Positions 1-45,738 of a stretch of DNA of 45,738 nt are shown one piece after another. Numbering within the stretch: the stretch's first letter is position 1; each line of letters starts with the position of its first letter. Source of the DNA: an uncultured Mediterraneibacter sp. (GTDB lineage Bacteria; Bacillota; Clostridia; Lachnospirales; Lachnospiraceae); the NCBI GenBank assembly GCA_944383695.1, contig CALWQP010000024.1:1-45738 (forward strand). Direction: 5' to 3'. The notes beneath the pieces were generated by a model. It was not told where the DNA came from. It saw nothing but the letters and a program-made list of their open reading frames with translations, and ran no database searches. The position numbers and the translations under genes were made by a program.

Positions 1-9
1 TTCAGACAT
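1..9 (-). CDS. Start of a gene running off the left edge
   Basis: Only three codons (ATG TCT GAA) lie inside the window. The call rests on an AGGAGGG ribosome binding site about 11 bases upstream on the minus strand (near 21-27). The product cannot be identified. The start lies directly behind a long hairpin whose 3' arm contains this ribosome binding site. It could be a transposase gene of an insertion element that cut the neighbouring surface-protein gene, or the next native gene. This is inference. Confidence 0.35.
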
Positions 10-12
10 AAA

Positions 13-75
13 ATATACTCCCTCCTAAGTGACAAGTTTTTGTTATTTCACTTGTCTACCTAGAAGGGAGCATAT
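13..75 (-). repeat. Long imperfect inverted repeat (hairpin) covering a ribosome binding site
   Basis: Arms at 13-36 and 51-75 match as inverted repeats at roughly 21 of 24 positions, with a 14-base loop. Read on the minus strand, the 5' arm encodes the last codons of the truncated surface protein and the 3' arm holds the AGGAGGG site of the gene starting at 9. It could sequester that site, act as an insertion-sequence end, or weakly terminate; there is no good U-tract. The pairing is seen directly; the role is inferred. Confidence 0.6.
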
Positions 76-999
76 CATTCCATCCTTGTCGGTATCAGTC
101 GTATCGCTAAAATCCAGCCATAATGCATACAAGGTCATGTCGCTGTTAATTTCAGTGTTTTCAAAGTCAAAGAACTCTGTACATTCCTGGTCTGTGCACC
201 AGGCTCCAAAAACATAACCGTCCTTTTCCGGCTCTGCAGGCCGTACGGCCATTTTACCAGCTTCAACACTCTGTGTTTCCACCGCAGTTCCACCGTTACT
301 CTCAAATCTAACAGAGTATTTCTCAGTGCCTGGAACAACCTCATTTCCTGATTCTGCTGAATATTTTACTGTGGATGTTATAGCTACTTCTTTATCAGAG
401 ATGCTCACAGAAGTTGAAAGATTAAAAGACCTGTTTTGTGGCTCTGCCGCGCGGCTCACAATAGGTGTACCCCCTACTGTACTTCCAAGTATTGCGCCAC
501 AAAGGATGAAAGACAAAAGCTGCCGTCTGTTTTTCTTCCTGATAATTATGACCCCAAAAAGCAGTACCGAAGCTCCTGCTAAAATACCCCAGAAAACAGG
601 GGTAGACTGATCCCCTGTTTTCGAATCGGTCTTCTGGGGATCTGCATTCCCATTGTTCTGTATATTTGTATTAGATTCTGATGCCTTCAGAATAACCTCC
701 AGAGAAACAGTTTCTCCGCTTTCAACAGAATCAAAAGATTTAGATAAACTTCCAACTGATTCAAATCCATTTGGAACCGAAGTCTCGATAACAACATTTT
801 TAACAGATGAACTATTTGTGTTTGTCACAGACAAATCAACCTTAACCTGTTCATCCTGCTCATATGCAGTCTTGTCGGTCGATAAAACAGCCTTGATTCC
901 ATCTTGAGTATTCTCTGCAGCATAACAGGGCATTGCAGCCATACTGCAGCAAAGCCAAACTGCAAGAAACGTTCCTGCCAGTTTTTTGATAATTTTCAT
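43..999 (-). CDS. Secreted surface protein with InlB B-repeat, C-terminally truncated
   Basis: 318 residues from the ATG at 999, which has a GAGAGGA site; the open frame extends upstream but without support. Residues 1-28 are a signal peptide ending near CYA/A. A CARDB/DUF11-like beta domain follows (about 33-108), then a Thr/Asn/Gln-rich linker, two hydrophobic segments (about 135-185), and a Listeria-Bacteroides (InlB B) repeat near 245-300 with the typical FESNGG...YALW pattern. The frame stops just after TDTDKDG, the start of a thrombospondin type 3-like calcium-binding repeat; relatives usually continue for many such repeats. The last codons lie in a hairpin arm, so this is probably the 5' part of a longer gene broken by insertion or deletion. 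The internal membrane pair followed by a second signal-like stretch is odd and could reflect fusion of two units. Role: probable cell-surface adhesion or scaffold protein; unproven. Confidence 0.75.
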   Translation of the reverse strand: MKIIKKLAGTFLAVWLCCSMAAMPCYAAENTQDGIKAVLSTDKTAYEQDEQVKVDLSVTNTNSSSVKNVVIETSVPNGFESVGSLSKSFDSVESGETVSLEVILKASESNTNIQNNGNADPQKTDSKTGDQSTPVFWGILAGASVLLFGVIIIRKKNRRQLLSFILCGAILGSTVGGTPIVSRAAEPQNRSFNLSTSVSISDKEVAITSTVKYSAESGNEVVPGTEKYSVRFESNGGTAVETQSVEAGKMAVRPAEPEKDGYVFGAWCTDQECTEFFDFENTEINSDMTLYALWLDFSDTTDTDKDGMICSLLGRQVK

Positions 1000-1148
1000 C
1001 CTTTTTCCTCTCCTCTTACGTAAAATTTTGTGATCCGGGTTTTGGCGTATTCTCTGACTTGGCAATTCCCAGCCTCACATCACAGACGATCATGTTAGTG
1101 CACAAGGGGAAATACGGCTGGGAGAAACGTATTGTTTCCTTGTACACA
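1000..1148 (-). promoter_or_regulatory. Structured 5' leader with potential pseudoknot
   Basis: Between the predicted transcription start and the surface-protein gene, the minus-strand RNA can form a 10-bp stem (1138-1147 with 1098-1107, one G-U) enclosing a second 6-bp stem AATACG/CGTATT (1128-1133 with 1111-1116). The 11-nt apical loop contains TCCCAGC (1117-1123), perfectly complementary to GCTGGGA downstream (1067-1073), which gives a pseudoknot. A second AATACG at 1046-1051 could compete for the CGTATT arm. I do not recognise a known riboswitch class. Pairings are seen; function is inferred. Confidence 0.5.
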
Positions 1149-1154
1149 GTCGCT

Positions 1155-1183
1155 AGTGTATCACAATGACAAAAAATTAACAA
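1155..1183 (-). promoter_or_regulatory. Sigma-A-type promoter for the surface-protein gene
   Basis: TTGTTA (1178-1183), a 17-bp spacer and TACACT (1155-1160) on the minus strand. Expected transcription start is near 1148, giving a leader of about 150 nt. Confidence 0.6.
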
Positions 1184-1230
1184 GAGAAATTTATGTCTAG
1201 AAACGCCCATTATTAGAATAAATCCTTATG

Positions 1231-1271
1231 AAAAGTAAAAGCGGTCAACCAGAAAAGAGGGACCGCTTTAA
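1231..1271 (-). terminator. Rho-independent terminator for the small membrane-protein gene
   Basis: AAAGCGGTC / GACCGCTTT form a 9-bp stem with a 14-base loop. On the minus strand the stem is followed by a T-rich stretch (TTTTACTTTT). It separates the membrane-protein gene upstream from the surface-protein promoter. Confidence 0.65.
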
Positions 1272-1354
1272 AAATATCAATATAAAGTTGTCAAGCTGAA
1301 ACATGTGGGAAAATTAAGATACTTAAAATTTAATATCTCTAAACTGAAAGTGAT

Positions 1355-1858
1355 CTATTGCAGAGTAACAGCGCTCTTATTCTTTTTTCGCAAAGAAATA
1401 TAAAGATACACGGAACTACATACATCTAAGCAAAACGTAAACTGCATAATAATATTGATAATCAGAGTGGCCGCGGATATTTTATGTGCCCGATATGCTT
1501 TCAATAATCCACTTATGCCAAACATAGTAGAGGGAAGTAAAAGCGAATAATCAAAAAGTACCAGAAACAGTAAAATCGGTATTGCCATAAAAAACACACC
1601 CATTGCCGCAAGTCCGAAAGGAAAAATCAAACAAAAAATAGGAATGTTGCATAGTTTCAGCAGCATATTCCAAAACAGCAGTTGATTCTCGGTATAGCCT
1701 ATTCGCGGAAGAATAAAAGCATAGATCATATTAGGCAAAAATACAAACAGGTACGATAGTTTCCAGACATTAAAAAAAAGACTTGATTGAAATATAAAAC
1801 TTCCGATCAAAACATATGGCATAATCAGTAACAGTATCATTGGTATGCTTTTTTTCAT
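1355..1858 (-). CDS. Small multi-pass membrane protein, unknown function
   Basis: 167 residues from the ATG at 1858, chosen because AAGGAGAG lies 7-8 bases upstream; an earlier in-frame ATG at 1885 has no such site. The protein is almost entirely hydrophobic, with about five predicted membrane segments separated by short loops, and a short basic/polar tail (SLRKKNKS). No catalytic motif is visible and I cannot assign a named family with certainty. It stands alone between an insertion-sequence remnant upstream and its own terminator downstream. Base composition is AT-rich, like the rest of this accessory stretch. Confidence 0.7.
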   Translation of the reverse strand: MKKSIPMILLLIMPYVLIGSFIFQSSLFFNVWKLSYLFVFLPNMIYAFILPRIGYTENQLLFWNMLLKLCNIPIFCLIFPFGLAAMGVFFMAIPILLFLVLFDYSLLLPSTMFGISGLLKAYRAHKISAATLIINIIMQFTFCLDVCSSVYLYISLRKKNKSAVTLQ

Positions 1859-1962
1859 TGGGTTTCTCTCCTTCTTCATAAACAAATTTCAATTTCTGGG
1901 AATATTATACTTTTATCCCATACCATTTACAAGAAAAATGTGTAGAGTTATCTGTTAGCAGG

Positions 1963-2432
1963 TGTAGGAGTGTCAGACATATGTTACACCATGCTGAATA
2001 AATTCCTTCAGGACAGTCTGTGGGGATTTCCAGCCCAGAGATCTCATAGGAACAGGTTATAGTCCCTGAGGTTATAGATCTGGAGCTGTCGGGAAAAGTC
2101 CTGAAAGGAATAAAAAGTATGAGAAGCATAAAACCGTTCATTATTTTTTGGGGGGGCTGCGTTCCACTTTCCCATTATGCCGGGGGGTTTATACTTTACA
2201 GCAGCTTTAGAAACCCAATAGCGGTTTGCGTAGTTAATAAGTAATAGACGATATCTCATATCCCGTGTTATACTAGCCGTGCGGAAATGCATCCTTTCTT
2301 GTTTTGTTTGGTCGCTAAAACTACAACACATAAACGGTATTTCCGTCTTTTTAATTATTCAGTTGTAACACATGTATTGTAATCCTACAGAATTTATTCA
2401 GCATGGTGTAACATATGTTTGACAAACCTACA
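1963..2432 (-). mobile_element. Internally deleted insertion sequence (MITE-like) with 43-bp inverted ends
   Basis: The ends 1963-2005 and 2390-2432 are near-perfect inverted repeats. Inside, on the minus strand, are two pieces of an IS3/IS481-type transposase: an N-terminal helix-turn-helix part (about 2180-2331, LLINYANRYWVSKAAVKYK) and the C-terminal end (GWKSPQTVLKEFIQHGVTYV then stop, 1971-2030), whose codons and stop lie in the inverted repeat itself. The catalytic DDE core is missing. The right end also encodes the same C-terminal EFIQHGVTYV on the plus strand. A degenerate extra copy of the outer end sequence sits at 2364-2389, suggesting nested or stacked ends. No clear target-site duplication was seen. 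Confidence 0.75.
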
Positions 2433-2543
2433 TTCTCAGAAAAATCAAAATTATAAAATACAGGGGCTTAATATTCCGAAAGCCATAGGGTTATCAGAAA
2501 AAGGCAGGCCCTTTTAGCTAAACGCAAGGAGATGAATAAAAGT

Positions 2544-3248
2544 ATGGGGAGTTTATTTTTGTTAATATTATATTTAGTAATATTAGGGCTTCAAATTACT
2601 CTATTAGTGTGTTCTATAAAAAGGGGAAAAAGGAAATATTGGATAAGAGCGCTTTTTTTAGAAATTTTTTCTATAATAATATCTTACATATTTTTTAAAT
2701 ATTATGCCAGTTTACCTGGTTATGGGTTTCTGTCGGGGTTATCGTATCTATTAGAAGTTTTGCTTAGTTTTGGGGCGGGCATTTTTTATGCCATTATGTT
2801 ATTTATTACTGTTTGCACTATGATGTTAGTATTTGAAAAACATCAAAAACAACAGGGGAAAAAATATGTAAATCCAGTCGTATCTATAATAGCTGTTCTA
2901 TCTATAGCCATTGGGATCTTATGTTTATCACATGAAATAGTGGATAATTGGGGTAAGAAAGAGGCAGTAGGTACGGTCATAAATTTTGAAGAAGTACGGA
3001 GTGGCACAGGAGAAACTGAACTGTGGCCTATTGTTAGAGTTTATGTTGATGGGGAAGCGTATGAAGATTATTTCCCTATATCGGCCACGGAAGTTGGCGA
3101 TAGTGTTAAAATTTATTATTATCTGGGGAATGAAGAAAAGTATTTTATTACGCCTTATATTACAGATAATAAAATTATTTATATACCAGCTTTTATAATA
3201 GGAATATTAATAATAATCTTGAGATTTAAAGATGATCTATTTAAATAG
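2544..3248 (+). CDS. DUF3592-like membrane protein
   Basis: About 234 residues. The ATG at 2544 is preferred because AAGGAG (2526-2531) lies 12 bases upstream; the ATG at 2532 touches the site and is too close. There are four hydrophobic segments in the first ~135 residues, then an external beta-rich domain (about 145-210: GTVINFEEV...WPIVRVYVDGEAYEDY...VGDSVKIYY) and a final membrane helix. The domain layout and the G-T-V / P-I-V-R-V pattern match DUF3592 proteins; their function is unknown. The gene is much more AT-rich than the flanking PHP and asnA genes, which suggests horizontal acquisition. No partner gene is apparent. Confidence 0.7.
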   Translation: MGSLFLLILYLVILGLQITLLVCSIKRGKRKYWIRALFLEIFSIIISYIFFKYYASLPGYGFLSGLSYLLEVLLSFGAGIFYAIMLFITVCTMMLVFEKHQKQQGKKYVNPVVSIIAVLSIAIGILCLSHEIVDNWGKKEAVGTVINFEEVRSGTGETELWPIVRVYVDGEAYEDYFPISATEVGDSVKIYYYLGNEEKYFITPYITDNKIIYIPAFIIGILIIILRFKDDLFK

Positions 3249-3281
3249 GTTCAGCGTCATACTCCAAAACAATGTAAACTT

Positions 3282-3503
3282 TCAGTTCTGAACCTCCTGC
3301 ATGATTACTCCATATATCTTTTTCCCATCAAATGAAACAACCAGAATATGGGCGCCGGTCTCAGCCCGCTGAAAGTCGCGGTAACTGCAGACAACCTTGC
3401 GGCACCGGGTGCCGGTATCAGGAAAAACCACATCCATATAGTAGGTGCGGTTGTTCTGATTGCTAAAAGAATCCAGAAAAAATAAACATTCCTCCAGAGC
3501 CTT
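3282..3503 (-). pseudogene. Headless 73-codon gene remnant
   Basis: An open frame on the minus strand ends at a TGA at 3282-3284 and begins right after a TAG at 3504-3506, with no plausible start codon or ribosome site. It would encode a polar beta-rich segment including YYMDVVFPDTGTRCRKVVC and HILVVSFDGKKIYGVI. Its G+C and codon use look like real coding sequence, so it is probably the 3' remnant of a lost gene. The family is not recognised. Confidence 0.4.
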
Positions 3504-3580
3504 CTAGCCCTAGCCCATCAAGTTTTATATTGTGTAAAGTGATAAGTAGAAAGAACAGGCCAGGGCCGTGCATATACACG

Positions 3581-4396
3581 TCATGAATGATAATATAGTT
3601 CAATCGGGTCGATCGGATCAAATGGATGTTCTTCCACCATCTTTTTATTTCTTCCGCGCCGCTTTATGAGTTCCCCGCTCTTATTGTATATCCAGAAGGA
3701 ATAGACAAGGAGCTTGTTGATCTTTCCGATCCGTTCCTTTGTTGTTTTCTCATAGAGCGTCCCGCCCGCCTTAAAAGGCGTTTTTTTGTGTATCAGGGAT
3801 ATCAGTTCTGTTTCGCATGTGACTGGCTCGGGAAGGATGGTATAGCCCCGGCCGACACAGCCCGGTTTATGAGAATCGCTTCCGCCGGTTGTTACCTTTC
3901 CGTATTTTTTCGCAAGCTTTTCCGCTCCGGAATTGGACTGGGATGACTCGCAGCTGTTAAATGCCTCCACGAAGTCAAAACGCTTTATGATCTCCGGGGA
4001 CTGGTAGAATTTTTTTGTGTTGGTGAAACTCATATATTTTTCCCCGCACGGATGCGCCGGGCCGAGCACGCCGCCGTTGCGGTGGACCAGATCGATCAGC
4101 ACGGCAAGCGGCATGCCGCGCATTTCCAGCAGACGCATCTTTACTCCTTCAGGCATGATCACGATAATATGTCCCGCATCCCGGGTGTCGTATTCAATGC
4201 CTTTGAGCACGACAAAATCTGTATGCTTCTTTCCCTTTATGTGTTCTTTCCAGTGGCGGTAGCCATTATATGTGTCATGGTCCGTGATGAGCATGCCCTG
4301 AAATCCATGCTGCTTCAGTATTGTAATATATTCGTCCAGCCCCACTTTGCTGTCAATGGAGCCCTCCTTCACATGGCAATGCATGTCGATCTTCAT
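3581..4396 (-). CDS. PHP-domain metal-dependent phosphoesterase
   Basis: 271 residues. The polymerase and histidinol phosphatase fold is indicated by the metal ligands in order: H6-x-H8 (MHCH), D39-H40-D41 (TDHD), E68, H115 (PAHPC), and D174/H176 (GGSDSH). Such stand-alone proteins hydrolyse phosphoesters using two or three metals in the cytoplasm; the substrate cannot be read from sequence. The C-terminal ~60 residues are a basic extension (KRRGRNKK) beyond the core. The gene is monocistronic, has its own promoter, and is separate from the genes further upstream on the same strand. Start ATG at 4396 is preceded by a weak AAAGAGG-like site. Confidence 0.88.
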   Translation of the reverse strand: MKIDMHCHVKEGSIDSKVGLDEYITILKQHGFQGMLITDHDTYNGYRHWKEHIKGKKHTDFVVLKGIEYDTRDAGHIIVIMPEGVKMRLLEMRGMPLAVLIDLVHRNGGVLGPAHPCGEKYMSFTNTKKFYQSPEIIKRFDFVEAFNSCESSQSNSGAEKLAKKYGKVTTGGSDSHKPGCVGRGYTILPEPVTCETELISLIHKKTPFKAGGTLYEKTTKERIGKINKLLVYSFWIYNKSGELIKRRGRNKKMVEEHPFDPIDPIELYYHS

Positions 4397-4455
4397 ATAC
4401 CTGTCCTCTTTTCTGGTGAGTACACCTGTTAAAATTGTCTGACTATACTGCCCTT

Positions 4456-4485
4456 ATTATACATCATTCTGGTTACAAATGACAA
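4456..4485 (-). promoter_or_regulatory. Promoter of the PHP gene
   Basis: TTGTCA (4480-4485), 18-bp spacer and TATAAT (4456-4461) on the minus strand, about 60 bases before the start codon. Confidence 0.6.
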
Positions 4486-4653
4486 CCGGAGGACACGGAC
4501 TTTTCAGCAATTTTCAGCATTTGTCGGGATTTTTCTGGAGGTGAATGTAAATGTTTAGCTGGGAAGGAAAGCTATCAAAGAAAATCGGCACAGCCTGAGG
4601 GAGAAAGCAGAAGGCAGCAAGCGTCATGAACGATTGTTGCCTTCGGGCATGTT

Positions 4654-5529
4654 TTATTTGACAGGTACCCAGAATCCATAATCCGCGGTGCCATTTTTCC
4701 ATTGCCCCCGCACCTGATATATGGTGCCTGGCTGTGCGGTAAACTCCAGATTTCCCTTCTCATTCTCTTTTACTTCTACAGCGGCTCCTTCAGGTAACTG
4801 AGCCGCGCTGTCCTGATACTGTCCAAGCAGAGAATCTTCCCATGAAAGCAGCTGGATACTCTCAGGCTTTTCATCAAACTCTAATTCCATTTGAATAGGT
4901 TCTGAAAGCTTTGTTATCTCTGTAGATTCCGTCTGCAGAATATGAGGTCCATCTGTGGTAATGGTCTGACTTTCCCCATTTTGGTCCTCATAGGTCCAGG
5001 TATAGCTGAGAGTGTCTGGGATAATTACAGTCACCTGCGCCAGGTCATCTGTATAGCATACATTCAGATTTGGACGCTGTGAGGGATCTTTTTCCACAAA
5101 AAGCTCCTCAAGATAATGACTATATTCTTCCATATATTTCTGATTTGCCTGTTCCGTTCTCTGGACTTTTGTGATCCCATTGTACTGTGCAGGATAAGAT
5201 TCGGCGATAACTCCGTTTCCCCAGATATCCAGCACATCTCCGTTATTTAAATCCTTCTCAGTAATTTTTTCTCCATCTTCATCGTAGAGTTCTCCCTGGG
5301 GGATCGCTCCGGTAAAGGGATATTCATCTGTCAGATTGATAAAGATGCTGTTGCCGTCTTCCTTCTGTAAATAGACCGCTTTCATGGCATTTTCACCCTC
5401 CAGCTGCTGTGCCTGCGCCTGGGGTACTTCTTTCATAAAATGATTTCGGATCCCGGCTGCTGCCGCTAAAATGATCAGTGCCGCCAGCACAATGCCGATG
5501 TAGATTATTTTATTTTTTTTCTTTAGCAT
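4654..5529 (-). CDS. Membrane-anchored extracytoplasmic protein, DUF3221-like segment
   Basis: 291 residues from the ATG at 5529, which follows AGGAGGG; the longer open frame upstream lacks support. Residues 1-5 are basic (MLKKKNK) and 6-27 form one membrane helix or uncleaved signal (no lipobox Cys), so the rest should face outside. Residues about 60-125 contain the pattern NGDVLDIWGNGVIAESYPAQ, which resembles DUF3221-type beta-barrel domains. The remainder is beta-rich and acidic, ending in a conserved-looking YGFWVPVK. Function unknown. It follows a small two-helix membrane protein at about 140 bp on the same strand and may be co-transcribed with it. Confidence 0.75.
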   Translation of the reverse strand: MLKKKNKIIYIGIVLAALIILAAAAGIRNHFMKEVPQAQAQQLEGENAMKAVYLQKEDGNSIFINLTDEYPFTGAIPQGELYDEDGEKITEKDLNNGDVLDIWGNGVIAESYPAQYNGITKVQRTEQANQKYMEEYSHYLEELFVEKDPSQRPNLNVCYTDDLAQVTVIIPDTLSYTWTYEDQNGESQTITTDGPHILQTESTEITKLSEPIQMELEFDEKPESIQLLSWEDSLLGQYQDSAAQLPEGAAVEVKENEKGNLEFTAQPGTIYQVRGQWKNGTADYGFWVPVK

Positions 5530-5667
5530 AAGCCCTCCTGATATTTTTTTTGCACCTAAGTATATCATAACCTTCAGGTTCGCACAATGTAAAGTGATGG
5601 TTCTGAAAACAGACCTCTTTATTTTCATTAAAATCCACATCTGACCACATGCGATCATCCCCACAGT

Positions 5668-5847
5668 TTATCGATATATTCTGGCGGATCCGTGCAGCAT
5701 CGCGCATAGGCAGCCAAACCATGCTGCCGCGTAGACCGCAGATGGGATCTGCATTTCTGTAAAGCAGAAGAGCACCATAAGTATGGAAAGGACAGCCATT
5801 CCCGCCGCCGCTACAAGTCCCCCGAGTAAAGATTTTCTGATATACAT
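5668..5847 (-). CDS. Small two-helix membrane protein
   Basis: 59 residues from the ATG at 5847, preceded by AAAGGTG; the earlier in-frame ATG at 5898 has no ribosome site. It has two hydrophobic segments (LLGGLVAAAGMAVLSILMVL and AVYAAAWFGCLCAML). No family is recognised. It lies between the WYL regulator (upstream) and the DUF3221-like protein (downstream), all on the minus strand. Confidence 0.55.
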   Translation of the reverse strand: MYIRKSLLGGLVAAAGMAVLSILMVLFCFTEMQIPSAVYAAAWFGCLCAMLHGSARIYR

Positions 5848-5930
5848 AATAAAACACACCTTTCTCTTGTATGATTTCTTTGTTCTTACAAGCATCATAC
5901 CAGATTGGGTGTGTCATAAAACGGACTTTA

Positions 5931-6920
5931 CTATTCTTCGTACATTTTCCTCAAATCTTTCAGCAGCTCTGCGTATTCCTTTACCACGGCTTCCGGCGAG
6001 AGGATCTGTACCTCCCGCCCCAGCCCGGTCAGCCATCCATAGAACTGCTCGCTGACCGCCACATTGACCCGGGCAATAAAATGTTCCTCCCCATCAGGCC
6101 GCAGCGGTACGTTTTTTCCAAAACGGTCGATCACAACGCCTACATATTTATTGTGAAATCGCAGCCGGACCATCTGCTCATTTCCACCGAACATTCCAAA
6201 GGTCTGTCTGGTATAGCGGGCCAGATCAAAGCGGCTGAATTCCTCCCGGCCTTCTCTTTTTATGTCGAGCAGTCCGATGTGCAGCATTTTGTCCACACGG
6301 AAATGTTTCAGGATGCCTGCTTCCATATCATAGCCGATCAGATAATAATTCTCATTGTCCCATGTCAGCGCCCAGGGGCTTACCTGATAGTTTTCTCCGC
6401 CTTTTTTCAGGCGGATTTCCTTTGATACTGTCCATTCAAAGTACCGGAACAGGATCTGCCGGTCCTCTGCGATCGCCGCGTGAAGCTTATCTACATTATA
6501 ATAGATACTCTCGTTCATGGCCTTGATGCGGTCAGCCACAACGACCTGCCGCTGGAGTTTCCGGGCCTCGTGTCTGTCTGTCAGTTTTTCGATCTTCTTT
6601 ATAAGGGCGTCAGACTTCTTCTGGGTGATGAATCTGGATGACTGGACTGCGTCTACCAGGAGCTTGAGCTCAGGCAGCTCGAATTCTCTTTCAGCGAGAT
6701 AGTAGCCTTCCGGCTGTTCTTTTCTGTATGCGATATCCATCCCGAAATTTTTCAGCGTCTCGATATCGTTGTAAAGGCTTTTTCTCTCTGCATGTATGCC
6801 GATATCTGCCAGCCGTTCTTCAAGCTCTCTGCGGGAGAGCGGATGCTCCTCGTCCGTTTCTTCCTGGAACAGCTGCATCAGATATAAGATTTTCGCTTTC
6901 TGATTACTTGTTTTCGCCAT
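5931..6920 (-). CDS. WYL-domain transcriptional regulator
   Basis: 329 residues from the ATG at 6920, which has GGAGAG seven bases upstream; the longer frame to 7076 is unlikely. Layout: DeoR/HTH_11-type winged helix at the N-terminus (about 1-75, SRRELEERL...ERKSLYNDIETL), a helical linker, then a WYL domain (about 145-220, WALTWDNENYYLIGYD with the YYL variant), and a WCX C-terminal extension. WYL domains bind nucleotide-like ligands and control DNA-binding; many are autoregulators or damage-responsive. The long AT-rich region upstream carries a minus-strand promoter. The target is not evident; the two membrane-protein genes downstream are candidates. Confidence 0.85.
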   Translation of the reverse strand: MAKTSNQKAKILYLMQLFQEETDEEHPLSRRELEERLADIGIHAERKSLYNDIETLKNFGMDIAYRKEQPEGYYLAEREFELPELKLLVDAVQSSRFITQKKSDALIKKIEKLTDRHEARKLQRQVVVADRIKAMNESIYYNVDKLHAAIAEDRQILFRYFEWTVSKEIRLKKGGENYQVSPWALTWDNENYYLIGYDMEAGILKHFRVDKMLHIGLLDIKREGREEFSRFDLARYTRQTFGMFGGNEQMVRLRFHNKYVGVVIDRFGKNVPLRPDGEEHFIARVNVAVSEQFYGWLTGLGREVQILSPEAVVKEYAELLKDLRKMYEE

Positions 6921-7192
6921 GTTGTACTCTCCGGGATCGTATTTATCTTCCGACATTTTCCCATTCATTTTATCAATTTTTCTGTTTCCTGACAAGGCAG
7001 GAGCAGTTGCGAGGGAACGGCTGTGCGGGACCGGACGGGCAGAAGCGGAGAAAAGGACAATGAAAATGGATGCCAATCAACTTACTGATCAACATCCATC
7101 TTCATCCTGATATTTCTATCATTTTTTTACCTCTTTCTGTCGTTCTTTTGTCTGATAGACTTAACTTATGTTCCCGGTGGTCCGTACCTCCT

Positions 7193-7354
7193 TTACTTAG
7201 ATTCCTGCTGAATCTTGGTTCTCTGACGACCTTCTCCTGATATAGATTTTGCTTCTCTCATAACTTTCTCGTCATTATGATTTTTCTCTATATCCGTCAT
7301 CTTTTCCCAATCACGATATTTAGCAGGTAAATAAAACTTTTTATGAATTTTCTT
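7193..7354 (-). pseudogene. Small gene remnant in the WYL-asnA intergenic region
   Basis: A 53-codon stop-bounded frame (after TGA at 7355-7357 to TAA at 7193-7195), very rich in charged residues, including YLPAKYRDWEKMTDIEKNHN and SISGEGRQRTK. It reads like authentic protein sequence but lacks a start codon with a ribosome site. I suspect the tail of a transfer or recombination protein, but cannot name it. The rest of the 667-bp gap is AT-rich regulatory sequence. Confidence 0.35.
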
Positions 7355-7416
7355 TCAAATAAAAAATAACTTTGTATCTTTGTTTGATTATTCATTCAGT
7401 TTTATTTGTTGACATT

Positions 7417-7445
7417 ATAATAACACATATATTTGAAAATGTCAA
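7417..7445 (-). promoter_or_regulatory. Minus-strand promoter inside an inverted repeat
   Basis: TTGACA (7440-7445), 17-bp spacer and TATTAT (7417-7422) on the minus strand, near consensus. The -35 lies in an inverted repeat TTGACATT...AATGTCAA (7409-7445), which also places a TTGACA on the plus strand pointing to asnA. This is a plausible binding site for a regulator such as the WYL protein. Confidence 0.55.
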
Positions 7446-7587
7446 TAAATAATTAGTATTTTTTATAAAAATATTAAAATTATCTGTTAATTTTATTTCT
7501 GAATGTTGCAGGTTGACTTCCGGGCTGTCCGATATTAGAATAAAATGTAAATTTCAATTTTAAATCAACCAGAAGGGAGCCTTTTCA

Positions 7588-8598
7588 ATGGAACAGTTAA
7601 GAATACCCGAAGGCTATTACTCTCCCCTTACGATTCGTGAGACGGAGGTTGCCATCAAAGAAGTAAAAGATCATTTTGAGCGGGCGCTTGCCAGGGCGCT
7701 GCATCTGACGCGCGTGTCAGCCCCGCTGTTTGTACGGCCGGAGTCCGGCTTAAATGACAATTTAAACGGTGTGGAGCGTCCGGTATCCTTTGGGATAAAA
7801 GAGCAGGGCGAAGCGCCTGCCGAGATCGTGCATTCTCTTGCAAAGTGGAAGAGATATGCTCTGAAGAGTTATGGGTTCCATTCCGGGGAAGGGCTCTATA
7901 CAGACATGAGCGCGATCCGCAGGGATGAGGACACGGATAATATCCATTCGATCTATGTGGACCAGTGGGACTGGGAGAAGGTCATCTCAAAAGAAGAGAG
8001 GAATATGGAGACGCTTGAATACACGGTCCGCAAGGTTTACAGCGCTCTGAAGGATACAGAGGACTATATATCAAGACGGTATAACTATATTGAGCCGCTG
8101 CTTCCGGATGACATCTTCTTTATCACGTCTCAGGAGCTGGAGGATATGTTCCCTGGCTGCACGCCCAAGGAACGTGAGAACCGGATGGCCAAAGAGAAGG
8201 GAGCTGTCTTTGTGTCCCAGATCGGCAAGGCGCTGGCATCCGGGGAGAAGCATGACGGACGTGCCCCGGATTACGATGACTGGGAATTAAACGGTGATAT
8301 CATCGTCTATTATCCGGTCCTGGATATGGCTCTGGAGCTGTCTTCTATGGGAATCCGCGTGGACGAGGAAGCTCTGCGGAGCCAGCTTAAGACCGCGGGC
8401 TGTGAGGAGCGCGCGGAGCTGCCTTTCCAGAAATCCCTGCTGAATGGCGAGCTGCCTTACACAGTGGGAGGGGGCATCGGACAGTCCCGCATCTGCATGT
8501 ACTATCTCAGGAAAGCCCACATCGGGGAAGTACAGTCTTCCCTCTGGCCGGAAGATGTGGCGGCAAGAGCAAAAGAGAGCGGGATCAACCTGCTGTAG
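7588..8598 (+). CDS. asnA: Aspartate--ammonia ligase (asparagine synthetase A)
   Basis: 336 residues, the normal AsnA length. It converts aspartate, ammonia and ATP to asparagine, AMP and PPi in the cytosol, using a class II aminoacyl-tRNA-synthetase-like fold. Diagnostic stretches include [23 protein letters not shown] read in pieces near residues 44-66, [19 protein letters not shown] near 93-111 and [10 protein letters not shown] near 124-133, plus the C-terminal [14 protein letters not shown] active-site motif. The ATG at 7588 follows AGAAGGGAG. The leader is too short and shows no T-box. A HAD hydrolase gene follows 43 bp downstream without a terminator, so the two are probably co-transcribed. 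Confidence 0.96.
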
Positions 8599-8641
8599 GA
8601 GTCTTGGCAGGATGGCACATTTATAGTAAAGAGGAATTTTC

Positions 8642-9235
8642 ATGAATTACAAAAACGTGGTTTTTGATTTTGGGAATGTGATCGGAGGATTCGACGGCGG
8701 GTATATGCTGGAACAGTTCTGTGCGTCTGAAAAGGACCGCGCCCTTCTCGCCCCTGTCATCTTTGCCGGGTGGCAGGAGCTGGACAGAGGGACGATCGAT
8801 TATGATGAATATGTGGAAGAGATGGTTTCGTCTGTCCCGGCGCGCCTGGAAAATACGGTGCGCAGCTTTTTCCGCGGGTGGCCGGATCATATTACGCCGA
8901 TCCGGGAGACACAGGCGCTGATCGATGAGCTGTACCAAAAAGGGGTCCCGATATATCTTCTGTCCAATGCGCCGACTTATTTTGCGGAATGGGCGGCAGG
9001 ATGTGAAGTGCTCAAAAAGTTTAAGGGAATCGTATTTTCTGCTCCGTTGAAAATGGCGAAGCCCGATCCTGAAATCTACCGCTATCTTTTTGAGACATAT
9101 TCGCTGAAACCAGATGAATCGTTCTTTATCGATGACCTTCAGGCGAACGTTGAAGCAGGAAGAATGCTGGGAATGGAGGGCATCGTATATACAGGAAATA
9201 TCAGGAAAGTGAAAGCCGCCCTCGGCATGATCTGA
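8642..9235 (+). CDS. HAD-superfamily hydrolase (YihX-like)
   Basis: 197 residues. Motif I is FDFGNV with nucleophile D9; the usual second Asp is Gly, as in the YihX/HAD-IA variant group. Motif II is LLSNAP (Ser), motif III the Lys of KMAKPDPEIY, and motif IV FIDDLQANVEAG, with a helical cap between I and II. Relatives dephosphorylate small sugar phosphates in the cytosol; the substrate here is unknown. RBS GAGGAA precedes the ATG. It lies 43 bp after asnA and is followed by hairpins at 9241-9290. Confidence 0.85.
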   Translation: MNYKNVVFDFGNVIGGFDGGYMLEQFCASEKDRALLAPVIFAGWQELDRGTIDYDEYVEEMVSSVPARLENTVRSFFRGWPDHITPIRETQALIDELYQKGVPIYLLSNAPTYFAEWAAGCEVLKKFKGIVFSAPLKMAKPDPEIYRYLFETYSLKPDESFFIDDLQANVEAGRMLGMEGIVYTGNIRKVKAALGMI

Positions 9236-9240
9236 CACTG

Positions 9241-9290
9241 GCCCGGCGCAATGCCGGGCGGTGACGGACCACGCCGCTGAGGCGGCTTTT
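9241..9290 (+). terminator. Tandem hairpins after the asnA-HAD unit
   Basis: GCCCGGC/GCCGGGC (9241-9259) without a T-run is followed by GCCGC/GCGGC (9273-9286) and TTTT. The second is the likely rho-independent terminator. Confidence 0.55.
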
Positions 9291-9323
9291 ATATGCTTCG
9301 CGGCTGTCTTTACAGGCAGCAGG

Positions 9324-10037
9324 TCAGTCATTCGGCTTCATTTTTTCAGAGGCTTTGTCTGCGGTTTCGCTGACTTTGTCAGCAACTTTATGTGCCATTT
9401 CTTCAGCTTTGCCAGCAGCCCTCTGTGCCATTTCTTCAGCCTTGCCAGCAGCTTTCTGTGCCATCTCTTCAGCCTTGTCGGCAGCTTTGTCTAGGGCGTC
9501 TCCTGTCTTTTGGGCGGCTTTCCATGCCATGCTGCCCGCCTTCTTTGCCGCTTCTTCGGCTTTTTCTGCCATGTCGTCCACTTTGTCCGCAACTTTTTCT
9601 TTTACATTTCCATTGTCGGCGCAACCGTCCGCTGTTACTTCCCCTGCCTGCACTTCCTCTGCCTCTGCTTCATAAACAGGGACTTTTTCGCCGCAGTAAG
9701 GGCAGTATGTCATATCCTTTGACACCATTTTGCCGCAGCCTGCACACGCAGAAGAGCCGCGGATCTTTGCGATCTTTTTTTCATAGGCTTCGATCGAAGC
9801 CTCTCTGTCCCTGACCGCGTCGCACAGTGCCCTGGCGGATTCTTCAACTTCTTCGCCTGCTTTATATCTGTCATAGATGGTACGTCCGAGTTCCATCAGG
9901 TCCACTGCATTTCCTCTTGCGAGTCCTCGGATCTGTCCTTTGATCCTCTGGATCTCGATGGCGTCTCCTGCCTTGCTGGTGACAGTTTCGGCTGTTTCTC
10001 CAATACGTTTTCCCAGATCTTCAAAAAAATCTCTCAT
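9324..10037 (-). CDS. Zinc-ribbon protein with LEA-like 11-residue repeats
   Basis: 237 residues from the ATG at 10037, chosen because AAGGGAG is nine bases upstream; the ATG at 10046 is too close. The N-terminal half is helical. A zinc ribbon follows with C98-x2-C101 and C112-x2-C115 (CAGC...CPYC). The C-terminal ~95 residues are an Ala/Lys/Glu-rich helical array with an 11-residue period (AEEMAQKAAGK and variants), like group 3 LEA or apolipoprotein-type amphipathic helices. Function unknown; such tails may bind membranes or protect proteins in stress. It has its own promoter, divergent from the subtilase gene. Confidence 0.75.
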   Translation of the reverse strand: MRDFFEDLGKRIGETAETVTSKAGDAIEIQRIKGQIRGLARGNAVDLMELGRTIYDRYKAGEEVEESARALCDAVRDREASIEAYEKKIAKIRGSSACAGCGKMVSKDMTYCPYCGEKVPVYEAEAEEVQAGEVTADGCADNGNVKEKVADKVDDMAEKAEEAAKKAGSMAWKAAQKTGDALDKAADKAEEMAQKAAGKAEEMAQRAAGKAEEMAHKVADKVSETADKASEKMKPND

Positions 10038-10118
10038 CGTTATCATTCTCCCTTCTTCTTTCGTCCGTTTCGGACACATGGGACACCGGGAAAGATCCCG
10101 GTATGTCAGTTTATATTT

Positions 10119-10146
10119 ATTATACCCTATTAAACGGCGACTTCAA
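10119..10146 (-). promoter_or_regulatory. Promoter of the zinc-ribbon gene
   Basis: TTGAAG (10141-10146), 16-bp spacer and TATAAT (10119-10124) on the minus strand. Confidence 0.55.
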
Positions 10147-10277
10147 CATATCCGTGAGAAATTTATACTTTTTTAACTGTTTGTTTCTTTTTTGAAGGGC
10201 AGACTGGCGGAGGCGGTCCTGCATACTTTTTTCAGGCTTTTCATAGGATTGTTATAAATATTTTCAGGAGGTCTTTT

Positions 10278-11984
10278 ATGCCTGACCAAAGTGTATGCCG
10301 GGAACAGATATTGTCCGAGGATTACCGGGATTTCATCGGGAATCATGTACGTACGCCGTTTTTTGAGAGTATGCTGCAGGAAGAACGCTGCGTGCAGGAG
10401 GCAGGCTTTGACTACCGGTGCATTTATCTTCCGGCAGATCTGGCGGACCCCATCACGCTTTCAAGATACTCTTATAATTCCATACCGAAATGCTATGCGC
10501 CCCTCAGCATGGAAACGCTCAATCAGGCAGGCATCCTGCCTGTCCAGAACTATCCCACGCTCCAGCTCAAAGGGCAGGGGGTGCTGATCGGCTTTTTGGA
10601 CAGTGGGATTGATTATACAAGCGAGCTTTTCCGCAGGTTGGACGGCACAACGCGGATCGCCGCGATATGGGACCAGACGGTCCAGACCGGGACGCCTCCG
10701 GAGGGACTTGCCTATGGAAGTGAATTTACGGAGGAGATGATCAATGAGGCTCTGCGGTCAGAGACGCCTCTTGCGATCGTTCCGTCCACAGATGAGACCG
10801 GACACGGCACATACGCGGCAAGCCTGGCAGCCGGCTCTGCTGAACCCGGGCAGCAGTTTCTCGGCGCCGCTCCGGAAGCTGCCATCGCCGTGGTGAAGCT
10901 GAAGGGGGCGAAACAGTATCTCCGGGATTATTATTTCATCCCGGAGGCGGCGGTGTGCTATCAGGAAACGGACCTCATGCTCGGGCTGAGATATTTGAAT
11001 GACCTTGCGGATTCGCTGGGACTTCCCCTGGTCATGTGCATGACTGTGGGTTCCAGTATGGGCGGGCATATCGGCACCCTTCCCCTGCCCTTTCTGATCG
11101 ATGGATACAGCACCCGGGCAAACCGCATTTCCGTGATCGGAGTGGGGAATGAGGCGGACAAACGGCATCATTATTATAATGTAATAGAGAATGAGAGGGA
11201 CACAAAGACTGTGGAGCTGCGAGTGGGGGAAAATGTCACGGGCTTTTCACTGGAGCTGTGGACTGACATCCCGAATATCTTCTCTATTTCCATCATATCG
11301 CCTTCCGGGGAAAATACATCGCGCATCCCTTTCCGTGTGGGAGCGAGCGCGGAGCTTGATTTTCTGTTTGAGCGGACAAAGGTGACTGTGGACTACCGGC
11401 TTCTTGTGGAAAAGAGCAACTCCGAGCTGATTTTTTTCCGGTTTAATGCCCCTGCTCCCGGCATCTGGAAGCTTGTTGTTGAGCCCTTGTCCGTGAATGA
11501 CGGCCAGTTCCACATGTGGCTGCCTCTGACTGAGTTTTTGAGCGGGGAGGTCTATTTCCTTGAATCTGATCCCTACTATACGCTGACCAATCCGGCAAAC
11601 ACCGACAGCCCGGTGGTCGTCGCCTATTATGACGGAAACAGCGGCGGGGTGGCGCAGGCTTCGGGAAGAGGCTATACCCGCACACAGCGGAGGCGGCCGG
11701 ATATCGCAGCCCCCGGCATCAATGTCCTTGGCGCGCTTCCCGGCGGACGCTTCACCAAGCGGTCCGGCTCCTGCGCTGCCGCCGCCGTCACTGCCGGGGC
11801 CGTGTCGCTTATGCTGGAATGGCTCGTATATATCGAAGAAGTGCCGGGGGTGGATTCCTATCAGGTCAAAAGTCTGCTCATACTGGGGGCGGTACGCCCA
11901 AGGTCCATGGAATATCCCAACCGGGAATGGGGATATGGACAGCTGAACCTGTACAACACCTTTGAGACGATGAGACAGTTATGA
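10278..11984 (+). CDS. Subtilase-family (S8) protein with Ser-to-Cys active-site change
   Basis: 568 residues, no signal peptide, similar in layout to Csp-type clostridial subtilases: an N-terminal segment, then D108 (GFLDSGID), H176 (ETGHGTYAA), a long jelly-roll-like insertion (about 295-425), then the nucleophile region. That region reads RSGSCAAAAVTAG, so aligned with the canonical SGTSMAAPHVAG the catalytic Ser is Cys499 (TGC codon). The oxyanion-hole Asn of the GTN motif also appears replaced by Ser260 (VGSSMGGH). Asp and His are kept. It is either a cysteine-nucleophile variant or a pseudoprotease; C. difficile CspC and CspA are known subtilase pseudoproteases in germination. The gene is alone, 186 bp before the sigma-factor gene. 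RBS AGGAGG. Confidence 0.85.
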   Translation: MPDQSVCREQILSEDYRDFIGNHVRTPFFESMLQEERCVQEAGFDYRCIYLPADLADPITLSRYSYNSIPKCYAPLSMETLNQAGILPVQNYPTLQLKGQGVLIGFLDSGIDYTSELFRRLDGTTRIAAIWDQTVQTGTPPEGLAYGSEFTEEMINEALRSETPLAIVPSTDETGHGTYAASLAAGSAEPGQQFLGAAPEAAIAVVKLKGAKQYLRDYYFIPEAAVCYQETDLMLGLRYLNDLADSLGLPLVMCMTVGSSMGGHIGTLPLPFLIDGYSTRANRISVIGVGNEADKRHHYYNVIENERDTKTVELRVGENVTGFSLELWTDIPNIFSISIISPSGENTSRIPFRVGASAELDFLFERTKVTVDYRLLVEKSNSELIFFRFNAPAPGIWKLVVEPLSVNDGQFHMWLPLTEFLSGEVYFLESDPYYTLTNPANTDSPVVVAYYDGNSGGVAQASGRGYTRTQRRRPDIAAPGINVLGALPGGRFTKRSGSCAAAAVTAGAVSLMLEWLVYIEEVPGVDSYQVKSLLILGAVRPRSMEYPNREWGYGQLNLYNTFETMRQL

Positions 11985-12036
11985 GGAATGAGGGCGTTTA
12001 GGGGGCGATTTCTGCTTGACATTTCAGGAGGATCTC

Positions 12037-12080
12037 TTGCACAATGGCTTCATCAGAAAAAATATAGATTTTTTGTGCAA
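12037..12080. promoter_or_regulatory. Inverted repeat upstream of the ECF sigma gene
   Basis: TTGCACAA (12037-12044) and TTGTGCAA (12073-12080) are perfect 8-bp inverted repeats 28 bp apart, with A- and T-runs between them. It may be an operator or a leader hairpin. No clear -35/-10 pair was assigned here. Confidence 0.4.
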
Positions 12081-12170
12081 CAGTTTTATGTCCGAATGAC
12101 TCTAATATATATCTGAGAGAAATGGATATCCATATTTTGATGTCCGAGACAGCGCGGGAGGAGGGGGCGG

Positions 12171-12704
12171 ATGTACGATTATGAGAACAGCCCGGAGCCG
12201 GAGTTGATTCGCCGGGCGAAGCGGGGCGATGTAAAGGCATTTTCGCAGTTGTATGCGAGGATTTACAAAGACTTGTATAAATTTGCCCTGTATATGACAA
12301 GACACACACAGGATGCAGAGGACGCGGTAAGCGAAACGATTCTGTCAGCTTATGAGAATATTTCCAGTCTCCGGAAAGAAGATTCTTTCCGGAGCTGGAT
12401 GTTCACGATACTTAACAACCGGTGTAAGAGGATGCTGCGCACCGGGCGGAAGGAAACACTGCAGCAAGATGACGGCTTTCCGTCCGGAAGCAGGCAGGAA
12501 GGACATGAGCCTGATTACGCGCAGTGGCATGACGTTCGACGCGCATTTGGCGAGCTGGACGAGGAAGAGCGGATGATCGTGGCATTTTCCGTGTTTGGCG
12601 GATACCGCAGCGAGGAGATCGGGCAGATGCTGGATAAGAATGCCGCTACCGTGCGGTCGAAGAAATGCCGCGCGCTGGAGAAGATGCGGAGCGCGCTGAT
12701 CTGA
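12171..12704 (+). CDS. ECF-type RNA polymerase sigma factor
   Basis: 177 residues. Region 2 (about 10-80: FSQLYARIYKDLYKFALYM and DAEDAVSETILSAYENISSL) and region 4 (about 115-175: VFGGYRSEEIGQMLDKNAAT, VRSKKCRALEKM) are both present with a short linker, as in group IV sigma-70 factors. It directs RNA polymerase to a stress or envelope regulon. The start is fixed by GGGAGGAGGGGG just upstream. The gene 28 bp downstream encodes a membrane protein with a cytosolic N-terminus, a typical anti-sigma arrangement. It may be autoregulated, but the promoter is not clear. Confidence 0.92.
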   Translation: MYDYENSPEPELIRRAKRGDVKAFSQLYARIYKDLYKFALYMTRHTQDAEDAVSETILSAYENISSLRKEDSFRSWMFTILNNRCKRMLRTGRKETLQQDDGFPSGSRQEGHEPDYAQWHDVRRAFGELDEEERMIVAFSVFGGYRSEEIGQMLDKNAATVRSKKCRALEKMRSALI

Positions 12705-12732
12705 GTGAGGAACATGCAGGAGGTGGAAGGAT

Positions 12733-14811
12733 ATGGACAAAAATGAGAATAGAAACATAGATGAACGTGAGGCGGCAATGGAAGAAAAACTGCGGGACCT
12801 GACCGGTGACACACAGATCCCGCCTTCGCTGGAGCCGGGGGCAGTGGAAAAAATGCTGCAGGAGAAGAAAAAGGAGAAGGCAAAGAAATACCGCTGGCGT
12901 TACGCGGGAATCGCCGCGGCCGCATGTCTCTGTCTTGTGGTGGGAGTGACCGCCGCTGTGACGCAGCGTGCCGGAAGCTCCGGGGATCCGCATCTGTCGG
13001 GAAGCGCGCAGGCTGATGCGGACAGCGGGGAGACAGGCAGTTCTGACAGCGGGGGCATGAGCAGGATTGCATCTGCGAAAGACTATGACCAGATTTATGC
13101 GTACCTTCAGGCGAACCAGAAGCAGCTGGAAAAGCAGGCGAGAATGTACAGCGACGACGGAGCATCCGACACGATGGATCTTGCGGCGGCGAACAGCGCT
13201 TCCCAGGAGAGCACCGCGGATACTGGTTCATTTGGGAGCGCGGTGTCGCCTGATGAATCTGCGGGCAGCAGCACAGGCAGCGGCTATTCGGATACAAATG
13301 TCCGGGAAGAGGGCATTGGTGAGGCGGATATGGTCAAGACAGACGGAGAGAACCTGTATATCCTGAATGGGAAAAAGGTCGAGATCGTGAGTATTGCATC
13401 AGACGACATGCAGGAGCTTGCGGCAATTACGGTGGATGAGGACAGCTATATCCGCGAGCTGTATGTGGAGGGCAGCCGGCTGGCAGTGCTTTACACGCGG
13501 AGCGAATACACGAAAGAAGACGGATTTGAGATACGCAGCCGGGATTATACATGTACAGATGTGTATGATATCACGGATGCCTCTGCCCCTGTGAAACTGA
13601 ATACGATCACACAGAGCGGCTTCTACAATACGATGAGAGTGAAGGACGGATATGCCTATGTGCTCAGCAGTTTCCAGGTGGAGCAGGCGGCGCCGAGAGA
13701 TGATATCGGCGCCTATGTCCCATCGGTGCAGGGGAGTACGCTTGATGCTGACCGGATTTATATGCCGGAGAGCCAGATGGGGAGCGAGTATACCGTGATC
13801 ACGGCATTTTCCCTTGCAGAGCCCCAGGAACAGACAGACAGCAGGGCGGTATTCGGCAATGCAGGGCTTTGCTATGTGAGCGGAACCAGCATTTATGTGA
13901 CCGAAGCCTGCTATGATGAGGCGCAGGCGGATGTGACGCAGACCGCCATCCGAAAGGTGTCATACCAAGACGGGCAGCTCGAAGGGGTGGCGCAGGCCAA
14001 AGTAGACGGTACGCTCAATGACTCCTTCAGTATTGATGAATATAATGGGTATCTGCGTCTTGTGACAACGGTGGAATCAGGCAATATCGCCGTCCCGATC
14101 AATGGCTTATCCGCTGACAGCACAGAGGAAGAGGACGTGAGCACGAATTCCCTTTATGTGCTGGATGAAGCGCTTGAACTGACAGGCGAGATCACGGATC
14201 TGGCGAAGGATGAGCGGGTATACTCCGCGCGCTTCCTGGGAGATACCGGATACTTTGTCACATTCCGGCAGATAGATCCGCTGTTTTCCGTGGACCTCTC
14301 AAACCCGGCTGAGCCGAAGATCATCGGGGAATTGAAGATACCGGGATTTTCCGAATACCTGCATCCTTATGGAGAGGGGCAGCTCCTTGGCATTGGCATG
14401 GATGTGGATGAGGAAGGAGTGACCACGGAAGGCGTCAAACTGTCCATGTTCAATATCTCGGACCCTTCAAATGTCACGGAAGCGTCCAAGCTGGTCCTTG
14501 AAAACATGTACGGAACGGACGTGGCATACAATTATAAATCCGTGTTTGTGGATGTGGAGAAGAACCTGTTCGGCTTCCGTGCATATGGATCACAGTCGGA
14601 TGTATATTATATCTTTTCCTATGACGCGGCTGAAGGATTTAAAGAAGTGTTCTCACGAGAACAGACAGGGTACGGAGAGACCCGGGGACTGTACGCGGGA
14701 GAAAAATTCTACCTGATTGCAGGAAATACGATCGAGTCTTATACACTGGCAGGTTTTGAGAAGATTGATGATATCGTGCTGGGAAGTATCGAGCCGATAG
14801 CGATGGAATAA
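12733..14811 (+). CDS. Membrane-anchored beta-propeller protein, probable anti-sigma partner
   Basis: 692 residues. Residues 1-55 are a charged cytosolic segment, 57-77 a single membrane helix (GIAAAACLCLVVGVTAAV), 80-190 a Ser/Gly/Asp-rich flexible linker, and about 190-690 a C-terminal beta-propeller of the COG4880 / PF09826 type (start GIGEADMVKTDGENLYIL; repeated YVLSS, LYVLDE, GYFVTFR blades). It follows the ECF sigma gene by 28 bp with an AGGAGGTGG site. Inference: the short N-terminal segment binds the sigma factor and the external propeller senses an envelope or ligand signal. The segment lacks an obvious zinc-binding anti-sigma motif, so the pairing rests on gene order. Confidence 0.85.
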   Translation: MDKNENRNIDEREAAMEEKLRDLTGDTQIPPSLEPGAVEKMLQEKKKEKAKKYRWRYAGIAAAACLCLVVGVTAAVTQRAGSSGDPHLSGSAQADADSGETGSSDSGGMSRIASAKDYDQIYAYLQANQKQLEKQARMYSDDGASDTMDLAAANSASQESTADTGSFGSAVSPDESAGSSTGSGYSDTNVREEGIGEADMVKTDGENLYILNGKKVEIVSIASDDMQELAAITVDEDSYIRELYVEGSRLAVLYTRSEYTKEDGFEIRSRDYTCTDVYDITDASAPVKLNTITQSGFYNTMRVKDGYAYVLSSFQVEQAAPRDDIGAYVPSVQGSTLDADRIYMPESQMGSEYTVITAFSLAEPQEQTDSRAVFGNAGLCYVSGTSIYVTEACYDEAQADVTQTAIRKVSYQDGQLEGVAQAKVDGTLNDSFSIDEYNGYLRLVTTVESGNIAVPINGLSADSTEEEDVSTNSLYVLDEALELTGEITDLAKDERVYSARFLGDTGYFVTFRQIDPLFSVDLSNPAEPKIIGELKIPGFSEYLHPYGEGQLLGIGMDVDEEGVTTEGVKLSMFNISDPSNVTEASKLVLENMYGTDVAYNYKSVFVDVEKNLFGFRAYGSQSDVYYIFSYDAAEGFKEVFSREQTGYGETRGLYAGEKFYLIAGNTIESYTLAGFEKIDDIVLGSIEPIAME

Positions 14812-14828
14812 TGGGTAATCCGGGATCA

Positions 14829-14877
14829 GGCCCCTGTAGGGAAAGTTGTCAGAATATTCTTCCCTGCAGGGGCTTTG
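14829..14877 (+). terminator. Strong hairpin between convergent genes
   Basis: A 14-bp stem GCCCCTGTAGGGAA/TTCCCTGCAGGGGC (14830-14873) is followed by TTT. It ends the sigma/propeller operon and faces the gtr operon end. Confidence 0.7.
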
Positions 14878-14883
14878 CCCCTT

Positions 14884-15828
14884 TCAGAACCCGCCCTTTT
14901 TCTTTACGATATAGATCGGGCGCCGCTTGCTTTCTATATATTCTTTTGACATGTACTGCCCCAAGATGGACAGAAAGAGCATCTGAATCCCATTGAGCGC
15001 CAGGAGCAGGCAGATGAGCAGGGGCATCCCCTCCAGACCGTGTCCGGTCACCAGAGTGAAGACTCCGGTCAGCAGTGCCGCGAGGAGCAGGAGCGCGCCG
15101 ACTGTCCCGGCAAGTGTGGCGGGAGCGGTCGAGAAGGAGAGTATGCCATCCATGGCATAGCGGAACAGGGAGCGCAGGCTCCATTTTGTTTCTCCGGCAG
15201 TGCGCGCGACATTGTGGAAGGGAATCCATTTTGTCTCAAATCCTACGAAGGAAAAAATTCCTTTCATGTATCGGTTGTATTCTTTCAGCTCCAGGACAGA
15301 GTCTGTCATCGCGCGGTTCATCATGCGGAAATCGCCTTTGCCGTCGCCCATATCCAGGCGGCATACCCTGCCGATGACATGATAGAAAGACCGGGAAAGA
15401 AAGGTTCGCACAGGATTCTCGCCCGAGCGGTCTTCCCTCAGCCCGGCGCAGCAGTCATAGCCTTCTGTTTTTACTACGCGGTACATTTCTTTTAACAGCT
15501 CCGGCGGGTGCTGGAGATCCGCGTCCATGAATACGCAGTAATCGCCTGAGGCATTCTGAAGCCCTGCATACATTGCGGCCTCCTTGCCGAAATTCCGGGA
15601 AAAGGAGAGATACCTGCATCGGCTGTCTGCCATGGAGAAGCTTTCCAGCAGTTCCGGAGTGCGGTCCCGGCTGCCGTCATCCACAAAGATCAGTTCACAG
15701 TCAGCGCTCTCGATATCTTTTACTGCTTCTGACACTGCCTGGTAAAATGCAGGCAGCGCTTTTTCTTCATTATAACAGGGGACAATGATGCTGATCAGGT
15801 CCTTTCTGTTTTCTCTGAGTTTATTCAT
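14884..15828 (-). CDS. Family 2 glycosyltransferase, polyprenyl-phosphate sugar synthase (GtrB/DPM1-like)
   Basis: 314 residues from the ATG at 15828, preceded by AAGGAGG. The N-terminal GT-A domain has IIVPCYNEE, FVDDGSRD and DADLQHPPE (metal-binding DxD). Two membrane helices follow near the C-terminus (about 225-290: ATLAGTVGALLLLAALLTGV and GMPLLICLLLALNGIQMLFL), then the tail EYIESKRRPIYIVKKK typical of GtrB. These enzymes move a sugar from a nucleotide donor to undecaprenyl phosphate at the inner face of the membrane. The start overlaps the gtrA-like stop by 8 bp, so translation is probably coupled. Last gene of the three-gene unit. Confidence 0.9.
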   Translation of the reverse strand: MNKLRENRKDLISIIVPCYNEEKALPAFYQAVSEAVKDIESADCELIFVDDGSRDRTPELLESFSMADSRCRYLSFSRNFGKEAAMYAGLQNASGDYCVFMDADLQHPPELLKEMYRVVKTEGYDCCAGLREDRSGENPVRTFLSRSFYHVIGRVCRLDMGDGKGDFRMMNRAMTDSVLELKEYNRYMKGIFSFVGFETKWIPFHNVARTAGETKWSLRSLFRYAMDGILSFSTAPATLAGTVGALLLLAALLTGVFTLVTGHGLEGMPLLICLLLALNGIQMLFLSILGQYMSKEYIESKRRPIYIVKKKGGF

Positions 15829-16213
15829 GACAGGAGACCTCCTTTTTAAAAATTCCATATTTACAGAGAATGTAATTCCCCGCCACAGTGACAACGCTGA
15901 CAAACAGTTTCGCAGGGAAAGGGGAGACGCCCAGTGTATCGATGAGCATCCAGAGAAGAACGTTTTCCGTCAGCAGTGTGAGAAAACGCGCTCCTACAAA
16001 GGACGCCAGCTCAGTCATGACCCGGTTTCCTGAATGAAAGACCCAGCACCGGTTCAGGAGGTAGGCAGTAAGTACCGCGCCCGCCCAGGCGATGCTGTTG
16101 GAAGCCAGCCAGGGGAGATCCAGGAACAGAAATCCCGCGTACAGGAGATAGTTGACCCCGGTGGTTATGCCTCCGCTGATAAGGTAAGTGAGCAGTTCTT
16201 TGTTAAGTTTCAT
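15821..16213 (-). CDS. GtrA-like membrane protein (probable lipid-linked sugar flippase)
   Basis: 130 residues with four membrane helices, starting LLTYLISGGITTGVNYLLYA and containing the family signature NRCWVF near the middle. GtrA-family proteins are thought to flip undecaprenyl-phosphate sugars outward. The ATG overlaps the stop of the upstream yfhO-like gene (ATGA at 16210-16213), and its own end overlaps the GT2 start by 8 bp. Confidence 0.88.
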   Translation of the reverse strand: MKLNKELLTYLISGGITTGVNYLLYAGFLFLDLPWLASNSIAWAGAVLTAYLLNRCWVFHSGNRVMTELASFVGARFLTLLTENVLLWMLIDTLGVSPFPAKLFVSVVTVAGNYILCKYGIFKKEVSCHE

Positions 16214-18924
16214 TTTCTATCCCTTCCTTCTAGTCTTTTTCGATGTAGTTTTATCTGATATGCCGCCAGAAAAATCACGTATCCTGCCGCAGCTAAAATG
16301 CTGACAAGGATGCCGGCGGTTTTTCCGGGCGGAGAAAAACGGATTTCAATCTCGTGCGTTCCTTCAGTCAGAACCGTCCCGGCAAATGCCTCGTTGACGG
16401 TTATGATTTCTGACGGCTGTCCGTCTACAAGGATTTCCAGTCCGTTCTGTGCCGGAATGGATGTGGCAAGGCAGCCCTCCTGGTCGGCGGTCACCGTTCC
16501 TGATAAAACAGTATGAAATCTTCCTGATGATCCTGTGCCTGATGCTCCGGGTGTCCCGGATGACAGGGTCAGAGGGGTGTAGTCTTTTGCAGTCAGGAGA
16601 CTCTGGTCATAAAGATGCCACTGGACGTCAGATATCATGTAATGTCCTTTCGACAATGTAATGGAAAGGTCTGTGATCCCCTCATCTGAGCCGGGAGAAA
16701 ATTGATAGTTAAAATGGTTATTTCTGTTCGGATAAGGGGCAAACCGCCCGGAAAGTTTATTCCGTATTCCATTGATGTCAATGACTACGGCATCCATGGA
16801 CTGGTTTTTCAGCTGAAAACCGAGCAGAAGGATGCTGCCGGGCTGTGGATTGGTTATGTTCAGATCTATGGTGCAGGTCTTTTCTGCGGTAATCTCCCAG
16901 GTGTCTTCTGATCGGCGGATTTCCACTCCGTCCGGGAGCGTGGGGGAGGAGAATTCCGGTGTGTACTGCTTCATATATTGCCCGAAATCAGAGGCTTCCA
17001 TTCCGGCGGTCCCGTGGGATGCATCTTCATCCGGGAGATCCGCCACCGTTTTCCGTGTTATCACATCCAGCTTATCCAGAGGCTCCATCTGCTCAAACAT
17101 CTCCTGTGTGACAATGTCTTTTGTGAAATACACAGATGGAAGGACGTTTTTGTTTTCTGCGATAACGCTGCCGCCGGACTGACAGATGACCTCATAGCCC
17201 GCGGGGACTGCGTCTGCTGCTGTCTCCAGATACCGGGCGCCCAGCAGATGCAGCATGAATGGGTTATCTGAAGTCAGCAGCGCCACGCGGTTGTTGATCC
17301 GTATGGGCGTCAGCAGGGTATCATAGTACAGATCCGCATATGCCTGGCCGGTCACTGAAGAATACATGGTGCTTCGCGTCATCCCGGTTTTCGGAAGTGC
17401 ATTGCTGCTGATAAGAGGGCTGAGGAGGCTGTCAAAATGATAGAGTGGATCCATTTTGACCGTCTCCAGTTCCTCTGAAGTCAATACAGGAGCAATATCC
17501 GAACGGCCCACCCAGTCTTCTGTCCCTGCTGTGGTGAGAGCCATTCCCACAGGAGCGGCGAGGAGCAGAAGAACGAGAGCGGAGCGGCCTGCGGAACTGA
17601 CGGCTGCTGCTGCGATTCCCTGATACTCATCGGGACGATGAGGGCGGCGGGAAGGCCATGGGCGCGTTCTCTTTCTGTAAATGAGCACGAGGGCGAAGAG
17701 GAGCACTGCCTCTGCCATGATCCATGGGAACTGTTCCTGACTGAACCAGAGCAGTCCGACAGGGAAGATTACCGCAAAAGGGAAGAGCGGCAGCGTGATG
17801 CCGGATAAATTTCCGGCGCCTGAGATCTTAGAGCCGCCTGCTGCAGCGAAACTTGTACCGCCTGCTGTACCAGCTGCTGGACTGCCGGCCGCACTCGCCG
17901 GGGCGAGGACTCCGGCATCCCGCAGATAGCGGACACAGTGCAGGATGACCAGCGGCATAAAAGGAATCAGGATTTTCGGGCGCGCATAAAGTGTGCCGTT
18001 CAGCAGCCATGAGAATGCGCCGAACAGCCCGAACAACAAAAACAGAAGGCTGTCCATGCGGAATTTTTTCTGTGTCAGCCCTGCGAGAATGGCATACAGG
18101 CACACAAAGGTCAGCCCCATCCCATATTCGTTGAACAGCAGGTTATTCAGCGCCGGATTGGGGGCGAACAGTTCCAGAAGCGACAGGAAGGTGAGCCCGC
18201 TGCCGCCTCTTCCGTGTTCCAGAAGGACGAGCGCCGTGGGGATCAGCAGAGCAGCCGACAGCCCGGCGGCGGTCAGGGCGCAGGGCACATATTTCTTCAG
18301 GAAAGAATGTTTCCAGAAGTCTTTGCCCTCCCGGCGGAACCAATACCAGCCCACAGCGGCAAATGCAGAGATGGCAAAGTAGAAGCTGCTCAGACAGATC
18401 AGGCACATACAGAGCGGCAGCCACCGGAAACGCTTTTTTCTGACACACAATAATGCAAGAAACAGAAAAGGCAGATAATTGACGAACATGACCTGCCGGT
18501 GCATATGGAAAAGACAGCCCGCGGTCATGAACAGCACGCTCCCTGTAAAGGCAGGGACAGGCGGCATCTCTTCGCTGCGCAGCCAGACATAGCAGAGGAG
18601 GACTGAGGCAAGATACACGGTCAGCATGTAACAGATAAGGATATTGACCATGGGAACCTGTGGCAGCAGGCAGCCGATCAGGATGTCCGGGCGCAGGAAT
18701 CCGTAATAAGCGAACTGGTAGCCGTTGCTGCCGCCGCCCAGACCGATCCAGGACGGCAGAAGAGAGTGCTGCTCCAGGCATGCGCCGCGAATCGTCTCAG
18801 CGAGTGCTGCGTGCTGGCTCAGCCAGTCTGTATGGGAACCGAAGACAGCGCCCTCCGGCACGATCGCGGCGATCAGTATGAAAAAAAGAAAAATAAGAGT
18901 TACAGGGTATATCCACTTTTTCAT
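16210..18924 (-). CDS. YfhO-family GT-C-type membrane glycosyltransferase
   Basis: 904 residues from the ATG at 18924 (AAAGGAG 12 bases upstream; a TTG at 18945 is less likely). About 12-14 membrane helices in the first ~470 residues, with the YfhO-type external loop after helix 1 (GSHTDWLSQHAALAETIR, carrying D and the H-A-A region), then a large extracytoplasmic beta-rich domain and a last helix before a basic tail (KLHRKRLEGRDRK). Bacillus YfhO is needed to glycosylate lipoteichoic acid. With GtrA- and GtrB-like partners in coupled order this forms a complete three-part system: make, flip and transfer a lipid-linked sugar. Odd: an Ala/Gly/Ser-rich low-complexity insert (about residues 340-375). 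Confidence 0.88.
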   Translation of the reverse strand: MKKWIYPVTLIFLFFILIAAIVPEGAVFGSHTDWLSQHAALAETIRGACLEQHSLLPSWIGLGGGSNGYQFAYYGFLRPDILIGCLLPQVPMVNILICYMLTVYLASVLLCYVWLRSEEMPPVPAFTGSVLFMTAGCLFHMHRQVMFVNYLPFLFLALLCVRKKRFRWLPLCMCLICLSSFYFAISAFAAVGWYWFRREGKDFWKHSFLKKYVPCALTAAGLSAALLIPTALVLLEHGRGGSGLTFLSLLELFAPNPALNNLLFNEYGMGLTFVCLYAILAGLTQKKFRMDSLLFLLFGLFGAFSWLLNGTLYARPKILIPFMPLVILHCVRYLRDAGVLAPASAAGSPAAGTAGGTSFAAAGGSKISGAGNLSGITLPLFPFAVIFPVGLLWFSQEQFPWIMAEAVLLFALVLIYRKRTRPWPSRRPHRPDEYQGIAAAAVSSAGRSALVLLLLAAPVGMALTTAGTEDWVGRSDIAPVLTSEELETVKMDPLYHFDSLLSPLISSNALPKTGMTRSTMYSSVTGQAYADLYYDTLLTPIRINNRVALLTSDNPFMLHLLGARYLETAADAVPAGYEVICQSGGSVIAENKNVLPSVYFTKDIVTQEMFEQMEPLDKLDVITRKTVADLPDEDASHGTAGMEASDFGQYMKQYTPEFSSPTLPDGVEIRRSEDTWEITAEKTCTIDLNITNPQPGSILLLGFQLKNQSMDAVVIDINGIRNKLSGRFAPYPNRNNHFNYQFSPGSDEGITDLSITLSKGHYMISDVQWHLYDQSLLTAKDYTPLTLSSGTPGASGTGSSGRFHTVLSGTVTADQEGCLATSIPAQNGLEILVDGQPSEIITVNEAFAGTVLTEGTHEIEIRFSPPGKTAGILVSILAAAGYVIFLAAYQIKLHRKRLEGRDRK

Positions 18925-19127
18925 AGCAGCTTCTGCTCCTTTCAACAGCTATTAGGATAGTGCAGATTCCTTAAAAAATACCCGAAGAGAATCTAAAGAT
19001 TTCTTAAGAAAACATAAATATAGCGTGTTTTCTGTCAAACGTACACAATAGAGGGGGGGTAATTATCAGAAAATACAATAAAATTAAAATAATAATAAAT
19101 TTATTTAAAATATAATTTAAAAATGTG

Positions 19128-19156
19128 TTGACAAAAAGAGGCGTCAGTGATATTAT
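19128..19156 (+). promoter_or_regulatory. Near-consensus sigma-A promoter for a transcript without a clear gene
   Basis: TTGACA (19128-19133), exactly 17 bp, TATTAT (19151-19156). Start of transcription expected near 19163. One of the best promoters in the window, yet no gene longer than 32 codons follows before the terminator at 19875. Confidence 0.75.
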
Positions 19157-19278
19157 AAAACCATCCAAAAGAGATTAAGAAAAAATCTCAAGAGGATATT
19201 TATCTAAGAGAACAGAGATTGAATCGTTGATCAGTTGTTCGATTAGGTTAAAAATAAAATCAGCAGGAGGTAAGTCCC

Positions 19279-19377
19279 ATGGACAGTATAGTTTCAGTTG
19301 ATCATCAATATGTCAGTGGTACGGCAAATGTAAGTTCCTGTGATGAAAGAGACCTTTGCTGGAGAGAAGATCAATAA
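19279..19377 (+). CDS. Small reading frame with strong ribosome site, possibly a broken gene
   Basis: 32 codons (begins MDSIVSVDHQYVSGTANVS, ends CWREDQ) with AGGAGG eight bases before the ATG. After its TAA (19375-19377) the same frame stays open for a further 43 codons to 19509, which suggests either a nonsense-mutated gene of about 76 codons or chance. The ATG sits in the loop of a GTCC/GGAC hairpin. No family is recognised. Confidence 0.35.
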   Translation: MDSIVSVDHQYVSGTANVSSCDERDLCWREDQ

Positions 19378-19874
19378 TCCGGAAATAAACAGGATGAAAA
19401 GAATAGATCGGAGAGTTCGTTAATCCGGATGAAAATCTACCAAGATTTGACATTTGCAGACGTATTGAATATAGATGCCACATATAGCAGAATTTCGAAA
19501 GATGTGTAAAGAAACATTGAGTAGAATGTCATTTTTATAGAAAAGGCCCACAGTTATAGAAGTAATAATTCAGTAAGCGGTTGGAATATCGATGAACGGT
19601 ACTGCTTCAGCTGAACGATTATAGGATGAATAACTCAGGAGACCTTTCAAATATAAAGTGATACCCAAAGCGTAAACGAAAGTGAGGCGCACAAGGGATG
19701 CTGTTATGAACCTCAATTTGTTATTGAAGGAGGGAAGATTTAATAAGCAGGTCTTAATAAATCGACCGAAGATCAAATAACAGATGGCAGAGGTCTTTGC
19801 AGGAACAAAAATCTAAGCATTGCCTCCGATTTTAAAAATATAAAAGAAAAATGAAAAAATTAAATAAAATATAA

Positions 19875-19911
19875 AATGCGTCTTCAATGTCAATTGAGGA
19901 TGCATTTTTTT
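19875..19911 (+). terminator. Strong rho-independent terminator
   Basis: A 13-bp stem (19875-19887 with 19894-19906, two G-U pairs), 6-nt loop and a run of T. It ends the transcript from the promoter at 19128; a new promoter overlaps its T-run. Confidence 0.85.
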
Positions 19912-19938
19912 GACATTGAAGGTTGCATATGATAAACT
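19910..19938 (+). promoter_or_regulatory. Promoter of the TPR/ATPase gene
   Basis: TTGACA (19910-19915), 17-bp spacer, TAAACT (19933-19938), starting in the T-run of the preceding terminator. Confidence 0.65.
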
Positions 19939-20023
19939 ATTGAAAGAATATCGGCTTGTACCCGGAGGGGACAGGAAGATAAATACTGACCGATGAAATA
20001 TCATTTTCGACGAGGTGAATGCG

Positions 20024-23000
20024 GTGGATAAGTATGATTATAAAGTAAAGACCGAACAGATGCTCGAACTTATGGAGGACGGTGCATATTGGCAGGCAGC
20101 GGAGATCGCGGATACGATCGACTGGAAGAGAGTCCGCAACACAGGGATGCTGGCAAATGTCAGTGAAATCTATGAAAAGAATAAAGAGTATCAGAAGGGT
20201 TATGATATACTGAGTCTTGCTTACCGCCACGCGGAGGGCAGCCGGAAGATCATCAGCCGTCTGTGTACTCTTGCCCTGAAGACAGGGAATGTGGACGAAG
20301 CAATCGATTATTATGATGATTTTATACAGACAGCTCCGAAAGATCCGAATCAGTATATCCTGAGATATCAGATCCTCCGTGCACAGAGAGCCCCGGTCGA
20401 ACAGCAGATCGAAGCTCTTGAAGAGTACAAGAAGTCTGAGTATATTGAAGAGTGGGCATATGAATTGGCGCAGCTGTACCAGGAGGCCGGGATGACGGCT
20501 GAGTGCCTGGAAGAGTGTGATGATCTGATCCTCTGGTTCAGCGAAGGGCAGTATGTGTATAAAGCAATGGAACTGAAGATGCAGTACAAGCCTCTGACGC
20601 CGTCCCAGCAGGAGAAATATGACCGCAGGTATGAAAAGCTTTCTGCGGAAACAGAAGAAATGCCGGATGTCATTTCCTATGCTGAGGCGAAGAATGAGGC
20701 TCAGGATACGTCAGATGACAGTGATGGAGAAGATGCCGCAGACAGAGAAGCAGTCGAAGCTGAGATCCGTGTGGATGAGGACGCGACCGCGCAGGAAGCA
20801 GCGTCTGATGGCGAAAATGTGGACGCAGACGCTACGGCGGAGGAAAAGCCAAAGAAAAAAATCGGGGATACAATGCCTCTTGGTGAAGCCTTGAGGAAGC
20901 TGCTCGGTCCGGAGAGAGAAGGCGCGACAAGCGAACAGGTAGACGAAGAAGAACCTGAACTGGACGATCTTGCGGACGCGATCGGCGAGATTGAGTCTGT
21001 GGCGGATCTGGATATTGTTGCCCAGATTGCGGATGAGAAAATGAAAGCGGCTGCGGCGGCTGGTGAGATGACAGAGATCACACCGGAGAAGCTTGGTGTC
21101 GAGGAGGCACAGGAGATCGAGCTTGCAGATGCGGAAGATCTGTTGGTGGACGAGGAAGATATGGCAGAGCAGAGCGCAGAAGAGGATGGCGCAGAGGATA
21201 TTATAGAGCGTGATGTGGAAGATAGAAAAGATACACGGTCAGTTGATGAGCAGATTACAGGGCAGATGAGCCTTGAAGATATTCTATCCGGTTGGGAGGG
21301 AGCGCCGGAAGAAGCAGAAGAATCAGACGAGGATCTGTTTGAGGAAGATGCGGAAGAATCAGATGAGGATCTGCTTGAAGAAGATGCGGAAGAATCAGAT
21401 GAGGGTCTGCTTGAGGAAGATGCGGAAGAATCAGATGAGGGTCTGCTTGAGGAAGATGCGGAAGAATCAGATGAGAATCTGCTCGAGGAAGACGCGGAAG
21501 AAGTATCAGATGATGTGACAGAAGGGGAAGTGACAGGGGTTAAGATGGAGACAAAGAAGACAACCGAACCGATTCTGCCGCCGGATATCCAGCGGATGAT
21601 CGATGAAATCGAAGGTGTGATTCCGCCGGAAGAAGAGAAACCGGCGAAGTCGGCTAAGAAGACATTGGAAAGAAAGCCGGAGGAGCCTCGTGAAAATATG
21701 GGTGAGGTCACTGAATCACTCCGCATAGACGATGATGACTTCGATTTTGATGAGGATGAAGAGTTCGAGGATGTAGAAGATTACTTTGATGAGGATGAAG
21801 AACTCGGGGATGCGGAAGATTATTTCGATGAGGATGAAGAACTCGGGGATGCGGAAGATTATTTCGACGAGGATGAAGAACTCGGGGATGCGGAAGATTA
21901 TTTCGACGAGGATGAAGAACTCGGGGATGCTGAAGAGTACTTCGATGAGGATGAACTATTAGAGGCAGATGCGGAAATCCCTGAAGAAAAGGAAGGATTT
22001 GCGGATGATGAGGAAGAATATCTCGGTGAAAGTGAAGACCTTGAGGTCGAGGCGCCGGATATCGATGCGGAATTCCGTGTGAATCCGGAACACGCAGACC
22101 AGGAGGATGACCGAGAAATCCCGGATGACGATGATGATGACATGGATATCCTCTCAGCTACAACGCCTCTGAGCCGCAAAGAGACGGCGAAGATGATTGC
22201 TACGGGCAAGACGGCGCCTCTGCCGCTGGATGAGATATCGGAAGCATTGTCCATGTCTGATACCGGATTTATCGTACATGGCCGTTATGACCTGGAGATG
22301 CAGAGTGGGATTGGGACTAGGGCAGGCCTTACAGAAGAGCAGAAGAAGCTGTTTTCCTATTTCGTGCCTGTACGCGGGATGAGCGAACAGCTGGTAGACG
22401 TACTGGAGCAGGATAAGAACTGTACGAACAGAAAGGGCACATCAAAGTCTGGAAACCTGCTCATAATCGGAAGCAAAGGAAGCGGAAAGACAGTGCTTGC
22501 CGTGGATGTGGTAAAGGCAATCCAGAAGCAGCGCAATATTAAGCAGGGCAAGGTGGCGATTATTACAGGCGATTCCCTCAATAAGAAGAAGATCAGCGAT
22601 ATTTTTGACAAGCTGTACGGCGGCGCGCTGATCATTGAGAAGGCGGGGAAAATGAACGAAAAAACAGTTGCCCGGCTGAATAAGGCGATGGAGAGGGATA
22701 CCGGAGAACTGCTGATCGTTCTTGAGGAACAGAGAAAGCCGCTTGACCGCCTCTTATCTTCAAACCGCGAGTTCAGGAGAAAGTTCACCTCCCGCCTGGA
22801 GATACCGATCTTTATCAATGACGAGCTTGTTACCTTCGGTCAGACGTATGCACAGGAAAACGGATACCGCATTGATGAGATGGGGATTCTGGCCCTGTAC
22901 AGCAGGATTGATTCACTACAGAGAGAGGACCATGCGGTCACTGTTGCAGAGGTGAAGGAAATCATGGACGAGGCGATCCGGCATTCGCAGACGGCGTCAG

Positions 23001-23086
23001 CAAAAAAGCTGATGAAGCGCGTGTTTGGTAAGAACACAGACGAGGCGGACAGAATCATTCTTTCAGAGAAAGATTTCAATATCTAA
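20024..23086 (+). CDS. TPR protein with acidic repeat arrays and C-terminal P-loop ATPase domain
   Basis: About 1020 residues. The GTG at 20024 is chosen because GAGG lies eight bases upstream; the GTG at 20015 overlaps that site. Layout: N-terminal TPR-like helices (about 1-210); a long, very acidic disordered middle (about 215-740) with two different tandem arrays; and an AAA+-like domain (about 760-1020) with Walker A GSKGSGKT near residue 815, a Walker-B-like GALIIEKAG and a sensor-like LLIVLEEQ. No membrane segment or signal peptide, so cytosolic. The function is not known; the architecture suggests an assembly or scaffold ATPase. It is followed by its own terminator and then glgB, a link that is positional only. 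Confidence 0.8.
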   Translation: MDKYDYKVKTEQMLELMEDGAYWQAAEIADTIDWKRVRNTGMLANVSEIYEKNKEYQKGYDILSLAYRHAEGSRKIISRLCTLALKTGNVDEAIDYYDDFIQTAPKDPNQYILRYQILRAQRAPVEQQIEALEEYKKSEYIEEWAYELAQLYQEAGMTAECLEECDDLILWFSEGQYVYKAMELKMQYKPLTPSQQEKYDRRYEKLSAETEEMPDVISYAEAKNEAQDTSDDSDGEDAADREAVEAEIRVDEDATAQEAASDGENVDADATAEEKPKKKIGDTMPLGEALRKLLGPEREGATSEQVDEEEPELDDLADAIGEIESVADLDIVAQIADEKMKAAAAAGEMTEITPEKLGVEEAQEIELADAEDLLVDEEDMAEQSAEEDGAEDIIERDVEDRKDTRSVDEQITGQMSLEDILSGWEGAPEEAEESDEDLFEEDAEESDEDLLEEDAEESDEGLLEEDAEESDEGLLEEDAEESDENLLEEDAEEVSDDVTEGEVTGVKMETKKTTEPILPPDIQRMIDEIEGVIPPEEEKPAKSAKKTLERKPEEPRENMGEVTESLRIDDDDFDFDEDEEFEDVEDYFDEDEELGDAEDYFDEDEELGDAEDYFDEDEELGDAEDYFDEDEELGDAEEYFDEDELLEADAEIPEEKEGFADDEEEYLGESEDLEVEAPDIDAEFRVNPEHADQEDDREIPDDDDDDMDILSATTPLSRKETAKMIATGKTAPLPLDEISEALSMSDTGFIVHGRYDLEMQSGIGTRAGLTEEQKKLFSYFVPVRGMSEQLVDVLEQDKNCTNRKGTSKSGNLLIIGSKGSGKTVLAVDVVKAIQKQRNIKQGKVAIITGDSLNKKKISDIFDKLYGGALIIEKAGKMNEKTVARLNKAMERDTGELLIVLEEQRKPLDRLLSSNREFRRKFTSRLEIPIFINDELVTFGQTYAQENGYRIDEMGILALYSRIDSLQREDHAVTVAEVKEIMDEAIRHSQTASAKKLMKRVFGKNTDEADRIILSEKDFNI
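21312..21497 (+). repeat. Tandem 36-bp coding repeat array
   Basis: About five copies of a 12-residue acidic unit (ESDEDLLEEDAE and close variants, one with F for L, two with G, one with N). The high DNA identity between copies points to recent expansion by slippage or unequal exchange. Confidence 0.85.
21767..21965 (+). repeat. Second tandem coding repeat array, 39 bp unit
   Basis: About five copies of a 13-residue acidic unit (DYFDEDEELGDAE), the inner ones nearly identical in DNA. It differs in length and sequence from the first array in the same gene. Copy number is likely to vary between strains. Confidence 0.85.
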
Positions 23087-23114
23087 CAGTATTTGACAAG
23101 CCATATACCAAGGG

Positions 23115-23168
23115 CCGGCGTGTCTGGCGAAAGGCTGTAAGAAGCTTTTCACAGGACGCCGGTCTTTT
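23115..23168 (+). terminator. Terminator of the TPR/ATPase gene
   Basis: CCGGCGT (23115-23121) pairs with ACGCCGG (23156-23162), with an inner CTGT/ACAG stem, followed by TCTTTTT. Confidence 0.75.
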
Positions 23169-23266
23169 TCTGTCTATTTTCCTTAAAGGCCTGGTTTTCC
23201 CTTTCTTTTTTTGTGACGTTAAAGTATAATATGGGTAAACAAAAATTGAGCGGCGAGGTGGCTTTA

Positions 23267-25192
23267 ATGAAGAAGGGAAAAAGCACAAAGAAAAGGGTAC
23301 AGCCTTATGAAATCGGTGAGCTTGATCAATATCTTTTCGGTCAGGGAAACCATTATGAAATCTATCAGAAGATGGGGGCCCATAAAGTAACTTGTAATGG
23401 GGAAGAAGGAGTGTATTTTGCGGTCTGGGCGCCCCATGCGCGCAGAGTTGCGGTGATAGGTGATTTCAATGAATGGGATTTTGAGGCCAATTATATGGAG
23501 CGGCAGGAGCCTCTTGGCATCTACACCTGTTTCGTTCCAGGCGTAAAAGAAGGAGAACTCTATAAATTCTGTATTGAGACGGAGCAGGGGAAACGCATAT
23601 TTAAGGCAGACCCATTTGCGAATTATGCGGAATTAAGACCGGGGACTGCTTCCCGAGTGACGGATATTTCCCATCTGAAATGGACAGACGACGCATGGAT
23701 GAAGGCGCGTGAGACGTGGGATCACAAGGAGCATCCCATGTCGATTTATGAGGTGCATCTGGGGTCCTGGATGCGTCACCCGGGCAGAGAGGACGAAGGA
23801 TTCTACACATACCGAGAGTTTGCGGATGCGATCGTGAAGTACGTAAAAGATATGGGGTATACCCATGTGGAACTGATGGGCATGGCGGAACATCCCTTTG
23901 ACGGTTCATGGGGGTATCAGGTGACCGGGTATTATGCGCCTACCTCAAGGTATGGAACGCCGGAAGATTTTGCATATATGATCAATCATTTGCACAGGAA
24001 CAATATCGGCGTGATTCTTGACTGGGTGCCCGCGCATTTCCCGAGAGATGCACACGGACTGGCTGATTTTGACGGCACGCCCACATTTGAGTATGCGGAT
24101 CCGAGAAAAGGAGAGCATCCGGACTGGGGAACGAAGATTTTTGACTATGGCAAGCCGGAGGTGAAGAATTTCCTTATTGCAAATGCGCTGTTTTGGATCG
24201 AGCATTTCCATGTGGACGGGCTTCGCGTGGACGCGGTGGCGTCTATGCTGTATCTGGATTACGGCAAGCAGGACGGACAGTGGATTGCCAATAAATACGG
24301 CGGAAATGAGAACCTGGAGGCCATCGAGTTCTTCAAACATCTGAATTCTGTTGTCCTTGGCAGGAATAAGGGCGCTGTCATGATCGCGGAAGAATCTACC
24401 GCATGGCCAAAGGTGACCGGGACTCCGGAGGATGACGGCCTTGGGTTCAGCCTGAAATGGAATATGGGGTGGATGCATGATTTTACCGAATATATGAAGC
24501 TGGATCCGTATTTCAGAAAGAATGCGCACAATATGATGACATTTGCCATGTCATATGCATACAGCGAGAATTATATTCTCGTATTGTCTCATGATGAAGT
24601 CGTACACCTGAAATGCTCGATGCTCAATAAGATGCCGGGGCTGGGATTTGACAAATATGCGAATCTGAAAGCCGCGTATGCATTTATGACAGGGCATCCG
24701 GGAAAGAAACTTCTTTTTATGGGACAGGAGTTTGCGCAGCTCAGGGAGTGGAGCGAGGAGAGAGAACTCGACTGGTTTCTTCTGGCTGAGCCGGAACATC
24801 AGGCGATCCGGAACTGGTATCGCGACCTTCTTCATCTCTACAAGAAAAATAAAGCGATGTATGAAATGGATTCCGATCCCGCAGGCTTCCAGTGGATCAA
24901 TGCGGATGACTGTTTCCGCAGCATTTACAGCTTTATGAGGCATTCCAGGGATGGCAAGAAGAACCTCCTCTTCGTGTGCAATTTCACGCCTGTGGAACGG
25001 CCGGATTACCGCGTAGGCGTTCCGAAACGGAAACAGCTTAAGCTGGTGCTCAACAGCGATGATGAGAAATATGGCGGAAAAGGCGGGGATAGACCGCTGA
25101 TCTATAAACCGGTGAAACAGGAATGCGACGGTCAGAAATATTCCATTGCATATCCGCTTCCGGCGTACGGAGTAGCTGTATTTGAGTGTTGA
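23267..25192 (+). CDS. glgB: 1,4-alpha-glucan branching enzyme (GH13)
   Basis: 641 residues from the ATG at 23267 (GAGGTGG upstream). It makes alpha-1,6 branches in glycogen. An N-terminal CBM48 domain (about 45-135, YFAVWAPHARRVAVIGDFNEW) is followed by the GH13 barrel: region I DWVPAHFP, region II DGLRVDAVAS with nucleophile D322, region III IAEEST with the acid at Glu375/376, region IV LSHDEVVH with D443, then the C-terminal all-beta domain. All catalytic residues are present and length is normal. Other glycogen genes are not adjacent. A candidate -10 TATAAT lies near 23226, and a terminator follows. Confidence 0.96.
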   Translation: MKKGKSTKKRVQPYEIGELDQYLFGQGNHYEIYQKMGAHKVTCNGEEGVYFAVWAPHARRVAVIGDFNEWDFEANYMERQEPLGIYTCFVPGVKEGELYKFCIETEQGKRIFKADPFANYAELRPGTASRVTDISHLKWTDDAWMKARETWDHKEHPMSIYEVHLGSWMRHPGREDEGFYTYREFADAIVKYVKDMGYTHVELMGMAEHPFDGSWGYQVTGYYAPTSRYGTPEDFAYMINHLHRNNIGVILDWVPAHFPRDAHGLADFDGTPTFEYADPRKGEHPDWGTKIFDYGKPEVKNFLIANALFWIEHFHVDGLRVDAVASMLYLDYGKQDGQWIANKYGGNENLEAIEFFKHLNSVVLGRNKGAVMIAEESTAWPKVTGTPEDDGLGFSLKWNMGWMHDFTEYMKLDPYFRKNAHNMMTFAMSYAYSENYILVLSHDEVVHLKCSMLNKMPGLGFDKYANLKAAYAFMTGHPGKKLLFMGQEFAQLREWSEERELDWFLLAEPEHQAIRNWYRDLLHLYKKNKAMYEMDSDPAGFQWINADDCFRSIYSFMRHSRDGKKNLLFVCNFTPVERPDYRVGVPKRKQLKLVLNSDDEKYGGKGGDRPLIYKPVKQECDGQKYSIAYPLPAYGVAVFEC

Positions 25193-25214
25193 TCATAAAA
25201 AGATCAGAATCTGT

Positions 25215-25254
25215 AATGGGTCAGATACCTTAGTTGAGGGACCTGCCCCATTTT
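25215..25254 (+). terminator. Terminator of glgB
   Basis: AATGGGTCAG and CTGCCCCATT form a 9-10 bp stem with one mismatch, followed by a short T-run. Confidence 0.6.
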
Positions 25255-25281
25255 GGTGGAGATGTATAAAAATAATACGTA

Positions 25282-25310
25282 TTTACAAAATATAATCGGA
25301 AAGTTATATA
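25282..25310 (+). promoter_or_regulatory. Promoter of hppA
   Basis: TTTACA (25282-25287), 17 bp, TATATA (25305-25310). A second TATAAT near 25330 may be an alternative -10. Confidence 0.5.
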
Positions 25311-25395
25311 AAAAATCATAAATTAATGATATAATATATCTTGTACACATAAAATTTTGTATTCTTATATTAAAAGGAATGGAGGAGTGATTGGA

Positions 25396-27495
25396 ATGGA
25401 CAATCAATTGGCACTACTGACATTATTTGGCTCCATCATCGCACTTTTGTTCGTGGCGAGCAGAGCCCAAAAGGTACTCCGTTTCCCGGAAGGGAACGCT
25501 GTCATGAAAAAGATTTCCGGCTCCATTCACAAAGGGGCGATGGCATACCTGCGCCGCCAGTATAAGATCCTGGTCGGATTTTTTGCTGTGATGTTCGTTA
25601 TTCTGGCTGTGATGGCAGCGCTGGGTCTGCTGACATGGTTTGTTCCTTTTGCGTTTGTGACCGGGGGCTTCTTTTCAGGACTATCCGGATTTGTAGGAAT
25701 GCAGATTGCGACGAGGGCAAATGCGAGGACTGCGGCTGCATGTCAGAAAAGCCTGAACAAAGGACTGAGCGTAGCGTTTTCAGCCGGTTCTGTTATGGGC
25801 TTTACCGTGGTAGGGCTGGGGCTGCTGGATATCTCGATCTGGTATCTGCTGCTGAGGCTTGTGTTTAAACTTCCGATAGAAGATATCACAAGCACCATGC
25901 TGACATTCGGAATGGGAGCGTCCTCAATGGCGCTGTTTGCCCGTGTGGGCGGCGGCATCTATACGAAGGCTGCGGATGTGGGAGCTGACCTGGTAGGAAA
26001 AGTAGAGGCCGGCATTCCGGAAGATGACCCGAGGAATCCGGCTGTTATCGCGGATAATGTGGGAGATAACGTGGGGGATGTTGCCGGTATGGGCGCTGAC
26101 CTCTATGAATCTTATGTCGGTTCCATCCTGTCTGCGTGTGCCCTTGGTGTCATTGCTTTTAATAAGATAGAGTCAGTAGACCGTGTGAATGCGGTCGTGA
26201 TCCCGATGGTACTGGCGGCGGTCGGTGTGCTTGCGTCCATCATTGGGTCACTGCTTGTAAAGACGGGGGAAAATACGGATCAGAGTACTCTTCTGAAGGC
26301 GCTCAGGAGAGGAACGAACACGAGCGCGATCATTATTGCAGTTGTCGCTTTTCCGCTTGTGTGGTTTATCCTCGGCAGAGAGTTTATCGGATTCTATGTG
26401 GCGATCCTTGCCGGTCTGCTTGCGGGTGTAATGATCGGATTCTTTACAGAATATTTTACATCTGACACATATAAACCAACAAAGAGTCTTGCGGGTAAAT
26501 CAGAGACAGGATCTGCAACGATCATCATCGGAGGATTAAGTCTTGGAATGCTTTCCACAGCAGTGCCGATCATTATCATCGCGGTCTGCGTAATGGCAGC
26601 ATATGCGCTGTCCGGCGGTTTCATCGAGCCAACGAGAGGACTTTATGGGATCGCGTTGGCGGCAGTTGGTATGTTGTCTACTCTCGGGATCACTCTGGCG
26701 ACAGACGCTTACGGACCGATCGCTGATAATGCGGGCGGCATCGCGGAGATGGCAGGCCTGGACGCAGAAGTCAGGAAACGTACGGACGCGCTGGACTCTC
26801 TTGGAAATACAACGGCTGCAACAGGAAAAGGCTTTGCCATCGGTTCTGCGGCGTTGACTGCGCTCGCTTTGATCGCTTCTTATGTAGAGAAAGTCCAGGA
26901 AGTAGGCGGGGCGGATATTACGCTTGATATGAGCGTCATGAATCCGACTGTGCTGGTGGGTATCTTCATCGGAGCGTGCCTGCCGTTCGTATTCGCTGCT
27001 CTTACAATGGATTCTGTGGGACGGGCAGCTCAGAGCATCGTCGTGGAAGTGCGCCGCCAGTTCAGAGAGATCAGGGGACTGATGGAAGGAAAGGCTGAAG
27101 CGGACTATGAGACTTGTGTTGATATCTGTACAAAGGCATCCCTTCAAGAAATGATCCTGCCTACGCTGCTTGCGATCATTACCCCGGTCGTGACAGGGCT
27201 GATCCTTGGATATAACGGCGTGATCGGACTGCTCACCGGTTCGACCGCGACAGGATTCCTGATGGCTATCTTCATGGCCAATGCAGGCGGAGCTTGGGAT
27301 AACGCGAAGAAGTATATCGAGGGCGGCGCTCACGGAGGAAAGGGAAGCGACTGCCATAAGGCCGCTGTCGTGGGCGATACGGTGGGAGATCCGTTTAAGG
27401 ATACTTCGGGACCGTCTATCAATATCCTGATCAAACTGCTCTCCATGGTTTCGATCGTGTTCGCAGCGCTGGTCGTGAATTATCATATATTCTAA
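25396..27495 (+). CDS. hppA: Membrane-bound K+-dependent ion-pumping pyrophosphatase
   Basis: 699 residues from the ATG at 25396 (GGAGGAG upstream). It couples PPi hydrolysis to Na+ and/or H+ transport across the cell membrane. About 16 membrane helices. The substrate site is intact: [18 protein letters not shown], then [20 protein letters not shown], and the C-terminal acidic clusters [15 protein letters not shown] and [15 protein letters not shown]. The stretch [10 protein letters not shown] carries Ala where K+-independent enzymes carry Lys, which predicts the K+-dependent class. In anaerobes such enzymes save energy from biosynthetic PPi. Na+ versus H+ specificity was not decided. The gene is monocistronic with its own terminator. 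Confidence 0.95.
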
Positions 27496-27561
27496 CAGCG
27501 TGACCGTGGGGATGCAGGAGCATACCATTGGAAATAAAAATGAAATAACGGAATGGGAACT

Positions 27562-27599
27562 CCCCGCAGGTGTCGTTGAGATACCGGCGGGGTATTTTT
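27562..27599 (+). terminator. Terminator of hppA
   Basis: CCCCGC-GGTGTC / GATACC-GCGGGG form a 12-bp stem with one internal mismatch, followed by TATTTTT. Confidence 0.8.
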
Positions 27600-27626
27600 G
27601 TGACTAAAGGGGGGAGAGATCACTTT

Positions 27627-27680
27627 GATACAGATAAGACCTGTCTCAGACTTGAGAAATGAAAATATCCGTTTTTGAGT
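27627..27680 (+). pseudogene. Truncated 5' copy of a Phd-type antitoxin gene
   Basis: The frame from TTG at 27627 reads LIQIRPVSDLRNE then departs and stops. It matches the first 12 codons of the intact antitoxin gene at 28832 (MIQIRPVSDLRNK) but with several silent differences, so it is not a very recent copy. A GGGGGGAGAG site precedes it, as before the intact gene. Confidence 0.7.
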
Positions 27681-28422
27681 TTATGTCATCTGAAGCGTAT
27701 TATTTTAGAAGGAGAACAGAAGCTTATAGATACAAAAGAGAAAAAAGAGAAGAATAGAGAACAAATGTTCTGTTTGGGTTCGAATCAGAATTGGTTGAAG
27801 GCACATTTTGGCGATACAACGAAGGTAGTTATCTCTAATATAAAAGGGATTATTATCATAGGTTTAATTTATAGTGTTTATGATTTATCTTTTTACTGCT
27901 AAGGATGATAAAATAAGACAGACGTTAAGCGAAAACTTTTTTGTTATTACATCGATTGTTTATGTTACACTTATGTTTATAGTGAATTTTTTTAGAAGTG
28001 AAAAGGTGGATGACATTGTCGGAACAGTACAGAAAAAGGGAACTGTCAACTCGCTTATAACAAATATTTTTTTGGTATCCTTACTAACAATATTTTTGAC
28101 AGTTCAGTCAAATCAAAATGCGCAGAGACAGATTGAAATTGCAGATAGAGAAACAGCGCCATCATTGAGAATTACATCTTATAAAGATAACTATGAGATT
28201 GTAAATAAAAAGGGTATGGCATCATATGTCACATTTAATGTTTATGAAAGATACAATTTTATATATGGGAGAATTTATATGAAAAGACTGGTGAAGAGAT
28301 TGTTGTTTCTGACTCAAAAGAGCTAGAAGTATTACACCATCACATAATATAACGGTTACTATTTGGAATCAGGAGCAGTTGGAGGGGCAAATTAAATATG
28401 CGCTAGAATATCTGCTTTAGAG
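27675..28422 (+). pseudogene. Frameshifted membrane-protein gene
   Basis: Two overlapping frames, 27675-27902 and 27874-28326, join into one protein if a single-base shift near 27880 is corrected (IIIIGLIYS then FMIYLFTAKDDKIRQ). Near 28270 a second shift would continue as ENLYEKTGEEIVVSDSKELE, and near 28345 a third as ITVTIWNQEQLEGQIKYALE up to a TAG near 28420. The joined protein would have about three membrane helices and a C-terminal beta-rich domain after IEIADRETAPSLRIT. AT-rich, accessory type. The family is not known to me. At least three frame errors make function unlikely. Confidence 0.65.
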
Positions 28423-28465
28423 CAAAGTGAATTAAAAAATAGCAGAGGGCACAACATCCCTTACT

Positions 28466-28649
28466 TGAAGCTTAAAGGCATGACTTCTCTTTCTCCAGCA
28501 TACATTGTAAAAAGAATGTTTGCAGGGGGATTTTTTGAAAGATTACATTGAGGAAAGAGCCGTGGAGATTGCTGATTATATCATAGAGAATAACGCGACT
28601 GTGAGGCAGACAGCGAAGCAGTTTCGAATCAGTAAGAGTACGGTACATA
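28466..28649 (+). repeat. Direct repeat, upstream copy (spoIIID 5' region)
   Basis: Nearly identical to 32482-32666. The last ~115 bp (spoIIID codons 1-38) are identical. All of about eight differences fall in the non-coding hairpin in front of the start codon. Confidence 0.9.
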
Positions 28650-28666
28650 TGGTTGTAACAAAATAG
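28535..28666 (+). pseudogene. spoIIID: Truncated spoIIID copy
   Basis: Codons 1-38 are identical to the intact spoIIID at 32552 up to SKSTVH within the helix-turn-helix. The frame then runs into unrelated sequence (MVVTK) and a TAG at 28664-28666. The 43-residue product would have the N-terminal helices and an incomplete recognition helix, so it cannot bind DNA normally. The hairpin in front of it is disrupted compared with the intact copy. Confidence 0.85.
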
Positions 28667-28746
28667 AACGGTCATGGTTCGAGATAATATAGACAAGCCC
28701 TTATGGGATGTACTCCTAAAAAATATTCCATGAATACTAAAACGGC

Positions 28747-28775
28747 TTGAGGATATGATAAAATAATGATAAAAT
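28747..28775 (+). promoter_or_regulatory. Promoter of the toxin-antitoxin operon
   Basis: TTGAGG (28747-28752), 17-bp spacer, TAAAAT (28770-28775), 57 bp before the antitoxin start. Confidence 0.5.
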
Positions 28776-28831
28776 TAAGATAACAAAGATGGTAAAGAAG
28801 AAAAAACTATGCGGAGAAGGGAGAAATCGAT

Positions 28832-29092
28832 ATGATACAGATTAGACCTGTTTCGGATTTGAGAAATAAATTTGCAGAGATTGAAATGCTCGTCAATGAA
28901 GGACAGCCGGTATATTTGACCAAAAACGGATATGGGGCAATGGTTGTGCTGAGTCTGGAGGAATATGCCAGTCTTGTAGATAACGTAGAGATGAAACTGG
29001 ATGAGGCGGACAAAATAGCAGAAACCACGGAAGAAAGATTAAGCCATGATGATGTATTCCGAAACGTAAGGAGTGTGATCCATGGCAAATAA
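28832..29092 (+). CDS. Phd/YefM-family antitoxin
   Basis: 86 residues. The N-terminal Phd fold (IRPVSDLRNKFAEIEMLVNE, PVYLTKNGYGAMVVLSLEEY) binds operator DNA; the acidic C-terminal tail (about 55-86) should wrap the toxin. It neutralises the RelE-type toxin encoded next; the two genes overlap by 11 bp (29082-29092). RBS GAGAAGGGAG. As is usual for such pairs, the antitoxin is likely to repress its own promoter. A truncated copy of its 5' end lies 1.2 kb upstream. Confidence 0.92.
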   Translation: MIQIRPVSDLRNKFAEIEMLVNEGQPVYLTKNGYGAMVVLSLEEYASLVDNVEMKLDEADKIAETTEERLSHDDVFRNVRSVIHGK

Positions 29093-29396
29093 AAAATATG
29101 GACTCCGATATCTGCCTTTGTTTGAACAGGATTTGGTGCAGACGGTGAGTTACATTACAAATGTGCTGAAAAATCCAGACGCGGCAGAAAAACTTGTGAA
29201 TGATGTAGAGACGGCAATACTGGAACGTTTGAATAATCCATTGGCGTTTGAACCGTACCCATCTGTAAAGAAGAGAAAATATCCGTATTACCGGATTTAT
29301 GTGCGAAATTATGTGATCTATTATGTTGTTATAGGAGATGTGATGGAAGTCCGGAGATTTCTCTATAGGGCGCGGGATACGGACATATATATATAA
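29082..29396 (+). CDS. RelE/ParE-family toxin
   Basis: 104 residues with the RelE/ParE fold: an N-terminal strand (YGLRYLPLFEQDL), two helices, then a beta sheet with YPYYRIYVRNYVIYYVV and a C-terminal strand EVRRFLYRARD. RelE members cut mRNA on the ribosome; ParE members poison gyrase. Which applies is not clear, but basic and aromatic C-terminal residues (R, Y, H-less) are compatible with RelE/YoeB-like mRNA interferases. Translation is coupled to the antitoxin by an 11-bp overlap. Confidence 0.9.
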   Translation: MANKKYGLRYLPLFEQDLVQTVSYITNVLKNPDAAEKLVNDVETAILERLNNPLAFEPYPSVKKRKYPYYRIYVRNYVIYYVVIGDVMEVRRFLYRARDTDIYI

Positions 29397-29536
29397 TCAA
29401 CTAGAAAGAAATCAATGGACGTGATGCAATAGCCATACACATATTTATAATATAAATAAAAATTGCTATTAGAATAACATAATATGCGGAAAATATGATA
29501 TATTTAAAGAAATATTCATACAAAGGAGACCGGGCA

Positions 29537-30400
29537 ATGCCACAAAAAATAATGTATGCATACTCCAATGCTGATGGGGATCAAAATAAACCAATATGCT
29601 GTAATGATATAGACAAAAATGAATATGAAACAAAATATAAAGGTCATTTAACTTGTATAAAATGTTCTAAAGCAAGAATGAAGTATACTGAAAGAAAGAA
29701 TGAAGTGAAATTTTTTAGTACTTGGAATAAAGAAGGACATTTGCATGATGAAGGTTGCCCTTATAACGTGATTTATAAAGGTAAACGAGGAAGAGCTAAA
29801 CTAAAAGCGTTTTACGAGAATGTGAGGTTGGATGATGATACAATTTTAAGACGCTTGAAGTGGAAGATGTCCACATTACTAAATGAATATAAGGAAGAAG
29901 CAATGAAGCATCCGCATCAAGGTAGCTCAAAAGTAGAAACTACAGAATTTGCTGAAGTAGGAGTACCAGTAGTGGATGAAAATGGTAATGAGAGTAGAAA
30001 AAGTCCAGCTTTAAGATATGATGATGCTAATTACATAACCAGAGATGACGTGGGATGTAAAAAGTCGGTATATGGAGTTATAGATAATGTCCAACTAATT
30101 AAAGAGAAAAATGGTGCGGCATATGCATATTTTAATCTGAAAACGCGGATGTCAGTGGTCAATGTTTATCTTCCTGAAGCATTTTATGAAAATGAAGACG
30201 CTAATGGAGTTGAAGAGTTTGAAAAATTTGTTGGAAGTGTAAAAAGAATGGTTGAATCTAATAAAAAAAATATAATGGTAATTGCCTATGGGGATATAAG
30301 AGCAAAGAAAAAAATGGGACTAAATATAAATGTCATATCACCTAAAAGAATTTTGGTTGATAATAAAACGTACTTTTCGATTCTTAATGGAATTGTGTAA
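29537..30400 (+). CDS. Accessory protein with Cys/His cluster, function unknown
   Basis: 287 residues from the ATG at 29537 (AAAGGAG eight bases upstream); the longer frame from 29495 is not supported. The N-terminal ~80 residues carry a likely metal site: C40-x2-C43 (LTCIKC), then H68-x-H70 and C74 (GHLHDEGC), which faintly recalls CoiA-type zinc fingers. The middle is helical and charged; the C-terminal ~130 residues look like an OB- or nuclease-like beta region (VYGVIDNVQLI, AYAYFNLKTRMSVVNVYL). No catalytic motif is certain. Low G+C and its place between a toxin-antitoxin pair and Cro-type regulators mark it as island cargo, possibly defence or DNA-processing. Confidence 0.6.
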   Translation: MPQKIMYAYSNADGDQNKPICCNDIDKNEYETKYKGHLTCIKCSKARMKYTERKNEVKFFSTWNKEGHLHDEGCPYNVIYKGKRGRAKLKAFYENVRLDDDTILRRLKWKMSTLLNEYKEEAMKHPHQGSSKVETTEFAEVGVPVVDENGNESRKSPALRYDDANYITRDDVGCKKSVYGVIDNVQLIKEKNGAAYAYFNLKTRMSVVNVYLPEAFYENEDANGVEEFEKFVGSVKRMVESNKKNIMVIAYGDIRAKKKMGLNINVISPKRILVDNKTYFSILNGIV

Positions 30401-30403
30401 TAA

Positions 30404-30591
30404 AGCGGCGTAGGTAGTTGGTTTGCAGTTGAGCAGGGAGCAAACCCGATTGACGGTATTTGTAGTAATACTTTTACCCTGCTCGATTGTGTAATATGTA
30501 GAACGGGGAAAGCCCCGTTCTGCACGCTCGTAAGAACTGATTTTTTCTTTTTCATGGTCTGGAACAATGGTTCGTAACTAATCATATTCAT
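30404..30591 (-). pseudogene. Frameshifted Cro-type regulator (paralogue of the next gene)
   Basis: Begins MNMISYEPLFQTMKKKK. A one-base change in an A-run then shifts the frame; restored, it continues ISSYERAERGFPRSTYYTI and ITTNTVNRVCSLLNC, clearly parallel to the intact regulator at 30647-30862. The 3' end degenerates toward the convergent gene. Its promoter region resembles that of the intact copy, so the pair arose by tandem duplication. Confidence 0.7.
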
Positions 30592-30627
30592 ATCTCGATT
30601 ATATGTGGATACTCGAAAATTGAACAT

Positions 30628-30638
30628 GTACGAAAATC
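30628..30638. promoter_or_regulatory. GTACGAAAAT motif before the frameshifted regulator
   Basis: Same motif as at 30927 and 30956. Here it lies 37 bp upstream of the pseudogene start, flanked by TACTCGAAAATTGAA as in the other copy's promoter region. Candidate operator. Confidence 0.4.
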
Positions 30639-30646
30639 CAAACGTA

Positions 30647-30862
30647 TCATTTGTCTGATAAAGGTTCATCCTCAACGTATTCCATAATGTCAGATACAGA
30701 ACAATTCAGTAAATGGCACAACTGATTTACAGTATTAGTGCTGAGACTGTTCCCCTTTTGAATAGAATAATGGGTTGCTTTGGAAAAGCTTTTTTTGAAC
30801 AGAGCATAGGAAGTAATTTTCTTTTCAGACATTGTTCTGAACAATGGGCGATAGCTAATCAC
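30647..30862 (-). CDS. Small Cro/C1-type (HTH_26) transcriptional regulator
   Basis: 71 residues from the GTG at 30862, preceded by AAAGGAAG seven bases upstream; the frame to 31114 is not supported. Nearly all of it is a helix-turn-helix: ISYRPLFRTMSEKKITSYAL, KATHYSIQKGNSLSTNTVNQ, LCHLLNCSVSDIMEYVEDEP. Such proteins are small repressors on mobile islands. Two GTACGAAA motifs (30927, 30956) flank a TATACTAGTATA palindrome in its promoter, suggesting autoregulation. A frameshifted paralogue follows immediately downstream. Confidence 0.8.
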   Translation of the reverse strand: MISYRPLFRTMSEKKITSYALFKKSFSKATHYSIQKGNSLSTNTVNQLCHLLNCSVSDIMEYVEDEPLSDK

Positions 30863-30926
30863 GTTAATGCTTCCTTTCTCCGTAGTATATGCAATAATTG
30901 TATGGTTGTACTCGGATATTGAAAGT

Positions 30927-30966
30927 GTACGAAATATACTAGTATAATGACATATGTACGAAAATT
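30927..30966. promoter_or_regulatory. Paired GTACGAAA motifs around a -10-like palindrome
   Basis: GTACGAAATAT (30927-30937) and GTACGAAAATT (30956-30966) are 29 bp apart start to start. Between them TATACTAGTATA includes a minus-strand -10 (TATACT). Likely promoter-operator of the Cro-type regulator. Confidence 0.5.
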
Positions 30967-31140
30967 CACACATAAAGAGAAAAATGATGTCGTTCATAAA
31001 AGGGATTATGAGGAGCATTCGGAAGAGCCTTAAATGAGAGAAATGCGGAGCATGGAAGAGTGGCGTATAGACAAGGATTTTTGGATACGGTGAGTTTGCT
31101 TTGACTATCCTCATATTGAATTGTAGATATACGACTGATA

Positions 31141-31156
31141 TACTTTAATTAAAGTA
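31141..31156. promoter_or_regulatory. 16-bp perfect palindrome upstream of the EF-hand gene
   Basis: TACTTTAATTAAAGTA lies 67 bp before the EF-hand protein start. Candidate operator. The remaining sequence 30967-31223 shows no gene on either strand that I can support. Confidence 0.4.
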
Positions 31157-31223
31157 TCATGTTTTATCTGTTGAGAGCATTTAGGGAAAGGGGAAGGACA
31201 AAAGAGGAAAGTCCGAAAAAAAG

Positions 31224-32222
31224 ATGGAGAAAAATTCAAAGTTTGGAGCATTCGTTTCAGGTGTGGGAAAAAACGCAAAAGATTTATTGGAGAAATCCAG
31301 AAATATGGCAGTACATGCGGCAGATCAGAACGATGATGGGAAACTCGATCTGAAAGATGTCTCTCTAATTGCAGAATCTGTCGGAAATACGATGAAAAAA
31401 GGAACGCAGGTGGTAAGAAAGACTGCAGAAGAGAAAGCACGCATGTTAGAATTAAAGACATTGCAGCCAATTTTTGCAGAATCTTTGAATGATGCCGATT
31501 TTTATATTCCTAAGTTCATAAGGATAGTGGAGCGGGATAAAAAGCGTGCGGAAAGCGATGTATGCAAAGGATCAATAGGATATGTTTCTGATCAGAAAGG
31601 GCTGCACATTGTGAATGTTTTCCGGGATTCGATCGACGCATTCGGACTTACGTTCTATCCTGATTGCGACAGCGAATTTTATTATGTTGATCCAAGCGAT
31701 AGGAATGGTTATATTGCATTGAATGATTATTTCAGTCATCTAAAACTCGTTCGCATCAATGAACTGCAAAAATTGGCCCAAGATTTGGGCGCTAAATATT
31801 TCAAAGTGACATATAAAGAAGAAAAAATATCTTTGTCAGAGAAAAAAGTTAATGCAAAAGCAGACGCAAAAACAGTGGCATCTGGAGAAGTGGATTATAG
31901 TTACACAGATAAAAAATTTTCAACTGTAGAAGTTGCGGCAGAAATGAAATTTCCCGGACATGGTCCGGTAAGACCACAACTAAAGTATTTAGTTAATGAT
32001 GAAAGTATAAAGACACTGATATCTATGCGAATGGATGAGAAAGCCCCGCTGCTGCATCAGAAATTTATGCTGAAACTGAGTAACTCATCAGGATTGAAGG
32101 AAAGCGAGGCAATAAAAATAGATGCTGTACTCAGGGGAATGAAATGTTCCGGCAATACATCTGTCGTGAGTGAAGTGCAGAATGAGTCCAGAAGATATCT
32201 TGAATATGAGATAGAATTTTAG
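31224..32222 (+). CDS. EF-hand protein, function unknown
   Basis: 332 residues. The ATG at 31224 has a GAGGAAAG site about 12 bases upstream. After an amphipathic N-terminus (FGAFVSGVGKNAKDLLEKS) comes a canonical EF-hand loop at residues 34-45 (DQNDDGKLDLKD: D1, N3, D5, G6, L8, D12). The rest is alpha/beta, then a Lys/Ala/Ser-rich segment with alternating polarity (about 205-240) and a beta-rich C-terminus. No signal peptide or clear membrane helix. Not recognised as a characterised family. It sits alone in the island with a palindrome in its promoter region, so a regulated, perhaps calcium-dependent effector is possible; this is inference. The next 260 bp hold only short decayed frames. Confidence 0.65.
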   Translation: MEKNSKFGAFVSGVGKNAKDLLEKSRNMAVHAADQNDDGKLDLKDVSLIAESVGNTMKKGTQVVRKTAEEKARMLELKTLQPIFAESLNDADFYIPKFIRIVERDKKRAESDVCKGSIGYVSDQKGLHIVNVFRDSIDAFGLTFYPDCDSEFYYVDPSDRNGYIALNDYFSHLKLVRINELQKLAQDLGAKYFKVTYKEEKISLSEKKVNAKADAKTVASGEVDYSYTDKKFSTVEVAAEMKFPGHGPVRPQLKYLVNDESIKTLISMRMDEKAPLLHQKFMLKLSNSSGLKESEAIKIDAVLRGMKCSGNTSVVSEVQNESRRYLEYEIEF

Positions 32223-32481
32223 CCCAAAACGAGGGGGAAGATATGAGTTTTTCGGAAAAGGGCAAATTTTAGGAGAATGAATAGAATAGGAAGATGTATT
32301 ATAACCGCAGATTAAAGGAATGGATCATGAAAGAGGATATTTGAGGAATACTTGTCTGACGGCGCAGGATCGGTATAAGGTGTATCTGGATTATTTCAGG
32401 ATCAAGTATTGAATATATGGAAAGAAGGGAAGAACTTGCTGAATTTTTGCTGAAATAAATTAGAAGCAAATACTAATGAGG

Positions 32482-32666
32482 TGAAGCTTAAAGGCATGAC
32501 TTCCTCTCCCCCCGCATACATTGTAAAAAGAATGTATGCAGGGGGATTTTTTTGAAAGATTACATTGAGGAAAGAGCCGTGGAGATTGCTGATTATATCA
32601 TAGAGAATAACGCGACTGTGAGGCAGACAGCGAAGCAGTTTCGAATCAGTAAGAGTACGGTACATA
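32482..32666 (+). repeat. spoIIID: Direct repeat, downstream copy (spoIIID 5' region)
   Basis: Counterpart of 28466-28649. Here the repeat continues into an intact spoIIID gene. The two copies bracket 3.8 kb of cargo. Confidence 0.9.
32509..32553 (+). terminator. Very stable hairpin with T-run ending at the spoIIID start codon
   Basis: CCCCC (32509-32513) and GCATACATT (32514-32522) pair with AATGTATGC (32531-32539) and GGGGG (32541-32545), with one bulged A, followed by seven T. The GGGGGA of the 3' arm is also the only ribosome-site-like sequence before the TTG start at 32552. The structure would terminate incoming transcription and hide the start. Role as attenuator is inferred. Confidence 0.75.
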
Positions 32667-32806
32667 AAGATGTCACCGAACGGCTCCTCCAGATCAACCC
32701 CTCCCTTGCCCGTGAAGCCCGCAAGGTTCTGGACATGAACAAATCCGAGCGCCACATCCGGGGAGGGATGGCTACAAGAGAGAAATATCTTCATCAGCAT
32801 GGGTAG
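32552..32806 (+). CDS. spoIIID: Stage III sporulation protein D
   Basis: 84 residues, the normal SpoIIID length. It is a DNA-binding regulator of mother-cell genes during sporulation, acting downstream of sigma E. The helix-turn-helix is NATVRQTAKQFRISKSTVHK, followed by the basic C-terminal segment EARKVLDMNKSERHIRGGMA that also contacts DNA. The start is TTG at 32552, directly behind a strong hairpin. A terminator follows. A truncated copy of its first 38 codons lies 4 kb upstream. Confidence 0.95.
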   Translation: MKDYIEERAVEIADYIIENNATVRQTAKQFRISKSTVHKDVTERLLQINPSLAREARKVLDMNKSERHIRGGMATREKYLHQHG

Positions 32807-32817
32807 AGCAGTGCGAA

Positions 32818-32866
32818 AAACAGGAGCAGACTGTGGGAAAAAGCAGTGGCTCCTGTTTATTTTTTT
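32818..32866 (+). terminator. Terminator of spoIIID
   Basis: A 10-bp perfect stem AAACAGGAGC/GCTCCTGTTT, with an inner ACTG/CAGT, followed by ATTTTTTT. Confidence 0.85.
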
Positions 32867-32967
32867 GCACGACATGTATATTTTTTGATATGGGTCTTGG
32901 AAATAAAGCAGTAAAATATAAGGGTAATTATGTTAAAATAGACTCGGTGTATGGATTGGAGAGTGTT

Positions 32968-34557
32968 ATGGAATTACTGAAGCTGGTAATTGTGGACGAT
33001 GAACCTATTTTACTGCAGGGACTTTTGAATACATATGACTGGGAGAAAATGGGATTCCATGTAGTGGGAACGGCACAGAGCGGGGAGCAGGCGATCCGGG
33101 TGATCGAAGAAGTAAAGCCTCATGTGGTGCTGACGGATATCCGGATGAAACAGATCACAGGTCTGATGGTCATGGAAGAAATCCAGAAAACGGACCTGGA
33201 GTGCGTTTTTATCGTGCTGAGCGCATACCGGGATTTTGAATATGCGCAGCAGGCGTGTGATCTGGGAGCCTTCGCCTATCTTTTGAAGCCCATTGAGGAA
33301 GAGAAGCTTCAGGAGACGATGCAGGGCGCCTATAAGGTATGCATGGAACGGATTGAGAATGATGCGAAATATGAAAGCTGGGAAAATCTACTTGTAAAAG
33401 ACCATGACAGCTTCCTGCAGGTGGTGATCCAGAAATATGTGCAGAACAGCATCCCTCAGGAAAAAGTGGAAGAAGTGATGGGAATGCTGGGAGATATGCC
33501 TGGCAACGAGGATCGGTTTATCACGGTATGCGTGGATATTGACCTGGCGTATAAGATCACGCATTCTCTGGACTATGAAGCTGCAAGATTTGCCCTTATG
33601 AAGCGCCTCGAGGAAGTAGTGGGCGGGCACTTCTTTTTCTGGAGAGCCGAGGGAAAAGAGGAGAGCGCCTTTATCATCCGTACAGAAGACAAGAGCGCTG
33701 TCATGAAGCTGAAGCGTCTGCTGGAGCATGTGAAAGAGGACGAGAAGAGCCCGGTCGTGGCGGCGATTTCCAAGCCTTACAAGGGAATCGAGGGAATCCG
33801 GAGAAGTTATGCGGAAGCGGAGAAGCTGTTTGGGATTGCCAGAGTTTCGGGCGCAAGCGCATTTACTGTTTCAGAAGATGTGGAAGTGGATTCCGCGGAA
33901 AGCCCCGGGGTTGAAACGGATAATCTGATCGTGGCGGCAGTGCGAAAAAATAACACGAAAGAGTTAAAGGATGCTTTTGTCCATCTGATATACAGGCTTC
34001 CCCATGATGAAGAGCAGCAGTGCAAATATCTGCACCGCATTATGCTGAAGACAGAATTTTTGCTCCAGGATTCCTATGGGCTGACAGAAGAGATAAAAAA
34101 GAAATTCTGTAATTATTACAACAATCTTCAGAATCTTGGAGCGGCGAAGGCAGTGGATGTATGCTATAAGATTCTGTGTGACGTCATTGAGGTGAGGGAG
34201 AAAACAGCGGAAAAGGATGAGAGAGGGTACTTCAAAGATTATATAAGAGAGGCGGCGGCTTACATAGACGAGCATCTGCAGGATGAAGATTTGTCCATCG
34301 TGTCCGTAGCGGCGCATATTTACCTGAATCCGGTTTATTTCGGGAGAGTTTTCAAAAATACGTTCAACATGACTTTTAAGAAATATCTGATGCAGCAGAG
34401 AATGGAGAAGGCAAAGCGTCTGCTTGAGGCAGGGGGCGGCAGCATCAGGGATATCTGCGATGCGGTGGGTATCCACAATCCATCCTATTTTTCGCATCTG
34501 TTTAAGCAGTATACGGGCAGGCTTCCCAGCGAATACAAGAAGGAATACGAGGTATAA
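32968..34557 (+). CDS. YesN-type response regulator with AraC DNA-binding domain
   Basis: 529 residues from the ATG at 32968 (TTGGAGAG upstream); the frame to 32833 is not used. The receiver domain has D10/D11 (VDDEP), phosphorylation site D57 (LTDIRM) and K107 (LLKPIE). A long middle region follows, then two AraC-type helix-turn-helices at the C-terminus (about 430-525: LSIVSVAAHIYLNPVYFGRV and IRDICDAVGIHNPSYFSHLF). It should respond to the kinase encoded 10 bp downstream and activate the sugar-uptake genes beyond it. Confidence 0.92.
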   Translation: MELLKLVIVDDEPILLQGLLNTYDWEKMGFHVVGTAQSGEQAIRVIEEVKPHVVLTDIRMKQITGLMVMEEIQKTDLECVFIVLSAYRDFEYAQQACDLGAFAYLLKPIEEEKLQETMQGAYKVCMERIENDAKYESWENLLVKDHDSFLQVVIQKYVQNSIPQEKVEEVMGMLGDMPGNEDRFITVCVDIDLAYKITHSLDYEAARFALMKRLEEVVGGHFFFWRAEGKEESAFIIRTEDKSAVMKLKRLLEHVKEDEKSPVVAAISKPYKGIEGIRRSYAEAEKLFGIARVSGASAFTVSEDVEVDSAESPGVETDNLIVAAVRKNNTKELKDAFVHLIYRLPHDEEQQCKYLHRIMLKTEFLLQDSYGLTEEIKKKFCNYYNNLQNLGAAKAVDVCYKILCDVIEVREKTAEKDERGYFKDYIREAAAYIDEHLQDEDLSIVSVAAHIYLNPVYFGRVFKNTFNMTFKKYLMQQRMEKAKRLLEAGGGSIRDICDAVGIHNPSYFSHLFKQYTGRLPSEYKKEYEV

Positions 34558-34567
34558 GTGAACGGGC

Positions 34568-36355
34568 ATGAAAAAGAACAAGAAACGGTCAGGGATACAG
34601 AAACGGTATCTGAAGTATACGGCGGGGCTTTTGGGGCTCGCGCTTCTGCTCTCCAGCCTGGGAGTGGCGGTAAGCGTAAGGAGCAGGTTGACGAATTCCA
34701 TTATTGACAAGTATGAGTTCATGACAGAAAGAATGGGTCTGACTTTGGAAAATATGTACTGGGTCAGCGATGAGGCGACCGCAGAGTGTATTCTTTATGA
34801 CGATGTGCAGAAGAGTCTCCAGACCCAGGGGCTGGAGGAGGTAAAGCACATTGCCCTGAGCAAGTATTTTGCATACATCGGTCTTGACCGCGTGGCAGAT
34901 TACTGTTATGTGGACAACAAGGGAAACGTGTACAGCAAGTCTTACTCGGATGTGACTTACCAGGATATAGAAGAAAGTGGGTTCAGAGACTATCTGGGGG
35001 AGGAGTATTCGAAAACAAAGTGGTTCTGGGCGGAGGATACACTGTTCGGGACCGGTGATAAAGCCCTTTTCATCGGGAGATACGTGAGAAGTCTGGAATA
35101 TGCTCATGAGCCGGGAATGCTGTTTTTCAAGATGGAGGACGGATTTCTTCGGAATATCACTGGGATGAACCGGGAGCTGACAGATGAGGCGGCAGTGGGC
35201 GTGATCGACAGGAGCGGGCAGGTCTGCATGTCCTCGGCCCCGGAAGATTTTGCAGAGGCAGAGCACATACCGGAAGATGTTGCGGAGCAGATTGCAGAAA
35301 TAGAGGAGCTCGGCATGATACTGGCGGGGGAAAAGGTGAACGGCGGAGTCCTCTCTGCATACCGGGATGAAAACTGCGGGCTGGCAGTCTTTTCTTTTGT
35401 CCCGGACAGTATCCTGAACCAGGGTCTCATTCCCATCTTCCTTGTCCTTGCCGGAATTTATCTTCTCGTTGCGGCGGTGGCGGTGGTCCTGAGTATTTAT
35501 TTCTCCCGGAGATTTACAAAGCCGGTCCAGGTCATCAAAGACGCCATGACAGAATTCGACGGCAACAACTTTGACCGGACCATTGACCTGCACACCAACA
35601 CAGAGCTGGATGAGATCGGCCGCTCCTACAACAAGATGCTGGACAATATCCGGCGGCTTCTGGATGAGATCAAGGACCAGGAGAGGGAACTGCGAACCAC
35701 GGAGCTCAACATGCTGATCAGCCAGATCAATCCCCATTTCCTGTACAATACGCTGGATACGATCTATATGCTTGCCCGGATCAACAAAGAGGAAACAACC
35801 ATGCGGATGATACAGGCGCTTTCCAAATACCTTCGCCTGTCCCTGAGTAAAGGGAATGAGATCGTGTCAGTGGATGATGAGCTGGAAAATGTGAAGAGTT
35901 ATATGGAGATACAGCAGATACGGAATCAGTCGCTTTTTACCTATGAAATCGACTGCCGGGTGGATGCGGCGGGCACTTATGTCTTGAAGCTGGTCCTGCA
36001 GCCGCTGGTGGAAAATGCGGTGAAGTATGGATTTCAGGATATTTTTGAAGGAGGCAGGATCCGGATCGTCGTGAAGAAAGCGGACGGCGACTTGTACCTG
36101 AGTGTTTCCAATAACGGAACGCCCATGGACCGGACGATGCTGGAGAAGATAAACAGCATGAATGATATGCCGGTTTCGGAACTGAAGAACTGTTTTCCTG
36201 ATAAGAAACACGGCTACGGCGTGGTGAACATCCTGACCAGGCTCCGCCTGAAATACGGTGATGGAGCGAAATTTTACTGCGAGGCGGAGGAAGAAGAGAC
36301 CACGTGTACGATTAAGATTCCCGGTGGGGGAGGGCCGGAAGAATATGAGGAATAA
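34568..36355 (+). CDS. YesM-type sensor histidine kinase
   Basis: 595 residues. Membrane helix 1 (about 17-38), an extracytoplasmic dCache-like sensor domain (about 40-285), helix 2 (about 287-310, PIFLVLAGIYLLVAAVAVVL), HAMP (RRFTKPVQVIKDAMTEFDGN), then the HisKA_7TM-like His_kinase domain with H390 in SQINPHFLYNTLD and a HATPase with PLVENAVKYGF and HGYGVVNILTRL. It phosphorylates the regulator encoded just upstream. The start lies 10 bp after that gene, and the lipoprotein gene begins inside its last codons. Confidence 0.93.
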   Translation: MKKNKKRSGIQKRYLKYTAGLLGLALLLSSLGVAVSVRSRLTNSIIDKYEFMTERMGLTLENMYWVSDEATAECILYDDVQKSLQTQGLEEVKHIALSKYFAYIGLDRVADYCYVDNKGNVYSKSYSDVTYQDIEESGFRDYLGEEYSKTKWFWAEDTLFGTGDKALFIGRYVRSLEYAHEPGMLFFKMEDGFLRNITGMNRELTDEAAVGVIDRSGQVCMSSAPEDFAEAEHIPEDVAEQIAEIEELGMILAGEKVNGGVLSAYRDENCGLAVFSFVPDSILNQGLIPIFLVLAGIYLLVAAVAVVLSIYFSRRFTKPVQVIKDAMTEFDGNNFDRTIDLHTNTELDEIGRSYNKMLDNIRRLLDEIKDQERELRTTELNMLISQINPHFLYNTLDTIYMLARINKEETTMRMIQALSKYLRLSLSKGNEIVSVDDELENVKSYMEIQQIRNQSLFTYEIDCRVDAAGTYVLKLVLQPLVENAVKYGFQDIFEGGRIRIVVKKADGDLYLSVSNNGTPMDRTMLEKINSMNDMPVSELKNCFPDKKHGYGVVNILTRLRLKYGDGAKFYCEAEEEETTCTIKIPGGGGPEEYEE

Positions 36356-37643
36356 AAAATACAGATGCAAAGGCAGAGCGGCGCAGGCGGCGGCAGCGGC
36401 GCTCCTTTTCGCAGGGATCCTGTCCGGCTGTTCGGAGAGGGCCGCGCAGACTGCCGTCAGCGAAGAAGAAATATCCATACCGATCATCCTCACAGTGGAC
36501 CCTTCCAGCGGAATCAGAAATGAGGAAAAGCTGATCAACACATTTAACCAGATGTATGACGGAAAATGGCAGGCGGACGTGGAATGGGTCATGGAGACGG
36601 AAGAAGAATACCGCCAGAATCTGAAGAGGCAGAATGTGACTGACACCCTCCCCGTGGTGATCACGGATCTGCGGATGCTGCCGGCTTATTATTATATGAT
36701 GATACAGGATGGGCGTATTGAAGAACTGTCGGCGTATATTGAGGGGGATGAGGAGTGGATGGCTATGATCGAGTCTTCTGTGCTGGAGTCCTGCACGGAG
36801 GAGGATGGGAGCATCTACCTGAGCCCTATCAGCACGGCTGCATTTTCCTGTTCGGGCATGTTCTGGAACGAAGAGCTCTTTTCGCAGGCAGGGATTGAAA
36901 AATTTCCGGAGACTTGGGAGGAGTTCTGGGACTGCTGTGAACGGCTTTTAAGCTGCGGAATCACACCGCTCGCCCTTCATACAGAAGGAACTGCGTGGGC
37001 GCCCATGCTGATCGCCACGGCGGAGGCGGCATCCTCGGAGGAAGGAGCGGCGTTTCTGGAGGAGTTCTATCCGGAGACTTATCAGAACGAGAGCGGGCTG
37101 CGGATTGCCGGGACCCTTCAGCGGCTGTTCTCATACACGACAGACGACGCGCTGTATACGGATTTTGACGTGGCCTATGACAATTTTTTTTCGGGAAGGG
37201 CTGCAATGATACCCAATGGGTACTGGATGATGGATCAGATTCCGGAAGAATGCCGGGACAAAGTCCGGTTTTCCGCGTTTCCGGAGAATAAACTTGTCTC
37301 ATCCCCGGAGACGTTTGGCTGGGCCATCGTGTCCGGCTACAGTGAAGAGATAAAAGAGGGGGCGGCGGCGCTCCTGAAGCTGCGCACGCAGCTTAACATG
37401 GAGCAGAGGGAAGAGCTGTTTGCCAAGGATCCAGAAGAAATGATCCCTGCGGAGCGGGATTATATCGCTGCGTATAAGAACAGCCCAAAGCTTGTTCCCA
37501 ATTATCAGGTGAAGTGGAACTCTGTCCTGCAGGAAGAGACCCTGGGAGAGATACTGCCTGCTCTGGCGCAGGGGAAGATGACGCCGGAGGAATTTACGGC
37601 AAAGGAAGAGGAGAGCATCCGGCGCGTTCTGGAAGAGCAGTGA
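36345..37643 (+). CDS. Lipoprotein solute-binding protein coupled to the kinase gene
   Basis: 432 residues from the ATG at 36345, which overlaps the kinase gene by 11 bp and follows GGAGGGCCGGAAG. A lipoprotein signal ends in GILSGC, lipidated at C29. The mature part is a family 1 solute-binding fold (SBP_bac_8-like: TFNQMYDGKWQADVEW, ISTAAFSCSGMFWNEELFSQ, MIPNGYWMMDQI). Its tight link to the kinase rather than to the permeases suggests it works as a ligand-presenting co-sensor for YesM, as in known three-component systems; a transport role is possible too. A terminator follows. Confidence 0.88.
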   Translation: MRNKKYRCKGRAAQAAAAALLFAGILSGCSERAAQTAVSEEEISIPIILTVDPSSGIRNEEKLINTFNQMYDGKWQADVEWVMETEEEYRQNLKRQNVTDTLPVVITDLRMLPAYYYMMIQDGRIEELSAYIEGDEEWMAMIESSVLESCTEEDGSIYLSPISTAAFSCSGMFWNEELFSQAGIEKFPETWEEFWDCCERLLSCGITPLALHTEGTAWAPMLIATAEAASSEEGAAFLEEFYPETYQNESGLRIAGTLQRLFSYTTDDALYTDFDVAYDNFFSGRAAMIPNGYWMMDQIPEECRDKVRFSAFPENKLVSSPETFGWAIVSGYSEEIKEGAAALLKLRTQLNMEQREELFAKDPEEMIPAERDYIAAYKNSPKLVPNYQVKWNSVLQEETLGEILPALAQGKMTPEEFTAKEEESIRRVLEEQ

Positions 37644-37684
37644 GCGCGGTCCGGCGGGGAAGAACTTACCGGCACATAAGAACA

Positions 37685-37722
37685 GAAAAAATATCTGGCG
37701 GTTTTTGCCAGGTATTTTTTTT
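37685..37722 (+). terminator. Terminator between the sensor unit and the transport unit
   Basis: AAAAAATATCTGGC/GCCAGGTATTTTTT form a 14-bp stem with one G-U pair, followed by more T. Confidence 0.85.
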
Positions 37723-37837
37723 GATAATCTTAGTTTTCTAATTGTTACCGGCCAGGTGGCCTGCATTGATATAATACCAGCAGAATAAAGAAAACACAGG
37801 GCCTGAACGCCGGGTTTTCAGAAAGGTGAGGATTTAT

Positions 37838-39139
37838 ATGAAAAAGAAAAAAGTATTATCAGTATTGCTGGCAGCCGCAATGGTGGCAGGTCTGGCGGCA
37901 GGATGCGGAAGCAGCTCCGGCTCAGATGCCAGTGGATCAGGAGAAGCAAAAGGGGAGGTCTATTACCTGAACTTCAAGCCTGAGGCGGATGAGTACTGGA
38001 AGGAGCTGGCGGAAACATATACAAAAGAGACAGGAGTGAAGGTAACGGTCCTTACGGCAGCTTCCGGAGAGTATGAGAAGACGCTGAAATCAGAAATGGC
38101 TAAGACGGACGCGCCGACGCTGTTCCAGGTGAACGGACCGGTGGGGCTGGCAAGCTGGAAGGATTATTGCTATGATCTGTCCGGGTCGGATATCGCAGGT
38201 GAGCTGACAGACGACAGTTTTGCCCTGATGGACGGTGACAAGATGGCTGGCATTGCTTATGTGATCGAAAATTACGGCATCATCTACAACAAGGCGCTTC
38301 TGGAAGAGGCGGGCTACACTGCGGACGACATCACGGATTTTGACAGCTTTAAGGAAGTGGTGGAGGACATCACGGCGCGCAAAGATGAACTTGGATTCTC
38401 AGCATTTACATCAGCGGGAATGGACGGTTCTTCTGACTGGAGATTCAAGACCCATCTGGCAAACATCCCGATTTATTATGAGTACAAGGATGAGGGAATC
38501 AACAATACAGATGCGATCAAGGGTACATATCTGGACAACTACCGCCAGATATGGGATCTGTACATCAACAATGCAACATGTGAGCCTACAGAGATTTCCA
38601 CAAAGACAGCGGATGACGCTACAGCGGAATTTGTGACAGAAGAAGCAGTATTTTATCAGAACGGAACATGGGAATATAACAATATTGCAGACCTCGGAGA
38701 CGAGAATCTTGGAATCCTCCCGATCTATATCGGTGTTGAGGGAGAAGAGGACCAGGGAGTGTGCACAGGAACAGAGAACTACTGGTGTGTAAATGCGAAG
38801 GCTTCCGAGGACGATATTCAGGCAACGCTTGACTTCATGAACTGGTGCGTGACTTCAGATGAAGGTGTAGAGGCAATGTGCAAGGATATGGGATTTGTCA
38901 TTCCGTTCAAAGCAAATCTGGAATCTGAAAATACACTTGTCAACGAGGCGAACAAGTATCTGGAAGAAGGCAAAACTCCTGTGACATGGGTGTTCTCAAC
39001 AATGCCGTCCGAAGAGTGGAAGAACGGTGTAGGTTCTGCTCTGACAGCTTATGCGGCTGACCAGGCAGACGAGAACTGGGAGAAAGTCGTGAGCGCATTC
39101 GTAGACGGATGGGCGTCAGAGGCAGCGGCAGCGAAATAA
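37838..39139 (+). CDS. ABC transporter sugar-binding lipoprotein
   Basis: 433 residues from the ATG at 37838 (AAAGGTGAGG upstream). The lipoprotein signal ends in LAAGC, lipidated at C23. Family 1 extracellular solute-binding protein with the usual features: YLNFKPEADEYWKELAETY, EYEKTLKSEMAK, NYGIIYNKALLEEAGY, FMNWCVTSDEG. It delivers a carbohydrate, probably an oligosaccharide, to the two permeases downstream. A TATAAT lies near 37769 in a GGCCAGGTGGCC context without a good -35, consistent with activation by an AraC-type regulator from this locus. Confidence 0.92.
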   Translation: MKKKKVLSVLLAAAMVAGLAAGCGSSSGSDASGSGEAKGEVYYLNFKPEADEYWKELAETYTKETGVKVTVLTAASGEYEKTLKSEMAKTDAPTLFQVNGPVGLASWKDYCYDLSGSDIAGELTDDSFALMDGDKMAGIAYVIENYGIIYNKALLEEAGYTADDITDFDSFKEVVEDITARKDELGFSAFTSAGMDGSSDWRFKTHLANIPIYYEYKDEGINNTDAIKGTYLDNYRQIWDLYINNATCEPTEISTKTADDATAEFVTEEAVFYQNGTWEYNNIADLGDENLGILPIYIGVEGEEDQGVCTGTENYWCVNAKASEDDIQATLDFMNWCVTSDEGVEAMCKDMGFVIPFKANLESENTLVNEANKYLEEGKTPVTWVFSTMPSEEWKNGVGSALTAYAADQADENWEKVVSAFVDGWASEAAAAK

Positions 39140-39174
39140 AGGCCAGGCAAGTTTTAACAGCAATAGGTAAAAGA

Positions 39175-39212
39175 AAAGCGGCGGGCAGAGATGGTCTGAA
39201 CGCCGCTTTTTT
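39175..39212 (+). terminator. Intercistronic terminator (attenuator) after the binding-protein gene
   Basis: AAAGCGGCG/CGCCGCTTT, a 9-bp perfect stem, followed by TTTTTT, 18 bp before the first permease. Such partial terminators let the binding protein be made in excess over the membrane parts. Confidence 0.85.
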
Positions 39213-39229
39213 AAAAGGAGGACGATTTC

Positions 39230-40072
39230 ATGGAAAAAGCAATCCGGCGTTATATGCCGATTTTTGTACTCCCTACATTCTGTGCGTTTATACTGGGATT
39301 TATCGTTCCTTTCATCATGGGAATCTGGCTGTCATTCTGTGAATTTACCACGGTTACAGACGCGAAGTTTGTGGGAATATCCAATTACGTGGAAGCATTC
39401 AAGGATACCATATTCAGACATTCGTTCTGGTATACAGCGCTTTTTGCCGTGGTGTCGCTTGTCGTGATCAATGTGATCGCATTCGCGCTCGCTCTGGCGC
39501 TGACACAGAAAATGCGGGGGACCAATATATTCCGGACGATCTTTTTTATGCCGAACCTGATCGGAGGTATCGTGCTCGGGTATATCTGGCAGCTTATATT
39601 TAACGGAATACTGGCGAAGTACAGTACGGCGCTGGGATTAAATGAGTGGTATGGGTTCTGGGGACTGGTCATCCTTGTGAGCTGGCAGCAGATCGGATAT
39701 ATGATGATCATCTATATCGCAGGTCTTCAGTCCATCCCGGGAGATGTGATGGAGGCGGCGCAGATCGACGGCGCTTCGGGCATTCAGCGGCTTTTCCGCG
39801 TGACCATCCCTATGATGATGCCGTCCATTACGATCTGTATGTTTTTGTCGATCACGAACGGATTCAAGCTCTTTGACCAGAACCTGTCGCTGACAGCGGG
39901 AGAGCCGTCGAAGATGTCTGAAATGATGGCGCTGAACATCTTTAATACGTTCTATGGACGGACCGGATGGGAAGGCGTCGGACAGGCGAAGGCCGTAATA
40001 TTCTTTGTGATTGTGGTTGCGATCGGCATGATCCAGCTTCGTGCCACACGCTCGAAGGAGGTGCAGCAGTAA
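39230..40072 (+). CDS. ABC sugar transporter permease (MalF/UgpA type)
   Basis: 280 residues, six membrane helices. The cytoplasmic EAA loop reads MEAAQIDGASGIQRLFRVTI and contacts the ATPase. AAAAGGAGG precedes the ATG. The stop is immediately followed by the next permease's ATG (TAAATG). It forms the membrane pore with the second permease. Confidence 0.93.
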   Translation: MEKAIRRYMPIFVLPTFCAFILGFIVPFIMGIWLSFCEFTTVTDAKFVGISNYVEAFKDTIFRHSFWYTALFAVVSLVVINVIAFALALALTQKMRGTNIFRTIFFMPNLIGGIVLGYIWQLIFNGILAKYSTALGLNEWYGFWGLVILVSWQQIGYMMIIYIAGLQSIPGDVMEAAQIDGASGIQRLFRVTIPMMMPSITICMFLSITNGFKLFDQNLSLTAGEPSKMSEMMALNIFNTFYGRTGWEGVGQAKAVIFFVIVVAIGMIQLRATRSKEVQQ

Positions 40073-40909
40073 ATGAAAAAGAAAAACAAGCTCAGCATGG
40101 TCGGTACAGGCGTTTTTACCATCCTCGGACTGGTCTATATTGCCCCGATCCTGATCGTGCTCATGAATTCCTTTAAAAAGAAAGTCTATATCAATAAAGA
40201 ACCGTTTACACTGCCCACGGAAAAGACATGGAACAGTATTGAAAACTATCTGACAGCAATCGATAAATACGAGCTGCTCAGTGCAGTGGGATGGACGGTA
40301 TTCATTACGGTGGCTTCAGTGCTGGTGATCCTCATATGCACATCCATGTGCGCCTGGTATATCACGAGAGTAAAGAGCGGGTTTACAAAAGTGCTGTACC
40401 TGCTGTGTGTGTTTTCTATGGTCGTACCGTTTCAGATGGTCATGTTTACGTTGTCACTGGTAGCGGACCGCACCGGTCTTAACACTCCATGGGGGATCGT
40501 TATCATTTACCTGGGTTTCGGGGCCGGGCTGGCGGTGTTCATGTTCTGCGGCTTTGTGAAATCCATCCCGCTTGAGATCGAAGAGGCGGCGATGATCGAC
40601 GGATGTACGCCGCTGCGCACCTTTTTCTCTGTCGTGCTGCCGATCATGAAGCCCACGTATATCTCTGTGGGCATCCTGGAGACCATGTGGATCTGGAATG
40701 ATTTCCTGCTCCCATATCTTGTACTGGATCTGAATAAATACAAGACGATCTCTATCGCCATCCAGTATATGAAAGGAAGCTACGGACGTGTGGATATGGG
40801 CGCGATCATGGCGGCTCTGATCCTTGCGGTCATCCCCGTCATTATCTTCTACCTGTCCTGTCAGAAGCATATCATCAAGGGTGTAGCGGCAGGAGCCGTG
40901 AAGGGATAA
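40073..40909 (+). CDS. ABC sugar transporter permease (MalG/UgpE type)
   Basis: 278 residues, six membrane helices, EAA loop EEAAMIDGCTPLRTFFSVVL and the family end VAAGAVKG. Its ribosome site GGAGGTG lies inside the end of the upstream gene. No ATP-binding subunit is encoded nearby, so a shared MsmX-type ATPase from elsewhere in the genome is probably used. Confidence 0.93.
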   Translation: MKKKNKLSMVGTGVFTILGLVYIAPILIVLMNSFKKKVYINKEPFTLPTEKTWNSIENYLTAIDKYELLSAVGWTVFITVASVLVILICTSMCAWYITRVKSGFTKVLYLLCVFSMVVPFQMVMFTLSLVADRTGLNTPWGIVIIYLGFGAGLAVFMFCGFVKSIPLEIEEAAMIDGCTPLRTFFSVVLPIMKPTYISVGILETMWIWNDFLLPYLVLDLNKYKTISIAIQYMKGSYGRVDMGAIMAALILAVIPVIIFYLSCQKHIIKGVAAGAVKG

Positions 40910-41103
40910 ATATAAAAATACTGGACTTTGCGCTGACTTTAAGATAGAATTATTTTACAAATACTGATGTGGCATATATTTCCTCTAACGGTATGGTGCG
41001 TGAGCCTACGGCGTTTGCAGTATGCGTCTGCGGGATGCTTGCAGCAGTGATGTACAGATAAAGGAAAAATATGAGAGACAGATAAATGAACGACATTACG
41101 ATT

Positions 41104-41140
41104 CGGCGGCGGCGGGAAATCCTGCCGCTGCCGGATTTTT
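41104..41140 (+). terminator. Terminator/attenuator before the second regulator
   Basis: CGGCGGCGGCGGGA pairs with TCCTGCCGCTGCCG (two G-U pairs), followed by ATTTTT, 31 bp before the regulator start. It ends the transport operon or attenuates read-through. 40910-41103 holds no gene. Confidence 0.75.
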
Positions 41141-41170
41141 GCGCGGACATGGTCAGGAAGGAGGCTGCGG

Positions 41171-42700
41171 ATGAAGATTGTTATTATTGTAAAAGACGCA
41201 GCGTACAGGGAAAAACTCGAAAAACTGCTCCGGAAGCTGGGGCAGGAATATAGATCATTGGAAACGGTATCCGGAGGACAGGAAGGATACAAGCTGATAA
41301 AGGAGGAGATCCCTGACCTCATCATAGCGGATATCAGCCTGCCCCGGGCGGATGGACTCCTGATGCTGAAGAAGCTCCGCAGGGAGAAAATACATTCAAG
41401 GGTGATCCTGCTGGCGGAAAAAGAAGATTTCCGCCAGGTCAGACAGGCATTGGAGCTGGGGGTTGACGGATATTTTATCAAGCCTGTGCAGATGGCTCAG
41501 CTTGAGAAAAGAATCCTCCAGATCGAGCAGCGGGTGGATGGAGAGTATGTAGCGGAGGCCGTTTTTACCGTTGAAAATATACTCCTGGGATGCCTGAACG
41601 GACAGCTGGATCCTGAGGATAGATTACATGATATCACAAAGAGGAGATTTGGATTTACGGTATATGATCCGGGAGCTGTGTTTGCCGTCTGGCTGGATGA
41701 AAAATACAGGGAAGAAAAAGAGACTGTAAGAAACTTGCTGGAGCAGACGGAGGCGCTTAAGAGCCGCGGCGCATTCCGGGTATTTGAAGTGGGCACATGG
41801 AATCTGCTGCTTGTCGTACAGTATGGGCCCGAAGCCGAAAAATATGGAGATGCTTATTTTCAGGAGGAGGTCGTTCCCAAGCTGTGTACAGCTCTGAGGG
41901 GAACTGTCGTATGCATCCGTGTCAGAGCGGAAAGGCTTGTTGACCTTCAGGCGGTGCTGGGAAGAATGTATGCCATGCTCGACTGGAACCTGCTGTTTGA
42001 CAGGGGAGAGCTGATCTGTACGGAAAAAATCGAAGGAATGGAAATCATGCCGCTGAGGTATCCTGCCCACATAGAAAGCCGCCTGAAAAATGCCGTGACC
42101 GAGAAGAACGGCGAAGAGATCAAACAGTGTTATTACCAGTTGTATGATCATCTCCGGCGGAAACCATACAGCCCGGAGGATATGAAAGAGTGCATTATAC
42201 GTTTTAACATGGTCCTGCTCAATGCCTATAAAGTCCGTCGGGAGATTGCGTCAGAGGTGGAGGTGCAGCGCTGTATGCAGATGATATCTACAGCCGTGAG
42301 CTGGAGACAGATACGGACGGCGATAGAGAGATTCATGCGGGCTTTGAGTTTTGATGCCCCAGAGGAATTTGACCACAGTCTGAGTCCGCTTGTGTGCAAA
42401 GCAGTACAGCTTGTGCGGAAATATTATGACCAGGGGATTACTCTGGAGGAGATCTCGGAGCATCTTTTCGTCTCCGAGGAATATCTGAGCACGCAGTTCA
42501 AAAAAGAGACCGGTTCCGGATTTGCTGAGACGGTGAGAAAATACAGGATTGACAGGATTAAAGGGCTTTTGATAGGGACGAAGCTGAAGCTGAATCAGAT
42601 CGCGGAGCTGACAGGGTATGCGGATTCGAAGTACATGAGCAGGGTATTTAAGGAAGAAACAGGGATGCTCCCGACAGAATTTCGGAAGTCAGCCCAGTAA
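41171..42700 (+). CDS. AraC-type response regulator with degenerate receiver
   Basis: 509 residues, RBS GGAAGGAGG. N-terminal receiver fold with the phospho-acceptor Asp kept (D54, ADISLPRADG) and the Lys (K104, FIKPV), but the usual acidic pair reads VKDAA (only D9 left) and the Thr/Ser switch position is Ala82 (LLAEKED). A middle region of unknown fold follows, then two AraC helix-turn-helices (about 405-505: ITLEEISEHLFVSEEYLSTQ and LNQIAELTGYADSKYMSRVF). No kinase gene is adjacent. It may work without phosphorylation or be served by the YesM kinase upstream. Likely target: the transport operon. Confidence 0.88.
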   Translation: MKIVIIVKDAAYREKLEKLLRKLGQEYRSLETVSGGQEGYKLIKEEIPDLIIADISLPRADGLLMLKKLRREKIHSRVILLAEKEDFRQVRQALELGVDGYFIKPVQMAQLEKRILQIEQRVDGEYVAEAVFTVENILLGCLNGQLDPEDRLHDITKRRFGFTVYDPGAVFAVWLDEKYREEKETVRNLLEQTEALKSRGAFRVFEVGTWNLLLVVQYGPEAEKYGDAYFQEEVVPKLCTALRGTVVCIRVRAERLVDLQAVLGRMYAMLDWNLLFDRGELICTEKIEGMEIMPLRYPAHIESRLKNAVTEKNGEEIKQCYYQLYDHLRRKPYSPEDMKECIIRFNMVLLNAYKVRREIASEVEVQRCMQMISTAVSWRQIRTAIERFMRALSFDAPEEFDHSLSPLVCKAVQLVRKYYDQGITLEEISEHLFVSEEYLSTQFKKETGSGFAETVRKYRIDRIKGLLIGTKLKLNQIAELTGYADSKYMSRVFKEETGMLPTEFRKSAQ

Positions 42701-42833
42701 CAAATTAAAAAAATCTACCTTTTTTAGAATTTTCTACCTTTTCAATGAGGAAAATTATGGTATGATATACGTTGGTCTGCAGAAACGCAGACCATGTACA
42801 TGCCTGTAAAGGCGAAAAGAGGTGAGATGAATA

Positions 42834-43061
42834 GTGGGCAAAATGAAGCTTACGTTTAAGACTCCGAATGAGATAGTCGAATTCGTAAACACGGTATCCA
42901 AGTATGAATTTGATGTTGATGTCAGGAGAGGCAGAGTGGTAGTTGACGCAAAGTCATTGCTTGGTATTATGCATCTTGGACTCAACAGTACACTTGAACT
43001 GCAGGTGCATTCAGACCACTGTAAGGAACTTCAGTCGGAACTTGCAAAATATGCGGCGTAG
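42834..43061 (+). CDS. HPr-like protein lacking the catalytic histidine
   Basis: 75 residues from the GTG at 42834; GAGGTGAG lies seven bases upstream, and the ATG at 42843 is too far. The HPr fold is recognisable by VSKYEFDVDVRRGRVVVDAK followed by SLLGIMHLGL, matching the Ser46 region of HPr (Ser41 here). The active-site His of HPr aligns with Thr10, so it cannot carry PTS phosphate. Like Bacillus Crh, it may be a regulatory co-factor phosphorylated on the Ser. Monocistronic with its own terminator. Confidence 0.8.
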   Translation: MGKMKLTFKTPNEIVEFVNTVSKYEFDVDVRRGRVVVDAKSLLGIMHLGLNSTLELQVHSDHCKELQSELAKYAA

Positions 43062-43134
43062 TCTTTGGAAATACGGCATAATTTGGAAAAATCATCTGAA
43101 AAATGAACATAGAAGACCAAGGTGTCTTTCAGGG

Positions 43135-43177
43135 AATCCCCGGTGCATAAAGTATGTGCCGGGATTTTTCTTTTTTT
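43135..43177 (+). terminator. Terminator of the HPr-like gene
   Basis: AATCCCCGGTGCATA/TATGTGCCGGGATT form a long stem with one bulge, followed by a T-rich run. Confidence 0.8.
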
Positions 43178-43312
43178 GGGGCTTCCACAGATGATCCGGG
43201 TGAACACATTCGGGTGGGAGGTCAGGAGGGCGCGGCAGGAGAGTGAGCGAGTGTTGGCTGGAGAGCATCGGCAGGAGGGCCCGGGCGGGGAAATCGACGG
43301 AATAAGAAATGC

Positions 43313-43341
43313 TTGTAAAACATGGGCAGCTCCACTATAAT
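43313..43341 (+). promoter_or_regulatory. Promoter of guaA
   Basis: TTGTAA (43313-43318), 17 bp, TATAAT (43336-43341). Transcription start near 43348. Confidence 0.7.
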
Positions 43342-43358
43342 GGATACATAAGAAAAGG

Positions 43359-43391
43359 CGGTCCGGCGCTTGGAACGCAGCGGAGGGACCG
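43359..43391 (+). promoter_or_regulatory. Leader hairpin before guaA
   Basis: CGGTCC (43359-43364) pairs with GGACCG (43386-43391), with an inner CGCT/AGCG stem, in a ~64-nt leader directly before the guaA ribosome site. The following TATTTTA is a weak T-run. There is no purine-riboswitch core. Possible attenuator. Confidence 0.45.
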
Positions 43392-43411
43392 TATTTTACA
43401 GGAGGAAAGCG

Positions 43412-44959
43412 TTGAAGAACGAATTAGTGATCGTACTCGACTTCGGCGGGCAGTATAACCAGCTTGTCGCAAGACGCGTAAGAGAATGTAATGTGTACTG
43501 TGAGATTTATTCTTACAAAACAGATATTGAAAAGATCAAAGAAATGAATCCGAAAGGAATCATCCTGACCGGAGGGCCGAACAGCTGCTATCTGCCGGAT
43601 TCACCGACATATACGGACGAGCTGTTTAAACTGGGCATCCCGGTACTTGGTCTGTGCTATGGGGCGCAGCTTATGATGCATGTGCTGGGCGGCGAAGTGA
43701 AGAAGGCAGATGTGAGAGAATATGGCAAGGCAGAAGTCCTGATCGATAAAACATCTTCTAAGGTATTTGCAGATGTGGCTACGTCGACTATCTGCTGGAT
43801 GAGCCACTTTGACTATATTGCCCGGGTGGCGTCCGGGTTTGAGATTTCTGCGCACACAGCGGACTGTCCGGTGGCAGCAGCGGAAAATGAAGCTGAGAAG
43901 CTGTATGCGATCCAGTTCCATCCGGAGGTGCTCCACACCGCAGAGGGAACGAAGATGATCAATAATTTTGTAAAGAATGTATGTGGATGTTCCGGTGACT
44001 GGACGATGGATGCATTTGTAGAGAATACGGTGAAAGCGCTCCGGGAAAAAGTCGGAGGCGGGAAAGTGCTCTGCGCCCTGTCAGGCGGCGTGGATTCTTC
44101 TGTGGCAGCAGTCATGCTGTCAAAGGCGATCGGCAAACAGCTTACCTGCGTCTTCGTGGATCACGGTCTTCTCAGGAAGAATGAGGGAGATGAGGTCGAA
44201 GCGGTATTCGGACCGGAAGGCCCATATGACCTGAATTTTATCCGCGTGAACGCGCAGGAGAGATTTTATTCCAAGCTCAAAGGTGTGGAAGAACCGGAAA
44301 AGAAACGAAAGATCATCGGAGAGGAATTTATCCGTGTGTTCGAGGAAGAGGCAAAGAAGATCGGCGCTGTTGACTTCCTTGTGCAGGGAACGATTTATCC
44401 GGATGTGGTAGAGAGCGGTCTGGGCGGTGAGTCTGCGGTGATCAAGTCCCATCATAACGTGGGCGGTCTGCCGGACTATGTAGATTTTAAAGAGATCATT
44501 GAACCGTTGCGAGACCTGTTTAAAGACGAAGTCCGTAAAGCCGGACTGGAGTTGGGTATACCGGAATATCTGGTGTTCCGTCAGCCATTCCCGGGACCGG
44601 GGCTCGGAATCCGCATCATTGGCGAGGTGACGGCGGAGAAAGTGAAGATCGTGCAGGATGCGGATGCAATCTACCGCGAAGAGATCGCGAACGCCGGACT
44701 GGACCGGAGTATCGGACAGTATTTCGCAGGGCTTACGAATATGAGAAGCGTCGGGGTCATGGGTGATGAGAGGACTTATGATTATGCGGTGGCGCTGAGG
44801 GCTGTGAATACGGTGGACTTTATGACCGCGGAGGCGGCGGAGATACCGTATGAGGTGCTGAATAAAGTTATGAGCAGGATCATCAATGAGGTCAGAGGGG
44901 TTAATCGGGTGATGTATGATCTGACCAGTAAGCCGCCGGGGACGATAGAGTTTGAGTGA
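43412..44959 (+). CDS. guaA: GMP synthase (glutamine-hydrolysing)
   Basis: 515 residues from the TTG at 43412, which follows GGAGGAAAG; the frame to 43370 is not used. It converts XMP to GMP with ATP and glutamine. The class I glutaminase domain has C82 (LGLCYGAQ) and H170/E172 (QFHPE). The ATP-pyrophosphatase domain has the P-loop SGGVDS (224-229), and the C-terminal dimerisation domain ends in [10 protein letters not shown]. All key residues are present. The 3' end of guaA is a well-known integration site for mobile elements, and the sequence after it fits that. Confidence 0.97.
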
Positions 44960-44979
44960 TGAAATGAGTTGTAAGAATC

Positions 44980-45060
44980 CAGTGTTTATGCGGGTTTCAA
45001 GCAAATTTGTTTAAGCACTGGCAACGATTTGGCAACATTCCGGGTATCATTCACTGAATA
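44980..45060. other. Possible attachment region of an element integrated at guaA
   Basis: Just after guaA are an inverted repeat CCAGTG...CACTGG (about 44990-45021) and a directly repeated GGCAAC (in GGCAACGATTTGGCAAC, near 45020-45036), resembling arm-type sites of tyrosine integrases. No integrase gene is inside the window. This is inference. Confidence 0.35.
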
Positions 45061-45081
45061 ACAGAATACTTCAATAACAGA

Positions 45082-45131
45082 AAAACCTTGCTGATTTTCA
45101 GAAATGAAGCTGAAAGTCGGCAAGGTTTTTT
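45082..45131. terminator. Bidirectional terminator
   Basis: AAAACCTTGC-TGA-TTTTCAG pairs with CTGAAAG-TCG-GCAAGGTTTT, an almost perfect 20-bp stem with A- and T-runs at either end. It can stop both guaA-side transcription and the converging XRE gene. Confidence 0.85.
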
Positions 45132-45186
45132 GCGTGAATAAAGAGTTGACAGGCGGTAGGGACAGTGTGTGTTTTATGGTTGAAAA

Positions 45187-45714
45187 TCAATTAGTTTCGT
45201 CTTTTAAAGCCTGTGTAATCAAGTCACTTAATCCTTGTGAGGATACAGTTTTCTTCCAGTGATTTGAAGTGTCTAATTCGGGATATTTGTATCGCCATTG
45301 GTCGTATTCCTCTTTGGTTATCTCTCCCCGTTCCAGACGGGCAGCCTGCTCCTGCCATGCGTGGAACATATCAAACATGGTGGAGTAGGTGGAGCCGATG
45401 GACTTATCCAGCCGCAGGCATACTTCTCCATCAATCTCTCCGATTTTCAGCCCGTACATATCTTCCAGTGCAAAGAGCGTGTGCATAAGACCTATATAGC
45501 TGTCTATTTCCGGGACAGTGATTGCACGAGGACTTACATCAAGGATATGTGCCATTTCTTTTACAAGGTCTTGTTTCGGCGTTCTGGCTTCTGATTCGTA
45601 CTGCGCCATACGAACATCAGAGGTTTTTCCGAGAAAACCGAGGATCTCGCCTAGCTGCTTCTGCGTCATGCCTTTCCGATTGCGGAAAAAGCGTATTCGT
45701 TTGCCGATTGCCAT
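45187..45714 (-). CDS. XRE-family regulator of a probable mobile element
   Basis: 175 residues. GGAGG precedes the ATG at 45714. An N-terminal Cro/C1-type helix-turn-helix (about 5-62: IRFFRNRKGMTQKQLGEILG, RMAQYESEARTPKQDLVKEM, AHILDVSP) is followed by a C-terminal helical domain with the conserved-looking FDMFHAWQEQAARLERGEIT and EEYDQWRYKYPE. Proteins of this layout are common on clostridial integrative elements. It faces guaA and probably lies at the edge of such an element that extends beyond the window. Confidence 0.85.
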   Translation of the reverse strand: MAIGKRIRFFRNRKGMTQKQLGEILGFLGKTSDVRMAQYESEARTPKQDLVKEMAHILDVSPRAITVPEIDSYIGLMHTLFALEDMYGLKIGEIDGEVCLRLDKSIGSTYSTMFDMFHAWQEQAARLERGEITKEEYDQWRYKYPELDTSNHWKKTVSSQGLSDLITQALKDETN

Positions 45715-45738
45715 AATAAAACCTCCGTTGTAGTTATA

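Follow-up and report, generated by a model that had tools for sequence, protein, structure and literature searches.

What is made from a unit of chromosome that has a promoter at one end, a terminator at the other and no intact gene between them? Such a unit lies at positions 19128-19911 of the window, by which we mean the whole 45,738-nucleotide stretch of Mediterraneibacter DNA analysed here. A preliminary description of the window proposed that the unit is a candidate large structured RNA, and set against this proposal a 32-codon frame within it and the prospect of a decayed gene. Large bacterial RNAs with elaborate conserved folds are few, and the functions of the best known, OLE, ROOL and GOLLD, are poorly understood (PMC12286853).

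Here we compare the unit with its homologues. We find a conserved RNA core together with a frame that is conserved, open and indifferent in sequence, and whose codons are also strands of the structure. This combination points to translation switching a trans-acting RNA, beyond the supply of a peptide. The reading towards which we lean, with slightly more confidence than doubt, is that the unit specifies a trans-acting RNA of about 750 nucleotides whose fold would be gated by ribosome entry into a micro-ORF, the peptide itself being unimportant.

The predicted transcription unit

The unit opens with a sigma-70-type promoter on the plus strand (TTGACA-17-TATTAT with an extended TG, 19128-19156) that matches the consensus at 11 of 12 positions. 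Reported already in the preliminary description, it is present in the sequence and also in most relatives: a strict promoter precedes the RNA in 76 of 86 homologues whose flank is long enough (in two further copies it is too short), against 0.8% of trials with base-shuffled flanks. At the far end, on the same strand, lies an intrinsic terminator, a hairpin and U-run at 19873-19911 (-19.2 kcal/mol, z -7.0, covariation score 7). Its stem, earlier counted at 13 bp, has 16 bp here. The terminator is present in 60 of 84 homologues with enough flank, and none was found in the other 24; a simple consensus scan of the window does not list the one at 19873-19911.

The predicted RNA of about 750 nucleotides runs from 19162 to 19911 on the plus strand, its presumed 5' end lying about 6 nucleotides past the -10 box. 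The prediction draws on the alignment of 50 homologues described below, on covariation and on a fold z of -7: the 749-nucleotide predicted transcript folds 7 standard deviations better than its dinucleotide shuffles (n=20). The region 19128-19911 is present as a single copy within its own genome. From these sequence features we take 19162-19911 to be an independently transcribed RNA, its transcription being predicted.

Frames within the unit

Could the unit instead be what is left of a protein gene? It contains no intact gene. The longest frames have 68 amino acids on the minus strand and 32 on the plus strand. Of 49 homologues, 3 keep the 68-residue frame open along 90% or more of its length. 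Two shorter minus-strand frames give a mixed picture: one of 31 residues is open in 40 of 49 homologues, with its start kept in 20, and one of 26 residues is intact in 28 of 49, with its start kept in 11. When the longest frame within the RNA is taken from each of the 50 homologues, the median length is 63 amino acids and the maximum 122 (L024), and these frames lie at varying positions, mostly on the minus strand. Among the ten frames of at least 25 amino acids in the source species, none is conserved as a gene would be, the one exception being that the 32-codon frame keeps its start.

The decay of a protein gene had been suggested by the observation that the 32-codon frame continues open beyond its TAA. 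That observation stands in the source species and is not conserved among homologues. No frame spans the whole region in any of the 50 homologues, and the RNA helices of the region are conserved and covary. We give a decayed gene next to no credence.

Distribution

How widely does the RNA occur? For searches at the level of genus, family, order and class we used R2, a model built from the sequence of the RNA's 5' core. R2 detects the RNA in 52 of the 58 genus genomes, usually as one copy per genome, and in all 35 of those with at least 90% completeness and at most 5% contamination. By blastn (E<1e-20), homologues of 70-94% identity are found in 51 of the 57 other genus genomes; in 41 genomes outside the genus nothing better appears than 41 bases matching the A-rich 3' tail (E 7e-8). 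In the family search R2 finds the RNA in 89 of 397 genomes and 75 of 334 genera. Outside the Lachnospiraceae, in samples of 295 genomes from the order and 291 from the class, all matches have E values of 9e-4 or weaker; these weak matches (best E 9.4e-4) were taken as noise. As far as searched, then, the RNA appears to be a class specific to Lachnospiraceae.

A core pattern run over a one-per-species genome collection gave 73 matching stretches. The named carriers belong largely to Mediterraneibacter, with Faecalicatena, Schaedlerella, Muricomes, Merdimonas and Hespellia, as well as [Ruminococcus] torques and [Ruminococcus] faecis. Since the carriers are common Lachnospiraceae of the gut, [Ruminococcus] torques ATCC 27756 (L130) among them, the RNA can be tested in culturable strains. 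One contig (C24 of genome G395) carries two copies of the RNA core, at 101793 and 104633, about 3 kb apart, against the usual single copy. The 16-base pattern ATGTGTAAAGAAACAT has 111 scattered matches in viral contigs, which were taken as chance and not each inspected; later analyses omit the corresponding loci, L134 to L243.

Chromosomal neighbourhood

The RNA is followed on the same strand by a TPR/AAA-type gene (20015-23086), and the possibility of a cis-acting leader or attenuator of this gene must be considered. In 56 of 74 pattern-scan loci the TPR/AAA gene follows the RNA on the same strand within 1.2 kb; it lies farther away in 2 and is absent from 5 with enough flank, and 11 end too soon. 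Divergent copies of the RNA such as L306 and L317 also precede the gene. Against a leader, a terminator and then a second promoter stand between the RNA and the gene, the latter being the gene's own (TTGACA-17-TAAACT, plus strand, 19910-19938), which overlaps the terminator U-run. The RNA lies elsewhere in other genera, for example about 170 kb from the TPR/AAA gene in G286. The gene is present in 275 of 299 family genomes, far more than have a detectable RNA. The RNA thus does not always lie upstream of the gene, and the intervening terminator and promoter speak against a single shared transcript. We consider a cis-acting leader very unlikely and take the adjacency to be old synteny.

Among 70 loci from the family search, mostly divergent, the TPR/AAA gene is found in the stretch examined in 35; for L289 and L341 at least, that stretch is too short. 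Where the gene was not found near the RNA, no single neighbour family is shared, the largest group being one of 8 upstream proteins. On the other side of the RNA, yfhO lies upstream in 29 of the 74 pattern-scan loci. In 20 further genera, a marker scan of the region upstream of the TPR/AAA gene finds a frame of at least 70 amino acids close by in most; at L413 the same region has RNA-like marks.

Several features of these surroundings may be recorded. The next promoter's -35 box takes its first bases from the terminator U-run, and most of the relatives compared in the alignment share this overlap. The TPR/AAA gene has long acidic repeats, EESDEDLLEEDAEE and DEDEELGDAEDYF, between its TPR and AAA parts (21273-21960). 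At L119 the RNA is separated from the TPR/AAA gene by two related frames that resemble transposases (1811-5822), in a record that is partly masked. At L089 an Rfam T-box leader (2161-2364) lies about 2 kb upstream of the RNA. At L116 and L133 (1-1860) the terminator is broken by a prophage, which carries a tyrosine integrase (Pfam Phage_integrase) and lies at the 3' end of the RNA gene; at L279 the same integrase adjoins the RNA on its downstream side. The three loci may represent one strain. tRNA genes serve as phage attachment sites, and by analogy the RNA gene may be an attachment site too.

A pseudoknotted core

What fold would such an RNA adopt? In the model derived from the homologues, all on the plus strand, a 5' hairpin with helices a1 and a2 (19202-19248) precedes a core that is predicted to be closed by long-range pairing. 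The 5' strand of helix b, GCAAAUG (19324-19330), coincides with micro-ORF codons 16-18 and pairs with CAUUUGC (19451-19457). The 5' strand of helix c lies at 19334-19340 and that of helix d, the long-range helix that closes the core, at 19350-19359; the covariation tests place their 3' strands at 19800-19806 and 19787-19796, respectively. Hairpin e (19377-19382/19425-19430) bears in its loop AUCGGAG (19407-19413), the 5' strand of pseudoknot helix f, which pairs with CUCCGAU (19824-19830). Helix g joins 19483-19490 to 19701-19708. Beyond the 5' strand of g lie a near-invariant block of alignment columns, AUGUGUAAAGAAACAU (19502-19517), the long hairpin h-m-i (19528-19662) and a hairpin with a GNRA-type cap, ACGAAAGU (19676-19683), which the preliminary description had also seen and which reads GCGGAAGC or GCGGGAGC in aligned relatives.

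The evidence for these helices comes from alignment A3, in which 101 full-length copies were reduced to 50 homologues. An earlier alignment held 57 copies, with a core set of 47 that excluded truncated copies and four whose ends were not located. Covariation among homologues had been put forward as a check on the RNA. An R-scape-like G-test of single pairs, corrected by APC, found none at E<0.05. Covarying helices are nevertheless present, with partial confirmation outside the alignment. In place of the G-test, compensatory events were counted on the tree, per pair and then per helix. Counted per pair, three or more compensatory branches occur in 15 pairs (null mean 5.2, maximum 14) and four or more in three pairs (null mean 0.1, maximum 1). 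The null for the helix test consisted of 60 alignments that preserve the tree and the site rates. Helices a1, a2, g, i and j, the pairing 19540-19545/19644 and the terminator score at least 5 (the 5' hairpin and g exactly 5), a value reached by 0 of the 60 nulls. For helices b and e the score is 4 and the null mean 0.1. Helices d, with a score of 3 (null mean 0.83), and f, with a score of 2 (null mean 6.5), are not significant alone, and helix c is nearly invariant.

A second test scores the structure as a whole. The named structure of 118 pairs is 94.7% paired in the 50 homologues against 36-45% with slid partners, and both partners have changed in 60 of its 118 pairs, where shuffles give 26.4 and 0 of 500 reach 60; the structure was derived from the same sequences that are scored, which makes the test circular. 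Within it, helices b and c are 100% paired, d 99.8%, f 99.7% and e 98.3% (with three of its six pairs changed on both sides), and the 5' hairpin has 93.1% of its cells paired.

Because of this circularity we examined sequences outside the alignment, for which 30 loci were listed and 28 found. In this set of 28, whose independence is incomplete (four members come from the same genus, L089 and L255 are duplicates, and many had been inspected beforehand), helices b (91% paired), f (89%), m2 (87%), c (86%) and m1 (79%) stand clear of the slid controls. Pairing is weaker in helices h (74%), e (69%), d (65%) and i (62%), and a1, a2 and g are unsupported there despite their significance in the helix test. 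Individual sequences illustrate how pairing is rescued: helix b reads AUGAGUG/CACUCAU in L054, and helix f reads ACCGAAG/CUUCGGU in L089. The case for c, d and f rests on the 118-pair test and the outside sequences, since the helix test leaves them non-significant or invariant.

The core is pseudoknotted because b crosses c, and f crosses b, c and e. We regard as well supported by these comparisons a predicted pseudoknotted core made of helices b, c, d, e and f, together with a long hairpin that is absent in some members. The candidate large structured RNA of the preliminary description thus gains the support of covarying helices, in part confirmed outside the alignment, and of the absence of a spanning frame.

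A micro-ORF that runs into the core

The 32-codon frame with its good ribosome site had been counted as evidence against an RNA. Both are where they were described, on the plus strand: the Shine-Dalgarno sequence AGGAGG at 19265-19270, and a micro-ORF at 19279-19377 that has 32 codons in the source species. As an objection to the RNA, however, the frame falls away, as it belongs to the element: its start and its openness are kept, whereas its amino acids and the position of its stop vary.

How strictly is the frame kept? We analysed 88 distinct homologues out of 90 rows, both rows of L031 (one a chance match, the other genuine) having been dropped; entry to the set required both a CA(A/G)TA(T/C) block and an SD-like stretch, which kept out L252, for example. 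The start codon is NTG in 87 of the 88 (ATG in 58, TTG in 25, GTG in 4), and in 86 the start and CAAUAU lie a whole number of codons apart. In-frame stops occur in 2 of the 88 spacers between these points; the other two frames have stops in 58 and 34. When the spacers are grouped into 42 clusters, 2 have an in-frame stop against 18.2 +- 3.2 expected. Stops are avoided in a spacer that changes fast, with 222 inferred changes in codons 2-9 among 78 aligned sequences. From the sequences, then, the micro-ORF is likely to be translated.

The simplest use of such a frame would be to make a peptide. In a dual-function RNA, a fast-evolving small peptide would be the product, beside a function of the structured RNA itself. 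This alternative draws on the good Shine-Dalgarno sequence, the NTG start and the frame that is open in most copies, and on a QYxSGxA-like motif that recurs across the family. The pattern of substitution speaks against it. Of the 222 changes in codons 2-9, 33 are synonymous against 48.8 expected, and in codons 10-17 of the same 78 sequences the figure is 19 of 69 against 19.0 expected; codons 2-17 thus have no synonymous excess and no purifying signature on the amino acids. The QYxSG codons coincide with bases conserved at the level of RNA. The 3' end of the micro-ORF is variable, the C-terminus being read in different registers in different species, and some lineages keep the RNA and lose the frame. 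The 32-residue peptide of the source species has no Pfam or NCBIfam match. A peptide product seems to us unlikely. As a separate observation, changes in codons 2-9 (19282-19305 and its homologues) fall 91, 79 and 52 times at codon positions 1, 2 and 3, the reverse of normal coding.

If the peptide does not matter, is the frame needed at all? The RNA might be a purely noncoding large RNA in which the start is no more than a docking element for the ribosome or its 30S subunit, or in which the frame is incidental. Strong conservation at the level of RNA around CC-N-NTGG and UCAAUAUG is consistent with this, as is the loss of the frame in some lineages. Among the 40 most divergent loci, 34 have at least 12 open codons (one with a CTG start, and L323 in a shifted register); the other six, L310, L327, L328, L333, L339 and L341, lose the micro-ORF and keep the RNA, so that translation must be dispensable in some lineages. 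However, both the avoidance of stops in a fast-changing spacer and the three-base spacing from the start to CAAUAU point to elongation. We judge a purely noncoding RNA to be quite improbable.

Ribosome entry as a proposed gate

A gated, trans-acting RNA would accommodate both the kept frame and the free peptide. From about codon 16 onward, the micro-ORF also supplies strands to helices b, c and d. A ribosome initiating on the micro-ORF would have to open the pseudoknotted core, and the folded core would have to halt a ribosome. Ribosome entry would in this way gate the fold of the RNA, and hence its activity in trans; translation of the micro-ORF would matter and the peptide would not. We arrive at this proposal because translation seems to be selected, the peptide does not, and elongation must enter the RNA core. 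We infer that the RNA is transcribed, that the micro-ORF is translated, that the two states exclude each other and that the RNA acts in trans. As the position of the stop varies, with the micro-ORF of one subclade terminating directly after QYESGxA, ribosomes would leave at differing points.

A bolder version of the proposal is that the RNA is a sensor of translation: loading of ribosomes onto the micro-ORF would unfold the core, the product would be irrelevant, and the RNA would represent a new trans-acting class. We offer this tentatively, as a possibility that may well prove wrong. If it were true, the fold or activity of a 750-nucleotide RNA would report ribosome supply or the rate of initiation in Lachnospiraceae.

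Comparison with known RNAs

Does the RNA belong to a class already described? At gathering scores, Rfam has no match in the window for this region, and across 14 divergent loci it yields nothing but an unrelated T-box. The classes suggested at the outset fare no better: at the scores used, none of the Rfam models for ROOL, GOLLD, OLE, HEARO and raiA matches, nor does the group II intron covariance model. The RNA could still be a very divergent member of one of these five classes, to which its size, pseudoknots and GNRA hairpin are similar in kind. Besides the lack of gathering-score matches in the window and the divergent loci, relaxing the threshold to E values up to 10 on the region gives five unrelated weak matches only, and we consider such membership very unlikely. 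We found no description of this RNA in the literature searched, which was mostly of subscription-free papers. That the RNA forms a class absent from Rfam is, on these sequence searches, well supported.

ROOL forms an RNA-only octameric cage. As described in PMC12286853, ROOL env-120 has 659 nucleotides and many GOLLD RNAs exceed 800; multiple pseudoknots are predicted for ROOL, and both RNAs have elaborate folds, unknown function and phage or prophage genes that often lie near tRNA islands. The present RNA resembles them in its large size, elaborate predicted fold and unknown function. It differs in its chromosomal locus and in leaving their Rfam models unmatched: the window contains no tRNA, and no phage record matches the RNA, the one viral-contig match being at a prophage edge.

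OLE RNA has Oap protein partners. It is described with about 600 nucleotides, an intricate secondary structure and a mostly Gram-positive distribution (PMC12286853). Our RNA is likewise large, intricately structured and found in Gram-positive hosts, and differs in that the OLE model of Rfam does not match it and that no conserved partner gene emerged from the comparison. The raiA motif RNA, or ModT, is presented in PMC11706538 as a conserved structured RNA of Bacillota with pseudoknots; in contrast, the RNA here has about 750 nucleotides and a conserved translation start, and does not match the Rfam model.

In its housekeeping-like presence, usually as one copy per genome, the RNA recalls tmRNA, RNase P RNA and 6S RNA, of which the source genome has its own copies elsewhere. 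The tmRNA model RF00023 has no match in the window, and the tmRNA of the genome lies on contig C12.

In its anatomy the RNA recalls dual-function RNAs. RNAIII of Staphylococcus is one such RNA, with a short frame and a ribosome site. VcdRP of Vibrio likewise combines an RNA function of its own with a short frame. A dual-function RNA would be expected to have a peptide under selection, and no synonymous excess of that kind was found here. The RNA described here shares with RNAIII and VcdRP a short frame with a ribosome site, and differs from them in that its peptide shows no constraint on sequence and its frame enters the RNA core.
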